DNA of 64,000 bases from Alteromonas sp. KC3. GTDB taxonomy: Bacteria > Pseudomonadota > Gammaproteobacteria > Enterobacterales > Alteromonadaceae. Below, piece by piece: positions 1 to 64,000 of the stretch. The position numbers and the translations under genes were made by a program. The stretch lies in assembly GCF_016756315.1 (NCBI RefSeq), contig NZ_AP024235.1, positions 3,286,001-3,350,000 of the forward strand, read 5' to 3'. Position 1 is the first letter of the stretch, and each line of letters opens with the position of its first letter. The notes under the pieces are model-generated. The model was not told the DNA's origin and did not search any database. It saw only the letters and a program-made list of their open reading frames with translations.

Positions 1-81
1 AAAGCTTATCGTATTGGTTTACCTAAAACGCATTACATAGTCGAGTTATTTCCAAAACTGTATAAAGCGGAACAGGAATAA
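1..81 (+). CDS. C-terminal end of an unidentified protein (partial)
   Basis: The first base opens a reading frame that runs 26 codons to a TAA stop and ends KLYKAEQE. The gene begins before the window, so the start and most of the protein are missing. The visible peptide (KAYRIGLPKTHYIVELFPKL and on) is not enough to name a family. It faces away from the next minus-strand gene, whose stop lies 200 bases on; I see no gene in between. It is supported only by an open frame with plausible composition. Confidence 0.45.
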   Translation, partial: KAYRIGLPKTHYIVELFPKLYKAEQE

Positions 82-280
82 ATTATCTGCAATATCCTTA
101 TATCATCTCATTGTCCTATTAGATGTCTGATAACAAATTTTTGTTACGACCTAAAATGTAGCTTTCTCTATAGCGTTCTCCGAGACAGCCTCGTATCAAT
201 CTATACCATGACACGATTTATCCTAGTCGCTAACATTTACCTTTCTTAAATTAGCTTACACTCACCCCAGCATAGTAAAA

Positions 281-1444
281 TTAGTATGAGTAACTTCTGC
301 ATTTGCCTAACCTCTTCTGCCGTTCAGAAAACCTACAACTAACATTTATTTCACTAAGAGCAAATCCTGCTAAGGTGCGGTCACCTATTTTTTTGCTTAG
401 CTTTTTCATTACTGCCTCAAAGTGAGAATACTCGTTTATACTTATCAAATAAGGTGCTCCTGTTTCTTCCCTTAAGTCTTCACGAGTACCAAATTCCTTG
501 ATATCCAATTTTACAGGTAGATCACGGCGGCTACTCTTAAACGTAACATTTTCATAAAAGAGATTTTTGGGCTTTTGAAAATCTTCTTTCTCACATTTAG
601 TTTTATAGACAGCTGCAACATTAAATGTTTCTTGCGAAGCAGTGTCTAAAACAGAGTAAAGAAAGAAGTCTATTGATTGCCCATCACCGCCATAGTCTTG
701 ACCATCAGCTATCACAAGTTGTTTATCATCATAATCTATGTTTCCCAAATCGAATGATTCTGCGACAAACTGAACGTCATCAAGTTTATCGTGATCTATC
801 TGTAAAGTTCCCTCGAGTACTTTTCCACATGTAACACTGATAGTGTGTATTTTCGTTTTCTTTATTTTATATCGAGGATGTCTATGGTCCGTACGAGTTA
901 CCAACCCATGATCTCTCAACTCATCTAATCTAGAGGAAGTTACGTATCCTCTCACTGGCTCTTCTTGTATACCTGCAATTTCTATATAGCCAGCTTCGCT
1001 GCCTATAATATTAAAAGCATCTCCCCTAGAGACCGGAAAAATATTCCCCTCTTTCGGAGTATCGCACGGTTTTATATTGCATAGTTCATATGCTGAGTTA
1101 AAAACAATTTCATGAGAGCCCACTGATTCTGCAAATGGATATTTGGATACATGCTTATCTAGAACATATACGCTTACGCCATCTTGTGTAATGGCTCGAA
1201 CAAAAACGTCGCCCGATATAGTATGTGTTTTATTTCTATCATCAATGTAAAGTAAATATCTACTAGGTAAAAAGGCATTTCTAGGATAAATATTTCGGTC
1301 TTGAGTTTCTTTAATTTCAGTCCCCAAAGCCCATGTGTGATTTCTTGTATAGTAGGGCTTATCCTCTTCCGATAGACCTTTAAAGCATGTGAACGTCACA
1401 ACTACGGCAAGGCTAGAAGATATAATTTTGCTAAGCAACATCAT
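281..1444 (-). CDS. Exported protein of unknown function, possible SH3-like segment
   Basis: 387 residues. The N-terminus (MMLLSKIISSSLAVVVTFTC) looks like a cleavable signal peptide or membrane anchor, so the product is probably periplasmic. Residues of roughly 125-175 (VSRGDAFNIIGSEAGYIEIA then GYVTSSRLDEL) resemble the beta-rich pattern of a bacterial SH3-like domain, but I do not recognise the whole. The rest is mixed and charged with a few cysteines. The start overlaps the end of the upstream HTH/membrane gene by 14 bases, so the two are probably co-translated. The pairing suggests a membrane regulator with a secreted partner, but no function can be assigned. Confidence 0.7.
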   Translation of the reverse strand: MMLLSKIISSSLAVVVTFTCFKGLSEEDKPYYTRNHTWALGTEIKETQDRNIYPRNAFLPSRYLLYIDDRNKTHTISGDVFVRAITQDGVSVYVLDKHVSKYPFAESVGSHEIVFNSAYELCNIKPCDTPKEGNIFPVSRGDAFNIIGSEAGYIEIAGIQEEPVRGYVTSSRLDELRDHGLVTRTDHRHPRYKIKKTKIHTISVTCGKVLEGTLQIDHDKLDDVQFVAESFDLGNIDYDDKQLVIADGQDYGGDGQSIDFFLYSVLDTASQETFNVAAVYKTKCEKEDFQKPKNLFYENVTFKSSRRDLPVKLDIKEFGTREDLREETGAPYLISINEYSHFEAVMKKLSKKIGDRTLAGFALSEINVSCRFSERQKRLGKCRSYSY

Positions 1445-2168
1445 TTACCTCTTCTCTTACAAGTAGAATTAACCTTTCCTGAACATGTTGACTAAAAACT
1501 CCTAACTTATTACCGAGAGAATCTCTAGCTTCACGAGTCTCATTATTTGGTTTTAAACTCTTCAATCTACTAGTCATGATCGCAACGTCCTTTAGCAGTT
1601 CTGTCCCAGTTTTAGTTAGCTCTTCATTCAGCATCAATAGTTCTACGTATAACTTTACTTCTGTCTCATATTGTATTATCTCAGCTAACTTACTTCTGTT
1701 TCGGCTATTGTCATAATTCCCAACTTTGGTATCAAGAATCGCATCACTGGTAGCAAGTAGCGACACAAAACTAGATTGAAACATAGAAAAATTTTTCTTC
1801 AAATATTCAGATCTTAGATTAGACGCAGCGACAGCTTTGTCTCGTTGAGTAGCATATTTTTCGTACTGCCATTGAGTACCTAAAGCTATCGACAGAACAA
1901 AGAATCCAATCACTACTTTATCTAGTACTAACCATTTAATTTTTGATATATCAGATGATTTAGATGATTTAGTATTACTTATTAAAAAGTTTAAGTACTC
2001 TCGACTCACTTTTAAAGTTGTTGCCAACTTTTCTAGCTCTACCGATGTACAATTTCTCTTCCCGCTAAGAACCTCAAAGAGCCACCCTTCCTGTTGGCCG
2101 TTTTCAGAAGATATCTCTGCTGTAGTTTTGCCTGTTGCGCGGATTAAAGAGAAGATCTCGCTATGCAT
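1431..2168 (-). CDS. HTH-like N-terminus with one membrane segment and coiled coil, unknown function
   Basis: 245 residues. The first 65 residues have an XRE-like helical pattern (SGKRNCTSVELEKLATTLKV followed by SREYLNFL), suggesting DNA binding. A single hydrophobic segment lies at about 82-98 (KVVIGFFVLSIALGTQW), followed by a long charged, probably coiled-coil region to the C-terminus. The ATG is preceded by AAGGAA at 2174-2179. A membrane-tethered transcription factor would fit, but the HTH is weak and could be a different helical domain. It precedes and overlaps an exported protein gene. A perfect 24-base palindrome about 105 bases upstream could be its operator. No family name is certain. 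Confidence 0.65.
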   Translation of the reverse strand: MHSEIFSLIRATGKTTAEISSENGQQEGWLFEVLSGKRNCTSVELEKLATTLKVSREYLNFLISNTKSSKSSDISKIKWLVLDKVVIGFFVLSIALGTQWQYEKYATQRDKAVAASNLRSEYLKKNFSMFQSSFVSLLATSDAILDTKVGNYDNSRNRSKLAEIIQYETEVKLYVELLMLNEELTKTGTELLKDVAIMTSRLKSLKPNNETREARDSLGNKLGVFSQHVQERLILLVREEVNDVA

Positions 2169-2271
2169 TTCATTTCCTTGTTAAAAACTATCTAAAAGTA
2201 AGTAGCTTCAAACGCAATCCGTAGGTTACTTTAACAGTCTAGATGGAGTGGTAAATTATTAAGTTAGTAAA

Positions 2272-2295
2272 CGTTTCTTGAACATTCAAGAAACG
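2272..2295. promoter_or_regulatory. Perfect palindrome between two minus-strand genes
   Basis: CGTTTCTTGAA at 2272-2282 and its exact complement TTCAAGAAACG at 2285-2295 are separated by CA. There is no T-run on either side, so it reads better as a dimeric operator than as an intrinsic terminator. It lies about 105 bases upstream of the HTH/membrane gene start and about 130 bases past the hydrolase stop. Confidence 0.5.
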
Positions 2296-2422
2296 CAAAA
2301 GAACCGGCGAAATTTATACGAGTTTAATTTATAGAAATAACAAGCAACATTCGCCAGCCATAATATAGATTGTTACTTAATAACTCTTAGTAATAAGGAG
2401 AAAAGACACATAGTGACAGCTT

Positions 2423-3346
2423 CTACTCCTCCAGCAACCAATCGTTCATTAATTCTGCAAATTTAGGATGTATAAGATATCCAGAAGAGCCGTGTGGATT
2501 TGATTTATTATTTCTTAGATTCAAATTGTAAATGAAAACATCCTCAATACCATTTGGAAGTAATCCAAGCTCCTTCATTCCTTTATAATCATTGTCAATT
2601 TTACTGTCATGTGAAATGTAATCGTCTTCAGCCGAGAAATTAACCCACCTTTTAATATTCGTCGGATATTTATGTTCATTTTCGTTCTTTGCCCCCTTTA
2701 ACCGCTTCTTAATGTTTTCGTCTCCAAGAGGCGATCCCATAGTAACAAACAACTCAATTCTTTTGTTTTTGCCATATTTGTTCCTATATTCACTGTAATG
2801 AGAAAACTTCCAGAGATTATCAAAGCTAATCATTGTTCCCAAGCTGTGAGAAACCAACATAACATCATCGCCATCATCAAATGCTCTCTTCAGTACTTTG
2901 GTTAGCTCGTATCTTGCGTCACTGCCGTAGTATGAATCACCGTTAAAGTAGTGCTCCATATCAGGTGCTACTAAGCTTATTAATGGCTCAGCAACACCGA
3001 GAACACCAAGAGTGGCAGAAAACGTATCCGCCAAAGCTTCTTTAAGAGAACCAAGTCGGGCTATTTCTTTATAATTATTCTTGTTGAAGTCACTTTTTCC
3101 AAATGATTTCAAATGCTCTAGGGCGGCCCAACGACTCTGCGGCTCTTCATAGCCCTTTTGAGAAATTGTGTTCCAATGGTGGTAATAATAGACAAACTCC
3201 TTTGCTACTCCCTCAAACCTCTGAGCTGCTTCGGGACCAAAATCTCTCTCTAGTCCATGTGTAACAGCGGCATGCCAAAGCTTTTCAAGTTCATCTTTTT
3301 TAGGTTTTATAGCTCGACCATGAATAAAGATTATTTTTTTAGCCAT
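2423..3346 (-). CDS. Alpha/beta hydrolase (serine esterase/lipase-like)
   Basis: 307 residues without a signal peptide, so probably cytoplasmic. The N-terminal strand IIFIHGR is the oxyanion-type HG motif. VMLVSHSLGTM carries the nucleophile elbow S-H-S-L-G with Ser168. A histidine near the C-terminus (NPHGSSG or LIHPKF) would complete the triad. The substrate is not evident. AAAGGA lies eight bases before the ATG and supports the start. The gene follows the metallo-beta-lactamase-fold lipoprotein gene by 38 bases on the same strand, so the two probably form an operon. The pair could process an ester or lipid substrate, but that is inference from fold families only. Confidence 0.75.
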   Translation of the reverse strand: MAKKIIFIHGRAIKPKKDELEKLWHAAVTHGLERDFGPEAAQRFEGVAKEFVYYYHHWNTISQKGYEEPQSRWAALEHLKSFGKSDFNKNNYKEIARLGSLKEALADTFSATLGVLGVAEPLISLVAPDMEHYFNGDSYYGSDARYELTKVLKRAFDDGDDVMLVSHSLGTMISFDNLWKFSHYSEYRNKYGKNKRIELFVTMGSPLGDENIKKRLKGAKNENEHKYPTNIKRWVNFSAEDDYISHDSKIDNDYKGMKELGLLPNGIEDVFIYNLNLRNNKSNPHGSSGYLIHPKFAELMNDWLLEE

Positions 3347-3384
3347 TCTACTTTTCCTTTAAAAAGTGTTATTTCACTACTATT

Positions 3385-4416
3385 TCAGTACCTTAAAAAT
3401 ATATAATCACCGTGATCCATCACATATGCATTGGCGCCTGAGTCGAGTTCATGATTCAGTTGCATAAAGAGCTTGATTTCAGCAAAAGATTTTCCCATAA
3501 AGTATTTCTGTGGGTATAGCTTATTATCTACTTGTCTAGTGAAATCATCCCAATGGATGGGGACAATGTTTTTTGCATTAGTCCCCTTAACGAGGCTTTC
3601 GAAAATTTGTCTCTTGTCTTCTAAGGATGTTAATCTGGCAACAGACATAAATAACCAATCTGCATCTATTTGTTGAAGCTCGTCCGCTGCCAAGCTGGTG
3701 CTTGCTTGGACAATTATAGAACCAACTGGATGTTCAATTAGAATTGAATATGACTCACCTTCAGCGTAATCCCATAACCTTGCAGGATAATCAACATCTT
3801 CACTCACACTTTGGTTAAGACCAACCAACTTTCTGATTGATGGAGGTAGTTCAGTATGAGCAGCTTTTATCAGCGAGATTGTAAAATTACCGTATGGGGG
3901 AAGTAGTCCAGTTTCTGTTCTTTGATTAAAAAGTTCATAGCACCTTTTTTGAGTATCATTCAAGCCATACGCTAGCCGGCAGGTTGACACATCCCCAATA
4001 AGGTCTGCTCCAGTAATGCTAGCAATCAGTGGGGCATCCATTGCGTGGTCATGGTGAGAGTGCGCAGTAACAACGGCAGACAAGTTGCTCAGACTGTAAG
4101 TCTCAACAGCGTCAAGCAAACGTTTTCTTGAAGCAGCTGAGTTGGGGTCAAATCCGAGCGTTATAAGTCTTAGTAGCCCAGGGCGAGAAAAAAATCCGTC
4201 TATGAGAATTTGGGTGGCGCCATCGTCTAATAGCAAAGTACTGGTGCCAAAATAGCTAACTTTTATATGCTGTAAATGGTCTTCGGGCTCGGTTGTTAAT
4301 TCTGCATTCGGCCTAAAATTATCTAAATACTCAAGCTGCTTTTGTGAAAAATTACGATTAAAAACACATCCATTTAGAAACAACGTCAGAATTAGGAGCA
4401 GTGAGTATTTGTGCAT
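3385..4416 (-). CDS. Metallo-beta-lactamase-fold lipoprotein hydrolase
   Basis: 343 residues. The N-terminus MHKYSLLLILTLFLNGC is a lipoprotein signal with the lipobox LNGC, lipidated Cys17. The metal-binding motif HxHxDH is present as HSHHDH at residues 119-124, after IDGFF of the first beta-sheet. Further probable ligands are His188 (AAHTELPP) and a late histidine in PIHWDDF. This layout fits the UlaG/YycJ-like MBL-fold hydrolases rather than true antibiotic beta-lactamases; the substrate is unknown. The start has a strong GGAAGGA ribosome site. It is the first gene of a likely two-gene unit with the downstream alpha/beta hydrolase. Confidence 0.8.
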   Translation of the reverse strand: MHKYSLLLILTLFLNGCVFNRNFSQKQLEYLDNFRPNAELTTEPEDHLQHIKVSYFGTSTLLLDDGATQILIDGFFSRPGLLRLITLGFDPNSAASRKRLLDAVETYSLSNLSAVVTAHSHHDHAMDAPLIASITGADLIGDVSTCRLAYGLNDTQKRCYELFNQRTETGLLPPYGNFTISLIKAAHTELPPSIRKLVGLNQSVSEDVDYPARLWDYAEGESYSILIEHPVGSIIVQASTSLAADELQQIDADWLFMSVARLTSLEDKRQIFESLVKGTNAKNIVPIHWDDFTRQVDNKLYPQKYFMGKSFAEIKLFMQLNHELDSGANAYVMDHGDYIFLRY

Positions 4417-4697
4417 GGGGTCCTTCCCTATAGAACAATGTACTGCTATTTGCCATTGGAATTTACTACACTAATGAAAATAGACAGCCACATCCTTTTT
4501 GTCAAACTTGACTTTCCTATAAAACGTCATTCTCATTTTATTTGGAAGGAGCACATCAATATCTTTCCAAATCCACGATAAATAAAAGCTGTAGCCCATA
4601 GAGTCCATCTACTGGCTACGCTAAATCTTATGACTGAAGAGAAGTTTTGCTTGCGGCTTGCCTCCCTCAACTTCCGTATTCAAAAGTCAGTAAGAAT

Positions 4698-6296
4698 TTA
4701 CACTCCCATTATCTGCGACCAACTCAAACCAAACTTGTGAAGATACTTCTGCAGGCGCGTTGAGTCGTTAGCCTGCACTTTTTTAGTCCGGCTTACGTCA
4801 AACAGCTCTCTACCTGCTGACGCCATGGTTGGGTGCTTGCTGCAAACCTGAAGAACATAGCTAAGCTGATGCGCGTCGAAGCTATCAAGTTGCTCAATTT
4901 CAGCTTTCGAAAAGTACTTTTGCAATATGTTTTCTGAAGAAGTGTTATCAGACGACTGCCACGCACTGTTTAGACGGGCAATTTCTTCGTTCACGTCATC
5001 AACTGAAATTCGTGATGAGTTGGCCAACGTGCAAAGCCGCGTAATTGCTGAGCTCAAATCGCGAAAGTTACCAGACCAAATGGCTCTTGCTGATGCAGCG
5101 AACTGTTCGAAGGTTTCCCTAGCCTCTTTGTTAAACTGTATGCGCTGCCCGGTTTTCTGTTCATACAAACTAACTTCATAGTCGATATTTGCAGGTATAT
5201 CTTCCTTCCGGTCTTTTAGTGCTGGTAGTTCGTAGGTCCACAGGTTAATTCTGGCTAATAAATCCTCTCTAAACTTACCGTTCTCAACTTCTGCTTTAAG
5301 GTTTTTATTGGTACCAGCAATTAGCTGAAAATCACTGCTAACCGTTTGATCGCTCCCTACCGGATGAAACGTTTTATTCTCTATAGCGTGAAGTAACATG
5401 GCCTGTTCTTCTAAGCCCAGTTCACCAATCTCATCGAGAAATAGCATGCCTTGGTTTGCTGTAACCAAATAGCCACTGCGCTCTTTTTGTGCACCAGTGA
5501 ATGCGCCTTTTGTGTGACCAAAGAGCGCGGCCATAGCATTCTCACCTTTGAGCGTTGCACAGTTTACAGAAACGAAATCCCCTTTCAGCATACCCCGCTT
5601 TTTCTTCAGTTTATAAACGCGTGTGGCAAGCTGACTCTTTCCTGCACCTGTTGGCCCAGTTAGCAACATTGGATCGCTGGAGCGAATAGCGACCGTTTCA
5701 ACTTGCGTAATTAAGCGGTTAAATGCTTCGTTTTTGGTTTGAATTCCCCCTTTAAGAAACGCCTTCCCTTCTAGGTGTTCTCGGTCAAAACGAGTGGCGA
5801 GTTGGTCGTACTTAGATAAATCCAAGTCGATAATCTGAATTTTGCCGATGGCCCTATTGCTATTTTTTTTATCCGGCGACGTTTGTATCAACCTTCCAGG
5901 GAAATGCCCGCTCTCCGTCAGCAAAAAGCTGCAAATCTGTACAACGTGCGTACCCGTTGTTATATGAAAAAGATAGTCGTTTTCTTCAGTGTCAAAAGTA
6001 TGCTGCTGGCACCAATCGTAAAGTTTCGAATAAACCTCTTCAAAGTCCCACGGATTGGCAAAGTTCACATTATGCAGCACAACATCTGTTTCGGGCGAAA
6101 CACCTGCTATGTCGCTCGCTACGTCACTGGCCAACTTAGTACTATGATTATCATGTAGCATGTGAAGTTGGTTTACTACCAAATCTTCCTGACTGCACAA
6201 ACTGACATTGGGGCGCCATTTATCCCAGCGATCAACTCGCTTTCCAACATAATCCAACTGAGTGCCAATCAGGCTTACTACGACAGTACTCTTCAC
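4698..6296 (-). CDS. rtcR: RtcR, sigma54-dependent activator of RNA repair genes
   Basis: RtcR carries an N-terminal CARF-type ligand domain and activates the rtc operon with sigma54 RNA polymerase after RNA damage. With a GTG start at 6296 the protein is 532 residues and begins MKSTVVVSLIGTQLDYVGKR, colinear with the family. The open frame also reaches a GTG at 6323, but the predicted promoter puts the transcript start at about 6322, which favours the inner start. Domains: CARF about 1-175; AAA+ with Walker A GPTGAGKS at 214-221, sigma54 contact loop GAFTGA at 264-269 and Walker B LFLDEIG at 285-291; a C-terminal region with a possible DNA-binding helix pair (NSTRLQKYL region). It is divergent from the tRNA-like/slipin/rtcB/rtcA operon, its evident target. 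Confidence 0.95.
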   Translation of the reverse strand: MKSTVVVSLIGTQLDYVGKRVDRWDKWRPNVSLCSQEDLVVNQLHMLHDNHSTKLASDVASDIAGVSPETDVVLHNVNFANPWDFEEVYSKLYDWCQQHTFDTEENDYLFHITTGTHVVQICSFLLTESGHFPGRLIQTSPDKKNSNRAIGKIQIIDLDLSKYDQLATRFDREHLEGKAFLKGGIQTKNEAFNRLITQVETVAIRSSDPMLLTGPTGAGKSQLATRVYKLKKKRGMLKGDFVSVNCATLKGENAMAALFGHTKGAFTGAQKERSGYLVTANQGMLFLDEIGELGLEEQAMLLHAIENKTFHPVGSDQTVSSDFQLIAGTNKNLKAEVENGKFREDLLARINLWTYELPALKDRKEDIPANIDYEVSLYEQKTGQRIQFNKEARETFEQFAASARAIWSGNFRDLSSAITRLCTLANSSRISVDDVNEEIARLNSAWQSSDNTSSENILQKYFSKAEIEQLDSFDAHQLSYVLQVCSKHPTMASAGRELFDVSRTKKVQANDSTRLQKYLHKFGLSWSQIMGV

Positions 6297-6328
6297 AACC
6301 GAATATCCAAATAGATAAATCACTATCC

Positions 6329-6357
6329 ATATAAATACAAAATCTAATTTTGGTCAA
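6329..6357 (-). promoter_or_regulatory. Sigma70-type promoter of rtcR
   Basis: On the minus strand TTGACC (6357-6352) and TTATAT (6334-6329) are 17 bases apart, close to the sigma70 consensus. The start point would be near 6322, giving a leader of about 25 bases to the GTG at 6296. This suits constitutive low production of an activator. Confidence 0.6.
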
Positions 6358-6447
6358 GTTAAAAAAGCACCTCAAAACAATCAAAATAGAATAAATAAAC
6401 AAACAAAAACAGAAACTTAAATAAAAAATAACTTTTGAAGCAGAGAT

Positions 6448-6462
6448 TGGCACATTGATTGA
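6448..6462 (+). promoter_or_regulatory. Sigma54-type -24/-12 promoter of the RNA repair operon
   Basis: TGGCAC at 6448-6453, five bases, then TTGA at 6459-6462 matches the -24/-12 pattern TGGCAC-N5-TTGC except that the last C is A. It points rightwards and lies about 90 bases before the first tRNA-like unit, downstream of the divergent sigma54 activator rtcR. The intact GG and its spacing support it; the altered -12 base lowers confidence. Confidence 0.6.
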
Positions 6463-6552
6463 AGTACAGAAAGAGTCTGATTAAGCGGTTGTGATTCAAA
6501 AATTCACACTGGTGCGTTGAACTCTGTGACTGCGCATACCTAATCAAACAGC

Positions 6553-6626
6553 GTATTAAGTAGCTCAGTTGGAAGAGCAGCGAATAGACACTCGTCGGTC
6601 ATGGGTTCGACTCCCATCTTAATACT
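6553..6626 (+). tRNA. Degenerate tRNA-like unit 1 of a tandem array
   Basis: A perfect eight-pair acceptor is formed by GTATTAAG (6553-6560) and CTTAATAC (6618-6625), which equals a seven-pair acceptor with an extra G-C as in tRNA-His. TA follows at positions 8-9, then a D arm GCTC/GAGC with AGTTGG, and a perfect T arm ATGGG/CCCAT with loop TTCGACT. The anticodon arm is poor: four pairs (GCGA/TCGT) and an eight-base loop without a normal U33-anticodon. No CCA is encoded. It looks like a tRNA mimic rather than a decoding tRNA. Confidence 0.75.
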
Positions 6627-6697
6627 ATTTAAGTAGCTCAGCTGGATAGAGCAACGGCGTTAAACCGTTGGCGAAGGTTCGAATCCTTCCTTAAATA
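6627..6697 (+). tRNA. Degenerate tRNA-like unit 2 of a tandem array
   Basis: Acceptor ATTTAAG (6627-6633) pairs exactly with CTTAAAT (6690-6696). TA, the D arm GCTC/GAGC and the T arm GAAGG/CCTTC with loop TTCGAAT are all canonical. The anticodon stem AACGG/CCGTT is good, but the loop CGTTAAA has G where U33 is invariant, and there is no base between D and anticodon stems. The loop resembles tRNA-Asn with one T lost. No CCA follows. One base separates it from unit 1, and its 3' end abuts unit 3. Confidence 0.75.
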
Positions 6698-6770
6698 CAG
6701 GTAGCTCAAATTGGTAGAGCATCGAACATTTAATTCGATTGTTGTGGGTTCAAGTCCCACCCTATAAACA
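6697..6770 (+). tRNA. Degenerate tRNA-like unit 3 of a tandem array
   Basis: D arm GCTC/GAGC with ATTGGTA, anticodon stem TCGAA/TTCGA (perfect) and T arm GTGGG/CCCAC with loop TTCAAGT are clear. The loop CATTTAA is that of tRNA-Lys with U33 changed to A. The acceptor is weak: ACAGG (6697-6701) against CCTAT with one mismatch, and a full seven-base 5' strand would have to reuse bases of unit 2. The 3' end reads AACA, not CCA. It cannot be released as a standard tRNA together with unit 2. Confidence 0.7.
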
Positions 6771-6783
6771 CATTGTAAAACAC

Positions 6784-6907
6784 GTTAGTAAGCCGTTTTT
6801 GCCAATGACTGACGAACGCTAATGAGAAACGACTCGCAGCAAGCTGGATGCTCCCTGCTATTCATACTCTAACGTCTTTGTCAGTAAAGCAGTTAACCCT
6901 TACTAAC
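6784..6907 (+). ncRNA. Candidate structured RNA between the tRNA-like array and slipin
   Basis: GTTAGTAAG (6784-6792) and CTTACTAAC (6899-6907) pair perfectly over nine bases and close a 124-base segment. Inside, ACTGACGAA (6808-6816) pairs with TTTGTCAGT (6877-6885) over nine positions with one G-U. A small inner hairpin GCAG/CTGC (6836-6839, 6855-6858) is also possible. There is no T-run, so it is not a simple terminator. It could be a Y-RNA-like molecule, a processing element or a structured leader of slipin. I do not recognise a known family. Confidence 0.5.
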
Positions 6908-6964
6908 ACCACTTAGCTACAAGACGTTTGCCAAAGTGGAGAAAAGAATAAAAGGAAATTAGTG

Positions 6965-8134
6965 ATGTTGAAGAATAATCTAATGAGAAAAACAGTAACC
7001 GTCGCTGAGAATCAAAGAATATTAATGTTCAAGAATCAACAGCTGACTAGTGTCCTGCTGCCAGGAAAGTACAAAATGTGGGACTTTAAAAATGAACTTG
7101 AATTTATCACTTTCGACATCGATGAACTGTATTTCTCTGAAAAGAACGCAGATAGGCTCTTTCGAAACAGGGAAACTTTGCGCGAGCATATCTTGCATTG
7201 GAAATTAGCAAGCAGCGAGGCCGGATTACTGTACGTAAATGATTTGCTGCAAGGCATCGTTGCGCCGGGTGAGCATATATACCTCTGGAAAGATGCTGGC
7301 GAATTAAGACTGGAAACGATTTCGATAGACGACAACCTCGCCGTCGACGAAAAGCTCTTATTCCTAATTAATCGGGCAGGCGCAAACAGCGCTTCAAGAT
7401 TGATAAGAAGCAATCGCACAGTTGCAGCGAAGCCAATTGCTGACGTAGCCGTAGCAAAAGAGCACGTTGGCCTGTTGTATGTGAATGGGAAGTTCATCCA
7501 AAGATTGGAGCCTGGCCAACACGCTTTTTGGCAATTCAATCACACCATTGAGGTTAAGGCATTTGATTGCAAGACTCAGATGCTCGAAATCTCCGGACAG
7601 GAAATTCTGAGTAAAGACAGAGTGAGCCTTAGAATAAACCTGAGTGCAAGCATTAGAGTGCAGAACCCAGAGCTAGCAGCGCGAAGCGTTGATAAGGTTG
7701 ATGACTATGTCTACAAAACCTTGCAGCTGGCACTTAGAGAAGCCGTCGGAACTAAATCGTTAGACGATATCCTGTTAGATAAGTTGTACGTTAACGAAAC
7801 GGTAAAAGAGTTGGTATCGGAACAACTGAAAGAAATAGGTATATCGCTAATAAATGTAGGTGTGAAGGACATTATTTTGCCCGGCGAAATGAAAGCCATC
7901 CTGAATCAGGTGGTAGAAGCACAGAAAGCCGCAGAAGCTAATGTTATTAAGAGACGAGAAGAAACCTCAGCTACCAGAAGCTTGCACAATACAGCCAAAG
8001 TGATGGAAAACAACCCTACTTTGATGCGGTTGAAAGAGCTAGAAGCGCTTGAAAAGGTGTCAGATAAAATTGGCAACCTGACGGTGTATGGCGGCCTAGA
8101 AGGCCTGATGAATGGCGTAGTGAAAATAGCGTAG
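6965..8134 (+). CDS. Slipin-type SPFH/band 7 protein of the rtc operon
   Basis: 389 residues from the ATG at 6965, with AAGGA at 6952-6956; a GTG three bases earlier and Met8 are alternatives. The protein has two slipin N-terminal beta repeats (EAGLLYVNDLLQGIVAPGEH and HVGLLYVNGKFIQRLEPGQH) before an SPFH domain at about 200-340 (SKDRVSLRINLSASIRVQNP; GVKDIILPGEMKAILNQVVE). A charged helical tail follows. Slipins encoded with rtcBA are known in other bacteria. There is no clear long transmembrane helix, so it probably attaches peripherally or assembles as an oligomer. Its role in RNA repair is unknown. rtcB follows after 116 bases that contain a hairpin. Confidence 0.85.
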   Translation: MLKNNLMRKTVTVAENQRILMFKNQQLTSVLLPGKYKMWDFKNELEFITFDIDELYFSEKNADRLFRNRETLREHILHWKLASSEAGLLYVNDLLQGIVAPGEHIYLWKDAGELRLETISIDDNLAVDEKLLFLINRAGANSASRLIRSNRTVAAKPIADVAVAKEHVGLLYVNGKFIQRLEPGQHAFWQFNHTIEVKAFDCKTQMLEISGQEILSKDRVSLRINLSASIRVQNPELAARSVDKVDDYVYKTLQLALREAVGTKSLDDILLDKLYVNETVKELVSEQLKEIGISLINVGVKDIILPGEMKAILNQVVEAQKAAEANVIKRREETSATRSLHNTAKVMENNPTLMRLKELEALEKVSDKIGNLTVYGGLEGLMNGVVKIA

Positions 8135-8164
8135 CAAACGAGCATGAAAAATAGGAAACGGAAA

Positions 8165-8193
8165 GGGCTGCAGCGAACAAGATGTTGCAGCCC
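8165..8193 (+). other. Intergenic hairpin between slipin gene and rtcB
   Basis: GGGCTGCA (8165-8172) and TGCAGCCC (8186-8193) form an eight-pair stem with a 13-base loop. No T-run follows, so it is more likely an mRNA processing or stability element than a terminator. Confidence 0.4.
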
Positions 8194-8250
8194 GCTGTTG
8201 ACGCACCACTACAACTAACAAACAACTAATAAAAAATTAAGGAGTAAATA

Positions 8251-9477
8251 ATGTGTAGTAACTACAACGTTATTGAAAGCAAAGGAAAAGCAACCATAAA
8301 AGCATGGACAAATGGCGTTCCTTTTGAAGACAAAGCTAAAGAGCAGTTGAACAACATTGCTGGAATGTCACTAGTTCACTCTCATATAGCCGTGATGCCA
8401 GATGTACATATGGGTAAAGGCGCTACAATTGGAAGTGTTATTCCGTCTGTAGACGCTGTTATTCCTGCTGCTGTAGGTGTGGACATTGGCTGTGGAATGG
8501 TGGCGACCAAAACTACATTATCTGCCAGCCAACTTCCGGACAACCTATCTGGTATAAGAAGCGCTTTTGAAGCGGCTGTTCCTCATGGAAGAAGTGCGAG
8601 AGCCAGAGGTTCCAGAGACAAAGGGGCTTGGCATAATATACCCGATGTTGTGGCGGCAGAATGGAAGAAGCTTGAAGCAAGATTTGAGCGTATTTGTGAA
8701 AAGCACCCTGCGATCAAAAAGAGTAATCACGTAAATCATTTAGGCACCATGGGCACTGGAAACCACTTTCTTGAGCTGTGCTTAGATGAAAACAATGCCG
8801 TTTGGATAATGCTGCATTCAGGTAGTCGCGGCGTGGGTAATCGCATTGGTACCTATTTTATTGAGCTGGCTAAAAAGGAAATGGAGCGCCACCAAATCAA
8901 CTTGCCAGACAAAGACTTGGCGTATCTTGAAGAAGGCAGTGAATACTTTGATGATTACGTTGAAGCAGTAGAATGGGCACAGGACTATGCAGCCAAGAAC
9001 CGCGAAATTATGATGATTAATGCCATTGCAGCATTAAGAAAACAAATTCCAACGCCATTTTCAACTGCTGAGCTTGCGGTGAATTGCCACCACAATTACA
9101 TCTCGCGAGAGCGACATTTTGGAAAAGACTGCTTTGTTACCCGTAAAGGTGCAGTGCGCGCCGAGAAGGGTGAGATGGGCATCATCCCGGGAAGTATGGG
9201 AGCGCGTTCGTTCATTGTACGAGGGCTTGGCAACCCAGAAAGCTTTAACAGCTGTAGTCATGGCGCAGGCCGTGTAATGTCTAGAACTCAGGCAAAGAAG
9301 GTATACAACATAAAAGACCAAATTGAAGCCACACAAGGTGTAGAGTGTCGTAAGGATGAATCGGTAATTGATGAAATTCCGCATGCTTACAAAGACATAG
9401 ATAAGGTGATGGAAGCTCAAAAAGATTTGGTCGAGGTGGTGTACACCCTAAAGCAAGTAGTATGCGTTAAGGGATAA
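8251..9477 (+). CDS. rtcB: RtcB, 3'-phosphate RNA ligase
   Basis: RtcB joins RNA 3'-phosphate or 2',3'-cyclic phosphate ends to 5'-OH ends using GTP and Mn2+. The protein is 408 residues, equal to the E. coli enzyme. VGVDIGCGM holds the metal-binding Asp78 and Cys81, GTGNHFLE the next ligand His172, and SCSHGAGRVMSR the guanylated His337. A strong AAGGAG lies seven bases before the ATG. rtcA follows after three bases, so the two are translationally coupled. It is the canonical RtcB of this locus, under RtcR control; a distinct paralogue (rtcB2) lies downstream on the other strand. Confidence 0.97.
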   Translation: MCSNYNVIESKGKATIKAWTNGVPFEDKAKEQLNNIAGMSLVHSHIAVMPDVHMGKGATIGSVIPSVDAVIPAAVGVDIGCGMVATKTTLSASQLPDNLSGIRSAFEAAVPHGRSARARGSRDKGAWHNIPDVVAAEWKKLEARFERICEKHPAIKKSNHVNHLGTMGTGNHFLELCLDENNAVWIMLHSGSRGVGNRIGTYFIELAKKEMERHQINLPDKDLAYLEEGSEYFDDYVEAVEWAQDYAAKNREIMMINAIAALRKQIPTPFSTAELAVNCHHNYISRERHFGKDCFVTRKGAVRAEKGEMGIIPGSMGARSFIVRGLGNPESFNSCSHGAGRVMSRTQAKKVYNIKDQIEATQGVECRKDESVIDEIPHAYKDIDKVMEAQKDLVEVVYTLKQVVCVKG

Positions 9478-9480
9478 ACA

Positions 9481-10524
9481 ATGACGTACTTAGTAATTGA
9501 TGGCGCACAAGGTGAAGGAGGCGGACAAGTGCTACGGACAGCGCTGACCCTATCGATCATCACAAAGCGGCCAATTGAAATTGTTAACATTCGGGCCAAC
9601 CGCAAAAAACCTGGCTTATTGCGACAGCATTTAACAGCTGTGATGGCTGCACAAGCAATATGTAACGCAACTACAGAGGGTGTTGAACTAGGTGCTCAGC
9701 ATATACGCTTTACTCCCGGTGTGGTGCAACCTGGAGCGTATCGTTTTGCTATTGGCACTGCAGGTAGCACAGTGTTGGTATGCCAAACCATTTTGCCTGT
9801 TTTGGCGCTGGCCAATGGAGCTTCACGAGTGACCTTTGAGGGCGGTACTCATAACGGAATGTCGCCATCGTTGTGCTTCTTGGAGCATTCTTATTTACCG
9901 CTTTTGCAACACATGGGCATTTATTGCAAGGTTAAGCGCTCATCGCTCGGCTTCTACCCTGCTGGCGGAGGCAAGTGGGAAATAGATATTGCTCCATCCG
10001 TAAGTTTAAGCCAATTAAGGTTGAATGAGGCTGCCAGACAATTTGCTGCAAACCAGAAAAACTGTCAGCTACATGCCTTGGTAAGCCAGCTTCCACTTTC
10101 CATAGGCGAGCGAGAAGTGAAAACTGCCAAAGCTATATTAAACTGGCATGATGCCGCAAGCTTAGTAACTAATGTTGACTCGCGCGGCCCTGGTAATAGC
10201 TTTCAATTGCGCCTTTCCAGCAATACACACACAAGCGTTTTTGAAGTGGTGGGTGAATTTGGAGTATCGGCAGAACGCGTAGCAAAACGTTGCGCTGGCC
10301 GTGTAAAAAATTTTGTTCGCTCAAACGCGGCCATAGAAGAGCAGCTGGCTGACCAGCTACTTATTCCTATGGTGCTAGCAGGTGGCGGTAGTTTTACCAC
10401 CACCAAGCCAACGCCTCACACCACTACGAACATAAGCGTTATAAAACAGTTTGTTGATATCAATGTAAGCGCAAAGCAACATCACGACGACGAATCATGT
10501 TGGACAATTTCTATTGGGCGTTAG
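9481..10524 (+). CDS. rtcA: RtcA, RNA 3'-terminal phosphate cyclase
   Basis: RtcA converts RNA 3'-phosphate (or 2'-phosphate) ends to 2',3'-cyclic phosphate with ATP through an adenylated histidine, preparing ends for RtcB. It is 347 residues, about the family length. GEGGGQVLRTAL at 11-22 and the HNGMSPS stretch are family signatures. The adenylated histidine is His313 in TKPTPHTTT. It is the last gene of the RtcR-controlled operon, coupled to rtcB. It converges on prfH with only 34 bases between, where a long hairpin probably stops transcription from both sides. Confidence 0.96.
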   Translation: MTYLVIDGAQGEGGGQVLRTALTLSIITKRPIEIVNIRANRKKPGLLRQHLTAVMAAQAICNATTEGVELGAQHIRFTPGVVQPGAYRFAIGTAGSTVLVCQTILPVLALANGASRVTFEGGTHNGMSPSLCFLEHSYLPLLQHMGIYCKVKRSSLGFYPAGGGKWEIDIAPSVSLSQLRLNEAARQFAANQKNCQLHALVSQLPLSIGEREVKTAKAILNWHDAASLVTNVDSRGPGNSFQLRLSSNTHTSVFEVVGEFGVSAERVAKRCAGRVKNFVRSNAAIEEQLADQLLIPMVLAGGGSFTTTKPTPHTTTNISVIKQFVDINVSAKQHHDDESCWTISIGR

Positions 10525-10544
10525 CTAAACCTGATGAACAGGCG

Positions 10545-10578
10545 TTGCCCTAGCGACTTTATGCAGTCACTAGGGCAA
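10545..10578. terminator. Hairpin between convergent rtcA and prfH
   Basis: TTGCCCTAG (10545-10553) pairs with CTAGGGCAA (10570-10578). After one mismatch GACT pairs with AGTC, giving about 13 pairs. It overlaps the last codons of prfH. There is no clean T-run, so this is a probable but unusual bidirectional terminator. Confidence 0.45.
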
Positions 10579-11188
10579 ACTTTTCTCCTTTAAAGGTTCT
10601 TACAGGGTTTCCCCTTTCAAGTTCCCAGTGTTGCTGCCTACGCACTTTTTCTTGCAAGCTCATTTGTGATTGTTTCTGCATTTCAAGCTTCTGAAACAAC
10701 AACGCTTTCGCTAGCTTTTTGTTTGCGTGTTGGCTGCGCTCACTTTCAACACGTACTGAAATACCAGATTCAGTGTGGGTAGCCCTTATCGCCGAATCGG
10801 TTGTATTTACGTGCTGACCACCAGCACCCGATGCACGACACGCCTGATAGGTGATGTGGTCGGTCATTTCCGTTTCGTTAACTTCAAACACCTGCCCACT
10901 GAAAAACCAGTTCTTGCGTTTGTGCTTTGGTCTAAAACGACTTTCACACACCCACAACATTGGCCCTTGCCACGCAAGGGCTAATTGTTTAGCAGTATGC
11001 GTTTCCGCAGCATCTAGCTTTAACAGTACCGACTTAAAACAACCTGGCGCATTGGCTTCCACAGCTTCAATCACACTACAGCTAACTTTATTTGCATTGC
11101 ATTCTTTGGTAATTAGCTTTGTTGCTAAACCAATAGCTTTACAGCACTCAATAGGCCCTTGCCCTGAAGATAATTGCAATAAGATCAT
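10559..11188 (-). CDS. prfH: PrfH, release-factor-like rescue protein for damaged ribosomes
   Basis: PrfH is a class I release factor homologue that, by the published model of RtcB2-PrfH, frees ribosomes whose 16S decoding centre has been cut so that RtcB2 can reseal the rRNA. With ATG at 11188 it has 209 residues and starts [12 protein letters not shown], as in the family. A TTG nine bases earlier also opens the frame. The peptidyl-hydrolase motif GGQ is at 123-125 within [14 protein letters not shown]. The codon-recognition domain of full release factors is absent, and the C-terminus is basic. The start overlaps the rtcB2 stop as ATGA, so translation is coupled. Confidence 0.93.
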
Positions 11189-12366
11189 GATGCACAATCT
11201 CCATTGGTTTTAAAGGTCAAAACGGGGCGTAGCTTTGCGACAACCTCTATTAACCCTGCATCAACCATATCGCTAATAACGGTTTCGCATTTTTTGTAGG
11301 CTTGAGGTGCTTCATCGTACAACAACTCTTTGTTGCCACAAATTACACGACTCCCTAACGGCGTGCGATACAAATCATCGCGTTTGTATTTGTGCCCAAG
11401 CCTGCCGTGACACTCACCACGTTTCCATTTTCGACCCGCACCGTGAGCAAGCGAATACAGGCTAACCGCCATGTTTGCATTGGCACTCGTAAGTGGTTTT
11501 ACAAGGTAACTGTAGTCACCGCGTGAGCCCGGGATCATCACGTAGCCTTGGTCACTCGGCGTTGCCCCTTTACGGTGTAAGTAGCCTTGTATGCCATCAA
11601 TTTCTTTGGGTGAAACAAGGTTATGATTTACATCTAGCGTGCATGTTCCTTTTGCTCGAATAGCCGCTAGAAAGCGCATCGCTATAAGCTCGCGATTTAG
11701 TTCAGCCCAACGCACAGCCTCATCGTGTTTGGCCATGTAATCGGTAAAGTCATCGCTATCATTACCCGTATCGCTAACATTCAAACCATTGTGATTATGC
11801 GTAGTGACATGATTAACCAAAATCGACTGCCCTAACCCTCTAGAGCCCGAGTGCACCAAAAGCTGCAAGTGCGTTTTGTTAAGCCCTAACTCATCTAGCG
11901 CGGCGTGGTCATACACTTCTTCAATTGCCTGAAACTCGGCAAAGTGATTGCCACCACCAATAGTACCTAACGCATGATCATACGCATTGATAGCTATACC
12001 TTTTTCACGTTTTCTAACATTAACCGTATCTGCCCAGCTTTCGTCTAGTGGCAATTCAACGTGGCTAAATCGCTTAGCCATTTTATCCAAATTGACCTTG
12101 GATACTTTCGCTGTTGTTTGCCAAAGCGACATACCGCAGCCAATATCGTTACCTACCAAAGCAGGGTAAATTTTGTTTGTCGTGAAAAATGCTGCCCCAA
12201 TGGGATAGCCTCTTCCAGGGTGCAAATCAGGCATACCAGCAACGCGCTGCATACCGACAAGTTCTGACGTTTTAATTAATTGTTGTATTGCTAACCCTTC
12301 AATCCACGTTTGTGCAGACGCAATAAGGCTAACGTTTTCAGTAATTTTTTGGACGGATTTGCCCAT
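11185..12366 (-). CDS. rtcB2: RtcB2, RNA ligase paired with PrfH
   Basis: 393 residues. It is an RtcB-family ligase clearly different from the canonical RtcB in this window. VGNDIGCGM carries the metal ligands Asp74 and Cys77, GGGNHFAEF holds His141, and [11 protein letters not shown] holds the guanylated His308. RtcB2 in operon with prfH is known to repair 16S rRNA cut at the decoding centre, for instance by colicin E3-type nucleases. AAAGGA lies nine bases before the ATG, but it lies within segments that can base-pair with the leader. The operon has its own sigma70 promoter and a leader ORF, so it is not under RtcR. Confidence 0.94.
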
Positions 12367-12370
12367 AGTA

Positions 12371-12521
12371 CCAATTCCTTTCTCTTTATTTAGAAAATAA
12401 GGATTTATAACGAAGGATGAATTGGCAGGTCTTTTTAAACGGGTATGTGACCGGGGCGCAGCTTTACAAGAAAGCTAAATATAGTTGGATAGCTTCCTGC
12501 TACTTAACGGACAAGACCTGC
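12371..12521 (-). promoter_or_regulatory. Structured leader of rtcB2-prfH able to hide the ribosome site
   Basis: Read on the minus strand, CCAATT (12425-12420) pairs with AATTGG (12376-12371), and CCTT (12416-12413) with AAGG (12380-12377). This covers the rtcB2 Shine-Dalgarno AAAGGA (12381-12376). Just upstream, GCAGGTCTT (12521-12513) pairs with AAGACCTGC (12433-12425) and encloses a hairpin AGCTTT/AAAGCT (12476-12460). TTCCTTT (12528-12522), inside the leader ORF, is also complementary to AAAGGAA (12381-12375). These alternatives fit a translation-dependent attenuator. Confidence 0.5.
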
Positions 12522-12544
12522 AAAGGAAATGATGTAATTGTCAT
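12500..12544 (-). CDS. Candidate 14-residue leader peptide upstream of rtcB2
   Basis: ATG at 12544 starts the frame MTITSFPLQVLSVK, ending in TAG. AAAGGAG at 12559-12553, eight bases before the ATG, is the strongest ribosome site of this operon. Codons 7-9 onward cover the 5' arm of the leader stem GCAGGTCTT, and codons 5-7 contain a sequence complementary to the rtcB2 ribosome site, so a ribosome here would change the leader fold. No homologue is recognised and the peptide sequence itself may not matter. The predicted transcript start at about 12584 places it 40 bases into the mRNA. Confidence 0.5.
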   Translation of the reverse strand: MTITSFPLQVLSVK

Positions 12545-12590
12545 GATATTTACTCCTTTACAGTTAGTTGATGATTAATTGAACGCGCGC

Positions 12591-12619
12591 ATCATAATGA
12601 AACAATGAACACAACGCAA
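12591..12619 (-). promoter_or_regulatory. Sigma70-type promoter of rtcB2-prfH
   Basis: On the minus strand TTGCGT (12619-12614) and TATGAT (12596-12591) are 17 bases apart. The expected start near 12584 gives a leader of about 218 bases before rtcB2, long enough for the predicted structures. Confidence 0.6.
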
Positions 12620-12780
12620 TAAATGTTTTAAAAATTGCGAACTAAGCGAGTTAAGTAAAGTGATTACATGTATATGCTTGCGCTGCAATTTTTGTCGCGT
12701 AGCAGATTAATTGACGCAGTAATGCCAGCAACGTACTCTGTGACTACTTTGGAATGAAAACGCGTAACGGAATACCTATA

Positions 12781-14292
12781 ATGAAATCAGCCAAAACACT
12801 TACCGCTATAACACTTTCCATTTGCCTAGCATCACTTTTAGGCTGCGCGGAACCTGAAACCTTAACGGCCTCCCCCTCACCTGTCGAAGAAACACAAGAA
12901 GCCAACCTTTTAAAGACGGGGCTAGCAGGGCGTATTCGCATTGAAGGGCAAGCGGTTAATTTTCAGTCGTTAGAACAACGACTGGCGCATTACAAGGTGC
13001 CAGGGGTGTCCGTCGCATTTATGCGAAATGGACAGCTAGCTTGGACTATGCAAAGCGGTGTTAAAGACGTAACAACCGAATTGGCGGTTGATGAAGAAAC
13101 AGTATTCCAAGCAGGCAGTATTTCTAAGCCCGCATTTGCAGCAGTATTGATGAAGTATCGCCAAGATAACCCCATTGATTTAGATACCGACATAAATAAC
13201 TTGCTTACCAGCTGGCAATTGCCCGAACACGAATGGACAGGCCAAGAGGCGGTGTCGTTACGCCGGCTGTTAAGCCATACAGCAGGCACTACAGTGCACG
13301 GCTTCCCCGGTTACGCCGCTGGTGAGCCAGTGCCAACTTTGCAGCAAGTGTTAGAAGGAAGCGAGCCTGCAAACACCAGCGAAGTAATAGTTGATATTAA
13401 GCCAGGCACGCAGATGCGCTATTCAGGTGGCGGCACCACGCTGGCGCAGCTTGCCTTGCAAGACTTAGCTAACGAACCTTTGCCGACTATGTCGCAACGG
13501 CTTTTATTCAAACCTTTAGGCATGACACGTTCAGGATACGAACAACCCATAACGACAAACCTATCCAACAATATGGCTACCCCTTACGACGGTGACGGTT
13601 CGCCAATTAAAGGTGGTGCGCATACCTACGCCACACTAGCTGCAGCTGGCATGTGGAGTACGCCATCAGACATGTTGAAGTTAGCAAGTAGTGTACGCAG
13701 TGCGTATTTGGGGCAAACCACAGACTGGATATCGCAAGCTACCGCACAAGAAATGTTAACCAACAATACGCCAAGTATTGAGCCACCCAATGTAGGAATA
13801 GGCTTTTTCATCAATATGGATGACAACGGTGAGATTTTAGGCTTTGGCCACGGCGGCGCAGATGCTGGATTTATGTCGCAGCTATACATTGAGCTAGGTT
13901 CGGGCAATGGCTACGCCATTATGACAAATGGCAACAACGGTAGGCAGTTAATCACTGAACTAGAAATACGCTTAAAAGAAGCGTTGGACGTTGGCTACTC
14001 AGAAGCTGAAATTAAAACACTAGTGCCCATTAGCCAAGACGAACTAAGCCAATACATCGGCACCTATGCGGTAACCAAACCAGTTATTGTTGATGTGGTG
14101 TTAGAAAAAACAGCCAACGGTTTTATGCTTAACGCCATACCTTATGTTGAAAATGAAGAGTATTTTCATGAAGGTGAAGGCCTATTTTTTGCGAAGAATG
14201 GCAGTAGTATTCGTTTTGAAATGGATGAAGAAAATGGGTTGGTCGAGGCGCTTGTGATGGATGGAGATATTCGGGGGATTAGGATTCAGTAA
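12781..14292 (+). CDS. Serine-hydrolase lipoprotein of the beta-lactamase/DD-peptidase fold
   Basis: 503 residues from the ATG at 12781. The open frame reaches a start 27 bases earlier, but only the inner start gives a clean lipoprotein signal (MKSAKTL to LLGC, lipidated Cys22). The active-site motif SxxK is S113-I-S-K116, the second motif YSG is in MRYSGGGTT, and the third motif appears as HGG in GHGGADAGF. A C-terminal domain of about 100 residues (LSQYIGTYAV onward) is of the lipocalin-like type seen in these proteins. This is a class C-like family that includes esterases and peptidases; there is no reason to call it a resistance beta-lactamase. It probably acts in the periplasm, anchored to a membrane. 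Confidence 0.82.
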   Translation: MKSAKTLTAITLSICLASLLGCAEPETLTASPSPVEETQEANLLKTGLAGRIRIEGQAVNFQSLEQRLAHYKVPGVSVAFMRNGQLAWTMQSGVKDVTTELAVDEETVFQAGSISKPAFAAVLMKYRQDNPIDLDTDINNLLTSWQLPEHEWTGQEAVSLRRLLSHTAGTTVHGFPGYAAGEPVPTLQQVLEGSEPANTSEVIVDIKPGTQMRYSGGGTTLAQLALQDLANEPLPTMSQRLLFKPLGMTRSGYEQPITTNLSNNMATPYDGDGSPIKGGAHTYATLAAAGMWSTPSDMLKLASSVRSAYLGQTTDWISQATAQEMLTNNTPSIEPPNVGIGFFINMDDNGEILGFGHGGADAGFMSQLYIELGSGNGYAIMTNGNNGRQLITELEIRLKEALDVGYSEAEIKTLVPISQDELSQYIGTYAVTKPVIVDVVLEKTANGFMLNAIPYVENEEYFHEGEGLFFAKNGSSIRFEMDEENGLVEALVMDGDIRGIRIQ

Positions 14293-14396
14293 GTATTGGG
14301 TATCGTGCACAGAGATAGCGCCTAACAGCTACAGTATTCGGCCAATCTTGTAGAAGTAAAAAATACCACATTAGTAATACACTACAGGGAATCGTA

Positions 14397-17300
14397 ATGA
14401 CAACTAATAAACATTTTATTAATCTCGCTCAGTATTTTAGGCGGTCTATAATCGATAGTGAACGTCTGTCACCAAACACCCAGTCACTGCTAGATGCAAT
14501 AAAACCACGCAAGCATAGCATAGTTAAAAGAGATGCACCTTTTGCTATTGCGTCGAACGTTTGGCAGTCGGGGGAATTAGATTCCGAAATAACTCAGGCC
14601 ATTTTTAAGATACTTAAAGTAGATAAGACAACAAAGCAAATTGAGATCGTTCTGATGCCAAGGGTCGATTTGATAAAAGTCTCAGCAGGAAAATCTGTAG
14701 GTCAACCAAGCCCCATAATTGCTCCAATAGTCGCACAACTTCGCTTAAATAGAACTGGTGAATTACAACCCAGTGACAAACCGCCTTACGTTCCTAGAGA
14801 ATGCTTAGCTCCTAATCAATCAGATCAAATCCCATTCGGAAAAGTGAGTACTATGGATGAGTTTATTGATCAAAACCCATTCAACGCAGCGAACTGGACT
14901 GAATTAACGGACTATTGTGATCGAATGATTGCGAGTTTGTTGGCCGATAAAATCATTAATAAAAAAGATGAATTGTCACCTACATTACAAGATTATGAGT
15001 TGCTCGACGAATATCAAATTCGTCAGGATATTAGTTTAGTTTTACTTGAGCCGCCTATTGTCGCAGGCTTTCATATACTGAAAATATATGATGCGATTTT
15101 GCGTGGTACGGAATTGAATCAATTATTCAAAAAAGTATTTTCGATTCACTCTGCCGCAGAAAAGCCATATAGAGATCTAACACTTGATATCGAAGAATGT
15201 AAAAACCATGTTGGGCAAATGACTGCTGAATTTCCTTTAGCGGAAAAACAGCGCAATGCTCTTCATTACGTAGCAAGGATGGATGAAGGAGACTTGCTAG
15301 CTGTTAACGGGCCGCCCGGCACCGGCAAAACGACGCTGCTGAGATCAGTCGTAGCAGATTCATGGGTACGTGCTGCTATACTAAGAAAAGAACCCCCGAT
15401 TGTCGTTGCAACTTCAAGTAGTAATCAGGCTGTAACGAATATTCTAGATAGTTTTAGTAAGATTGAAGAGACTAATGTTGAGGAGGCATTGAAAGGACGT
15501 TGGTTACCAAATATCAATGCCTATGGCCTTTATGCCTGTGGAGACAATAAGGCTAATAAAGAAAACCCGTATTCTTATGTTACTAAAAAAGGGGCGGGCA
15601 TCATGCAGGCGATGGAAAGTGATGTGCCCATCGAAGAGATGAAAAAACATTTCTTAATGTCTTTTAATACATGGAGCATCGACAACAAGGTTGACGATGT
15701 TAAGCAAGCTGAAGATTCACTTTACAAAGCGCTATGTCAGTGCACTCAAATGCAGCAAAATATTCAAAAACAGTTTTTAAATACAAAACAGCAATTGAAT
15801 ATCTGCGAAAAGCGATATGGCTCAAAAGAGAATCTATATTCTCAAATCGAAAAGTTATCTAGTGAAAAACGAAAGCTAGAATGTGCCATTGCAAACAATG
15901 AATCTCTTATCACAGAATTTTTGCTTCAGTGGCAAAAACGACCTTGGTTTGCAAAACTTTTTTCATTTATCCCAGCAGTCAAAAGGCAATGGAGTTTAAA
16001 CAATGAAATCCTAGCCCGTAAACTTTTTCTGTCCATCAATACTTTAGACGCTGGTTTAATCACAGATAATATTATTCGCCATACGATCAGCACTAAAAGC
16101 ATAGCACTTTCGACTGATCTAGCAGAACTTGAAAACGAATACATTACGGCACTATCATTCCAAGAGCAACTCGAAAAGGACTCACTGTTGCTAACTGACT
16201 TATTAAGCAATGTGTCTTTAGATCAGAAAATAGAAACAATAACTTATGGCGACTTAGTCAATAGAATTGACACTCAATTGCGTTTTAGAGCGTTTAAGTT
16301 GGCTACTCACTATTGGGAAGCTCGTTGGATTAATGATGCTTCTCGAATGAATAGTCAGCCTAGAACACCAGCTGAGAGAATCCAAGCTTATCGACGCTAC
16401 GCAAAATTAACCCCCTGCTTTGTCGCGACATTCAACATGCTTCCTAACTTTTTTGAAGTTTCTGAAAAGGATGGGGACGGCTGGAAAAGTACACCTATGG
16501 TTGATAGTGTTGACCTATTGATTGTTGATGAAGCCGGTCAAGCACTTCCTCATGTCGCAGCGGCAAGTTTCTTAGTTGCCAAAAAAGCTTTACTAGTGGG
16601 AGATGTCAATCAAATAGAACCTGTATGGAGTCTTTCCAAAGGGGTAGACAAAGCAAATTTGACGTTAACTAATTTGATTAATAAGCAACTTGACTATGAA
16701 TCGTTTTGGCTTGACAGCGAGATGATTGCAAGTAGTGGTAATTTAATGAAAGTTGCCCAACGACAGTCGCATTACTGTCAGTTTGAGGACCTCGAAAAAG
16801 GCTTGTTCTTAACCGAGCATAGGCGCTGTTACGATTCAATTGTTCATTATTGTAATAAACTAGTCTATAAAGGGCATTTGGAGCCCTTGCGTGGTGAAAG
16901 CTCAAAAGAACAACTTTTTCCATCGATGGGGTTTGTAAATCATGTAAGCTTTTCTCAACGCCTCGGAACCAGCCGCATTAACTTGATAGAAGCTGAGTTT
17001 ATCTGTAAGTGGATCATTGAAAATAAGCAGGCCCTAGCATGTGATAACAAACTTGAAAAAGCTGTTGCAATCATTACTCCCTTCAAAATGCAGGAAAAAA
17101 TTATTCGCCAAGCGCTTAATAAGCACGGACTTGTAGGCATAAAAGTGGGGACGGTTCACGTTTTTCAAGGCGCTGAATGTGATGTGGTTTTGTTTTCTTC
17201 CGTTTATGCTTCAAATGATGGTAGCGGTAGTAAATTCTACGATCGCGGAAGCAATATGCTAAATGTAGCTGTTTCAAGAGCTAAAAATTCTTTTATTGTT

Positions 17301-17417
17301 TTCGGTGATGCTAATATTTTCGGAGCTGACAATTCGTCTAGCCCTTCAAGCTTACTCAAAGGTTTATTAACTAGATTTTCTACGCAAAAATCTGTAATAA
17401 ACCACAAACAGATGTAA
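14397..17417 (+). CDS. Large SF1 helicase (Upf1/Dna2-like DEAG family)
   Basis: 1006 residues. Walker A is GPPGTGKTTL at about 305-314. A long helical insertion at about 430-650 follows, then Walker B IVDEAGQALP near 708. Late SF1 motifs are GTVHVFQGAECDVVLFSS and NMLNVAVSRAKNSFIVFGD at about 950-970. The N-terminal 270 residues are of unknown fold and lack a recognisable nuclease motif. The domain order matches the AAA_11/AAA_12 helicases common in bacterial defence islands. It stands alone before the restriction operon, with a HerA-like remnant after it. Substrate and function are not known; a role in defence is inference from position. Confidence 0.8.
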   Translation: MTTNKHFINLAQYFRRSIIDSERLSPNTQSLLDAIKPRKHSIVKRDAPFAIASNVWQSGELDSEITQAIFKILKVDKTTKQIEIVLMPRVDLIKVSAGKSVGQPSPIIAPIVAQLRLNRTGELQPSDKPPYVPRECLAPNQSDQIPFGKVSTMDEFIDQNPFNAANWTELTDYCDRMIASLLADKIINKKDELSPTLQDYELLDEYQIRQDISLVLLEPPIVAGFHILKIYDAILRGTELNQLFKKVFSIHSAAEKPYRDLTLDIEECKNHVGQMTAEFPLAEKQRNALHYVARMDEGDLLAVNGPPGTGKTTLLRSVVADSWVRAAILRKEPPIVVATSSSNQAVTNILDSFSKIEETNVEEALKGRWLPNINAYGLYACGDNKANKENPYSYVTKKGAGIMQAMESDVPIEEMKKHFLMSFNTWSIDNKVDDVKQAEDSLYKALCQCTQMQQNIQKQFLNTKQQLNICEKRYGSKENLYSQIEKLSSEKRKLECAIANNESLITEFLLQWQKRPWFAKLFSFIPAVKRQWSLNNEILARKLFLSINTLDAGLITDNIIRHTISTKSIALSTDLAELENEYITALSFQEQLEKDSLLLTDLLSNVSLDQKIETITYGDLVNRIDTQLRFRAFKLATHYWEARWINDASRMNSQPRTPAERIQAYRRYAKLTPCFVATFNMLPNFFEVSEKDGDGWKSTPMVDSVDLLIVDEAGQALPHVAAASFLVAKKALLVGDVNQIEPVWSLSKGVDKANLTLTNLINKQLDYESFWLDSEMIASSGNLMKVAQRQSHYCQFEDLEKGLFLTEHRRCYDSIVHYCNKLVYKGHLEPLRGESSKEQLFPSMGFVNHVSFSQRLGTSRINLIEAEFICKWIIENKQALACDNKLEKAVAIITPFKMQEKIIRQALNKHGLVGIKVGTVHVFQGAECDVVLFSSVYASNDGSGSKFYDRGSNMLNVAVSRAKNSFIVFGDANIFGADNSSSPSSLLKGLLTRFSTQKSVINHKQM

Positions 17418-17791
17418 GTTCTAAAGGAAGTTTAACCTTCAAAAAATGGTCGCTTAGCAGGTTGCAACTGTGCAATTTTATAGATATTTGTGTTATCGCA
17501 TAGCAAGAAAAAGAGTTTTACCATGTAAACTTAGAAACTTGGTCGTGTTTTGGTTTGTCCATATTTACCGTAGTGCACTAAGGAATCTCAAAAACACATA
17601 CTGGCAACTATTGAACCTAAATTTGATTTCGAAAGTCCAATATTGAACATTTAACGATAGATAAATTTCAAGTTAAGGGTTGAGAGAACACATATCAGCT
17701 CACTTTAGTACCTAGCCAATTGCGAGAGGCTGAAAGCATTATGCTGTACCATTGCAATCAGCCAGAATTTCAAACCCTTTTGTTTGTTGCG
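17418..17791. other. Gene-free stretch after the helicase
   Basis: AT-rich sequence without a plausible coding frame, RNA gene or strong hairpin on either strand. It leads into the HerA-like remnant and probably represents debris from gene turnover. Confidence 0.5.
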
Positions 17792-17986
17792 TTACACGCC
17801 CCACGTCTTTATTAGCTCTTGAAAGGCAACATCTTTCCACTCATCACGCCATTCATCTAAATATTTAATATCTGTTGAAGACGGCGGTAAGTCACACTTA
17901 CCTACTTTTATAAGAGAGGGCACAGAAACGGCATCTCCAATCAGCAAAGCTTCACCTTCTTGAATCGACCAGACTTCTCTAAACCG
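17792..17986 (-). pseudogene. C-terminal remnant of a HerA-like (DUF87) ATPase
   Basis: A minus-strand frame from 17986 to the TAA at 17794 encodes 64 residues including FREVWSIQEGEALLIGDAVS and PSSTDIKYLDEWRDEW, ending IKTWGV. The order 'gl-EGEALLIGDAVSVPSLIKV' then 'PPSS' with an acidic helix is the C-terminal pattern of HerA/FtsK-type ATPases found in defence systems. An in-frame TAG precedes it and no ATPase core lies upstream, so only the last part of the gene survives. It lies between the helicase and the restriction operon, a sign of past replacement of one defence cassette by another. Confidence 0.55.
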
Positions 17987-18001
17987 CTATTTTTAAGACA
18001 T

Positions 18002-18027
18002 AGCCAAAATTGGCTGAAAATTTTTTT
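18002..18027 (+). terminator. Short hairpin with T-run before the restriction operon
   Basis: AGCCAA (18002-18007) and TTGGCT (18010-18015) make a six-pair stem, with seven T residues at 18021-18027. The stem is short and the T-run begins five bases later, so it is a weak candidate that could shield the operon from read-through. Confidence 0.3.
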
Positions 18028-18072
18028 AAGATATTTTTTATCGCTCATAAAAGCAGCAAAAAAGACAATCAA

Positions 18073-18086
18073 GATCGCTTGCGATC
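18073..18086. promoter_or_regulatory. Palindrome upstream of the HTH gene, candidate operator
   Basis: GATCGC, TT, GCGATC is a perfect inverted repeat 59 bases before the HTH start codon. With a small HTH protein as first gene of the operon, it is a natural candidate for an autoregulatory binding site. Confidence 0.4.
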
Positions 18087-18144
18087 AATTGCCAATTCCT
18101 CAATTTTCTCATACTATCAATTTGTTCACATACAGAGATTAAAC

Positions 18145-18318
18145 ATGGCCGATGATATTTTGACCATTCAAGAGGTCGCCACCTACCTAAAGCTAAATGA
18201 AAAGACGGCATATCGACTTGCAAGTGAAGGAAAATTGCCTGGTTTTAAGGTGGGTGGAAGTTGGCGTTTTAAGCGCATAGATTTGGAAAAGTGGATTGAA
18301 GAACAAAAACAAAAATAA
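18145..18318 (+). CDS. Small excisionase/MerR-like HTH protein heading the RM operon
   Basis: 57 residues from the ATG at 18145 (MADDILTIQEVATYLKLNEK, ending EEQKQK). The frame is open for a further 45 codons upstream, but those are AT-rich and unlike protein. The sequence is a near-complete 'HTH_17' excisionase-type winged helix: TIQEVATYLKLNEKTAYRLA, then GKLPGFKVGGSWRFKR and DLEKWIEE. hsdR begins eight bases after its stop. Such proteins often precede type I restriction genes and probably regulate them; a role as a recombination directionality factor is less likely because no integrase is present in the window. Confidence 0.85.
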   Translation: MADDILTIQEVATYLKLNEKTAYRLASEGKLPGFKVGGSWRFKRIDLEKWIEEQKQK

Positions 18319-18326
18319 GGAATGTT

Positions 18327-21300
18327 ATGAAATTTAATGAAGATTCTCGCGTTAAGATTCCAGCTATTTTGCATTTAATGCGTCTAGGCTACCAGTACTT
18401 ATCACTTAAAGGACAAAGCTGGGATCTAGATACCAATATCTTCCCTGAATTATTTAAAACCGCTATCAGCAAAATTAACCCAGGTATTGAAGAAGCTGAA
18501 TCTGGTCGACTATTAGAAGATGTAAAACTACTCCTTGATAATGAAGACCTAGGTCGAGCTTTCTTTGAGCGCCTGTCTGAGCGTTCAAATACCAAGTTGA
18601 TTGACTTTGAAAACTTTAATAACAACACCTTCCATGTTGTCACCGAGCTAACGTGCCAGAATGGCGATGAAGAGTTCCGCCCAGATATCACGCTGCTCAT
18701 CAATGGTATGCCGCTTGTGTTTATCGAGGTGAAAAAGCCGAATAACCGCGAAGGTATTTTGGCAGAGCGGGACCGCATCAATAAACGCTTTCAAAACCCT
18801 AAATTTAAACGTTTTGCCAACATCACCCAGTTTATGATTTTCTCTAATAACATGGAGTACGATGATGGCGACCCAGAACCAGTTCAAGGTGCTTTTTACG
18901 CTAGTAGTTCTTATCACAAACCAGTCTTTAACTATTTCCGCGAAGAAGAAATCTTAAATTTAACCGCCCTGCTAAAGTCAGTGTCGGATGATGACGAGCT
19001 AAAAGTCTTAAAAGACAACAATCTGGAAGTAATCCGTAGTAACCCAGAATTTCAAACCAACAAGCAACCAGAACGACCGACCAATCGCATATGTACTTCG
19101 TTGTTATCCCGTGAGCGCTTAGCCTTTATTTTACGTTATGCCTTAACCTATGTGTTGGAAACTGACGGATTACAAAAACATATCATGCGCTATCCGCAGC
19201 TGTTTGCTACCAAAGCTATTGAAAATAAGCTCAGCAAAGGCATTAGAAAAGGTATTATTTGGCACACTCAAGGTAGTGGTAAAACCGCCCTTACTTATTA
19301 CAACGTGCGCTTTTTAACCGACTATTTCCAAAAACAGCAAATCATCCCTAAATTTTATTTTATTGTTGACCGCTTAGACTTACTGCAACAAGCGCAGCAT
19401 GAATTTACCGCCCGTGGTTTAACCGTTCACACCATAAACTCGCGGGATGCCTTTACGCGTGATATCAAAGCCACACAAGTGCTCCATAATCATTCTGGCA
19501 AGCCAGAAATCACCGTAGTAAATATTCAAAAGTTTAAAGATGACCCTGATGTAGTTAGCACTCAAGACTACAACGTAGCGATACAGCGCGTGTACTTTTT
19601 AGACGAAGTTCACCGCAGCTATAACCCCAAAGGCAGTTTTTTAGCCAACTTGAGCCAGTCTGACAGCAACGCCATCAAAATTGGCTTAACGGGCACCCCG
19701 CTATTGGGCGATGACTACAACTCACGCGCTTTGTTTGGTGACTACATTCATAAGTACTACTACAACGCGTCCATTGCCGACGGTTACACTTTGCGCTTAA
19801 TCCGTGAAGAGATCAGCACCCAATACAAAATCGATTTGCAAAAAGCCCTTGAAGAAGCCGAAGTGAAAATGGGCGATGTTGATCGTAAGCTGATATACGC
19901 CCACCCAAATTTTGTTGAACCTATGCTCACTTACATAGTGAACGACTTTGAAAAAAGTCGTGGTGCATTGAATGATACTAGCATTGGCGGGATGGTGATC
20001 TGCGATAGTTCAGACCAAGCGAAGCAGATGTTTGAAATATTCAATGAGATTTATGCCGAAACGCCTATTCTTCCACAAAAAGTAGGTGACTCAAATAGCC
20101 AAGTACTCGAAGTCACTGAACCTGCTCCAACAGCTTATACCGAATCAGCTAAACAAGCCCAAAAAGTAAAAAACGCCGCCCTGATCCTGCACGACATCGG
20201 CACAAAAGAAGAACGTAAAAACTGGGTAGAAGATTTCAAAGCCGGCAAAATCGACTTTTTGTTTGTGTACAACATGCTACTCACGGGCTTTGATGCCAAG
20301 CGCCTGAAAAAGCTCTACCTTGGCCGAGTTATTCGCAAACACAACTTGCTTCAAGCCCTCACGCGTGTAAACCGTACATACAAAGATTTTCGCTATGGTT
20401 ATGTGGTGGATTTTGCCGATATTCGTAAAGAATTTGATGCCACTAACAAGGCCTATTTCGACGAATTACAGTCGGAACTTGGCGATGAGATGGAGCACTA
20501 TTCAGACCTGTTTAAATCTCAGGAAGAGATCAAACAAGAAATCGAGCATATCAAAGATATTTTGTTCCGCTTTGATACAGAGAACATGGAAGAGTTCTGC
20601 AACCAAATCAGCCAAATACAAGACCGAGATACGGTACTGGCGCTAAAGAAAGCCTTAGCTGATGCTCGCAGCTTGTATAACCTCATTCGCCTGCAAGGTG
20701 AGTATGACTTTCTGGATGAACTGGATTTTGCCAAGCTTAATGTGCTTTACCGCGAAACCAGTAACCATTTAGACCTACTAAACCTCAAAAACGATTTGGA
20801 GAGCGGCCAAGACACCAGCAACCTGCTCAACCGCGCTTTAGAAGACGTGATCTTCAAGTTTGTAAAAATCGGCGAAGAAGAACTGGTCCTGGCCGACAAG
20901 TTGAAAAGTACCTTGCGCCAAACCCGTGAAGCACTAGCCAGCAACTTTGATCAGCAAGATCCACAGTTTATTAGCTTGAAAGAAGAACTAGAGCGCTTGT
21001 TTAAGAAGAAAAACCTCAGCGAAGTCACCCAGGACGAAATGGTTGCAAACATTGACGCGCTCAATAAAATTCACGACCGTGTGAAAGAACTCAATCGCCA
21101 AAACAACCAGCTGCGACAAAAGTATCTAGGTGATGCCAAATACACTCGTATTCATAAGCGCTTGCAAGAACGTGGGGATATTTCAGACAGTGAGCGAAAA
21201 ATATTTGAGGCTTTAGTTGGCGTGAAACAAGATGCCGATGAGCAAGTCCTCAACAATAGCCAAGTGCTCGACAATGAAAGTTACTTCGAGCGTCAAATGA

Positions 21301-21431
21301 TGCCGCTGGTAATAGCGCGCTTTATGAAAGAACAAAATATCAAACTTAACGCAGACGCATCTCGTTATATCAACCACCTCGTCGTCGCGGAATATTTAAA
21401 AGAATTTAATACCGGCAGCCAAATTTGGTAG
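18327..21431 (+). CDS. hsdR: HsdR, type I restriction endonuclease subunit
   Basis: 1034 residues. It is the motor and nuclease of a type I restriction complex: it translocates DNA with ATP and cuts far from the recognition site. The PD-(D/E)xK nuclease is near 117-140 (EFRPDITLL and VFIEVKKPN). Walker A QGSGKTALT is near 315, the DEVH box at about 424 (FLDEVHRSYN), and LTGTPLLG marks motif III. YVVDFADIRKEF and a long coiled C-terminal region for contact with HsdM/HsdS follow. Length and order are normal and no frameshift is seen, so it should be active. It lies between the small HTH gene and hsdM. Confidence 0.96.
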   Translation: MKFNEDSRVKIPAILHLMRLGYQYLSLKGQSWDLDTNIFPELFKTAISKINPGIEEAESGRLLEDVKLLLDNEDLGRAFFERLSERSNTKLIDFENFNNNTFHVVTELTCQNGDEEFRPDITLLINGMPLVFIEVKKPNNREGILAERDRINKRFQNPKFKRFANITQFMIFSNNMEYDDGDPEPVQGAFYASSSYHKPVFNYFREEEILNLTALLKSVSDDDELKVLKDNNLEVIRSNPEFQTNKQPERPTNRICTSLLSRERLAFILRYALTYVLETDGLQKHIMRYPQLFATKAIENKLSKGIRKGIIWHTQGSGKTALTYYNVRFLTDYFQKQQIIPKFYFIVDRLDLLQQAQHEFTARGLTVHTINSRDAFTRDIKATQVLHNHSGKPEITVVNIQKFKDDPDVVSTQDYNVAIQRVYFLDEVHRSYNPKGSFLANLSQSDSNAIKIGLTGTPLLGDDYNSRALFGDYIHKYYYNASIADGYTLRLIREEISTQYKIDLQKALEEAEVKMGDVDRKLIYAHPNFVEPMLTYIVNDFEKSRGALNDTSIGGMVICDSSDQAKQMFEIFNEIYAETPILPQKVGDSNSQVLEVTEPAPTAYTESAKQAQKVKNAALILHDIGTKEERKNWVEDFKAGKIDFLFVYNMLLTGFDAKRLKKLYLGRVIRKHNLLQALTRVNRTYKDFRYGYVVDFADIRKEFDATNKAYFDELQSELGDEMEHYSDLFKSQEEIKQEIEHIKDILFRFDTENMEEFCNQISQIQDRDTVLALKKALADARSLYNLIRLQGEYDFLDELDFAKLNVLYRETSNHLDLLNLKNDLESGQDTSNLLNRALEDVIFKFVKIGEEELVLADKLKSTLRQTREALASNFDQQDPQFISLKEELERLFKKKNLSEVTQDEMVANIDALNKIHDRVKELNRQNNQLRQKYLGDAKYTRIHKRLQERGDISDSERKIFEALVGVKQDADEQVLNNSQVLDNESYFERQMMPLVIARFMKEQNIKLNADASRYINHLVVAEYLKEFNTGSQIW

Positions 21432-21464
21432 TGCCGGTAACACTAATTAGGAAACACAATTACA

Positions 21465-23102
21465 ATGGTTGAATTAGAATTTCAGCAAAAAACTAAAACC
21501 CTGATTGATAGCTTAAAAAGCATCTGTGCCAACTATGGTTTAGGAAATGACGGTAACGAATTTAAAATCATTACCCAAACGTTTTTGTATAAGTTTTTAA
21601 ACGACAAGTTCGCCTTTGAAGCGAAAAAGCTCGACGACAACATTGCCAAGGCGGACAAGTGGGAAGAAGTCCTCGCGGCTATGTCGGAAGATGACCTCGA
21701 CATGCTTCAACTGCAAATGGGCGGCGACACCGCACGGTTGAAACCGCAGCACTTTATTAGCTACCTATTTAGCCAGCAAAATGCCCCTGACTTTGCCAAG
21801 CTGTTTGACGATACCCTCATCGACATTGCTATAACCAATAACGATGTGTTTGCAGTAAAAACCGATGGAGGCGCAAAAGTGGTGCTGTTTGACCGCATCA
21901 GCCAATACATTGCTGACGACTCAAAACGCGATGCCTTCTGCCGCGCCATTATCAATAAATTAGTGGAGTTCAGTTTTGAGCGTATTTTCACTCAAAAATT
22001 CGACTTCTACGCCACCATCTTTGAATACCTGATCAAAGACTACAACAGCAATTCTGGCGGTAAATACGCTGAGTATTTTACCCCTCATGCAGTAGCACGC
22101 ATTATGGCGGAAATCTTAGTACCCAAAGAACAGCGCGGCACAGTACGTAATGTCAGTTGTTACGACCCATCGGCAGGGTCTGGCACTTTGTTAATGAACG
22201 TTGCGCACGCCATTGGTGAAAATCGCTGTAGCATTTACACGCAAGATATTTCACAAAAATCATCAAACCTGCTGCGTTTAAACCTGATCTTAAATAATTT
22301 GGTGCACTCAATCCCGAATGTGATCCAGGGTAATACCGTTTGGCACCCTTATCACAAAGACGGTAAAGAGTTAAAACGCTTTGACTACATCGTCTCAAAC
22401 CCGCCATTTAAACTCGATTTCAGCGACTTTAGAGATGAGCTAGACAGCAAAGAGAACAAAGAACGCTTTTTTGCTGGTATTCCTAAAACACCAGCTAAAG
22501 CCAAAGATAAAATGGCAATTTACTCGCTGTTTTTACAACATATCATTGCTTCGCTTAAACCTAATGGTAAAGCGGCTGTTGTAGTACCAACCGGCTTTAT
22601 TACTGCGCAATCGGGTATTGATAAAAAAATTCGTGAACATTTGGTGAAAAACAAAATGCTGGCGGGCGTTGTTTCCATGCCATCGAATATTTTTGCCACC
22701 ACAGGCACTAACGTATCCATCCTGTTTATCGACGCCAGCAACGATGGCGATGTGGTACTGGTAGATGCTTCCAACTTGGGCGAAAAAGTCAAAGACGGCA
22801 AAAACCAAAAAACCGTATTAACCTCCGATGAAGAACAACAAATTATTGATGTCTTTAACGCCAAAGAGACAGTAGATGATTTTTCTGTCGCTGTGCGTTA
22901 TGACGACATTCAAGCCAAAAATTACTCGTTAAGTGCAGGCCAGTATTTTGATGTCAAAATCGAATATGTAAATATTACCCCGGAGCAGTTTGCAGAGAAA
23001 ATGCAGGACTTTACCAATAACTTGGATAACATGTTTTCCCAGTCTCGTGAATTAGAAGCGGAGATCAAAAAACAGTTGGCGGGGTTAAAGTTTAATGGAT
23101 AA
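21465..23102 (+). CDS. hsdM: HsdM, type I N6-adenine DNA methyltransferase
   Basis: 545 residues. HsdM methylates adenine at the HsdS-defined site with S-adenosylmethionine and protects host DNA. An N-terminal helical domain (residues about 1-150) is followed by YFTPHAVARIMAEIL, the SAM-binding motif DPSAGSGTLL near 235, and the catalytic NPPF motif in YIVSNPPFKLDF near 311. The C-terminal helices form the HsdS contact region. The stop overlaps the hsdS start by eight bases. No defects are seen. Confidence 0.96.
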   Translation: MVELEFQQKTKTLIDSLKSICANYGLGNDGNEFKIITQTFLYKFLNDKFAFEAKKLDDNIAKADKWEEVLAAMSEDDLDMLQLQMGGDTARLKPQHFISYLFSQQNAPDFAKLFDDTLIDIAITNNDVFAVKTDGGAKVVLFDRISQYIADDSKRDAFCRAIINKLVEFSFERIFTQKFDFYATIFEYLIKDYNSNSGGKYAEYFTPHAVARIMAEILVPKEQRGTVRNVSCYDPSAGSGTLLMNVAHAIGENRCSIYTQDISQKSSNLLRLNLILNNLVHSIPNVIQGNTVWHPYHKDGKELKRFDYIVSNPPFKLDFSDFRDELDSKENKERFFAGIPKTPAKAKDKMAIYSLFLQHIIASLKPNGKAAVVVPTGFITAQSGIDKKIREHLVKNKMLAGVVSMPSNIFATTGTNVSILFIDASNDGDVVLVDASNLGEKVKDGKNQKTVLTSDEEQQIIDVFNAKETVDDFSVAVRYDDIQAKNYSLSAGQYFDVKIEYVNITPEQFAEKMQDFTNNLDNMFSQSRELEAEIKKQLAGLKFNG

Positions 23103-24222
23103 AACAATAGGTCTAGCTTGTAACATATCAACTGGGAAACTAGATGCCAATCAAGCGATTCCAGGTGGAGAATATCCATTTTTTACTTGCGCTGAATTCC
23201 CTGATCAGATAGATCACTTTGCATATGATGATGATGTTGTGCTTGTAGCTGGTAACAATGCCCGGGGGAACTTTCATGTAAGTCGGTATAAGGGGAAATT
23301 CAATGCTTACCAGCGCACTTATATTCTAACCGCCAAAGAAGGCTTCAATATTGATTATGTTTATTACGCACTAAAACTCGAATTAAAGAGATTACGGGAA
23401 AAGTCACAAGGCTCTCAGACTAAATTTTTGACGATGCCAATTCTCACAGGAATCCACTTTCGCGATATTACAGGTGATGAACAATCAAAAATCGCCAATG
23501 TATTAAGTGTCATCGATAAAAAAATCGAACTCAATAACCGCATCAACGCCGAGCTGGAGGCCATGGCCAAAACCCTATACGACTATTGGTTTGTACAGTT
23601 CGACTTCCCCGATGCCAATGGCAACTCCTACAAGACCTCCGGTGGCAAAATGGTATACAACCCAATCCTAAAACGGGAAATACCGGAGGGATGGGAAGTA
23701 AAAAATCTAGGTGACATTTCTCATATTAAAGCCGGCGGAGATAAGCCGACAGGATATTCTGAAACACAAACAGATGATAACCAAGTCCCTATATTTTCAA
23801 ATGGAATCACTGAAGATGGTCTTTATGGCTACACAAGCAAAGCCACAATTGAATTTCCGAGCATTACAGTCTCTGCGCGTGGAACAATTGGTTATGCTGT
23901 ATTGAGAACGAAACCATTCGTCCCAATAATTCGATTACTTGTATTGACACCGTATCATAGCGAAGACATTAAATTTTTAGATGAGGCAGTCAAACGAATA
24001 GGGTTCGAAAACTCAGGGTCGGTTCAACAACAGTTAACAGTACCGCAAATTTCCAAGATTAATATTATTTATCCACCGCAAATAATTCGTGAACAGTATG
24101 CTGGCGCAGTTATGGGTAGTGTGAAAAAAATTGAATTGCTGAAGGAGCAAAGCCGAGATCTTAAGGCTTTACGCGACTGGCTTCTCCCCATGTTAATGAA
24201 CGGCCAGGTAACAGTAAAATGA
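23095..24222 (+). CDS. hsdS: HsdS, type I specificity subunit
   Basis: 375 residues with two target recognition domains, about 1-120 and 190-330. Each is followed by a conserved coiled-coil spacer: the first includes DEQSKIANVLSVIDKKIELN and the second includes YAGAVMGSVKKIELLKEQ. The short N-terminus places TRD1 very near the start, but the spacers show that both half-sites are present. The recognition sequence cannot be read from the protein alone. It overlaps hsdM by eight bases, and its stop overlaps the next (KwaA-like) start by four bases, tying the defence genes into one transcript. Confidence 0.93.
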   Translation: MDKTIGLACNISTGKLDANQAIPGGEYPFFTCAEFPDQIDHFAYDDDVVLVAGNNARGNFHVSRYKGKFNAYQRTYILTAKEGFNIDYVYYALKLELKRLREKSQGSQTKFLTMPILTGIHFRDITGDEQSKIANVLSVIDKKIELNNRINAELEAMAKTLYDYWFVQFDFPDANGNSYKTSGGKMVYNPILKREIPEGWEVKNLGDISHIKAGGDKPTGYSETQTDDNQVPIFSNGITEDGLYGYTSKATIEFPSITVSARGTIGYAVLRTKPFVPIIRLLVLTPYHSEDIKFLDEAVKRIGFENSGSVQQQLTVPQISKINIIYPPQIIREQYAGAVMGSVKKIELLKEQSRDLKALRDWLLPMLMNGQVTVK

Positions 24223-24776
24223 TTAATACTGCGTTTCGGGTCTTACTCACAGCTAATGCTACATCGCTACTGGTGATTATCTATTTGGTGCAAAAAGGCA
24301 TCACGATTAGTCAATTATTCGGTGGACTAGATTGTTTCAGTTGGACAGTTAAACTTCCGAACGCAGCCTCGTATTTGTTTTATTTGGCCATACCCATCTT
24401 ATCGACGGGTTTGAGTATTTGGCTGAGTCAATACTTGGGTAAAGACGAATTTAAAGAGGGTGAAGTCGCTAGTATTGAACATGCAAATAACAGCTTTCTA
24501 CCCAGTTACTTGGGCTACTTTTTTGTGGCGCTGAGCATAGGCAACTGGGAAACCCTGTGGTTTGTGTATGGGGTGTTGTTCGTATTCACCTTTCTTTCGC
24601 AGGCACTCTACTTTAATCCACTGTTTTTGTTGTTTGGTTATGAGTTTTACAACATCACGACTAAAAACGGCACAGCCATTTTTCTGATTAGCAAAGCGCG
24701 CTACAAAAAACCTGATGACATTCAAATACCGTTGGCTTATCGAATTAATAATTATACTTTTATCGAGCGAGAGTAA
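24219..24776 (+). CDS. kwaA: KwaA-like four-helix membrane protein (Kiwa defence)
   Basis: 185 residues with four hydrophobic segments at about 6-25, 49-69, 95-108 and 111-138, and a soluble C-terminal tail. It overlaps hsdS (ATGA) and its stop shares a base with the next start. The partner encodes a DUF4868-like protein, which is the KwaA-KwaB arrangement of the Kiwa anti-phage system, where KwaA is a membrane sensor of phage infection. The identification rests on size, topology and partner; sequence similarity to KwaA was not searched. A different membrane effector remains possible. Confidence 0.65.
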   Translation: MINTAFRVLLTANATSLLVIIYLVQKGITISQLFGGLDCFSWTVKLPNAASYLFYLAIPILSTGLSIWLSQYLGKDEFKEGEVASIEHANNSFLPSYLGYFFVALSIGNWETLWFVYGVLFVFTFLSQALYFNPLFLLFGYEFYNITTKNGTAIFLISKARYKKPDDIQIPLAYRINNYTFIERE

Positions 24777-25612
24777 TGATGGACCATATACTGGCACACA
24801 TAAAAACAAGAGCAAAAAAACGCACTTTTAAATTAGTTTCGGATCAATCTCTATTTGATACAGTCAAAGTCGATTTGAACGCCTGTGTTCCATACGACCC
24901 TGACCATAACCTCGATGAAGACTCGTGGTTCAAAATTGAAGGCTTTAGCAACCAAGCCTACGGTTTAGAACTATTGAAGAAAAAGTTCGATTCAAAAGAT
25001 TACCATGATTTAACTAAAGCTAATTTTTCTAAAATTGCTTATTTATTTGCTGTTCAGGGCGACGACTTTTATTTTCAAAAAATAACCCCTAGCCTTTTTG
25101 TTAAGCGCAAAACACTGGTGTTTGGTGAAACGGCTGAGCTTGAAAAAAGTCAAACGCGCTTAGTAATTAATGTGTTACCTGATGCCGTGTATTTCAAAGC
25201 AGCGGATACTTTAATATTCAAAAGCTTGGCAACGATTTCAAGTATATTTAAAGGCATAGATGAACTGTACAAAGAAGCGACTAAAGAAGAAGTTGAACAG
25301 TTCTTAGATGAGTCATTTATAGAACTGAGCAACAATTACAGCATCGAAAAAGTATCAAAGCCAAATCGAAAGCGTATTGGTCTTGCCATGAAAACGCTTG
25401 AAGGAATGTCAGCCGGTGATAAAACCAATATGCTTGAGTACATAGATGGATACTGCGAGCAAAGACTTAAATTTGATCAACAGAATCAAAAGTTTGAAAT
25501 CTCAACGGATGAAGACTTGAAATTGTTGGTTTATGGCATAGAACAGCGCTTTTACACCACCCCCTTTGGTAAGGAAAAACGCCTAGCAAATTCAGTACAA
25601 GCTATAAAATAA
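24776..25612 (+). CDS. kwaB: KwaB-like DUF4868 protein (Kiwa defence)
   Basis: 278 residues, soluble. The middle and C-terminal part (DAVYFKAADTLIFKSLATIS, then the acidic helix EEVEQFL and the basic segment KPNRKRIGLAMKTLEG) has the pattern of DUF4868, the KwaB domain. It is somewhat shorter than the usual KwaB of about 315 residues. In Kiwa, KwaB binds DNA and works with membrane KwaA against phage replication. It is coupled to kwaA by overlapping start and stop, and the RT-nitrilase gene follows after 19 bases. The DUF4868 assignment is from recall of the family and would need a profile search. Confidence 0.65.
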   Translation: MMDHILAHIKTRAKKRTFKLVSDQSLFDTVKVDLNACVPYDPDHNLDEDSWFKIEGFSNQAYGLELLKKKFDSKDYHDLTKANFSKIAYLFAVQGDDFYFQKITPSLFVKRKTLVFGETAELEKSQTRLVINVLPDAVYFKAADTLIFKSLATISSIFKGIDELYKEATKEEVEQFLDESFIELSNNYSIEKVSKPNRKRIGLAMKTLEGMSAGDKTNMLEYIDGYCEQRLKFDQQNQKFEISTDEDLKLLVYGIEQRFYTTPFGKEKRLANSVQAIK

Positions 25613-25631
25613 TAATCAAGGAAGAATTTTT

Positions 25632-28600
25632 ATGTCTTACAAAGCAGAGTTTTCGGGATGGGATTCCCTTACAATAGAAGATCTTCTTGTTGCCTACCGA
25701 AAAGCAAAAGCCGACTGTTTCTTCGAAAACACCTTTCCAACAGCAATTAAATTCGCTGAATACGAGCAAGATCTACTCACCAACCTAAAAGCTCTGTTAG
25801 GTCAATTGCAAGCCGATGCTGGTTTTGCTGAAAATGTAGAATTACTTGGGGACTTTCGTTTACTGCCCAAGAAGCTATCCACTGAAAGAAAATCAGATTC
25901 AGGCGACAATGGCCACGTTCATTTCTCAAAACCTGATAGAGCGGTTGAAAGCCTGTTTAAAAATTACAATGTAGTACCTGAATTTAGAATTGTCGGCGAC
26001 TTTCCTGTAAATACCCACGTTATTTCTGCATTGTGGATCAATATGATTGGTCACAAGTTTGACGCCAAACTAGACGATAGCTGCTACGGCGCCAGACTCA
26101 AAAGAATTCGTAATGATGAACTGTTTACAGAAAATAATGAAAAACCATTTCATGTCAGCTCTGTAGGCTCTTTTGTACCATATTTTCAACCTTACCAAAA
26201 ATGGCGTAATGATGGCTTAAAAACAATAAGGGAAGAGTTGGAAAAAGACCGAGATATAATCGCTGTATCTCTGGATTTGAAAAGCTACTACCATTTTATC
26301 GACCCTCTAGTTACCTCCGCTTCAGCACTTATAGAAGCTCTAGATTTGAACTTATCTGATGAAGAAAAATCCTTCACTAAGCAGCTATCACTATTTCTTA
26401 ATGCGTGGGCCAGCGGCGCCACCAAATTTGGTAAATCCGTTGGTGGTCAAAGAGCAAAAATTAGCGGAGGGTTAGTCATCGGCCTGACATGTAGCAGAGT
26501 TATTTCGAATGCTTTATTGCACAAGTGGGACCGGCTTATTGTCGAAAAGCTCTCACCTATTCACTATGGTCGTTACGTTGATGATATGTTCCTTGTGTTG
26601 CGCGATACGGGGAAAATCTCAAATAGCCAAGACTTTATGCTTTTATTACAAGAGCGAATGGGTGAAAAGTGCATTGCACAAAGTCCCAAAAACAATAAAG
26701 TATGGGAAATTAATCAAGGCGATGACGTACAAGGTAACTCCACAATATCGCTTCAGTCAGACAAACAAAAATTATTTATCCTGCAAGGCCGTGCTGGCTT
26801 AGACCTGTTGGATAGTATCGAAAAGGAAATATACGAATTATCTAGTGAGCATCGCCTCATGCCCTCGCCCGACCAATTGGAACATTCAACCGCAGCTAAA
26901 GTACTCTCAGCTGCTGGAAGTGTGGGTGAAAATGCAGATACTTTAAGAAGAGCCGATGGATTAACGATCCGTCGTTTGGGTTGGTCACTACAATTGCGTC
27001 ACGTAGAAACCCTAGCTCGGGATTTACCGCCGAATCAATGGAAAGAGCAAAGGGAAGAGTTTTACCAATTTGCTCATAATCATATCTTGCGAGCAGACAA
27101 TCTATTTGCTCATTTTAATTACTTACCTAGATTGCTTGGATTTGCAATCAGCATGAATGAATGGGAACAAGCTGAACAAATCGCAGTGAAGTCCTATCAA
27201 GCAATAGATATACTCGCCAAAGAGGTAGGCAGAGGACAGAAAGTTCGAATCAATGGATGTGACGCTAAAGTCTTGAAAGACCTTTGGGGCTACATAAAAG
27301 GCACCTTAACCTGGTTATTTATTGATGCCGCTACACGCTACCATGATCCAAGTAAACTATTCCTTGGGGAACGTTCGAGCAAGAAAAAGCGTCTAGCTAA
27401 CTTATTCTTAAAACAAATTGTCGAAACACTGAGTAGTTTCGAAGCACTACTAGAGCTTAGTTTTGATGTGGCAGAATTTGAAAACAAAGCGCCTTTAGTC
27501 GCATCAGCAGACCTTGCAAAAGAAGCATATAAGTACATCATAAATAGTCGTTCCGCTGAGCAGTTAGTAGGTAAGCGAAATGCAAAAAAAGAAAAACAAA
27601 TTCTGGATTTGCTCGGTGATTCTGGGCTCATTGAAGTACCTATATTCGAGCAGTTTATAAACTCTACCCGAAAAACGAGACTAGGCAACGTCACAAAAGG
27701 GCAAAAGAAAAACGATAGCTTCCTGCCGTACCTTTTCCCAACCAGACCATTATCTCCACTGGAAATATCTGAGCTAGCCCCTGAATGTGTCGGTTTACCC
27801 TCTGCATCCGGAAAACCTCCAGTATTTGGGCCCTCTGTTACATGGGCAAAATACACGCAAGTACTGCGTGGTGTATGGATAAAGCCAACCCTACTTGCTG
27901 CTGAGCAAGATGCTGATGAAAAGCCTTCAACACGCCGAAAGAAATTCATTAATGTAGGTACGGGCAGCAAAGACAAGGTGATCGTAGCGCTAACTAATCT
28001 TCGCACTGAGGACAACGACTGGGCATCGACAGCATGCAACAAGCCAAATTTAAGTCGAAAGCGTTATCAAAAAATTTCTAAATTGGTCAACGATGTTCTG
28101 AAATTAAAACCAAAACCTGATTACGTACTTTTTCCTGAACTATCAATTCCACTGAGATGGCTTAACAGTATTGCTGCTAGATTAAGTAGCGCAGGGATAA
28201 GCATTATTGCAGGAACAGAGTACCAACACGTTGGAGCTAATAAGATATACAGTGAGGCCTCAATGATTTTGTCGGATAACCGTCTCGGTTATCCTACCTT
28301 TGTAAAAATTAGACAACCTAAACTTGAGCCAGCTGTTGGTGAGGACAAAGAGCTTACTAGTAAGTTTGGAAAGCAATGGGACTCATTAGGGAAATCACCA
28401 AAACCTGTATATATACATGACGGCTTTAATTTTGGTGTTATGGTTTGTTCAGAGTTACAGAACAGTAAAGCACGAGTTCGCTTCCAAGGGGCCGTTGATG
28501 CATTGATGGTGCTTAGTTGGAATAGAGATCTTGATACCTTCGCGTCTCTAATCGAATCTGCGGCTCTAGATGTTCATGCTTATACAATTTTAGTTAACAA

Positions 28601-28835
28601 TCGCAAATATGGTGACAGTCGAGTTCGTTCACCAGCAAAAGAGGGGTTTCTGCGTGATATCGCGCGTTTAAGAGGTGGTGATAATGATTTCGTGGTAGCT
28701 GCTACGATAGATATCACAGCTCTTCGGGCTTTTCAAAGCAGAGCTAAACGCTGGCCCGAAAATAACGATAAATTTAAGCCCGTACCTGAAGGCTTTCGAT
28801 TGGCAAATAACCGAAAAGTACTTCCTCCTAAATAA
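25632..28835 (+). CDS. Reverse transcriptase-nitrilase fusion, DRT type 1 architecture
   Basis: 1067 residues. The N-terminal half is a reverse transcriptase: palm motif SLDLKSYYHF near 213, then GLVIGLTCSRVISNALL and the catalytic YVDD at 315-318. The C-terminal quarter (about 780-1045) is a nitrilase/carbon-nitrogen hydrolase domain with Glu836 in FPELSIP, Lys892 in VKIRQPK and Cys939 in VMVCSEL as candidate triad. RT plus nitrilase is the hallmark of defence-associated RT type 1 (unknown group UG1 and relatives). The middle region is probably helical. No intron or retron RNA is recognised next to it. It is the last gene of the composite defence operon. Confidence 0.88.
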   Translation: MSYKAEFSGWDSLTIEDLLVAYRKAKADCFFENTFPTAIKFAEYEQDLLTNLKALLGQLQADAGFAENVELLGDFRLLPKKLSTERKSDSGDNGHVHFSKPDRAVESLFKNYNVVPEFRIVGDFPVNTHVISALWINMIGHKFDAKLDDSCYGARLKRIRNDELFTENNEKPFHVSSVGSFVPYFQPYQKWRNDGLKTIREELEKDRDIIAVSLDLKSYYHFIDPLVTSASALIEALDLNLSDEEKSFTKQLSLFLNAWASGATKFGKSVGGQRAKISGGLVIGLTCSRVISNALLHKWDRLIVEKLSPIHYGRYVDDMFLVLRDTGKISNSQDFMLLLQERMGEKCIAQSPKNNKVWEINQGDDVQGNSTISLQSDKQKLFILQGRAGLDLLDSIEKEIYELSSEHRLMPSPDQLEHSTAAKVLSAAGSVGENADTLRRADGLTIRRLGWSLQLRHVETLARDLPPNQWKEQREEFYQFAHNHILRADNLFAHFNYLPRLLGFAISMNEWEQAEQIAVKSYQAIDILAKEVGRGQKVRINGCDAKVLKDLWGYIKGTLTWLFIDAATRYHDPSKLFLGERSSKKKRLANLFLKQIVETLSSFEALLELSFDVAEFENKAPLVASADLAKEAYKYIINSRSAEQLVGKRNAKKEKQILDLLGDSGLIEVPIFEQFINSTRKTRLGNVTKGQKKNDSFLPYLFPTRPLSPLEISELAPECVGLPSASGKPPVFGPSVTWAKYTQVLRGVWIKPTLLAAEQDADEKPSTRRKKFINVGTGSKDKVIVALTNLRTEDNDWASTACNKPNLSRKRYQKISKLVNDVLKLKPKPDYVLFPELSIPLRWLNSIAARLSSAGISIIAGTEYQHVGANKIYSEASMILSDNRLGYPTFVKIRQPKLEPAVGEDKELTSKFGKQWDSLGKSPKPVYIHDGFNFGVMVCSELQNSKARVRFQGAVDALMVLSWNRDLDTFASLIESAALDVHAYTILVNNRKYGDSRVRSPAKEGFLRDIARLRGGDNDFVVAATIDITALRAFQSRAKRWPENNDKFKPVPEGFRLANNRKVLPPK

Positions 28836-28850
28836 GGCTGTAAGAAAACA

Positions 28851-28878
28851 AAAAAGCGAACCAACTGGTTCGCTTTTT
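28851..28878 (+). terminator. Strong intrinsic terminator of the defence operon
   Basis: AAAAAGCGAACC (28851-28862) and GGTTCGCTTTTT (28867-28878) form a perfect twelve-pair hairpin with loop AACT, ending in five T. It works on both strands and lies 15 bases past the RT-nitrilase stop. Confidence 0.9.
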
Positions 28879-28911
28879 CAATTTTTACTGACCTCAAGAT
28901 TCAACTATCGG

Positions 28912-28968
28912 TTGCAAACTTTATTTGAGTTGCAAACTTAATTCCGATAGTTGCAATCTTTATTCGAG
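28912..28968. repeat. Three imperfect tandem repeats at the island edge
   Basis: TTGCAAACTTTATTTGAG (28912-28929), a 21-base unit beginning TTGCAAACTTAATTC (28930-28950) and TTGCAATCTTTATTCGAG (28951-28968) follow one another. AACTATCGG (28903-28911) and CCGATAGTT (28944-28952) add an inverted repeat. They lie exactly between the defence operon terminator and core gcvP. They could mark an insertion point or bind a protein; no matching copy was seen at the left side. Confidence 0.6.
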
Positions 28969-28980
28969 ATCGACAACACC

Positions 28981-31890
28981 CTATTCCTCAGAATAGCTCT
29001 CAATGCTAGGGCAAGAACAAATTAGGTTACGGTCACCGAATACGTCATCAATACGGTTAACCGTTGGCCAGAATTTGTTTCTGTGTACTTCTGGTGCTGG
29101 GTACGCTGCTAGCATGCGGTCGTAGCTGCGGTTCCAGTCGCTGTCACAGATGTCTGCTAGCGTGTGTGGTGCGTTGTGTAGTGGATTGTCAGTGGCATCC
29201 CACTCACCGCTTTCTACTTTTGCCACTTCTTGGCGAATGCTAATCATGGCATTAATGAAACGGTCTAGCTCGTACTTTGCTTCCGACTCTGTTGGCTCAA
29301 TCATAAGCGTACCCGCTACTGGGAAGCTCATAGTTGGCGCGTGGAAACCGTAGTCGTTTAGGCGCTTAGCAATGTCTACTTCGGTAACACCGCTAGCTTC
29401 TTTAAGCGGGCGCAGGTCAACAATACATTCGTGCGCAACGCGGCCGTTGTTACCTTTGTAAAGTACCTTGTAGTGCCCTTCTAGCTTCTTCGCTACGTAG
29501 TTAGCGTTAAGAATAGCTACTTCGGTTGCACGGCGTAGGCCTTCACTACCCATCATCTTAATGTACATGTAGCTGATTGGCAGAATAGATGCACTACCCC
29601 ATGGCGCTGCCGAAACCGCACCACAGTCTTTACCTGCTGTCGCTACGTCTACCACTGTATGGTTTGGTAGGAATGGTGCAAGGTGCGACTTAACACCAAT
29701 TGGTCCCATACCTGGGCCGCCACCACCGTGTGGAATACAGAAGGTTTTGTGTAAGTTAAGGTGCGATACGTCTGAACCAATAAAGCCAGGTGACGTAATG
29801 CCCACCTGCGCATTCATGTTCGCGCCGTCCATGTAAACCTGACCGCCGTACTCGTGAACAATGTCACAAATCTCGCGTACGGTTTCTTCGTATACACCGT
29901 GGGTAGACGGGTATGTAATCATGGCACAAGACAGGTTCTCACCCACTTCTTCAGCCTTCTTACGAAGGTCGTTAAGGTCTACATTACCGTTTGAATCACA
30001 GGCAACAACCACAACTTTTAGGCTAACCATTTGCGCAGATGCTGGGTTAGTACCGTGTGCAGAGCTTGGAATTAGGCACACGTTTCTGTGACCTTCGCCG
30101 CAGCTTTCGTGATAACGCTGAATAGCTAGTAGGCCTGCGTATTCACCCTGTGCACCCGAGTTAGGCTGCATTGAAAGTGCGTCGTAGCCCGTTACGTTAA
30201 TTAGCCACTTGGCTAGCTCGGCAATCATTTCTTGATAGCCTGTTGCTTGATCTAGTGGTGCAAACGGGTGAAGCTGGCCAAATTCAGCCCATGTTACTGG
30301 GATCATTTCAGCAGTCGCGTTTAGCTTCATGGTGCACGAACCCAATGAAATCATTGAGTGGTTAAGCGCCAAGTCTTTGTTTTCAAGGCTCTTGATGTAA
30401 CGCAGCATCTCTGTTTCTGAGTGATACTGGTTAAATACTTCGTGCGTAAGAATATCGCTTGTACGTACTAGCGCTTCAGGAATAGATTTCACTTCCTGCG
30501 TAGTCACTTCAGCGTCTAGGCCTTCTACTGTTAATCCGTGATCGTCACCTAGAATAACGTCGAATAGCGCAACAATGTCTTCACGCGTTGTGGTTTCATC
30601 TAGTGCTACACCTACCGCGCCTTCTAAGTCGGCACGCAGGTTCATGCCTTTTGCATATGCTTTTGCTAGTACGTCTTCTTTATTGTTTACCATTACGGTT
30701 AGCGTGTCGAAGTACGTGCTGTGCTTAAGGGCTACGCCTTTTTCTGCACCTTTTTGTGTTAGGCCAGTAGCAAGAATGTCAGCAAAACGGTGAATGCGCT
30801 CAGCAATGGTTTTAAGGCCTTGTGGACCGTGGTACACCGCGTAGAAGCTTGCCATGTTGGCAAGTAGTACCTGCGCTGTACAAATGTTCGAGTTCGCTTT
30901 TTCACGGCGAATGTGCTGTTCACGCGTTTGTAGCGCCATACGCAGTGCTTGGCGGCCACGGGTGTCTTTACTAACACCAATGATACGGCCAGGTAGTGAA
31001 CGCTTATAGCTGTCGCGTGTTGCAAAGAATGCCGCGTGCGGACCACCGTAGCCCATTGGTACACCAAAGCGCTGTGCACTACCAAGTGCAACGTCTGCGC
31101 CTAGCTCGCCTGGCGACTTAAGCATAACTAAGCTCATTAGGTCTGCCGCTACTGCCACAATACCTTTTTTCGCTTGTACCGCAGCAATGATGTCGCTGAT
31201 GTCTTTTACTTCACCTGTGGTAGTTGGGTATTGAAGTAGCGCACCAAATACGTCGTGCTCTGCCGCTTCTTCTGCTGCACCTTTGATGATTTCAAAGCCG
31301 AACATTTCCGCGCGAGTTTCAACCACGTCAATAGTTTGTGGGTGTACGTCGTTAGCAATAAAGAAAGCGTTCGATTTTTTGTTTTTAGATACACGCTTGG
31401 CAAGGCCCATCGCCTCTGCCGCGGCTGTCGCTTCGTCTAGTAGTGAAGCAGACGCTAGCTCAAGGCCAGTAAGGTCGATAGTAACTTGTTGGAAGTTAAG
31501 AATGGCTTCTAAACGGCCTTGTGCAATTTCTGGCTGGTAAGGCGTGTATGCTGTGTACCAACCTGGGTTTTCTAGCACGTTGCGCAGAATTACGTTTGGT
31601 ACGTGTGTGTCGTAGTAACCCATACCAATGAAAGAACGGTTAATTTTGTTCTTTTGCGCAACCGCTTTTAATTCACTTAATGCTTCAACTTCTGTCGCAC
31701 CTTCACCGCATTTTAGTGGCTCTGGTAGCGCAATACCTGCCGGTACAGTTTGCTCGATTAAATCGTCTAATGAGCTTGCACCAATGGCAGACAGCATTTC
31801 TTCAATTTCACCTTTACCCGGGCCAATGTGACGGCGGATAAATGTATCTTTTTGCTCTAGTTGAGCCAATGTAGGGGAAGTATTCGACAT
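28981..31890 (-). CDS. gcvP: GcvP, glycine dehydrogenase (P protein)
   Basis: 969 residues from the ATG at 31890 ([13 protein letters not shown]). A TTG 33 bases upstream opens the frame but lacks a ribosome site. GcvP decarboxylates glycine with pyridoxal phosphate and passes the aminomethyl group to lipoyl-GcvH. The PLP lysine is in [15 protein letters not shown]. The single long polypeptide is the proteobacterial form with both halves fused. It is the last gene of gcvT-gcvH-gcvP, but 119 bases and a terminator-like hairpin separate it from gcvH, so its expression may be lowered or separately controlled. Confidence 0.97.
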
Positions 31891-31946
31891 AACGTTGTTA
31901 AGCACTCGTAATGGTTGCCGCAAAGGGCGCGTTAAATCTTTAAGTT

Positions 31947-31977
31947 AAAAAGGGGCGCTAAATCTAGGCCCCTTTTT
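31947..31977 (-). terminator. Terminator-like hairpin between gcvH and gcvP
   Basis: AAAAAGGGGC (31947-31956) and GCCCCTTTTT (31968-31977) form a ten-pair stem with an eleven-base loop. It ends in T-runs on both strands and lies inside what should be one operon, so it may act as an attenuator reducing gcvP transcription. Confidence 0.7.
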
Positions 31978-32009
31978 GAAACTGTGAATCTGTAAAACTG
32001 CGTAACGAA

Positions 32010-32399
32010 TTACTCTTCGTCAATGCTGTTTTCGTAGCCTTCTGCGTCAAGTAGACCTTCTACTTCAGCCGCATCGTCAGCTTTGATTTTGAATAACCAG
32101 CCGTCGCCGTATGGGTCAGAGTTTACTAGCTCTGGCGAGTCTTCTAGGTCTTCGTTTACTGCAACGATTTCACCTGAAATTGGCGCGTATACGTCAGATG
32201 CTGCTTTTACCGATTCAGCAACACAAATGTCGTCACCAGTGCTAACGGCGTCGCCAACATCTGGCAATTCAACGAAAACCATGTCGCCAAGTAGGCCTTG
32301 TGCGTGCTCAGAAATACCTACAGTGAAAACACCGTCACCTTCAGGGCGAACCCATTCGTGCGTAGCGGCGTAGCGTAAATCAGTTGGGATGTTGCTCAT
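32010..32399 (-). CDS. gcvH: GcvH, glycine cleavage H protein
   Basis: 129 residues, normal length. It shuttles the aminomethyl intermediate between P, T and L proteins on a lipoyl arm. The lipoylated residue is Lys65 in AESVKAASD. The short acidic C-terminus is typical. It starts 26 bases after gcvT and so is co-transcribed with it. Confidence 0.97.
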
Positions 32400-32425
32400 A
32401 ATCGTTCCTGTTATTCTCTGTTAAC

Positions 32426-33505
32426 TTATAAAACACTTTTTCCATTGCGTACAAAGGAGGGCTTAACCACATTTACTGTAACCCACTTTTTGCGCATTTC
32501 CACTTCAACTGTCTCACCAACATCACTTGGTACTCGCGCCATGGCAATTGAGTGGCCCAATGTTGGAGAGAACGTACCTGAGGTGATAACACCTTCGCCG
32601 CTTTCAGTTTTCACTTTAAGACCATGTCGTAGCACGCCTTTTTCAGTCATTACCAAGCCTACTAGCTTGTCGGTACCCGCTTCACGCTGTGCTTCTAGTG
32701 CTTTACGCCCTACGAAGTCACGCTCTGCCGGTTCCCAAGTAATTGTCCAGCCCATGTTAGCGGCTAGTGGCGATACGGTTTCATCCATATCTTGGCCATA
32801 TAAATTCATACCCGCTTCAAGGCGTAGCGTGTCACGTGCACCTAGGCCACATGGCTTAACGCCTGCATCTAGTAGTGCTTGCCAGAAGCTTTCTGCTTGC
32901 TCAGCTGGCACCATAATTTCGTAGCCTGCTTCACCTGTGTAGCCAGTGGTAGCGATGAACAAGTCTTCTGCTTGTACGCCAAAAAATGGCTTCATGCCTG
33001 CAACCGCTTCTTTTTGCGCTGCACTAAATAGCGTTGCCGCTTTTTCTTTAGCGTTAGGGCCTTGTACCGCAATCATGGCAAACTCAGGGCGCTCGGTAAT
33101 GGTTACGTCAAAGCCTTCTGCTTTGCTCATTAACCAGTTCATGTCTTTTTCGCGCGTTGCTGAGTTAACTACCAAGCGATAGTTAGTTTCGTCGAAGTGA
33201 TAAACAATAAGGTCGTCTACAACACCGCCTTCTTCATTCAGCATGCCGCTGTATAGCGCTTTGCCTTTGTCTTTCAACTTAGCAACGTCATTAGCTAGCA
33301 GGTACTGAAGATACGCTTTCGCTTGTGCACCTTTTACATCAACAATGGTCATGTGAGATACATCAAACATACCTGCGTCTTGACGCACAGCGTGATGCTC
33401 TTCAATTTGTGAACCATAGTTAATTGGCATATCCCAGCCGAAGAAATCGACCATTTTCGCACCCGCTTCTAGGTGCTTTGCGTGTAGGGCGGTGGTATTA
33501 GACAT
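32426..33505 (-). CDS. gcvT: GcvT, aminomethyltransferase (T protein)
   Basis: 359 residues from the ATG at 33505 ([20 protein letters not shown]). The frame also opens 39 bases upstream, but the inner start fits the family. GcvT transfers the methylene group from lipoyl-GcvH to tetrahydrofolate, releasing ammonia. Typical stretches are [11 protein letters not shown] and the GYTGEAGYE segment of the folate-binding fold. It is first in the gcv operon. I looked for a glycine riboswitch in the 300 bases upstream and saw none, only inverted repeats that could bind a regulator. Confidence 0.96.
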
Positions 33506-33591
33506 TCCACTTACTCTTTTTAATTGAAAGGTAGAAAACGACACTGAGTATAGTGAGCTAACGTTTGTGCAACAAATTGGAAATATTTATC

Positions 33592-33633
33592 AATACATTT
33601 AAAAAGCAAATGTATTACTGCCTGAACATCAGG
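33592..33633. promoter_or_regulatory. Two inverted repeats upstream of gcvT
   Basis: AATACATTT (33592-33600) pairs with AAATGTATT (33608-33616), and CCTGA (33621-33625) with TCAGG (33629-33633). Both sit about 90-130 bases before gcvT in a gene-free, AT-rich stretch. They are candidate operators without a named regulator. Confidence 0.35.
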
Positions 33634-33827
33634 AAATCAAATATCTTAATTTTATTTTTAATATATATGACCAAGGTTTCACGTACATTTCATTGAAGTC
33701 GACAGACTGCCTATTGATCTTGCGATTTGACTATTCACCTCATTGGTGTATTTTTAAGCTGTTGTTAACATTTTATTAGCAACACTTCACTCTCACAAAA
33801 TCAGTTCCACACAATCAGGAGAAAGCA

Positions 33828-33914
33828 ATGACACAGCGCATTTGTATTTATACTCCTAGTGGCCTGCATTCATGTTCTACAGACTACCACCTAAGTGAGT
33901 GGTTCGACGAATAG
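33828..33914 (+). CDS. Candidate 28-residue small protein
   Basis: ATG at 33828 is preceded by AGGAGA at 33817-33822 with ideal spacing. The frame encodes MTQRICIYTPSGLHSC and then STDYHLSEWFDE before TAG. Two cysteines and an acidic, aromatic tail stand out. No homologue is known to me. It precedes the cyanophycinase-like gene by 79 bases on the same strand and could be a leader peptide or a free small protein. Confidence 0.4.
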   Translation: MTQRICIYTPSGLHSCSTDYHLSEWFDE

Positions 33915-33993
33915 TCAAAACTGAATAACCTGCGTTTAATTTTTTCCAGTGCTCAGCGCTGGTTGTATATATTTGGTATTCAGGAACTTTCTA

Positions 33994-35397
33994 ATGAAAA
34001 AAATAATAATGAACATGGTGGCGACACTAGCAACAGCTCTTTTTTTAACAACAAACACGCATGCATGTATTACCAGTGAATCAGAATCTAACGATACTGA
34101 ATCGCAGGCGAATACTGGCATTTGCAGCGGTACAACCGTAGAAGGAAATCTTAGCCGAGGCGACATCGATTGGTTTGTATTCGATGTAGCACAAGCTGGC
34201 AGTATTGACATAAGCCTTAACCACAATTCGCGAGACGACTTCGATTGGGCACTATACAAAACCTCTGGCGGCGCAGTTGCCACTGGTGAAACCGGAAGTG
34301 CACCTGAGACAGGCCGCTATGAAGCAAGCTCGGCAGAAACCTACTTTTTGAAACTAACTCGCTACTCTGGGCGTGGTTGGTATGACTTAAATGTATCTTT
34401 CCCTAATACTGGCGACGGTGGTGATAACGGTGGCGGAGGCGCCGACTGCGGCTATGGTATTCGCCCATCTAAGCCTAATAACCTAACAAGCTACGTGACC
34501 GGCAGTGAAAGCGACAGCTGCACTAATTTAACGCAAAGTGATGGTGCGGTGTTGTTAATGGGTGGCGGCTCAGACGTGGATAGCGCATTCAGTAACCGCG
34601 TTGTTGGTCACGTTGGCAGTAACGCCGATGTGGTAGTGCTTAGAACGTCAGGCAGCGACGGCTACAACAGTTATTTGCAAGGCCTAATGGCGGCCGACTC
34701 GGTGATAACGCTTATTGTTGATACTCGCAACAAAGCCAACGAAGACTACGTGGACTGGGTTATCCGCAGCGCAGAATTTGTGTTTGTTGCTGGCGGCGAT
34801 CAGTCTGACTATTTGAATCAATGGAGCGGTACAAAAGTGCAAAGCGCACTGCAACATGTGTTCGATAAAGGCGGTGTTATTGGCGGCACATCGGCTGGCA
34901 TGGCACTAATGGCCGACAGCGTGTACGATCCAGACGGTATTCTTGGGGCAATTTCAGAGGAAGTCGTTACCGACTACTGCCATGAGACATTGAATTTTAG
35001 CAACGGTATATTGTCTATACCAATGCTAAACAACGCGCTAACCGATACGCACTTTGCTGAGCGCGATCGCATGGGCAGAACTGTTGTTTCTTTGGCACAG
35101 CACTCAACAGATCATTTTGCTATTGCGGCTGATGAAAACACATCCCTTTTCGTTACCAGCAATAATAGTGGCGTTGTTAACGGCTCTGGCAATGTTTATG
35201 TATTTAGAGAAACCGCGTCAACACAGCGCCAATTGCTCACTTGTGGCTCGCCCGTGCAGTATAGTAACGTACAGCGCATTCGGTTAAGCCCTGGAAACAC
35301 TATAAACTTAAGCACGTTCAGCCATAGTGGTAGCGCCATAGATATTTCTATAAATGGCAACAATAACAACTTCTACTCTCCCCTAAACCCTTATTAA
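33994..35397 (+). CDS. Exported cyanophycinase-like S51 peptidase with N-terminal PPC domain
   Basis: 467 residues from the ATG at 33994, which gives a signal peptide MKKIIMNMVATLATALFLTT ending near NTHA. The frame opens 45 bases upstream, but AGGAA at 33980-33984 supports this start. Residues about 25-125 (ESESNDTESQANTG, DIDWFVFDV) form a pre-peptidase C-terminal-type beta domain, followed by a glycine-rich linker. The rest is a class I glutamine-amidotransferase-like fold of the peptidase S51/cyanophycinase family, with the nucleophile Ser300 in GGTSAGMA. It probably degrades a peptide or cyanophycin-like polymer outside the cytoplasm. Several cysteines may form disulfides. Confidence 0.8.
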   Translation: MKKIIMNMVATLATALFLTTNTHACITSESESNDTESQANTGICSGTTVEGNLSRGDIDWFVFDVAQAGSIDISLNHNSRDDFDWALYKTSGGAVATGETGSAPETGRYEASSAETYFLKLTRYSGRGWYDLNVSFPNTGDGGDNGGGGADCGYGIRPSKPNNLTSYVTGSESDSCTNLTQSDGAVLLMGGGSDVDSAFSNRVVGHVGSNADVVVLRTSGSDGYNSYLQGLMAADSVITLIVDTRNKANEDYVDWVIRSAEFVFVAGGDQSDYLNQWSGTKVQSALQHVFDKGGVIGGTSAGMALMADSVYDPDGILGAISEEVVTDYCHETLNFSNGILSIPMLNNALTDTHFAERDRMGRTVVSLAQHSTDHFAIAADENTSLFVTSNNSGVVNGSGNVYVFRETASTQRQLLTCGSPVQYSNVQRIRLSPGNTINLSTFSHSGSAIDISINGNNNNFYSPLNPY

Positions 35398-35409
35398 CGG
35401 CACAAAAAA

Positions 35410-35430
35410 GGCGCTAGTGTAACTAGCGCC
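35410..35430 (-). terminator. Intrinsic terminator on the minus strand
   Basis: GGCGCTAGT (35410-35418) and ACTAGCGCC (35422-35430) form a nine-pair hairpin. On the minus strand it is followed by six T, so it ends the nucleosidase transcript; the plus side lacks a T-run but the hairpin may also serve the peptidase gene. Confidence 0.7.
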
Positions 35431-35617
35431 TGTCTATGAATTTGCTCAAAAGAGAATAAAGTCGGCAGAAGATCCTTCCACTGCCGAAAAAGGGCGCAAC
35501 ACACAAGAATTGCGCAAAACAGGAGATGCCCAAACAATAAGCCTGAACATGATTAACTTTAATTGCGTTCACATATTTTGTTTGTACCAAAGGTCTCAAA
35601 TAGCACGCTAATCGTCT

Positions 35618-36517
35618 TTAGTGCCCAACTGTTTTACCTTTATTCGCAATAAACTTCTCAACTACCTCTTTAACGAACTGCTGGCAATCCACCGAAGTGG
35701 TTGGGTCGTAATGCCCACCATTGGTGATGTTGTTTGATAACACGCGAATGCCCAGAAAAGGTACGTCGTAAGCCAATGCAATTTGTGCTGCGGCCGATGT
35801 TTCCATTTCTTCTACACTAGTGCCAAGGTGCTCATTAAGCCAAGCGATACGGTCTAACTCATTGTTCCAAAAGTTACCGCTGCCAATGGTGCCTTCTACC
35901 ACTTTTCCGCGTGTATACTTTTGTTTTACCGACTGTGCAATGCCCAGTAATTCTTTGTTGCCTAGGTAGTAGCGCACCTTCTCGGCATCCGCAGCACTGT
36001 CGCCCTCTCCGGCACTTCCTTCTGAAGCCATAATATCCATAGGCACCCATTGCATAGGGTCTGAGCCTTGTCCTTGCGCTAAACGCGCCGTTTTAAAGTT
36101 ACTCGCATTTACCGCGCGTTTGCCTAGCACTATATCACCCACGTTTAACTTGGGATCATGCCCGCCCGATGTGCCTTGATTGATGATGGCTATGGGGCGA
36201 TAACGCTCAATACCAATAGCCGTTGCCGCAGCGGTATTTTCTAGCCCCTTCCCCGTTTTGGCTACCACCACTGGATAGTCGTTCAACCTACCAATATAAA
36301 ACGTGGCATTCCCTGCTTTTTCTATGCGAACGTCGGTGAGTAAACTGGCGAAGAATTCTGCTTCAATGGGCATAGGCCCTTGGATCATGATGGGCGATTT
36401 TGGTGCACTTGCAGAGGTAACCGACACAGATTTAAATTGGCTCTGCTTTCCCAAACATACGCTACTGACCAGTAACGCCATAACAACAACCACATATTTC
36501 AACAGTACACTCCCCAT
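35618..36517 (-). CDS. Exported 5'-methylthioadenosine/S-adenosylhomocysteine nucleosidase-like protein
   Basis: 299 residues from the ATG at 36517. The open frame extends 162 bases upstream, but only this start gives a signal peptide (MGSVLLKYVVVVMALLVSSV, then CLG). The body has the phosphorylase/nucleosidase fold: PIAIINQGTSGG for ribose binding and VEEMETSAAAQIA with the catalytic-type acid region. The family removes adenine from methylthioadenosine or S-adenosylhomocysteine. Export to the periplasm is unusual for the canonical Pfs enzyme and suggests use of external nucleosides. No strong ribosome site is seen, so the start is somewhat uncertain. Confidence 0.78.
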   Translation of the reverse strand: MGSVLLKYVVVVMALLVSSVCLGKQSQFKSVSVTSASAPKSPIMIQGPMPIEAEFFASLLTDVRIEKAGNATFYIGRLNDYPVVVAKTGKGLENTAAATAIGIERYRPIAIINQGTSGGHDPKLNVGDIVLGKRAVNASNFKTARLAQGQGSDPMQWVPMDIMASEGSAGEGDSAADAEKVRYYLGNKELLGIAQSVKQKYTRGKVVEGTIGSGNFWNNELDRIAWLNEHLGTSVEEMETSAAAQIALAYDVPFLGIRVLSNNITNGGHYDPTTSVDCQQFVKEVVEKFIANKGKTVGH

Positions 36518-36728
36518 ATTTAACTGTATAAATTTACGAATAACGAAAGCTGCAACCGCGGTGCCAGCTTTGAAAAACGTGAGCCTTTTCTCGTTGCTAT
36601 TCCAAATAGTAACACCGATAACGGTTAAGAAATTATTTTCACCTAACCATAAAGATTCTTTAGCTGAAGCCGATAACACAGTTGAGCAGAGTTGTACCTT
36701 GAATTAATCTAAAGATAGGGCCAACACA

Positions 36729-37736
36729 ATGATAATTGCACAAAGTCAGATAACGCTTGGCTATAAGCATAGTTACAGCGAAACTGTCTCGGTAAAAGAA
36801 TCGCTTGCCACTCGGCCTCCTGCGAATACAGATAGCGTCCCCTCTGGAAACACCACCTCTGATGAGCTTTCGCAAAACACGTTAGATGCCCCTGCCGATA
36901 GTGAAACGCAACACTTGGATGTTAAAACGGCTCAACTGAAGATGTTGGTAGAGCAATTAGCCGGGCACAAAATTACGCTTACAAGCCCCTCAAACCTTGA
37001 TAATGCACCCGGTACACAGAATGATAATCAAGGTAATGCGCAGGCGCGCCAATCGACTACCGCAGACCTAATATACCAGTATGAGGAAAGCTATTTAGAA
37101 CACGAATCAGGGCACTTTAGTGCAAACGGGCAATTACTTACCAGCGCGGGTGATACCATCAACATTGCGTTGTCGCATTACTCAGAACGTCAGTATTACA
37201 TTCATAACCGCTTTGAGCTGAAAGTGGGTGAAGTAGAACTTACCGATCCATTGGTGCTTAATTTGGGCCACTCAACGCATTCGGGCCTTGACCTTACACA
37301 CAACAAAGTAGCGTTTGATATTGATGCCGACGGAAAGACAGACAACGTGCACTTTGCAACGGGAACATCAGGTTTTTTGGCCATTGATATCAATATGAAT
37401 GGAAAGATTGATGATGGTAGCGAGCTATTTGGTGCGCGCACCGGTAATGGTTTTAACGAGCTTGCCAAGTATGACAGTGACAACAATCACTTTATTGATG
37501 CAGGCGATCCGGTGTTTTCTAACCTAGCGTTTTATCAAAAAGATACTTCGGGTAGTGATGTCATTACGCCGCTTAGCGCACTGGGTATAGGCGCGCTGTA
37601 TTTAGGCAATATCGCGGCGCCTTTTAAAGTAAAAGACGCCAACAATCAGCTGCAAGCTGTGGTACGTGCCAATAGTTTTTTCCTGTTTGAGGATGGGCGT
37701 ACCGGCACATTTCAACAAATTGATTTGGCTGTTTAG
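36729..37736 (+). CDS. Protein of unknown function with EF-hand-like calcium motifs
   Basis: 335 residues, no signal peptide. The first 120 residues are polar and low in complexity. Residues about 195-260 hold three acidic loops resembling calcium-binding repeats: FDIDADGKTDNVHF, IDINMNGKIDDGSELFG and YDSDNNHFIDAGDP. The tail is beta-rich. Similar loops occur in VCBS/dockerin-like and RTX-adjacent proteins. Without a signal peptide it may leave by a non-Sec route or be cytoplasmic. AGGG at about 36714 supports the start. It ends two bases before the convergent nagP stop. No function can be given. Confidence 0.7.
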   Translation: MIIAQSQITLGYKHSYSETVSVKESLATRPPANTDSVPSGNTTSDELSQNTLDAPADSETQHLDVKTAQLKMLVEQLAGHKITLTSPSNLDNAPGTQNDNQGNAQARQSTTADLIYQYEESYLEHESGHFSANGQLLTSAGDTINIALSHYSERQYYIHNRFELKVGEVELTDPLVLNLGHSTHSGLDLTHNKVAFDIDADGKTDNVHFATGTSGFLAIDINMNGKIDDGSELFGARTGNGFNELAKYDSDNNHFIDAGDPVFSNLAFYQKDTSGSDVITPLSALGIGALYLGNIAAPFKVKDANNQLQAVVRANSFFLFEDGRTGTFQQIDLAV

Positions 37737-37738
37737 GC

Positions 37739-39091
37739 TCACCAGTTTTGCTTTTTGCACCCCCACAGCGCGTAGTAAGCAATAAAGCAATAGCACGGTA
37801 ACATAATGATATACGCTGTTTGTCCGCCAATAGCTTCGCTGGCAATGCCGTACACCATAGGCAAAATGGCACCACCTGCTATCCCCATGATGAGTAACGC
37901 CGACCCTTGCGCGGTGTACTTGCCCAAATTATTTAGTGCTAACGGCCAAATAGCCGGCCACACCATTGCATTTGCTAAACCTAATAGCGCAATGAAGGTA
38001 ACGGTATTTGGTAAAGCTTGCACTCCAAGCCAGCCCCACAATGCGTTTGAAATACCGGTATCGGTATTTGAACTAAGCAGTATGCAAACCGTAAGCACTA
38101 AGCCTAGTAACGCCGAACTTAACAAAGCTGTTTGTTGAGAGATAAAACGCGGAATACATACCAAACCAATGGCGTAACCAATTACCATGGCAACCATGGT
38201 GAACGAGGTTAGTGTAGTGGCGTTCTCTACGCCAATTGACGAGCCATACAAGCCTATGGTGTCACCTGCCACTACTTCAACGCCCACATAGAAAAACAAA
38301 CTTATCGCCCCCAATACCAAGTGCGGGAATTGCAAAATTTGTTTGCTCTGCGATGGCGTGGTTGCAACGTGGCTATTGCCACCTGCGCTTTGCGCATCAT
38401 CGTCACTTTCAATAGACGGCAACGCGATTCGCATAAACACCAATGCCAATAGCCCAAGCGCTATGGCCATACCGATGTATGGCTGAATGAGCGAAACCGA
38501 CATGTCGTTTATAAGTAATGCTCGCGTGTCTGCAGGCATTGCGTCAAGCGACTCTTGATTAACATCGGGCAAGCCGCTTAATACCAAGCTAGTAAATACA
38601 ATTGGCGCAAGCACACCTGCCGCTTTGTTCAGTAACCCCATAAACGCAATACGCGCGGCTGCACTTTCTTCGTTACCTAAGCGCACAATAAAAGGGTTCG
38701 ATGCCGTTTGCAGAATGGTTAATCCGCTACCTACAACAAACTGTGCCAAAAGAAAGATTGGAAAAACGGCGGTCAGTGCGGCTGGCACAAATAGTAAGCA
38801 GCCAACCGCAATAATGCCTAGACCTAAACTCATGCCTTTTTGATAGCCGGTTTTTTCTAGTATCTTGGCCATGGGCAAGGCCATAACCACGTAGGCAATA
38901 TAAAAACAAAATGCAATAAGTAGGGCCTGTATTTCGGTTAGCTCACATACCATCTGTAAAAAAGGGATAAGTGCGCCATTAAGCCAGGTAATAAACCCAA
39001 AAATAAAGAACAATAAACCAATACTTAAAATGGGTATAAATCGGCTTATGCCTTGTGTGTCGGGTACATTTGATTGAGCTTGTGTTGTCAT
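37739..39091 (-). CDS. nagP: NagP, N-acetylglucosamine permease (MFS sugar:H+ symporter)
   Basis: 450 residues with about twelve membrane helices. The N-terminal helix FIPILSIGLLFFIFGFITWL and the motif NGALIPFLQ are typical of the FGHS/GluP sugar symporter group, and the loop after helix 2 is GYQKGMSLG. It is last in nagK-nagB-II-nagA-nagP, 22 bases after nagA, which identifies the substrate as N-acetylglucosamine. It moves the sugar across the inner membrane unphosphorylated, so NagK must phosphorylate it. The NagR site before nagK should control it. Confidence 0.9.
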   Translation of the reverse strand: MTTQAQSNVPDTQGISRFIPILSIGLLFFIFGFITWLNGALIPFLQMVCELTEIQALLIAFCFYIAYVVMALPMAKILEKTGYQKGMSLGLGIIAVGCLLFVPAALTAVFPIFLLAQFVVGSGLTILQTASNPFIVRLGNEESAAARIAFMGLLNKAAGVLAPIVFTSLVLSGLPDVNQESLDAMPADTRALLINDMSVSLIQPYIGMAIALGLLALVFMRIALPSIESDDDAQSAGGNSHVATTPSQSKQILQFPHLVLGAISLFFYVGVEVVAGDTIGLYGSSIGVENATTLTSFTMVAMVIGYAIGLVCIPRFISQQTALLSSALLGLVLTVCILLSSNTDTGISNALWGWLGVQALPNTVTFIALLGLANAMVWPAIWPLALNNLGKYTAQGSALLIMGIAGGAILPMVYGIASEAIGGQTAYIIMLPCYCFIAYYALWGCKKQNW

Positions 39092-39113
39092 GTCAAAAGT
39101 CTCTTATTTTTAA

Positions 39114-40355
39114 TTATTCTCTAGAGTCGCTTGATGCGCCAAATCCACTTAGCTGCGCTATGTCATCGCTTTTATCGCAATTGTTATCGCAGCAGCTGTG
39201 GCCTGCAGAATAAGCAAATTGCTTTGTACCTTGCAGATACACTTGGCGAAGCGTATTTGCGCTATCGACTACAACAAAGTTAGCGGCCTTTCCTATGGCA
39301 ATATCACCTACCCTATCATGTATTTTGGTAAATACCGCAGGGGTTGTGCTTGCCATCATACTGGCATCTTCTAGCGCAATATTAATGTCGTTTACACTAT
39401 TAGTCAGTGCACCATGCATATCTAGGCAGCTGCCCGCTAACGTGCCATCAGGTGTGGTTAACTTATCGCCCGTACGTGTTATATGGGTATCAAAAAACGC
39501 AATGCGTTTGTCGCTTGCCCCCACATGCGCCATTGCATCTGTCACAAGCATAAGCTCACTAGGCCCTTTGGTTTTAAAGGCCAGTTCCACGGTTTTAGGG
39601 TGAACGTGCTGATGATCAACAATAATGCCGCAGGTACTGTTGTGAAGCATTGCTGCTCCCACCATACCCGGCTCACGCGACGTTAAAGGTGACATAGCGT
39701 TAAATAAATGGGTAAATCCAGATGCCCCCGCTTCAATGGCTTTTTCTACCACATCAAATGGCGCGTTGGAGTGCCCTAGCGCCACTATAACGCCATGACT
39801 CACTAGCTCGCGAATAACATCGCACGATACGTTTTCTGGCGCCACAGTCACAAGTACTTGCCCCAAATCTTTGCGAGTATAGGTTGCCATTTCACGTTCA
39901 GTTAGCTTGCGAATATAACGGGGTAAATGCACGCCTTTCTTTTCAATAGACAAATGCGGCCCTTCAAAGTGCACCCCTGCAATAGACGCATGGTTGTCTG
40001 CTATTGCTTGGCTAATCGCATCGGCGGCTTGCTCAATGGTGTCTATATCGTCAGTTATTAACGTAGGGAATAGCGTTGTAGTACCAAATTGAAGGTGCGC
40101 CGCCGCCATCACTTTTAAGCTTTCATAAGTAGGGGCATGATTAAACATTACCCCACCTCCACCGTTTACCTGCGTATCAATGTACCCGGGTAAAACTGCG
40201 CCTTTGATATGCTGTGAAATACCCGCTTTTACCTCGTCGCTCACATAGGGGTAGCTCGCGATATTTTTAAAGATGCCGTTTTCAATACTTAGCACTTGGT
40301 TGGGTAACCAAGCGCCGTCCACTAACACCTTTTCGACAAGAAGATGGGTGATCAT
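39114..40355 (-). CDS. nagA: NagA, N-acetylglucosamine-6-phosphate deacetylase
   Basis: 413 residues. It removes acetate from GlcNAc-6-phosphate in the cytoplasm. The amidohydrolase metal site is in GVHFEGPHLS, with GHSNAPFD and THLFNAMSP as the next conserved stretches and LVTDAMAHVG carrying the catalytic Asp. The C-terminus has an added cysteine-rich tail (GHSCCDNNCDKSDD), which the core family lacks. It overlaps nagB-II by four bases, giving translational coupling. Confidence 0.95.
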   Translation of the reverse strand: MITHLLVEKVLVDGAWLPNQVLSIENGIFKNIASYPYVSDEVKAGISQHIKGAVLPGYIDTQVNGGGGVMFNHAPTYESLKVMAAAHLQFGTTTLFPTLITDDIDTIEQAADAISQAIADNHASIAGVHFEGPHLSIEKKGVHLPRYIRKLTEREMATYTRKDLGQVLVTVAPENVSCDVIRELVSHGVIVALGHSNAPFDVVEKAIEAGASGFTHLFNAMSPLTSREPGMVGAAMLHNSTCGIIVDHQHVHPKTVELAFKTKGPSELMLVTDAMAHVGASDKRIAFFDTHITRTGDKLTTPDGTLAGSCLDMHGALTNSVNDINIALEDASMMASTTPAVFTKIHDRVGDIAIGKAANFVVVDSANTLRQVYLQGTKQFAYSAGHSCCDNNCDKSDDIAQLSGFGASSDSRE

Positions 40356-41362
40356 TGGGTTTTGGTTACCTTGTTTAATCCTGGTGGTGTATCAGGGTTT
40401 AAGCCCCACTCAATGGCAATTTGCTCAATGTCTAAATAGAAACGCTGCATAAGCAACAATGCAGAAACCCGAGGGTGTACATCACTAACGCTAGTTCCTG
40501 TGGTAAAACCTAGGTCAAGACACTCGCCGCCGCGTGCTCTTACATCTCCTACCATATCTGCGTGAAAAGGCGCACTTTCATCCAGAATATTAAGTGCTAT
40601 CAACTTTAGTTTTTTCTCTACCAATGTCACAGGGCCGTGAATAAACTCCGCGCTACTAAACGCCTCGGCATGAATGCCTAACACTTCTTTTAGTTTAAGT
40701 GCTACTTCGCGACCTACTGCGTAGCCAAAACCGCGTCCCAACACTATGGTATTGCGTGTATTTTCAAGATAATTGGCAGTAAGTTGGTTGGGCGATTCAA
40801 TCACCTTTTGAAGTGACTCGGGCAATGCAGCTAACGACTCAAACAGTGCATCGTTTTCACGCCAACGCGCGCACAAATGAAGAAGTGCAGACAAAGTAGC
40901 AATGAAACTTTTTGTGGCCGCTACCGCTTTTTCTTCGCCGGCTGATAAGGGAATAACGGCATCGGCAAGCTCAGCTAAAGGTGACGTTTCATCGTTAACA
41001 AAGGCCACTGTGAAAGCACCGCCTTTTTTCGCCGATTCTGTTTGTTTCAATATATCGGGGCTTCTTCCCGACTGTGAAATTACAAACGCCACCGCCCCGT
41101 TTAAGTTAAGCTGCTTGCCAAAAATACCCGCTATAGACAACGCTGCACTACAAACCGGGATCCCCATTTCGGTTTCAAACAAATACTTGCCAAATACCCC
41201 GGCATGATCAGAAGAACCTCGGCCAATAATATAAATAAGGTGTGGATTAAGCTTATTAAGTGTTGCGGCTAGTTCGCGAATGGCACCGTCGTTTTTATCG
41301 AGTTGTTTTGCGATAACCGTAGGCACTTCACGGGCTTCTTTTGCCATTATTGATAAATTCAT
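40352..41362 (-). CDS. nagB-II: NagB-II, glucosamine-6-phosphate deaminase (SIS type)
   Basis: 336 residues with two SIS sugar-isomerase domains: the first contains IIGRGSSDHAGVFGKYLFE and VISQSGRSPD, the second GRGFGYAVGREVALKLKEVL. It converts glucosamine-6-phosphate to fructose-6-phosphate and ammonia. It is the non-orthologous replacement of classical NagB known in Alteromonadales and Shewanella. The glutaminase half of GlmS is absent, which fits the catabolic role. It sits between nagK and nagA with overlaps at both ends. Confidence 0.93.
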   Translation of the reverse strand: MNLSIMAKEAREVPTVIAKQLDKNDGAIRELAATLNKLNPHLIYIIGRGSSDHAGVFGKYLFETEMGIPVCSAALSIAGIFGKQLNLNGAVAFVISQSGRSPDILKQTESAKKGGAFTVAFVNDETSPLAELADAVIPLSAGEEKAVAATKSFIATLSALLHLCARWRENDALFESLAALPESLQKVIESPNQLTANYLENTRNTIVLGRGFGYAVGREVALKLKEVLGIHAEAFSSAEFIHGPVTLVEKKLKLIALNILDESAPFHADMVGDVRARGGECLDLGFTTGTSVSDVHPRVSALLLMQRFYLDIEQIAIEWGLNPDTPPGLNKVTKTQ

Positions 41363-42267
41363 TACTCACCTTTTAATTGAAAACAAGCCGCTTTGGCGTA
41401 ATGGATAGCACCTTGTTGCGGTGTTGCCTTACACGCCACTAAACGGGCTTTAATGGAATCGGAAAAATATGTGGAATACACGTTGCTAAGACCGCCAATC
41501 ATGGCAAGAGGATAGTCATGTTGCGCTAATAGTCTTTGCGCCATGCTCTCAATATACGCTGCGCCTTCTTCAAATAACGCACTTACAGTCTCATCTTTGG
41601 TGTAAAGCAACGGCAGCATTTGCTCAACCAATGCCGCATAGTGATGGGTATTAAACGTGGCACATTGGCTTACAATGTCATTGATGTCGCTGGTATTAAG
41701 CGCACTACAAATTTGAGTAGCCAGTGCGTCTATAGGGGCAAGTTCGTCTAAACACAACAGTGTATGTTTTACGGCTTTTAACCCAAGCCATGCGCCACTG
41801 GCTTTATCGCCAATAGGAAAACCGTGACCACCTACATCGTGAAATGCGTGGTTATGCCACACTGTGCCCGAAGACCCTGTGCCGATAATGATCGCCGCAC
41901 CACTTTCTCCATCGTGAGCGCCCAGACACGCCGCGTGTAAATCGCTTAGCACATGAAGAGAATGAAATGGATGTGCCCATGTTTCAAATACTTGCTTGGC
42001 ACTGGCAATATTTGCACCGGCAAGGCCTGCACCTACCACACACTGTGACAAACCAATGGCATTGTTACTGTCACAATTCGTATTAGCTGATGCTATGGCA
42101 AGCGAGATAGCGTCTAACATAGATGCCTTTGCCAACTCACTGTCGCGCATGATATTCGCGGGACCACTTACGCCCTCGCCTAGCAATGTGCCCTTGCTGT
42201 CTTCTAATCTTGCTCGACATTTGGTGCCGCCACCGTCAATGCCAATAAAAAATAAATCAGAACTCAT
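41362..42267 (-). CDS. nagK: NagK, N-acetylglucosamine kinase (BadF/BcrA ATPase family)
   Basis: 301 residues. The ASKHA phosphate motif is FIGIDGGGTKCRA at the N-terminus, and the adenosine region includes IIGTGSSGTVW and GGHGFPIGDKASG. It phosphorylates GlcNAc that entered through NagP. It is the first gene of the four-gene operon; its stop overlaps the nagB-II start (TAATG). A NagR-type palindrome is 46 bases upstream of the start. Confidence 0.92.
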   Translation of the reverse strand: MSSDLFFIGIDGGGTKCRARLEDSKGTLLGEGVSGPANIMRDSELAKASMLDAISLAIASANTNCDSNNAIGLSQCVVGAGLAGANIASAKQVFETWAHPFHSLHVLSDLHAACLGAHDGESGAAIIIGTGSSGTVWHNHAFHDVGGHGFPIGDKASGAWLGLKAVKHTLLCLDELAPIDALATQICSALNTSDINDIVSQCATFNTHHYAALVEQMLPLLYTKDETVSALFEEGAAYIESMAQRLLAQHDYPLAMIGGLSNVYSTYFSDSIKARLVACKATPQQGAIHYAKAACFQLKGE

Positions 42268-42312
42268 TTACACTTCTCGTTTTTATTAAATAGGTAAGAC
42301 ACACAATTAATG

Positions 42313-42328
42313 ATGACAACGCTGTCAT
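42313..42328. promoter_or_regulatory. NagR-type operator upstream of nagK
   Basis: ATGACAACGCTGTCAT is an almost perfect palindrome and is identical in core to the sites before the TonB receptor gene. It lies 46 bases before the nagK start, between nagK and the hexosaminidase stop. Confidence 0.85.
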
Positions 42329-42351
42329 TTTTAGCCATTAAAAACAAGCAC

Positions 42352-44865
42352 TTACAACAGTGCTTGTCGGCTCGTTTTTTGTGTACCTTGAAGTCTTGCG
42401 CGTACTTTTACGTTATCTGCATTTTCTATCGAAACGGGCTTGATGTACTCAATCCAGTCACCGTCTGCAATTTGATATTCACCAATCAGCCCAGCTTTTA
42501 CCTGCATGGTTAGCATGCCATCGGCTATTTTTGCCGCAGGCATTGGCACGCGCACATTGATATTTTGTTGCACTAAAGCGGGCGCATGTTGCGTAAGCAA
42601 AGCATGTTCAAATGCGTGGAAATTCTGATCACGGTTTTGCTGTAAGCTACCGTCTTTCGCCAATACTGGTGCCTTTTCTTGCCACGGCGCTTCATACCAA
42701 GCGCGTTCAGCAAGCGCCAATAACCGCGGGAACACCATGTACTCTACTGCGTCTTGGTTAACCGTTACTTCGCTCCATAACTGGCCTTGAATACCCACTA
42801 CCGACGAGGTGTTTACCCTGTCATTACTGGTGTAATTTTCGCCCATGCGTGTCGTCCACTCTTGGCTGTGCAATGGCAAGTGCTCAGGCATCAGCGAGAA
42901 GACTTTATGCGTACTGGTAGCCCGTGAGCCCCAGTAATAACCTGGCTCAAGTGGGTTACTTTGATAAGGAAAATCAAAATAGAGCACATCGGGGAACGAC
43001 AGCACTACTGGAATATTCGCGTCGGCAAAGTGTGATACGGTATTTTCTCCACCTGCCGCTAACAGATGCCACACATTGGTGTATGCCTTAGTGTTATCCA
43101 AGGTTTTCGCCGCTTTTTCCATGCCATCACTCCAACCACCAATGGCAATGTTATGCTTTTTAGCAATGTCTTGAACACGTGTAACAAAGGTGGGAAGAAT
43201 AGTATCAGCCTGTTGCCCTTTTGCTTTGCACACGGGGGATTCAACCCACGCGCCTGCGGTTTCATCGGCGCCCACATGGAAGTATTCTAGCGGCACATTT
43301 GCTTTGTCGTGCAACGCTTTTACCGCGCCCATTATGGTATCGATAAAGGTGTATGTGCTATCAAGACAAGGGTTTATCGTGTTATCGCGATAAAATTGAA
43401 CGCTTTCATAGCGCGTTGTGTCTTGATTGTCGACCAACATATACTTGTTTGCTTCGGCGCTGTTTCCGGCTTTCATTAATCGCTGATAGCGCGCATTCAT
43501 AGACACAATAGCAGCGCGAGCATGCCCTGGCATATCAAGTGATGGGATCACTTCAATACCACGCTGATGCGCCATTTGAAGAATGTCGATGTAATCTTGC
43601 TGCGTTAAAAAACCATTCCCTTGCGCACTTTTAAACGGGCCACTGCCAAGCTGTGGTAACAAACAGGTTTGTTCCGACAAGTCATGACAGCGATATGCGC
43701 CAATGTCAGTGAGTTCCGGCAATGCATCAATAGCCAATCGCCAGCCCTCATCGTCACTTAAATGAAGATGAAGCTTGTTCAGTTTGTACGTGAACATTTG
43801 CGTAAGTACCGACGCAATGGCCGCTTTACCCGGAAAATGGCGCGCAATATCTAAATGCATACCACGAAAAGCAAAGCGGGGTTTGTCATGAATTGAAGTA
43901 ATCGGCAGCGTTTGACGGCTTTTGTTATAAAGCTGCGCTAAAGTGAGTAGCGCATAGTTAGCACCTACCGCATCTTTGGCCTTGATATCTACACCGCTAT
44001 CTCTCACAACCAGTGAATATTCGCCCTCAACAAGTGTATTAGGCGTGAAGCTGATATTGACGGGTATGCCGTTATCTTGCTGTGACAATCCAAAAAAAGC
44101 CGCCTGCGCTAATGCAGGTGACAAAGCATTAACAACGTCGTCTTTTACACTAATGCCTTTTACACGAATGCCTGTTACTGCAATGGTTTCACCCGTGTCT
44201 TGGCGCTCTGCAACTTGAGGAATAACGCGGTTATCCCACTCGGTTGATTTTGTGGTGTATGTTGGCTGCTCTGCTAAAAAAGCACTGTCCATTAACGGCA
44301 TAGCATCAGAGGCCGTGCGCTTATATTGCGCTTCGTTTTGCCACGCATCAGTATGCTGGTTAACTAACAAATGGGTACCAGGCTCTTTTACCCGTGTGGT
44401 AGATGCCACAATAACAGGTTGAAGCGATGGATAGGTTAAATAGTAATTTGGCATGGCGTCACTGCGAGAGGCATGCCAGAAAGGGGCTGACAAGGTCACT
44501 GTCACTTTTGTATCAGCCGCTATAGATTCGTTAAAGGTTAGGCGATGTAAATCGCCATTGATATGTTCAATAGTAATAGCGCTGTCGGTATCGAAGCCGC
44601 GAATTGGCGCAATATGGCTAAAGAATAATGATGTGGTTGCTGGAATAGTACTTTTTGCGCTTTGCAGCGTCATTTGTGATGAGAAGCAATCACCTTTGGG
44701 AATATGCACACGACACGCAGTGTCATCAATATTACTGAGCACGCTGTACTGAACATTAAGGTGCTGGCCAAGTTCGTCTAACTGTGGCTGTTCAATGTTA
44801 GCCTGCGTTGATGCGACTGGCGAGCACGCCATTAACAACATTGATAATCCCAAAATACATCTCAC
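42352..44865 (-). CDS. hex: GH20 beta-N-acetylhexosaminidase lipoprotein
   Basis: 837 residues from a GTG at 44865, eight bases after AAAGGA. An ATG nine bases earlier leaves almost no spacing and a worse signal. The start gives a lipoprotein signal with lipobox LMAC (Cys about 14). Domains: chitobiase N-terminal beta domain (about 30-170), GH20 domain 2, then the catalytic barrel with KLHLHLSDDEGW and the Asp-Glu pair of FHVGADETAG. The C-terminal part is a small beta domain. It splits chitobiose and other GlcNAc oligomers outside the cytoplasm, supplying NagP. A NagR-type palindrome lies just past its stop, but I see none at its own promoter. Confidence 0.92.
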   Translation of the reverse strand: MRCILGLSMLLMACSPVASTQANIEQPQLDELGQHLNVQYSVLSNIDDTACRVHIPKGDCFSSQMTLQSAKSTIPATTSLFFSHIAPIRGFDTDSAITIEHINGDLHRLTFNESIAADTKVTVTLSAPFWHASRSDAMPNYYLTYPSLQPVIVASTTRVKEPGTHLLVNQHTDAWQNEAQYKRTASDAMPLMDSAFLAEQPTYTTKSTEWDNRVIPQVAERQDTGETIAVTGIRVKGISVKDDVVNALSPALAQAAFFGLSQQDNGIPVNISFTPNTLVEGEYSLVVRDSGVDIKAKDAVGANYALLTLAQLYNKSRQTLPITSIHDKPRFAFRGMHLDIARHFPGKAAIASVLTQMFTYKLNKLHLHLSDDEGWRLAIDALPELTDIGAYRCHDLSEQTCLLPQLGSGPFKSAQGNGFLTQQDYIDILQMAHQRGIEVIPSLDMPGHARAAIVSMNARYQRLMKAGNSAEANKYMLVDNQDTTRYESVQFYRDNTINPCLDSTYTFIDTIMGAVKALHDKANVPLEYFHVGADETAGAWVESPVCKAKGQQADTILPTFVTRVQDIAKKHNIAIGGWSDGMEKAAKTLDNTKAYTNVWHLLAAGGENTVSHFADANIPVVLSFPDVLYFDFPYQSNPLEPGYYWGSRATSTHKVFSLMPEHLPLHSQEWTTRMGENYTSNDRVNTSSVVGIQGQLWSEVTVNQDAVEYMVFPRLLALAERAWYEAPWQEKAPVLAKDGSLQQNRDQNFHAFEHALLTQHAPALVQQNINVRVPMPAAKIADGMLTMQVKAGLIGEYQIADGDWIEYIKPVSIENADNVKVRARLQGTQKTSRQALL

Positions 44866-44932
44866 GTAACACATCCTTTACTGATTTATGATATTTACTG
44901 TGCTGGTACTAAAACGCCGTACGTTTAAAAAC

Positions 44933-44958
44933 AAGGGTAGAGCTTGTGCCCTACCCTT
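44933..44958 (-). terminator. Intrinsic terminator of the TonB receptor gene
   Basis: AAGGGTAG (44933-44940) and CTACCCTT (44951-44958) form an eight-pair stem. On the minus strand GTTTTT follows. It separates the receptor transcript from the hexosaminidase gene, which must then have its own promoter. Confidence 0.8.
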
Positions 44959-45006
44959 TTGCAACGTAAAAATAGCGAACACACAAACTATTTTTACACC
45001 CCTGCC

Positions 45007-47733
45007 TTAAAATCGCATGCTTGCGCCGATGAAGAAGCGACGACCGTTAGCGCTTTGCGTACCGCCTAGGCGTTTGCCATCGCTGCTGCGAACGTAGTAG
45101 TTCTCCCAAATTTCATTGGTTAAGTTAAGTGCTTCTGCTTTAAGCGTGATGGTGTCAGTTACATTCCAGCTTAGCTGCGCGTCAAGCTGTGATTGCTCGT
45201 CGCGGTACTGATCGCCAATCTCGGCTTGTGCAATGAAGTACTCTGAACGGTAGTTATAGTTAAGGCGTGCGCTGTACACGTCTGTTTCATAGAACACACC
45301 AATGTTGAACGAGTCTTTTGACGTGTTCGGGAAACTCACTAACCGTGACGCAATAGTTGCCCCTACAATGTTACCGTCAGCATCAGTTACTGGTACCGCT
45401 TCATCTACTTTGGCATCGGCTACATCTGTATAGGTGTAGTTAGCATAGCCACCAAAACCGTTATCGAACACGTGTTGAATTTGCATTTCGATGCCGTCAA
45501 TTGACGTAGAGCCGCCGTTTTCAGGTGTTCTCAACTGGTTAATTTGTTGACCGTCAATTTCACGCGATACAGTTTTAGTAAAGATGAAGTCGTTAATGTC
45601 TTTCTTAAATACGGTAATTGCCGCAACAGAAGACTCGCTGAAGTACCATTCGGCACCCACTTCAAACTGGTTTGCCGTTAGCGGGTTAAGCTGAGGGTTA
45701 CCTGCCGAGCCAGAGCTTGTCTCAGGAGTTAAGTTAACCGCAGGTGCTAGCTGGAATGGAGCAGGACGTGTTAGCACACGAGACGCCGCCATACGTAGCA
45801 ATACATCGTCTGTTAGGTCGTAAGACAAGTTAATGCTAGGTAGCCATTCGTTATAACCGCCATCAAAGGCAACCGCTTCGCCGGTATTTAGGTCAAAACC
45901 GTTTGAGGTAGAGTCAGTTTCCACATAGCGTAGACCCACATTACCTCTGAAGCCATCACCGCTGAATTTCGCCATAACGTAAGCAGCAGTAATGTCTTCT
46001 TCAATTTCAAATGAAGACTCGTCTAGGAACTGGTCAGTGCGACGGCACAGTGTCGTGGCATCGCCCGCACACTCCGCAACGCTGTATAGCGCGTTGTACA
46101 TGCTGTCTTTGTCTGGGAAGAAGTAGCTTGCACCAACGCCATTAGTATTTGAGTGCGATACATTGATCATGTCGCCACTCCAAAATGCTGATGCTGGGCC
46201 AAGGCTGCCTTCACCCGTTGGTGCTAGGTTAGCCAAATCTGTTCTGTAGCGTGATTGCGAGAAGCTTCTGTCACGGCGTTTGATACCCGTTTTCACTTCG
46301 GTAACTGCGCCCCAATCGACACTGTGTTCGTAATCAAACTGAATGTAGTTTTCTTTATCTTCTGTCGCGTTAAGCTGATCAAAGATACCACCTAACCACA
46401 TTTCGTCAGTCGGGTTCGCTAACCACGGGCTTGAAGTAGTAAAGTCGATGTATGGCGCATCACCACCTGGATTGTAAAAGTCGAATGCAACGCGCGGATC
46501 GCTTGCGTCTGCCCAAAACTCTGTAAAGAAGTCACGGTTTTCACCTTCACCTGTGGTTGTACCTAGCTGGAAGTGTAATTTACCATCGCCCATTAGGTAG
46601 TGACCTTCAACGTCGATGATTTCAGTCGACATTTCAGAGCCGTCGCGGAAGATATTGTCGTATGCCAACGTACGAGCCCATACTGGGCGCTGGTCAACAC
46701 CCACTACATTAAGTGATTCAACCACGTTGTCTGCACTAACGGTACCTGTGTTAGTGTCGGTCCCCATATAAGCGATACCGCGAAATGGAATACCAATAAG
46801 GTTAGAGTTTACGTTGTCTGCTTTTAACGTAGATGATAGATAGTGTACTGACATATCGAAGTCGTCAGTTGGTGCCCATTGTGCGGTAACATCAAAACCA
46901 ACACGCTCACGATCTTGTTTAAATAAAGCTGAACCCATACCCCAAGGTAACGCACCTTTTCTATCAGCACCGGCAGGCGCTTCAATAAGTGGGTCGATAC
47001 GGGCAATACTTGGACCAAACCAACCAAAGTCTTCGTTAGTTTCACGCTCTACGGTACGTTCCTGATATGAACCAGAGAAAAGAATACCGAAGGTTTCATC
47101 GTCGTTCTTCCAGCTGTAAAGACCTGACAGTGTAGGGTCTAATTGGTCGGCAATATCACCATACTGCCCTTCAACTGACACTTGACCTGAATGCGCATCT
47201 AAATCGAATGGCTTACGAGTTTTAAGAATAACCGTACCACCAAGCGCACCTTCATCAATATCAGCTTGTGATGATTTGTATACTTCAAGGCCCGCAATCA
47301 TTTCTGATGCCAAAATCTCGAAGTTAAAGTTACGCGTTGCATCTGAAAGTACAAACCACTGACCTGTACCAACGGCTTGACCATTTACCAAGGTCAAGTT
47401 TTGGTCTGGCTGAACACCACGAATCGTTACGCCCTGACCTTCACCAAAGTCGCGGTCAATGGTGATGCCCGGTACACGTGCTAGCGTTTCCGCTACGTTT
47501 TTGTCTGGGAACTTGCCAATGTCTTCTGCGGTGATCGCATCAACAATCGCGTTAGAGAAACGCTTAGCGTTGATGTTGGCCTTTTGGCTACCACGGATCC
47601 CTGTGACTTCAATGACTTCAGTTTCACCCGCTTCTTGCGCTACAGCAACAGGTACCGAAATACTTGTCAGTGCGCCCATAGCTATGGCGAGGCGAACACT
47701 TCTTGTTAGTTTGTTTTGTTGGTTTTTGGACAT
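45007..47733 (-). CDS. TonB-dependent receptor for chitooligosaccharides/GlcNAc
   Basis: 908 residues. A signal peptide (LTRSVRLAIAMGALTSISVP and on) ends near AQEAGE, where the TonB box is EVIEVTGIRGSQ. The plug domain follows (AEDIGKFPDKNVAETLARVP, with GVTIRGVQPDQNLTLVNG), then a 22-strand beta barrel ending in FFIGASMRF with a terminal Phe as required for outer-membrane assembly. Similar receptors accompany nag genes in Alteromonadales and import chitin oligomers. The substrate is inferred from two strong NagR palindromes upstream and the neighbouring nag genes. Confidence 0.9.
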   Translation of the reverse strand: MSKNQQNKLTRSVRLAIAMGALTSISVPVAVAQEAGETEVIEVTGIRGSQKANINAKRFSNAIVDAITAEDIGKFPDKNVAETLARVPGITIDRDFGEGQGVTIRGVQPDQNLTLVNGQAVGTGQWFVLSDATRNFNFEILASEMIAGLEVYKSSQADIDEGALGGTVILKTRKPFDLDAHSGQVSVEGQYGDIADQLDPTLSGLYSWKNDDETFGILFSGSYQERTVERETNEDFGWFGPSIARIDPLIEAPAGADRKGALPWGMGSALFKQDRERVGFDVTAQWAPTDDFDMSVHYLSSTLKADNVNSNLIGIPFRGIAYMGTDTNTGTVSADNVVESLNVVGVDQRPVWARTLAYDNIFRDGSEMSTEIIDVEGHYLMGDGKLHFQLGTTTGEGENRDFFTEFWADASDPRVAFDFYNPGGDAPYIDFTTSSPWLANPTDEMWLGGIFDQLNATEDKENYIQFDYEHSVDWGAVTEVKTGIKRRDRSFSQSRYRTDLANLAPTGEGSLGPASAFWSGDMINVSHSNTNGVGASYFFPDKDSMYNALYSVAECAGDATTLCRRTDQFLDESSFEIEEDITAAYVMAKFSGDGFRGNVGLRYVETDSTSNGFDLNTGEAVAFDGGYNEWLPSINLSYDLTDDVLLRMAASRVLTRPAPFQLAPAVNLTPETSSGSAGNPQLNPLTANQFEVGAEWYFSESSVAAITVFKKDINDFIFTKTVSREIDGQQINQLRTPENGGSTSIDGIEMQIQHVFDNGFGGYANYTYTDVADAKVDEAVPVTDADGNIVGATIASRLVSFPNTSKDSFNIGVFYETDVYSARLNYNYRSEYFIAQAEIGDQYRDEQSQLDAQLSWNVTDTITLKAEALNLTNEIWENYYVRSSDGKRLGGTQSANGRRFFIGASMRF

Positions 47734-47756
47734 TGTATTAACCTTTTCTCAGCCAA

Positions 47757-47774
47757 AATGACAACGCTGTCATT
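47757..47774. promoter_or_regulatory. NagR-type operator 1 upstream of the TonB receptor
   Basis: AATGACAACGCTGTCATT is a near-perfect palindrome 24 bases before the receptor start codon, with the same core as the site before nagK. Binding by the LacI-family NagR is the likely control. Confidence 0.85.
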
Positions 47775-47788
47775 TATTAAAATAATAA

Positions 47789-47806
47789 AATGACAGGCGT
47801 TGTTAT
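47789..47806. promoter_or_regulatory. Weak third NagR-like half-site
   Basis: AATGACAGGCGTTGTTAT keeps the left arm of the operator but the right arm is degenerate. It sits between the two strong sites and may help cooperative binding. Confidence 0.35.
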
Positions 47807-47822
47807 AAGGTACAGTTTTTAG

Positions 47823-47838
47823 ATGACAACGCTGTCAT
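47823..47838. promoter_or_regulatory. NagR-type operator 2 in the nagR/receptor intergenic region
   Basis: ATGACAACGCTGTCAT repeats the core of the other two strong sites. It lies about 110 bases before nagR and 90 before the receptor, so it can affect both divergent promoters. Confidence 0.85.
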
Positions 47839-47946
47839 TGAATGTTAAGTTACATGACAGATTGTGAAGCTGCAAATATTTTTTTAACAAAAAGATAATA
47901 TTTAGTTCTTAATTGTTGAAAATTAAACCAATTTTTTGAAGAGAGA

Positions 47947-48978
47947 ATGAATTTGGCTGCTACCATCAAAAGTGTTGCCGAAATGGCGGGTGTCTCTATT
48001 AAGACCGTTTCTCGAGTTATAAACAAAGAGGGGACGGTAAAACCCGATACATTGAAGCGCGTAGAAGACGCCATAGCCGCATTAAAATACACACCGAACA
48101 AAGCGGCTCGCGACCTTGCAAGTAAAGGCGCGTCAGTGTTGGGTTACGTATACGACAACCCCAACGCTTACTACATCATCGATATGCAAAAAGGTATATT
48201 GGATGTATGCCGCAAGAATAACTTTGAGCTACTGATTCACCCTTGTGATGCAAGCTCAAGTAACATCGCCAAGGAGTTAGTGGAAATGGTAGATACGGCG
48301 CAACTTGCCGGGCTTATCTTATCGCCACCATTATCTGAAATGCCTGCGGTACTCAGCGAATTAGACGCCAATAACATAAGCTATGTACGCATTCTATCGG
48401 GAGATGGCACCTTAAGCTCTCACCTTCCTTACGTACTGGTAAACGACTTTAAAGCCGCCTACGACATTACGCGCCACCTGATCCAACAAGGTCATAAACA
48501 TATCGCCTTTATTGCTGGTGAAGAAATTCACAAATCGACCACCGAGCGTTTAAATGGCTACAAGGCCGCACTTGAAGAAGCGGGCCTAGCGTTAGACGAG
48601 TCGTTAATTATTAAAGGTACGTACTCGTTTGAAACCGGAGTGAAAAGCGCAGAAACACTGCTTGGCATGTCTCCCCACCCTTCCGCTGTGTTTGCGTGTA
48701 ACGATGAGATTGCCGCGGGAACGCTTTTTGGTGCGCGAATGAAAGGCGTGGATGTGCCAAACGACTTGGCCATTGCCGGATTCGAGAACAGCCCGTTCTC
48801 ACGCCAAACATTTCCCCCACTCACCACCGCCTCGCAGCCAACTAACGAAATTGCGCAGCATGCGGCAGCATCGCTTATTCAATTTTTACGCGCAAGAAAA
48901 ACCAAATCAACGGCTGATAATTTAAATCATACGTTTGTACCCGAGCTAGTGGTTCGAGCGTCAACAGAGAAAGTCTGA
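47947..48978 (+). CDS. nagR: NagR, LacI-family regulator of N-acetylglucosamine use
   Basis: 343 residues. The N-terminal helix-turn-helix VAEMAGVSIKTVSRVINKEG is of the LacI type, followed by the hinge YTPNKAARDLASKGA and a periplasmic-binding-protein-like sensor domain. It is divergent from the TonB receptor, and the palindromes TGACAACGCTGTCA at three places in this locus are the likely targets. A GlcNAc-derived effector would release it. The halogenase gene overlaps its stop (TGATG), so the two are co-transcribed. Confidence 0.9.
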   Translation: MNLAATIKSVAEMAGVSIKTVSRVINKEGTVKPDTLKRVEDAIAALKYTPNKAARDLASKGASVLGYVYDNPNAYYIIDMQKGILDVCRKNNFELLIHPCDASSSNIAKELVEMVDTAQLAGLILSPPLSEMPAVLSELDANNISYVRILSGDGTLSSHLPYVLVNDFKAAYDITRHLIQQGHKHIAFIAGEEIHKSTTERLNGYKAALEEAGLALDESLIIKGTYSFETGVKSAETLLGMSPHPSAVFACNDEIAAGTLFGARMKGVDVPNDLAIAGFENSPFSRQTFPPLTTASQPTNEIAQHAAASLIQFLRARKTKSTADNLNHTFVPELVVRASTEKV

Positions 48979-50474
48979 TGAAAGCCTTACCTCAAGATAT
49001 TGTTATTGTTGGGGGCGGCACCGCCGGTTGGATGAGCGCGTGTTACCTAGCTCGAGCTATTGAATTAAACCAAGCCAATGCGAAGGCGCCTGCGCCGCAA
49101 ATAACGCTTCTTGAGTCGGCCGATATCAGTACAGTGGGCGTAGGCGAAGGCTCTACCCCCTATTTGCGTTTTTTCTTTGACTATTTGGGCGTAACTGAAA
49201 GTGCATGGATGCAACACTGTAATGCCACTTATAAAATGGGGATAAGCTTTGAAAAGTGGACATCAGCAGGCGATAGCTATTTTCACCCGTTTTTTTCCGC
49301 GCTAGACATATCTACTGCCGATATGTATTTCAATGCAGTGAATAGAAGACGCCACGGACATGCCGAGGATGTGAACCCGTCACACTATTTTACCGCTGCC
49401 CATATGGTTAACGAAGGAATATCACCACAAGCCATTTCATCGTCTGCCAATCTTGATTATGCCTATCACTTTGATGCAGGTCTGTTAGGTGACTTTTTGA
49501 AAAAGTACGCCAAGCAAAAAGGGGTGAGTCATAAAATTGGAACGGTTCAAAGCGTGGCTACTACCGGGCAACGTATCAATCACATTGTGCTGAGCGATGG
49601 TGAAATACTTAACGCAGAGTTATTTGTAGACTGTTCTGGTTTTAGAGGGCTACTAGGTAAGCAAGCACTCGCTCGCCCTTTTTCAAGTTATGCCGACACG
49701 TTATTTAACGACGCAGCAGTGGCTATACCCAGCGCCGCACTTGCAAAGCCAACCAAAGCACTTCAAACCCGTTCCATTGCATTAAAACACGGTTGGCAAT
49801 GGCATATTCCTCTGACCAACCGTACGGGTAATGGCTATGTATATAGCAGCGCGTTTTGCACTGCCTCGCAGGCTGAGGATGAACTTCGACAACAGTTAGC
49901 CCAACATGATTTAAATGCTGTAAGCCCGCAACAAGACGCACGCCATTTAACCATGCAAGTGGGAAGACTTAGCGAGCACTGGCAAGGCAACTGCTTATGT
50001 ATTGGATTGTCACAGGGCTTTATAGAGCCACTTGAAGCGACTGCCCTTATGCTTGTGCAATATGCGTTGCATCACTTTGTTGATTGCTGGCAAAGCGAAA
50101 GCGCACAACGCATATCGCATTACAATACCGAAATGAACCGCATGTTTGATGGCATTCGCGACTACATTGCAGCCCATTACTATTTAACCACCCGCACAGA
50201 CACTCCTTATTGGAAAGCCTGCCAGTCTGAATTGGTTGTACCCGACACCCTCGCCTATTTGCTAGGTGCATGGGATAAAGGTGCTGACTTCGAGCAGGCG
50301 CTTAATGAAGTTGACAATAAGTTAGTGTACTTGCGTCCGTCGTGGTACTGCATTTTTGCCGGCATGCAGCGTTTTTCATCAACGACGAATGGCACGGCAC
50401 GCACGCTAGATAACACGCAAGCGCTGAATATAATGGCGCAGTCTATTAATAACGCGAGAGTGAGTGAGGGTTAA
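48978..50474 (+). CDS. Flavin-dependent halogenase-like protein in the nag locus
   Basis: 498 residues. IVIVGGGTAGWMSA is the FAD-binding GxGxxG motif. VGVGEGSTP and the helix CNATYKMGISFEKW (Lys86) match the region of the catalytic lysine of tryptophan halogenases. GWQWHIPL contains the WxWxIP motif that distinguishes halogenases from monooxygenases. Such genes recur beside sugar TonB receptor genes in Alteromonadales, where their substrate is unknown; they may act on something other than tryptophan. It is coupled to nagR by an overlapping start, and so shares its promoter. A LysR-type regulator follows. Confidence 0.8.
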   Translation: MKALPQDIVIVGGGTAGWMSACYLARAIELNQANAKAPAPQITLLESADISTVGVGEGSTPYLRFFFDYLGVTESAWMQHCNATYKMGISFEKWTSAGDSYFHPFFSALDISTADMYFNAVNRRRHGHAEDVNPSHYFTAAHMVNEGISPQAISSSANLDYAYHFDAGLLGDFLKKYAKQKGVSHKIGTVQSVATTGQRINHIVLSDGEILNAELFVDCSGFRGLLGKQALARPFSSYADTLFNDAAVAIPSAALAKPTKALQTRSIALKHGWQWHIPLTNRTGNGYVYSSAFCTASQAEDELRQQLAQHDLNAVSPQQDARHLTMQVGRLSEHWQGNCLCIGLSQGFIEPLEATALMLVQYALHHFVDCWQSESAQRISHYNTEMNRMFDGIRDYIAAHYYLTTRTDTPYWKACQSELVVPDTLAYLLGAWDKGADFEQALNEVDNKLVYLRPSWYCIFAGMQRFSSTTNGTARTLDNTQALNIMAQSINNARVSEG

Positions 50475-50574
50475 AACGCTAAGCGTGCCCACATTTAAAA
50501 AGCGTAGCACTTTCACCGCCATACATTTACAAATATAATAAACACAAGCCCGTTCATTAATAAGTCTAATCAAT

Positions 50575-51432
50575 ATGAAGCAGCTTTCACTCGACACCTT
50601 ACGCACTTTTGTCAGCGTTATTGAACTTGGTGGTTACGCCAAAGCGGGTGACTTTCTTGGCCGCTCTCAGCCTGCCATTAGTTTGCAAATAAAGAAGCTA
50701 GAAACTCAACTCGACAGAAAACTGTTTACCAAAGTTGGGCAGCGCCATGTGCCAAGTGCTGATGGCAATTGGTTGTACCCAAAAGCCAAAGAAATATTAG
50801 AACTTAATGACAATATTTTTCGCAGTCTTACGCCAGCGCCCTTAAGCGGTCGATTGCGCTTAGGTATTCCCAATGAGTTTGCTTCAACATTACTGCCTGG
50901 ATTAATTGGCGAGTTTTCAAAACGCTACCCAGATGTTTCCCTTGAAGTCACGTCCGCGTTAAGTCGGGATTTGCTTCATCCTAGTCAGCGCGATCATTTC
51001 GATCTTATTCTGGCGCTGGTAAACCCAGAAGAAGAGACCGAAGGCGAAGTGGTATTAGAAGATGATGTCGTGTGGGTAGGCGATAATGCCCACCCTTTGG
51101 TTGGAAACACTATTCCGCTGGTATTAGCACCTGATGGCTGTATGTACCGAAGTCGAGTAATTGAACAATTAAAGCAGCAAACCTTTGCGTGGAAAATCAC
51201 CTACACCAATGCTGATTTAGGTGGCCTGGTAGCGGCTATACAGCAAGGCCTTGGCGTTACCGCCCTTGCCAAATCGAGTTTACCCGCTCATTTGACGCCA
51301 CTTAACCACCCTCACCTTCCAAAACTTGGTAAAGTTAATATCTGTTTATTTAACCAAGACACACAGCACCCAGTTATTAGTAAAACCCTTGCCGAGTTTT
51401 TTAAGGTTCGGTTAAAGAATAGCGCGGCCTAA
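50575..51432 (+). CDS. LysR-family transcription regulator
   Basis: 285 residues. The N-terminal winged helix is canonical: LDTLRTFVSVIELGGYAKAG, then RSQPAISLQIKKLETQL and LFTKVGQRH. An effector-binding domain of the periplasmic-protein type follows (RLRLGIPNEFASTLLPGL). It is transcribed away from the nag cluster and has no obvious target gene next to it, since the gene downstream encodes a small membrane protein. No effector can be named. Confidence 0.88.
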   Translation: MKQLSLDTLRTFVSVIELGGYAKAGDFLGRSQPAISLQIKKLETQLDRKLFTKVGQRHVPSADGNWLYPKAKEILELNDNIFRSLTPAPLSGRLRLGIPNEFASTLLPGLIGEFSKRYPDVSLEVTSALSRDLLHPSQRDHFDLILALVNPEEETEGEVVLEDDVVWVGDNAHPLVGNTIPLVLAPDGCMYRSRVIEQLKQQTFAWKITYTNADLGGLVAAIQQGLGVTALAKSSLPAHLTPLNHPHLPKLGKVNICLFNQDTQHPVISKTLAEFFKVRLKNSAA

Positions 51433-51532
51433 AAGTTACAAACACGTAACTAAAGCAACAGATACTTTTTGTTATTCTATGCGTATCAAGTCTTGTAATT
51501 TATATTGAAAAAGCGTTCGTGGAGAGCAAAAG

Positions 51533-51679
51533 ATGATTGTAACTGTAATTTTTACTGTTGCTGTGGTTCTTGCGTTAATGTACTTTTTCAAGGAAGAGAA
51601 AAAACGCATAGAGCGATTAAATAAACAACCTGTATTTATTCGTCAACACTACGACTCAGAACATCAAACGAAGTCGTAG
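51533..51679 (+). CDS. Small single-span membrane protein of unknown function
   Basis: 48 residues: MIVTVIFTVAVVLALMYFFK followed by a charged tail (EEKKRIERLNKQPVFIRQ). One N-terminal membrane helix with a basic cytoplasmic side is evident. GGAGAG lies six bases before the ATG. A strong terminator begins 13 bases after the stop. This ribosome site and terminator make the small gene credible although no family is recognised. It lies between the LysR gene and the convergent M24 peptidase gene. Confidence 0.65.
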   Translation: MIVTVIFTVAVVLALMYFFKEEKKRIERLNKQPVFIRQHYDSEHQTKS

Positions 51680-51691
51680 TATTCAAATAGT

Positions 51692-51731
51692 AAAAAGGCA
51701 GCGGTCTAATAGTTAGATGCGCTGCCTTTTT
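51692..51731. terminator. Bidirectional intrinsic terminator
   Basis: AAAAAGGCAGCG (51692-51703) and CGCTGCCTTTTT (51720-51731) form a twelve-pair stem, with an inner TCTAA/TTAGA helix. It separates the convergent small-protein gene and the M24 peptidase gene, with T-runs on both strands. Confidence 0.9.
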
Positions 51732-51766
51732 GTTTGGGCGTTATTTTTAATAACCGGTAGGCGTTA

Positions 51767-53056
51767 CTATGCCTTCAAACTAATCAGCTTACCCAGTGGC
51801 TTCGTTAAGGTTTGTGGTGGCTCAGTGAAATAACGTGGTCCGCTATCTGTCATATACAAGCAGTCTTCTAAGCGCACACCAAACTCCCCAGGTATGTACA
51901 ACCCCGGTTCGTTGGAGAAACACATTCCTTTGTTAAGGGGTGTATTTTCGCCCCTGACAAAGTTAACACTCTCATGGCCTTCCATGCCAATGCCGTGGCC
52001 CGTTCTATGGCTTAGCCCCGGTAGCGCGTAGTCTTTGTCGTAACCTTTCCTGGCATAAAAACCGCGTACAGCATCGTCGACCTTACCTGCAGGTTCGCCC
52101 ACTTTCGCTGCTGCAAACGCAACATTCTGCCCTTCGCGTACGGTGTTCCATACATCTTCAATTTTTTGCGAGGCTTTACCAAATACTAGAGTGCGGCTGA
52201 TATCGCTTTGATAACCGTGCACACTGCATCCGCTATCTAGTAGCACCACCGAGCCTTCTTTGATTACCTGTTTTGCATTGGTTCCATGAGGGTACGCGCT
52301 GGCATCATTAAATAACGCCAAGCACCACGTATTGCTGCCGCCTAAACGTTGCTGAGCACTATTCATTAGTGCTTTCACGTCTTGCTGGCTCATGCCCTCC
52401 TGCAAGTTCTCAAATACAAACGCGTAGGCGCGCAATGTCACTTCATTTGCTTTGTGCATTAAAGCCAGTTCAGACGAGGTTTTGTACATTCTGCAGCCCA
52501 GTGTCACTGGCTCGGCAGGCACAATATTCATTGCAGGCATGGCTTTTGACATCCCGGTTACCACAAAGTAACGCACGCTGTTTTCAAAACCAATATTACC
52601 TGAGGTGATACCGCGCGACTTTAGTATGTCTGCAACAACATCAAAAGGACTCTCGTGTTCCTGCCAGACGCGTACATCGTCACCCACTTTTAGCGACTCC
52701 ATTACACTTGGCTTTTCGAAAAAGGGAGTAACAACGGCAATGTCACCTTTTTGCGGAATAACAACAGCGGTAAGTCGCTCACTTCGCCACCATTGAACAC
52801 CCGAGAAGTAGTCCATGGCCGCGCCAGGCTCAAGCAAAATAGCGGCGATATTGTGTTCCTTCATTAACGACTGCGCTTTGTCTATTCGAGTGCGGCGCTC
52901 TTCTACCGAGATTGGCGCACTATCGCCGATAATATTGTTCAAGGAATTGAAATCAGGTTGTGTTGTTGTATCTACATTACTTGTACGTGCCATTGCAGCC
53001 ATCGGCATTAACGCCGTCGCGGCCCCTGCAAGCTTTAAAAAGTGTCGTTTATCCAT
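51767..53056 (-). CDS. Exported M24 family metallopeptidase (Xaa-Pro peptidase-like)
   Basis: 429 residues. The N-terminus MDKRHFLKLAGAATALMPMA resembles a Tat signal of the KR type. A creatinase N-terminal domain (about 40-190) precedes the pita-bread domain. Metal ligands are in VVLLDSGCSVHGYQSDISRT (two Asp), SHRTGHGIGMEGHE (His), SNEPGLY (Glu) and RLEDCLY (Glu). It probably trims peptides with proline in the periplasm. Substrate detail cannot be read. The DMT transporter gene is upstream by 72 bases on the same strand. Confidence 0.88.
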   Translation of the reverse strand: MDKRHFLKLAGAATALMPMAAMARTSNVDTTTQPDFNSLNNIIGDSAPISVEERRTRIDKAQSLMKEHNIAAILLEPGAAMDYFSGVQWWRSERLTAVVIPQKGDIAVVTPFFEKPSVMESLKVGDDVRVWQEHESPFDVVADILKSRGITSGNIGFENSVRYFVVTGMSKAMPAMNIVPAEPVTLGCRMYKTSSELALMHKANEVTLRAYAFVFENLQEGMSQQDVKALMNSAQQRLGGSNTWCLALFNDASAYPHGTNAKQVIKEGSVVLLDSGCSVHGYQSDISRTLVFGKASQKIEDVWNTVREGQNVAFAAAKVGEPAGKVDDAVRGFYARKGYDKDYALPGLSHRTGHGIGMEGHESVNFVRGENTPLNKGMCFSNEPGLYIPGEFGVRLEDCLYMTDSGPRYFTEPPQTLTKPLGKLISLKA

Positions 53057-53128
53057 CCCACCATTCCCTCTATGTTGTTTTATCTTTTCTTGTTTCTGTC
53101 GTAATGCAGTAGCATCTTTACGTTTGCT

Positions 53129-54004
53129 CTACGCCCACATTACCATAATAGCTGCGACGCCAATCAACAGAAGCCCTGCAACTTCTCTTCTTGTTACTGC
53201 ATTTTTCAACCAAAAGTGTGACAGTAAAAGCGTAAGCAATACTTCAAGCTGCCCTAACGTTTTCACTAATGCAACATGCTGAAGTGCCATAGCAGTAAAC
53301 CAACATATCGACCCCAAACAGCTTACCGTGCTGATTGCGAGCACCGACGTTTTAGCCTGCCATAGCTGTTTAAAGACAAAGGGTTTTCTTGAACTTATAA
53401 ATGCACTTAAGCTTAGCGCTTGAATGCACAAAACCCACAGCAATACCCAAGCTGCCGCGTGTACAAAAGGCATGTCGAGCATGTGACTGGCCTCGCGAAC
53501 CAATAATGACGTTAAGGCAAAGCAGGTGCCGCACAATAAACCTATAAACATGGTTTTGGTGCTTATTCCTTTAAGCCCTTTGCCACTGCTTAATACAAAA
53601 ACAGCAACACCACCGATGACAATACCCGCCCATCCCAACAAGGTTAAATAGCTGCCAAAAAACAACATGCCAACCACGCCCGCAACCAAAGCTTCGCTTT
53701 TCGCAAGGCCAGCTCCAATGGCGAAGTTCTTTTGTTTAAACAGTACCACCATTAATGACGTGGCGGCTATTTGAAACAATGATGCGCAAAGCACAACACC
53801 TAAAAAAGAGATTGAAAAGTGGGGTAGCGGCTGAGGTGAAGAAGTGTTTAGTAAAAACAAATAACCCAGCGCGATAGGAGGCGCCAACAAAAAGCGAGAT
53901 AGCGTGACGCCTGACGTATTTACATGGCTGCTGATCTTGCTTTGCAGGGCGTTGCGCACCGTTTGTAGAACAACGGCGCCCAATGTAAACCACACCCATG
54001 CCAT
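53129..54004 (-). CDS. EamA/DMT-family transporter
   Basis: 291 residues from ATG 54004, which shares a base with the M28 gene stop (TGATG). About ten hydrophobic segments make two five-helix EamA halves: first MAWVWFTLGAVVLQTVRN and LLAPPIALGYLFLL, second MFIGLLCGTCFALTSLLV. Drug/metabolite transporters export or import small solutes. The substrate is unknown. Position between two peptidase genes hints at peptide or amino-acid related solutes, which is weak inference. Confidence 0.85.
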   Translation of the reverse strand: MAWVWFTLGAVVLQTVRNALQSKISSHVNTSGVTLSRFLLAPPIALGYLFLLNTSSPQPLPHFSISFLGVVLCASLFQIAATSLMVVLFKQKNFAIGAGLAKSEALVAGVVGMLFFGSYLTLLGWAGIVIGGVAVFVLSSGKGLKGISTKTMFIGLLCGTCFALTSLLVREASHMLDMPFVHAAAWVLLWVLCIQALSLSAFISSRKPFVFKQLWQAKTSVLAISTVSCLGSICWFTAMALQHVALVKTLGQLEVLLTLLLSHFWLKNAVTRREVAGLLLIGVAAIMVMWA

Positions 54005-55632
54005 CACTTCACCGCTGTCGTTACACGCTTAGCTTGCTTTAAGGCCTTTTCACGCTTGGCTTTAAAGTCCGACTCACGTTTCCAGTATGGCCATTCATTG
54101 CTATTGGCATATTTAATCATCATTGAGCTTATTAGGGCCATGTCTTGTGCTACACCACCGAGAGTCCAGGTGGGTAAGTAATCGTCATCCGCTTTGTGAT
54201 AACGCTTTGCGATAAAGCTAGGGTCCGTGTCACCTAAGCTCATGAATAAGATAGACGGTACACCTTGCTTGGCAAGCGCGAAATGATCAGAGCGAAAAAA
54301 CAGTCCGTTTTGTGGTCGCGGATCCATTTTCACTTTACGTCCTTGTAGCTGTGCGGCTTGTTTAAGGTCGTCTTCTATCGATAAATACCCTTCTCCATAT
54401 TGAAGGATGTAATCGACCTCATCGTTTACGTTCATTCCATCAATATTTAAAAACGCGACCATATTGGCAGTATCAATCGGCGAGTTATTCGCAAAGTAAT
54501 CAGCACCTAATAACCCTGTCTCTTCGGCTGTAAACGCGCTAAACATTAACGTGCGTTTTGTGCCTTCTTGCTTAGATTTTTCAACAAAGCTTTGCGCTAA
54601 AGTAAGAACACCTGCTACCCCAGATGCATTATCCACTGCACCGTTGTAAATGGTGGTTGTGCCATTCTTCTCTACTTTGCCTAAATGATCCCAATGGGCG
54701 TGCAACATTACCCACTCATCACTTGCTTCACCACCCGGTAAAATACCAGCAACGTTTTGTGACTCGGCGTGGGCTATTTGGTTGTCAAAGCTCAACGTGG
54801 CTTTGGAATTAAGAGGTATTGCTGTGAAACCAGGCTTAGACGCTTCGGCTTTTAACTCAGAATAACTAAGGCCTGCACTTTCAAATAGCGCGCGTGCTGC
54901 GTTTAAATGTAACCACCCCATAACGCCAACTTGCGAAGCGTTGTTGTTGTCATCAACAAGGGCAAATTTGGTATTCGAATTAGAGTTTTCTACCACTCCC
55001 CAACCGTAACCGGCAGGCATGGTTTCATGTACAATGAAAACTGCCTCTGCACCTTGCCTTGCCGCCTCTTCATATTTGTATGTCCAACGTCCGTAGTACG
55101 TCATGGCATTACCTTGGAACAAAGCAGGATCTTTAGAGGCAAAACCAGGATCGTTCACCAACATAACCACCGTTTTGCCTTTTACATCAAGACCCGCATA
55201 ATCATTCCAATTGTACTCCGGTGCATAAATGCCATAGCCAACAAATATCACATCGCTGTTGTTTAGTGCATAGCTATCTGCAATGCGCTGAGTACGCGCT
55301 GTAAACTCAGTGCCCGCACTAAATTCCAAATTGCCCATTTTAAGGGAAGACATGTGTGTAGGTGTTATTTTAGCGAGGGGCACCGCTTGCGTATAGCTAT
55401 CACCAAAAGCAGGTTTGAGGCCAAGTTGTTCAAAGGTTTTTGTTAAATAAGCTACCGTTTTTTCTTCACCTTTTGACAAAGGGCCGCGGCCTTCAAATTC
55501 ATCGCTGGCTAACGTTTTTGCATGGGTGCGGTACGTCTCTAAATCAATATTAAGTTCATTAGCATTGGCGCTTGAGACAAGTGCTGAAGCAACAGTAAGT
55601 AAGAATATGCGAAGGTTAGCTTTGAGTAACAT
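54004..55632 (-). CDS. Exported M28 metallopeptidase with PA domain
   Basis: 542 residues. A signal peptide (LRIFLLTVASALVSSANA) is followed by a helical N-terminus, a PA-type domain inserted at about 120-260 and the di-zinc M28 catalytic domain. Metal ligands are in HAHWDHLGK (His, Asp), VDNASGVAG (Asp), FTAEETGLLG (Glu-Glu), NIDGMN (Asp), and a late SDHFAL histidine. It is a secreted aminopeptidase of broad type. The DMT transporter gene is translationally coupled to it. The first ATG at 55632 is taken as the start. Confidence 0.9.
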   Translation of the reverse strand: MLLKANLRIFLLTVASALVSSANANELNIDLETYRTHAKTLASDEFEGRGPLSKGEEKTVAYLTKTFEQLGLKPAFGDSYTQAVPLAKITPTHMSSLKMGNLEFSAGTEFTARTQRIADSYALNNSDVIFVGYGIYAPEYNWNDYAGLDVKGKTVVMLVNDPGFASKDPALFQGNAMTYYGRWTYKYEEAARQGAEAVFIVHETMPAGYGWGVVENSNSNTKFALVDDNNNASQVGVMGWLHLNAARALFESAGLSYSELKAEASKPGFTAIPLNSKATLSFDNQIAHAESQNVAGILPGGEASDEWVMLHAHWDHLGKVEKNGTTTIYNGAVDNASGVAGVLTLAQSFVEKSKQEGTKRTLMFSAFTAEETGLLGADYFANNSPIDTANMVAFLNIDGMNVNDEVDYILQYGEGYLSIEDDLKQAAQLQGRKVKMDPRPQNGLFFRSDHFALAKQGVPSILFMSLGDTDPSFIAKRYHKADDDYLPTWTLGGVAQDMALISSMMIKYANSNEWPYWKRESDFKAKREKALKQAKRVTTAVK

Positions 55633-55651
55633 GATGCTCGTACAAAAAAGA

Positions 55652-55675
55652 AAAGGATACCGCAGGGTATCCTTT
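55652..55675 (-). terminator. Terminator of the pepP-ubiH-ubiI operon
   Basis: AAAGGATACC (55652-55661) and GGTATCCTTT (55666-55675) form a ten-pair hairpin. The minus strand continues TTTCTTTTTTG-like, so it ends transcription 50 bases past ubiI and before the M28 gene's start. Confidence 0.8.
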
Positions 55676-55724
55676 ACTTATTGCTATCTCAATGCCAAAA
55701 ACGTTCAATAAACTATTGTTATAG

Positions 55725-56897
55725 TTACAATCCCATCGCATGACTGACAAAAACATTTTTAACCGTGTCTAATTTGTTTGTGACAGAAAGCCCCACACCC
55801 CGAATAAGTTTTTTAAGTGGGTCGTCGCCATCAAATAAGAACTTAAAGCCATCCATTGCCGCTATCATTTTCATAGCCTCTGTCTTGCGGCTACGTTCGT
55901 AGGGGCGAAGGTGTTTGTGAAGACCAATGTCTTTTCCTTCTGCGGCTAAACTAATAAGTAGTTCAGCTAATGCTAAGGCGTCTTGCATCCCTAAATTAGC
56001 CCCCTGCCCCGCCAATGGATGAATGGTATGTGCCGCATCGCCAACTAACACTACTCCGTCCTTTGCCCAGTCTCGGGCATATCGCATAGTTAACGGAAAC
56101 GCTGCGCGTTGCGTCTCAAGAGATACGGTTCCTAACACAGTGTTGCTAGCTGCACTTAATGCATGACAAAACCCGTCATCACTTAAGGCCAATAAAGACG
56201 ACGCTGCATCTGGACTTTGTGACCAAACAATAGAACAAACGTGCGGGTCTGACATAGGTAACAATGCCAGCGGCCCCGTTGGCGTAAAGGCTTGCCGCGC
56301 CACATGGTTATGTGGCTCTTGCGTGCGAATATTCGCAACAATAGCGGTATGCTCATAATCTTTAAAGGTAATGGGCAAGCCTGCTTGTTTGCGCACAAAT
56401 GAATTCGCGCCATCAGCGCCAACCAGTAAGCGGCAGCTCAATGCATCATTGTTATCCAACATCAACATAGTTTGATTTGGGCCCGTGAGAATTCTTTCAA
56501 TACCCGTTGTCAGCATTTGAACATTAGATTGCTGTGCCACGGCTTCTGAAAGCCCGTTAACTAGCGCTTGGTTTTCCATAATAACACCCAGCGCGTCGCT
56601 GCCCATTTCATCGCAAGAAAAGCGAATGTCACCAAAGCTGTCTTTGTCCCACACATGCATGTCAGTGTAAGCACTCGCACGATCCTGCTGAACGTAAGGC
56701 CACACACCAGTGCGCTTAAGTGCAGAAATGTTGGCTTGATTAATCGCACTTACCCTCGCACTGGGTTTGTCATCTAATGGCTGAAAACACGCTGCCTTGT
56801 CGATCACCGCAACCTGTAGTTCGCAATTTTTAAGTGCTGCGGCCAGTGTTAGGCCAACAATACCACCGCCAACAATGGCAATATCAACATGCTGCAT
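55725..56897 (-). CDS. ubiI: UbiI-like 2-octaprenylphenol hydroxylase
   Basis: 390 residues. It is a FAD-dependent hydroxylase of ubiquinone biosynthesis. The N-terminal dinucleotide motif is DIAIVGGGIVGLTLAAAL, the DG motif appears as LVGADGANSFVRKQ, and the FAD ribityl motif is GDAAHTIHPLAGQGANLG. It resembles the VisC/UbiI group, which adds the C5 hydroxyl. It follows ubiH by 18 bases in the order pepP-ubiH-ubiI known from enterobacteria. The exact carbon hydroxylated is assigned by synteny. Confidence 0.9.
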   Translation of the reverse strand: MQHVDIAIVGGGIVGLTLAAALKNCELQVAVIDKAACFQPLDDKPSARVSAINQANISALKRTGVWPYVQQDRASAYTDMHVWDKDSFGDIRFSCDEMGSDALGVIMENQALVNGLSEAVAQQSNVQMLTTGIERILTGPNQTMLMLDNNDALSCRLLVGADGANSFVRKQAGLPITFKDYEHTAIVANIRTQEPHNHVARQAFTPTGPLALLPMSDPHVCSIVWSQSPDAASSLLALSDDGFCHALSAASNTVLGTVSLETQRAAFPLTMRYARDWAKDGVVLVGDAAHTIHPLAGQGANLGMQDALALAELLISLAAEGKDIGLHKHLRPYERSRKTEAMKMIAAMDGFKFLFDGDDPLKKLIRGVGLSVTNKLDTVKNVFVSHAMGL

Positions 56898-56915
56898 GAT
56901 TTTCTTTACTCTCTT

Positions 56916-58229
56916 TTAACGCTGCGCGTCTACGTTGTTGTTTGTACCACTGATTTTATTTTTGTAATGGCCATAGCCTGTGGTTTGTCTCACAAATGCG
57001 TTTTTGGCATTGGGCAAAACACCAAGTGTTAACAATGCCATGTTTCGCCCCACTACCAAAGGAAAATGGTGGTTTGAAAACGTGCGCACCAAGGTATCGG
57101 TTAATAATACGGTGGCATCTCTGTCGGCGGTTCTCGACTTGGCATATGCATGGGTTATTGCAAACGCTCCGGCGTCAAATTCTGACGTTTCGCTTTTTGT
57201 TGATGACGTTTTCAACACCTCTATTAGCGCAACAATGTCGCGTAAACCTAGGTTAAATCCCTGACCTGCTATTGGGTGCAACGCTTGCGCCGCATTGCCG
57301 ACGACTACTGTGCGATGTGTTGCAACGTTTTCAGCTTTAACCAACGCTAGCGGATAGCACGACCTTTGGCTGACACGCAATATGCGACCTTGACGATAGC
57401 CAAACGCCGATTGCAATGCGTCAATAAAGTCAGTGTCATCCATTGCCATTAGATTATTGGCATTTTCAGTATCTACCGTCCACACCACGGAAAACCCATT
57501 GCCAGAGGCTTTCGTTTGATTAATTTCACTGTCAAAAGGTAAGAAAGCAAGCGGGCCTGACTCGGTAAATCGCTCATATGCCTTATGGTTATGTGGCAAC
57601 TGAGTATGTACATTAAACACGATAGCGGTTTGCTGATAGTCTGTGACAGTTTTTGAAATACCTACTTGTTGTGAAAGCGTGGAACGACCACCATCGGCAA
57701 GCACCAATAGCTTAGTGTGAATCACATCGCCATTGTCTAGCGTCACTTGGGCAAAGGCTTGATGCCGCTCAACTGTTGTCACCTTCGCCGGGGCAATGGT
57801 GTTATAGCTGCTACCCGCCTCTGAGGCAAGATGCGTTAGCGCACTTAATGATACCACTTGCCCGAATGCGTCAATATTGAATGTGTCACAGCTGAGGTCG
57901 ACAAGGCCAATATGCCCTTTGTCAGTGACTTCTATATGTTTTATGTCTGGTGGAACCTGCCCATGAAGCGTTTTCGCAAGACGGTCTACTTCAATACCTA
58001 ATTGGGCCAGCTCGTTGACAGTACGCCTTGCCAATGCAATGACGCGAGTATCGGTAAACGGGTTAAATGTACTGCTTGCGCTGCTATTTATTGTGGGATG
58101 AGATGCGTCGATTAATGTAACCTGCAAACCGGCTTGCTCGGCGATACCTTTTGCCAAAACGGTACCCACAATACCGCCTCCTACAATTACCACATCTACC
58201 GATTTCACCCGTTTATACTCTCTTAACAT
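56916..58229 (-). CDS. ubiH: UbiH-like 2-octaprenyl-6-methoxyphenol hydroxylase
   Basis: 437 residues, slightly longer than the E. coli protein. DVVIVGGGIVGTVLAKGI binds FAD, VLADGGRSTLSQQ is the DG motif and GNAAQALHPIAGQGFNLG the late FAD motif; the GN rather than GD is typical of UbiH. It is FAD-dependent and hydroxylates the ubiquinone ring. Start at 58229 has a weak ribosome site, and GTG codon 8 is an alternative that gives VKSVDVVIV. It is the middle gene of pepP-ubiH-ubiI. Confidence 0.9.
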   Translation of the reverse strand: MLREYKRVKSVDVVIVGGGIVGTVLAKGIAEQAGLQVTLIDASHPTINSSASSTFNPFTDTRVIALARRTVNELAQLGIEVDRLAKTLHGQVPPDIKHIEVTDKGHIGLVDLSCDTFNIDAFGQVVSLSALTHLASEAGSSYNTIAPAKVTTVERHQAFAQVTLDNGDVIHTKLLVLADGGRSTLSQQVGISKTVTDYQQTAIVFNVHTQLPHNHKAYERFTESGPLAFLPFDSEINQTKASGNGFSVVWTVDTENANNLMAMDDTDFIDALQSAFGYRQGRILRVSQRSCYPLALVKAENVATHRTVVVGNAAQALHPIAGQGFNLGLRDIVALIEVLKTSSTKSETSEFDAGAFAITHAYAKSRTADRDATVLLTDTLVRTFSNHHFPLVVGRNMALLTLGVLPNAKNAFVRQTTGYGHYKNKISGTNNNVDAQR

Positions 58230-58297
58230 TCACTTGGTTGTCACGCACTGCAACTAGTATGAGCAGTGCGTTTAAAAGTCGCTTACCACCACACCGC

Positions 58298-59608
58298 TTA
58301 TTTTTTCATAAGGGCTTCTATTTCATCGATTTCTTTTGGAACATCAGCGGTAAGTATTTCAACACCAGAGGCAGTGATCACTACATCATCTTCAATGCGG
58401 ATCCCTATTCCTTTATATTGCGCGGGTACATCGCTGTCTTCGCTTATATAAATACCTGGTTCAACGGTAATGACCATGCCAGGTTTAAGGGGCCTGTCTT
58501 CACCATCAATTTTATAGTTGCCCACATCATGTACATCTAGCCCAATGAAATGCCCTAAGCCATGCATGTAATACTGACGCCACGTTTCCTCTTCAAGGTT
58601 TTGTGCCACACTTCCCTTACAAATACCTAAGGCAACCAAACCCTCGGTAATCACCTCTACGCTGTGCTGCATGGCATCAGATAACGTCATGCCGGGCCCT
58701 AGCATATCTAATACACTTTGCTGCGCCTTAAGCACCACATTGTAAATGTCTCGTTGAGCTTGGGAAAAAATACCGTTTGCTGGAAACGTTCGCGTAATGT
58801 CTGAAGCGTACCCTTGATATTCGGCCCCTGCATCGATCAAGATCAAGTCGCCATCATTAACTTGGGCATTATTTTGTGTGTAATGCAAAATACAGGCATT
58901 TTTGCCGCTGCCTACAATGGTGCTATATGCAGGTGAACGCGCCCCTGCCATGGCAAACTCGTGATGAATTTCAGCTTCGAGTTGGTACTCATAGCACCCT
59001 GGTGCAGCGAACTGCATTGCTCGCTTGTGAGCGCGAGCAGTAATTTCTCCAGCGGCTTTCATCATTGCCACTTCACACGCCGATTTAAACAAGCGCATTT
59101 CGTGCAAAATAGGCCGAGGGTCGTGAATAGTTAAAGGCGCAAGTGACTCTTTAGGTGCATCGCGAAGCGTGTTCATGGCCTCACTGAAAAGTTTGTCATA
59201 GGCACTACTTTGCCCCAAAGCAAAGTACACATTTTGTTGACCTTGCATTGACTCAAGTAGGGCCTCTTCAAGCTCTTGTAACTCAAATGCTTCATCTAAA
59301 CTGAACCGAGAAAGTGCAGCTTCAGCACCTAAGCGTTTGCCGTGCCAAATCTCAGCATGCTTGTCTTTTGCTTGCACCACCATAGCTCGATAACGTTCGC
59401 CATATCGAGGATGGTTCGACAAAATAAGCCACGCGTTAGGTTCTTCAAATCCAGTCAAATACCAGAAATCACTGTTTTGCCTGAAGAGATATTCTGTGTC
59501 ACGACTACGTGTGACCATAGTGGCTGCTGGTACTATGCAGACACTATTTGGTTGACACTGCGCCAACAACCGGTCTTGGCGAGCAATGAACTCTTGCGCA
59601 CTAATCAT
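58298..59608 (-). CDS. pepP: PepP, Xaa-Pro aminopeptidase
   Basis: 436 residues. The enzyme removes N-terminal residues ahead of proline and acts in the cytoplasm with two Mn2+. The creatinase-type N-terminal domain (about 1-175) is followed by the catalytic fold with DAGAEYQGYASDITRT (Asp, Asp), HGLGHFIGLDVHD (His), TVEPGIY (Glu) and RIEDDVV (Glu). No signal peptide is seen. It follows ygfB and precedes ubiH as in enterobacteria. Confidence 0.95.
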   Translation of the reverse strand: MISAQEFIARQDRLLAQCQPNSVCIVPAATMVTRSRDTEYLFRQNSDFWYLTGFEEPNAWLILSNHPRYGERYRAMVVQAKDKHAEIWHGKRLGAEAALSRFSLDEAFELQELEEALLESMQGQQNVYFALGQSSAYDKLFSEAMNTLRDAPKESLAPLTIHDPRPILHEMRLFKSACEVAMMKAAGEITARAHKRAMQFAAPGCYEYQLEAEIHHEFAMAGARSPAYSTIVGSGKNACILHYTQNNAQVNDGDLILIDAGAEYQGYASDITRTFPANGIFSQAQRDIYNVVLKAQQSVLDMLGPGMTLSDAMQHSVEVITEGLVALGICKGSVAQNLEEETWRQYYMHGLGHFIGLDVHDVGNYKIDGEDRPLKPGMVITVEPGIYISEDSDVPAQYKGIGIRIEDDVVITASGVEILTADVPKEIDEIEALMKK

Positions 59609-59658
59609 AAACCCTAGTCCCTAGATCGTATGTGTGAAGCCTTCAGCCACGCTAATGG

Positions 59659-60225
59659 TTAATGCACCGATGGTGAATCTTGCTGATCGTCTAATAGTGA
59701 CTGCCCGAGTTCGCTGTAGCACAAAATAGCAGAAATCTTTACGTACTCGACCACTTCAAACAGCGCTTTTTCAGACTCCTCATCGGCGTCCATAGGTTCT
59801 TCCATGCGCGCAATATCAGCAAAGTCTTCTAATGCTTCTTTTACATCATCAGAGCACTGCATTAAATCTTGCTGGTGTAAGCCAAAGCCCAGCATAAAGC
59901 CTTGCACCCAATTGATTAATGCTGCACCTCTATCATTGATAGGAGCTTGATCGTCTGGAAGCAGAAGGCTAAGCGCAAATTCTGGCTCAAGTAGTTGCTG
60001 GCATGTTTGATTGAAAAGGGCGGTGAGTAAGTGTGATGCCTGATCAGAAAACGCATCACCTTGATTGATAGTTTCGCTAAGTGCCTCTAGCCACTTTTGG
60101 TCAGTTAAAGACATACCGCCACATAGCATGCCACACAAAATACCATGCACTTCTGCACCATCAACTATAATGCCGTGTTGTGATAACTTGTTGCTTACAC
60201 TGTCGTAATCGAGCTGTTTTTCCAC
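59659..60225 (-). CDS. ygfB: YgfB family protein (UPF0149)
   Basis: 188 residues from the GTG at 60225; the frame opens at a TTG 51 bases earlier. The GTG start gives a length close to the E. coli protein (192). The family stretch HGILCGMLCGG near the N-terminus and the WVQGFMLGFGL segment in the middle are clear; the C-terminus is acidic. YgfB is helical and its function is not settled. It stands first in ygfB-pepP-ubiH-ubiI. Confidence 0.88.
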   Translation of the reverse strand: MEKQLDYDSVSNKLSQHGIIVDGAEVHGILCGMLCGGMSLTDQKWLEALSETINQGDAFSDQASHLLTALFNQTCQQLLEPEFALSLLLPDDQAPINDRGAALINWVQGFMLGFGLHQQDLMQCSDDVKEALEDFADIARMEEPMDADEESEKALFEVVEYVKISAILCYSELGQSLLDDQQDSPSVH

Positions 60226-60276
60226 AAAGAAATCTCTTTTTGTAATTCGGTGTTGAGAATACGTCGCTGCACACAA

Positions 60277-60824
60277 AAATAAATATCTTCAAATGCGCGC
60301 AGCCTGACTCTCGTTTGTGGTATTAATACTAGCAAAATTCAATATGTAAAACCTAGTTTTGCAACTATTTGGTTGTGCGGCGGACTCAATACGTACACAG
60401 AATAAACAGTTTGAGCCTCGAAAAATTCACTACGTTGATAACGTTGGTTACTCACTAAGCGAACGAACCCACAATTTCGCTTTTTGGCACTTCTTCACTG
60501 GCAACATACTACTTATTCATCTAAGATCTCAGACGAGTTCGACGCTAGGTAATATGTATTTTCCACTATTAAAGGTGTCTTGAAACTCACCAAGGATAAG
60601 GAATTCCACTCTCAACAGGTAATAATCATTATTTGGGCGTAGGCTTGAATATTGAGCTTATCAAATATGCGTGTATAATTGCTGACCAACTGGTCAAGAA
60701 AATGAAAGTTTCTTTTCAACAGTAATAATCAATAACGCAAAAATAAGTAGTAGGCTTGTTAAGTGATCCGCTTCACTGAACAACTCGTTTGATATACCCT
60801 GTTGCGTTTAATACAACAACAATG
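60277..60824. other. Gene-free stretch between ygfB and 6S RNA
   Basis: I see no credible coding gene; a 74-codon plus-strand frame here is of poor composition. zapA, which often precedes 6S RNA in this group, is not present. A sigma70-type promoter lies at 60652-60679, and inverted repeats such as GACCA/TGGTC (60684-60695) lie downstream of it. Confidence 0.6.
60652..60679 (+). promoter_or_regulatory. Sigma70-type promoter upstream of 6S RNA
   Basis: TTGAGC (60652-60657) and TATAAT (60674-60679) are 16 bases apart. The start point would be about 140 bases before the mature 6S RNA, comparable to the distal promoter of ssrS in E. coli. Confidence 0.5.
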
Positions 60825-61003
60825 TTTCCTGGGATGTTTGCTAGTTCATTCATGTCCCTAGCCGATGCTTTAAACCAAGGAAGTTGAAACGATTGCTATT
60901 GTGCAGGCTCGACTCGTATCGAGAAGCCTACGGCAGTTGTGATGCTTCCGCCCTGAACTTTTCGGTTCACGGGCGAAACATGGACAGCGGCATTCTGGGA
61001 AGC
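60825..61003 (+). ncRNA. ssrS: 6S RNA
   Basis: The segment follows E. coli 6S RNA in order: TTCCTGGGATGTTTGC at the 5' end, TCCCTAGCCGATGCTT, then CTCGACTCGTATCGAGAAGC in the apical stem, then CCTGAACTTTTCGGTTCA and GACAGCGGCATTCTGGGA at the 3' end. The ends can pair (TTCC with GGGAA; GGGATG with CATTCT), giving the long rod with a central bubble that mimics an open promoter and binds sigma70 RNA polymerase. It sits beside ygfB-pepP-ubiH-ubiI as usual. Ends are estimated. The ribokinase start codon is only about 25 bases away. Confidence 0.9.
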
Positions 61004-61026
61004 GCCCTCTTTCGACGGAAGAAGAA

Positions 61027-61923
61027 ATGGCAATTATAAATTTTGGCTCTATCAATATCGACCACGTCTATCAGGTAGAACACTTCGTGCAACCTGGTGA
61101 AACGCTGGCCTCTACCCACTACCAAACATTGTTAGGTGGTAAGGGTGCAAACCAATCTATCGCGTTAGCACAAGCCGGTGCTGACGTACGCCACGTGGGC
61201 AGCATTCACGAAAACGACGCAGCATTCAAACAAGCGCTAATTAAAAAAGGTGTTGATTGTCGCGGTGTTAAATGCTCTGAAACGCCTTCTGGACACGCTA
61301 TAATTCAAGTGACTCCAAGCGGCGAAAACGCCATTGTACTTTTCGGTGGTGCCAACCAGACCATTACTGCCAAAACAGTAATGCAAGCACTTGATGATGC
61401 GAAGCCATCTGATTGGGTACTGACGCAAAACGAAACCAGTAGCATTGAAGAAGTGCTTCGCCAAGCGAAAGAGAAACACTTAAAAGTTGCTTTCAACCCT
61501 GCTCCAATGAGTGATTCGGTTAAACAACTTCCTCTTAAGTGTGTTGATTTGCTGATTGTCAATGAAACCGAAGCAGCCGCAATTACTGAAAAAGAATCCC
61601 TTGAAGATATTGTGTCTGTGTTTAAGTCACAATGGTCACACTGTGAAGTCATTATTACATTAGGTAAAGCTGGCGTAATGATGCTGCGCAAAAACGAAGA
61701 TGTTGAAGTAAAAGCATTCTCTGTTGATGCGGTAGACACAACAGCGGCTGGCGATACCTTTATTGGGTATTTCTTATCAGCATACAGCAACCATACCGAT
61801 GCCAAGCAAGCACTTCGTCGTGGATGTGCCGCTTCAGCTATCGCGGTAACCCGCGAAGGTGCAGCACAGAGTATCCCTACGCAAAAAGAAGTAGATCGTT
61901 TCTTGGCGAAACACGCTAACTAG
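61027..61923 (+). CDS. rbsK: Ribokinase (PfkB family)
   Basis: 298 residues. It phosphorylates ribose to ribose-5-phosphate in the cytoplasm. The N-terminal GGKGANQSIALAQAG is the PfkB signature that binds sugar, and VDTTAAGDTFIGYFLSAY holds the anion hole and catalytic Asp. The start has GGAAGAAG as ribosome site. The nucleoside hydrolase gene follows after 24 bases. Hydrolysis of nucleosides would provide ribose for this kinase. It is placed so close to 6S RNA that it may share its transcript, as the gene after ssrS does in E. coli. Confidence 0.92.
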   Translation: MAIINFGSINIDHVYQVEHFVQPGETLASTHYQTLLGGKGANQSIALAQAGADVRHVGSIHENDAAFKQALIKKGVDCRGVKCSETPSGHAIIQVTPSGENAIVLFGGANQTITAKTVMQALDDAKPSDWVLTQNETSSIEEVLRQAKEKHLKVAFNPAPMSDSVKQLPLKCVDLLIVNETEAAAITEKESLEDIVSVFKSQWSHCEVIITLGKAGVMMLRKNEDVEVKAFSVDAVDTTAAGDTFIGYFLSAYSNHTDAKQALRRGCAASAIAVTREGAAQSIPTQKEVDRFLAKHAN

Positions 61924-61947
61924 CAACACGCATTTGAGAATAAATTG

Positions 61948-62889
61948 ATGGCACATAAAATCATTTTAGATACAGATCCGGGTATTGATGATGCAATGGC
62001 GATTTTTTTCGCTTTTCAATCTCCAGATATTGAAGTTCTTGGTTTAACGACCGTTTTCGGTAACGTTCCTGTTGATATGGCAGCACAAAACGCGCTGACC
62101 CTTTGCGAGTTGGCGGGGAAAGATATTCCCGTAACTAAAGGGGTTGGCATGCCATGGGTAGGCCCAGAATCAACCTACGCGCACTTTGTACATGGCGACT
62201 ATGGTTTCGGTCACATTAAGCCTGATGCACCAAAAACTGAACTAGATCCACGCAGCTCTGCGCAATTTATTGTGGACATGGCACGTAAATACCCAGGTGA
62301 AATCACCATAGTAGCTATTGGTCCACTAGGCAACTTGGCGTTAGCACTACGCCTAGAGCCTGAACTGCCAAAGCTGGTTAAAGGTGTAAGCATTATGGGC
62401 GGCGCAGCCTTTGTTCGAGGCAACGTTACACCTGTTGCTGAAGCGAATATATGGAACGACGCAAACGCCGCTGAAATTGTGTTTGCAGCCGATTGGGACT
62501 TGACCATGTTCGGTCTAGACGTGACTAACGATGTTCCATTTGCGCCAACGTTCGTAGACGTACTTGCAGAAAAGAACCCAACCCTTGGTAGCTTCGTTCA
62601 AGAAAGTGCGCAGTTCTATATGGACTTTTACTCGCAAAACCGCGAAGACCGCGTATGTTTCTTCCACGATGCGTTCCCCATCGCGCATCTTCGTCATCCT
62701 GAGCTATTTGAGCTTACTGAAGGCCATGTTCGCGTTGGTACTGGTACGCTTGATAGAGGCCAAACGGTTGTCGCGCCTAAAGGCACAACACCAAGCCCAT
62801 TGTGGAATGAAGCGAACACCATTAAGGTGGCGACTAAGGTCGACCACGCGAAACTTGAACAATTGTTTATAGATACTTACGCACTTTAA
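61948..62889 (+). CDS. Nucleoside hydrolase (inosine-uridine preferring family)
   Basis: 313 residues from ATG 61948; a TTG directly before it is an unlikely start. DTDPGIDDAMAIF is the calcium-binding signature of this family. GPLGNLALALRLEP and MGGAAFVRGNVTPVAEANIW hold further ligands, and HDAFPIAH carries the catalytic-type histidine and aspartate. It cleaves ribonucleosides to base and ribose, which ribokinase upstream can use. No signal peptide, so cytoplasmic. A strong terminator lies 21 bases downstream. Confidence 0.92.
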   Translation: MAHKIILDTDPGIDDAMAIFFAFQSPDIEVLGLTTVFGNVPVDMAAQNALTLCELAGKDIPVTKGVGMPWVGPESTYAHFVHGDYGFGHIKPDAPKTELDPRSSAQFIVDMARKYPGEITIVAIGPLGNLALALRLEPELPKLVKGVSIMGGAAFVRGNVTPVAEANIWNDANAAEIVFAADWDLTMFGLDVTNDVPFAPTFVDVLAEKNPTLGSFVQESAQFYMDFYSQNREDRVCFFHDAFPIAHLRHPELFELTEGHVRVGTGTLDRGQTVVAPKGTTPSPLWNEANTIKVATKVDHAKLEQLFIDTYAL

Positions 62890-62910
62890 ACACAGTGTGA
62901 TAATGTTAAA

Positions 62911-62938
62911 GGGAGCTGTTGGATCAGCTCCCTTTTTT
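62911..62938 (+). terminator. Intrinsic terminator of ssrS-rbsK-nucleoside hydrolase
   Basis: GGGAGCTG (62911-62918) and CAGCTCCC (62925-62932) form an eight-pair stem with a six-base loop and are followed by six T. Confidence 0.92.
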
Positions 62939-62967
62939 ATTGTCTTCAAGGTTGAATAAAGAACGTT

Positions 62968-64000
62968 ATGATAGCTGCGCCAATACCTGAAAATGAAAAC
63001 GAACGATTAGCCGAACTATTGAGTTACGACGTACTCGATACCGAGGCTGAGCAGCTATTCGACGATCTGACGGCATTGGCATCGCAAATTTGCGAAACAC
63101 CAATTGCACTCATTAGCCTTGTCGATCCCAATCGGCAATGGTTCAAATCAAGAGTAGGTCTTGATGCACAAGAAACGTCACGCGAAATAGCGTTTTGCTC
63201 TCACGCCATTTTACAAAGGGAAATATTTGAAGTTCCCGATGCTACACAAGATCCACGCTTTCACGACAACCCACTGGTAACCGGCGCGCCCGACATTCGG
63301 TTTTATGCTGGCGCTCCCTTAGTCACGCCGTCAGGTCATGCTATCGGCACCCTATGCGCTATTGACCAAAAGCCGCGAGAACTCAGCGATGAACAGCGCG
63401 CATCGTTGCTTACCTTGAGTAAGTCAGTGGTGGCCCATCTTGAACTAAAACGTAAAAATCGAGAGCTGGAACGCACTAGTCAATTTAAATCAGATTTTCT
63501 GTCTTATGTAAGTCACGAGATTCGAACGCCGCTTAATGCCATAAACACGTTTAGTCATTTGCTTGAAGTAGAAGCCAAAAAGCTAGAATTACCAATGAGT
63601 TTTAGCGGCCCGCTTTCTCATGTCACCAAAAGCGGTGAACGCTTGCTTGAAATTGTTAACTCGGTACTGGACATTAAGCAAATAGAAGCAGGAAAAATGC
63701 GTGTTATGCCAAGAGCGGTAAACACCAAAGATTTTTTCACCCATTTGTTTTCGCTTACTACTATTCGTGCACAAGACAGTAATATCACATTTACCACTAA
63801 CATTGATAAGTCGGTTCCAGATTCACTTTTCTTTGACGATACCAAGCTTGGCCAAGTTGCCCTTAATATATTGTCAAATGCCATAAAATATACGCCCAGA
63901 GATAAAGCGGTTAAGGCACAGGTTAAGTACAAAAATAGTTGTCTTATTTTCACTGTTTTCGACCAAGGTATTGGCATGAGTGAAGAAGACCAAGAGCGAC
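62968..64000 (+). CDS. GAF domain histidine kinase (partial, cut by window end)
   Basis: 344 residues are visible and the frame is open at the last base. ATG at 62968 begins MIAAPIPENENERLAELLSY. Residues about 25-150 are a GAF domain of the type with FCSHAIL and FYAGAPLVT. The HisKA box follows with SHEIRTPLNAI (His183 is the phosphate acceptor), and the ATPase N-box is LNILSNAIKYTP near 300. The G boxes begin with FDQGIGMS. No membrane segment is present, so it is a cytoplasmic sensor. The ligand and partner response regulator are not visible; they may be beyond the window. Confidence 0.9.
   Translation, partial: MIAAPIPENENERLAELLSYDVLDTEAEQLFDDLTALASQICETPIALISLVDPNRQWFKSRVGLDAQETSREIAFCSHAILQREIFEVPDATQDPRFHDNPLVTGAPDIRFYAGAPLVTPSGHAIGTLCAIDQKPRELSDEQRASLLTLSKSVVAHLELKRKNRELERTSQFKSDFLSYVSHEIRTPLNAINTFSHLLEVEAKKLELPMSFSGPLSHVTKSGERLLEIVNSVLDIKQIEAGKMRVMPRAVNTKDFFTHLFSLTTIRAQDSNITFTTNIDKSVPDSLFFDDTKLGQVALNILSNAIKYTPRDKAVKAQVKYKNSCLIFTVFDQGIGMSEEDQER

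Follow-up and report, generated by a model that had tools for sequence, protein, structure and literature searches.

In their 2016 work in NAR, Burroughs and Aravind reportedly described SPFH/Band-7 modules of RNA-repair systems with a cognate 'novel tRNA-like molecule', and TROVE modules with Y RNAs are said to have been treated alongside. Since a tRNA-like RNA was reportedly paired there with Band-7 proteins in RtcB systems, the kind of system considered here is already known. Passages of PMC13404743, which credit the 2016 work, implicate homologs of MVP and the noncoding RNAs sharing their operons in RNA repair. For Salmonella, excerpts of PMC8394870 and PMC7790460 describe YrlA, an RNA of an RtcR-controlled RNA-repair operon in which the D, T and acceptor arms of tRNA are mimicked. 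For Anabaena, parts of PMC10272220 describe the trn tRNA genes, rtcB and a slipin gene under one repressor, TrcR, whose repression is lifted by translation stress.

Here, a stretch of 64,000 nucleotides from Alteromonas sp. KC3 (contig NZ_AP024235.1, positions 3,286,001 to 3,350,000; the window) was analyzed. The locus under study consists of the following features, numbered from the first letter of the window:

4698..6323, minus strand, divergent from the operon: RtcR, a sigma54 activator with CARF, AAA and HTH parts (Pfam RtcR, 267 bits; NCBIfam NF038308 equivalog, above cut-off)
6447..6462, plus strand: sigma54 site of the -24/-12 type, TTGGCACATTGATTGA (motif search)
6475..6552, plus strand: element A, a predicted conserved structured RNA that begins close to where transcription is expected to start (model R1, 83.5 bits; the training set includes the window)
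6553..6626, plus strand: tRNA-like unit 1, perfect 7-bp acceptor stem, 8-nt anticodon loop, without CCA (ARAGORN, Rfam)
6627..6698, plus strand: tRNA-like unit 2, 7-bp acceptor stem, loop CGTTAAA, G33, without CCA (ARAGORN, Rfam)
6692..6769 (ARAGORN start 6695), plus strand: tRNA-like unit 3, 5 of 7 acceptor pairs, loop CATTTAA, A33, without CCA (ARAGORN, Rfam)
6783..6908, plus strand: element C, a predicted structured RNA of 126 nt with the closing strands GTTAGTAAG/CTTACTAAC (model R2, 115.6 bits, window in the training set)
6965..8134, plus strand: slipin, a Band-7 (SPFH) protein (Pfam Band_7), probable start ATG 6965, frame also open from GTG 6962
8251..9477, plus strand: RtcB RNA ligase (Pfam RtcB, 425.9 bits)
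9481..10524, plus strand: RtcA RNA 3'-phosphate cyclase (Pfam RTC; TIGR03399, above cut-off)

A divergent RtcR gene, a sigma54 site, rtcB and rtcA are all present, which is the layout of an RtcR-controlled rtcBA operon; control by RtcR is predicted. The sequence TTGGCACATTGATTGA was the sole exact sigma54 match. With one mismatch allowed, three matches were obtained against 1.8 expected by chance. Because such near-matches are close to chance, the site is supported by its position and by its recurrence: of 51 named relatives, 38 (L047-L084) have a similar site between -345 and -532. Directly behind rtcA, prfH (release factor H, TIGR03072) and a second rtcB (TIGR03073) are encoded on the minus strand at 10559-12366; two RtcB repair systems, i.e., the rtcBA operon and prfH with the second rtcB, adjoin in the window. 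A 6S RNA gene was detected by Rfam at 60823-61005 (92.3 bits). Among the eight locus proteins scanned, PADLOC gave matches for RtcR only, and no TROVE (Ro/Rsr) protein was found. The slipin gene is patchy in the genus, with a strong match in only three of 59 genomes (G000, G006 and G046, the window's own genome counted), while the remaining genomes contained general SPFH relatives or weak matches alone; the named slipin proteins closest to that of the window are from Alteromonas.

The earlier observation, made from the letters alone (the sequence-only reading), that three tRNA-like units head the repair operon was confirmed. ARAGORN predicted exactly three units, i.e., unit 1 as 'agac' with an 8-nt loop, unit 2 as 'Stop' (tta) and unit 3 as 'Lys' (ttt). 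ARAGORN and our own parse agreed on three successive units with D and T arms and TA at positions 8-9, and a four-pair D stem and a 5-bp T stem are present in all three. The covariance-model scan that had been proposed as a check yielded 47.3, 56.0 and 51.8 bits for units 1, 2 and 3 with the Rfam tRNA model, all above the gathering score of 29. The array had been placed between a sigma54-like promoter and slipin-rtcB-rtcA, and Pfam, NCBIfam and the motif search agree with this placement. The 5' end of unit 3 overlaps the 3' end of unit 2. The units form the cloverleaf expected of functional tRNA, though unit 3 pairs at 5 of 7 positions in its acceptor stem.

None of the three units encodes CCA, since the discriminator is followed by TAT, CAG and CAC, respectively; enzymatic addition of CCA would be possible. 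Likewise, none has U33 within a 7-nt loop, with an 8-nt loop in unit 1, G33 in unit 2 and A33 in unit 3. As a control, all 36 distinct ordinary tRNAs predicted by ARAGORN in 50 stretches of the same genome have both U33 and an encoded CCA, in agreement with the earlier claim that the units lack CCA and U33 or a proper loop. The Rfam tRNA scan of the genome gave 70 matches including the three units, whose scores are among the lowest. When the units were folded as single sequences, the z-scores (-0.8 to -1.8) were uninformative. The units are apparently barred from translation, with the tRNA body retained.

Divergence between related species was compared in 13 of 18 locus pairs, one pair per group, parsed rows without TA or TT at positions 8-9 being dropped. 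Unit bodies differed at 40 of 1193 positions (3.4%), anticodon stems at 14 of 220 and anticodon loops at 32 of 156 (20.5%). In DNA upstream of the promoter region, 299 of 1560 positions (19.2%) differed, in the C region 166 of 1897 and among the four-fold sites of slipin 623 of 2075 (0.300). With sites treated as independent and loop limits set by the parser, Fisher's test gave p 0.67 for anticodon loop against upstream DNA and p 3e-13 for loop against body. The divergence indicates that the unit body is under selection, that the anticodon loop is free and that the units are not decaying. Because the body is constrained and the loop is free, the reader of these RNAs seems to use the elbow and the acceptor, not the anticodon. 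This comparison of body and loop is the single most informative result, as it tells which end of the mimic matters. The term 'degenerate' used for the units in the sequence-only reading fits the anticodon loop and the missing CCA, but not the conserved body, and the proposal of built-in tRNA mimics is supported. Arms-race diversification of the anticodon loops was considered and rejected, loop divergence (0.205) being similar to that of upstream DNA (0.192) and below that of four-fold sites (0.300; p 0.011).

The leaders of 51 slipin loci found by a search in named genomes, of the window and of L006-L009 were parsed, i.e., 56 leaders. These leaders contained 112 T arms, of which 78 belonged to full units, and up to three units occurred per leader; the 78 include false parses (L067-1, L080-1 and L091-1, without TA or TT at positions 8-9) and two CCA-ending tRNAs of L008. 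Anticodon loops were 7 nt long in 53 units and 6, 8 or 9 nt in 25, and position 33 of the 7-nt loops was T in 22, G in 12, A in 12 and C in seven. CCA was in place in 17 of the 78 full units, nine of these cases being one unit of the Pseudoalteromonas luteoviolacea group and two being the tRNAs of L008, which are located 5' of its block. Since T33 and CCA are kept at these rates, loss of U33 and CCA is common but not universal. Beside a full unit, many leaders have a second unit that comprises a T arm, a GG(N)AAAG-like stretch and a hairpin, with no visible D stem (L085-L089, L007-L009, L160 and L166); it may be a reduced elbow mimic.

The locus of genome G341 (L202, 850-4330) differs in its tRNA content, with RtcB and slipin amid 13 ARAGORN tRNAs, 12 of them with CCA. 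The order is RtcB, three tRNAs with U33 and CCA, a stretch resembling element A by eye, a CCA-less unit, a T-arm half, slipin and nine CCA tRNAs. The locus has the appearance of a reserve of tRNAs for emergencies within an operon for RNA repair. Because CCA tRNAs and the CCA-less unit coexist in one locus, they look like separate parts. Intact, charged, CCA-ending tRNAs in homologous operons had been named beforehand as evidence that would speak against mimics; such evidence is present in part, as CCA-ending tRNAs do occur in G341 and L008, beside CCA-less units.

The association of the units with RtcR and with slipin was compared in a class sample of 369 genomes, which are drafts, so that some absences may be gaps. 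RtcR was above cut-off in 13 genomes, slipin was found in 22 and both in eight; 14 of the 22 slipin genomes lacked RtcR over the family cut-off. Twenty slipin loci were examined, i.e., all but the window and its near relative G236. Rfam detected a tRNA at gathering score in 16 of them, and a T arm was present within 800 bases upstream of slipin in 16, compared with 1.2 expected from shuffles. A tRNA match or T arm was upstream in 19 of the 20, and the exception, L195, is a partial gene. The nearest tRNA was more than 1 kb away in G190 and about 0.8-1 kb from the expected start in G401. The T-arm scan missed L189 and L193, both found by Rfam, because a 1500-base flank had been assumed. Rfam also found a tRNA at the G330 locus (L177). 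Fourteen of the 20 loci are from genomes without RtcR over the cut-off, and 13 of these 14 were positive for a tRNA match or T arm. Besides that of the window, 12 RtcR loci were inspected, and only L036 (G236) had a tRNA at most 1.5 kb away from RtcR.

In L160, L166 and L168, rtcB or rtcBA (identified by eye from the first residues) is located between RtcR and slipin, and the gap that holds the T arms is the one 5' of slipin, not the one beside rtcR. These T arms are from our own scan, ARAGORN having found no tRNA in the three gaps, and L168 retains a single one. No unit was detected in the rtcR-rtcB gap of L161, where no slipin was seen, or of L159, which has a slipin remnant only. RtcB was beside slipin in seven of 16 further stretches (L198, L199, L201-L204 and L206), all from genomes without RtcR over the cut-off, and was absent from the other nine fetched stretches, some of which stop at a contig end. 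Taken together, these counts indicate that the tRNA-like part is linked to the slipin gene, also where RtcR is not found. A separate arrangement was observed in G397 (L158, 5098-6810), where the neighbours of RtcR are a TROVE (Ro60-like) gene and a permuted tRNA resembling YrlA, which scored 37.9 bits against a YrlA cut-off of 69; a second RtcR of this genome faces rtcBA, with an apparent broken slipin remnant behind.

In E. coli, slipin is preceded by a leader of 311 bp, which contains a site that by eye resembles a sigma54 site and a single T arm, paired at 4 of 5 positions. The leader-slipin regions are located as follows:

L212, 4480-6946: E. coli leader-slipin region
L215, 3793-7209: E. 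coli leader-slipin region
L216, 2169-5585: E. coli leader-slipin region

Located between yjbD and lysC, the leader had matches in 1624 of the 5426 complete genomes of E. coli, among them that of laboratory strain W, and leader plus slipin covered at least 80% of the query in 1621. Among the 40 matches listed, the leader carried no annotation. ARAGORN and Rfam found no tRNA in the E. coli or Citrobacter leaders, which have one T arm each. The E. coli records have no RtcR or RtcB annotated beside slipin, whereas rtcR adjoins in Citrobacter. In strains WAT and W, a nucleotidyltransferase gene and a zeta-toxin gene follow 3' of slipin; in the STEC639 record, this nucleotidyltransferase is RlaP, 'RNA repair pathway DNA polymerase beta family'. 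Since a T-arm leader is present in so many E. coli genomes, a relative of the system is open to bench study.

The sequence-only reading, which as a whole was partly supported, overlooked the link to slipin as well as the two RNAs that flank the units. Element A is predicted to fold into an outer stem, a GTGATTC..TCAC hairpin and a GGTGCG..CGTATNCC hairpin. It showed 14 double-change cells, compared with 3.6 after shuffling and 0-3 in slid versions, and was unexceptional in double-change pairs and pair types (reached by 43 and 199 of 500 shuffles, respectively). In element C, 91.4% of cells were paired, and 122 double-change cells were counted, compared with 39.1 (sd 5.7) after shuffling and at most 30 in slid versions; for both elements, the true structures are favoured over slid versions because they were derived from the same alignments. 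The folding z-score of element C was -4.24. Thus counted, element C covaries strongly, and the signal of element A is weaker but positive.

For model R1 of element A, 19 of 24 aligned leaders were used, and for model R2 of element C, 17 of 23; the E-values of both models are rough. R1 matched 40 of 67 sources at E < 1e-6 (19 training sequences counted), and R2 matched 38 of 67 on the plus strand at E < 0.001 (17 training sequences counted); R2 matches on the minus strand occurred at four places, each weaker than the plus-strand match there. Element A was matched at a distance from the training group in L160 (E 1.4e-7), L089 (2.4e-5) and a Burkholderia leader (1.8e-5). Among 11 further sources, R1 gave no match in E. 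coli, Citrobacter, L006, L007, L085, L088 and L168, chance-level matches only in L202 and L166, and a weak match at the right place in L086 (E 0.047); resemblance to element A in these non-matching or weak sources is by eye only. In the class sample, R1 with strict filters matched five of 369 genomes, three of them at slipin (the window's own genome, G236 and G256), i.e., three of 22 slipin genomes. The matches in G309 (E 5.8e-4) and G318 (2.6e-5) are in other DNA and were taken as chance. Both elements were detected mainly in marine relatives.

Rfam gave no match for either element in the window (gathering score) or at nine loci (E <= 0.5), and A and C look like RNA families absent from Rfam 15. 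A role of element C as an attenuator was rejected: because it ends 56 nt 5' of the ATG and no long U run follows 3', it does not look like a terminator or a mask of the ribosome site. The comparisons indicate that the leader encodes element A, then decoding-deficient tRNA-body mimics and then element C, and that the units and C are conserved as RNA.

The AlphaFold model of the slipin protein (pLDDT 84.5, pTM 0.60) shows three repeats of five strands each, together with an SPFH domain and a long helix. The nearest relative of the protein by sequence was stomatin (E 4e-34), and the Foldseek comparison of the fold also ranked stomatin first (E 1e-14), with MVP next (E 2.8e-11). A single MVP row, of VIA, spans the repeats and the SPFH domain, while the other MVP rows listed cover the SPFH half only. 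The SPFH shoulder domain and long helix of MVP are present in the slipin model and are common to all SPFH families. When the N-terminal repeats were searched alone, no significant fold match was obtained, the best MVP row having an E-value of 0.27. Vault membership is therefore not claimed from the fold, as the whole model matches MVP and the repeats alone match nothing significantly. A phage origin of slipin was rejected, as no match at E 1e-10 was found in 50,697 phage records, and among 72,556 plasmid records slipin was present in nine at E 1e-30, all typed as non-mobilizable and several of megabase size. The slipin proteins of the P. luteoviolacea group (L075-L082 and L084) have about 540 residues, i.e., about 150 more than that of the window. 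SPFH proteins are usually membrane scaffolds, not RNA binders. Relatives build rings and domes, according to parts of PMC12624060.

By analogy with YrlA and Ro60, the mimics and elements A and C may be RNA cofactors of the Band-7/slipin protein, a reading to which a probability of roughly 0.4 is assigned. Broken tRNAs with cyclic-phosphate ends would activate RtcR, and sigma54 polymerase would then transcribe A, the mimics, C, slipin, rtcB and rtcA. The mimics would adopt the elbow and acceptor shape of tRNA and, with A and C, would serve the oligomeric Band-7 protein as RNA cofactors in a ribonucleoprotein. This particle could gather or present tRNA-shaped substrates, or tRNA-binding enzymes, near RtcB and RtcA. 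The acceptor/D/T body would be the working part and the anticodon end would be dispensable, as is thought for YrlA with Ro60. The cofactor reading is favoured by the constraint on the body, the missing U33 and CCA, the linkage to slipin, the covariation of C, the TROVE gene with a YrlA-like RNA in G397 and the rings and domes of SPFH relatives. Against it stand the usual role of SPFH proteins as membrane scaffolds, detection of element A in 3 of 22 slipin genomes, RtcB in 7 of 16 stretches, the single T arm in E. coli and Citrobacter and CCA in 17 of 78 full units. A further point against it is that in P. aeruginosa deletion of paFlo8, the SPFH gene of an rtc locus, had no detectable biofilm effect as far as passages of PMC13086221 state. 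It was made slightly less likely because A and C are narrower in distribution than the tRNA-like part and RtcB is found in under half of the further stretches. In a more specific form, which is doubtful, A, the mimics and C would be a multi-part RNA scaffold with which a soluble Band-7 protein forms a ribonucleoprotein cage for tRNA repair.

Of the other explanations, decoys for enzymes that bind the tRNA body rank first, processing punctuation second, worn-out spare tRNAs third and RtcR ligands last. As decoys, the mimics would become abundant after induction and would spare real tRNA by sequestering enzymes that otherwise attack or hold it (nucleases or modification enzymes). Induction with the repair genes would be expected on this view, the tRNA body is conserved and up to three units occur per leader; a proposal of this type has been made for YrlA in part of PMC7790460. 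The same excerpts report YrlA itself as uncut in Salmonella, which was counted against decoys. Since the loop, the target of anticodon nucleases, is unconstrained in these units, only body-binding enzymes fit, and the linkage to slipin and elements A and C would be unexplained; decoys seem unlikely. The sequence-only reading had proposed baits for tRNA-cutting toxins; for toxins that cut the anticodon, this idea has lost support, as the body is constrained but loop divergence is close to that of upstream DNA. RNase P and 3' nucleases read the acceptor and T arm, not the anticodon. As punctuation, the units would be cut by these enzymes, and a single leader transcript would release A, C and the slipin-rtcBA mRNA; the units are located between A and C, with units 1 and 2 abutting head to tail. 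One unit would be enough for such punctuation, yet up to three are kept, and the recurrent second unit with a T arm but no D stem would be a poor RNase P substrate; this explanation is also unlikely and was placed behind decoys.

The last two explanations are disfavoured. The leader might have begun as a backup array replacing cut tRNAs, with decoding lost since. In keeping with such an origin, G341 has its 13 tRNAs around slipin (12 with CCA), L008 has two CCA tRNAs, U33 is kept in 22 of 53 loops and, in the sections of PMC10272220 on Anabaena, a tRNA array, rtcB and a slipin gene are co-regulated. The unit bodies are under strong purifying selection, and the CCA-ending tRNAs of G341 coexist with a CCA-less unit behind an A-like stretch (by eye), which makes worn-out spares improbable; their simple decay form is refuted, as unit bodies do not drift like intergenic DNA. 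Least probable is that the units are cut and their 5' halves with cyclic phosphate bind the CARF domain of RtcR, holding the operon on. The proposed role as a sensor ligand for RtcR lost ground since most slipin genomes (14 of 22) lack RtcR over the cut-off while 13 of 14 such loci have a tRNA match or T arm, and since a tRNA was within 1.5 kb at only 1 of 12 RtcR loci besides the window. In addition, the target loop is unconstrained, and the T arms of L160, L166 and L168 are outside the gap next to rtcR.

With the cofactor reading as the preferred one, the locus can be compared with the known systems. As reported for the Band-7 RtcB systems of 2016, a tRNA-like noncoding RNA adjoins a Band-7 gene in an RtcB repair operon, and the window has this defining arrangement of tRNA-like RNA, Band-7 gene and RtcB. 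It differs from them in its three units, the flanking elements A and C, the test of body against loop and the link to slipin also where RtcR was not found. Among the literature matches listed, which leave most subscription journals uncovered, no more recent publication dealt with the tRNA-like RNAs, with either flanking element or with the leader of E. coli. As in the YrlA system, the D, T and acceptor arms are mimicked within an RNA-repair operon with RtcR. In contrast, the ends of YrlA form a long stem, which presumably replaces the anticodon arm, and its partner is Ro60, whereas the window has linear tRNA order and a Band-7 partner gene. The YrlA model (RF02553) reached at best 41.4 bits in the window, at unit junctions, below the gathering score of 69. 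On ordinary tandem tRNA junctions of the same genome, it reached up to 46.6 bits (G000:C1:1434543-1434795). Kinship with YrlA was rejected on this comparison, and the sub-threshold signal means only that YrlA resembles a circularly permuted tRNA.

In Anabaena, too, tRNA genes are linked with rtcB and a slipin gene, through a shared repressor; there, according to parts of PMC10272220, the tRNA operon is on a megaplasmid and rtcB and slipin are chromosomal. Compared with the vault (MVP and vault RNA), the slipin protein matches stomatin best, its repeats alone have no significant MVP match, and Rfam gave no vault RNA match in the window or at nine loci. The bacteria in question keep tRNA-shaped RNAs apparently outside translation, tied to a scaffold-type RNA-repair gene. 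If the ribonucleoprotein cage were real, it would be a counterpart of Ro60 with Y RNA from operons of the same type, and it might be distantly analogous to the vault.
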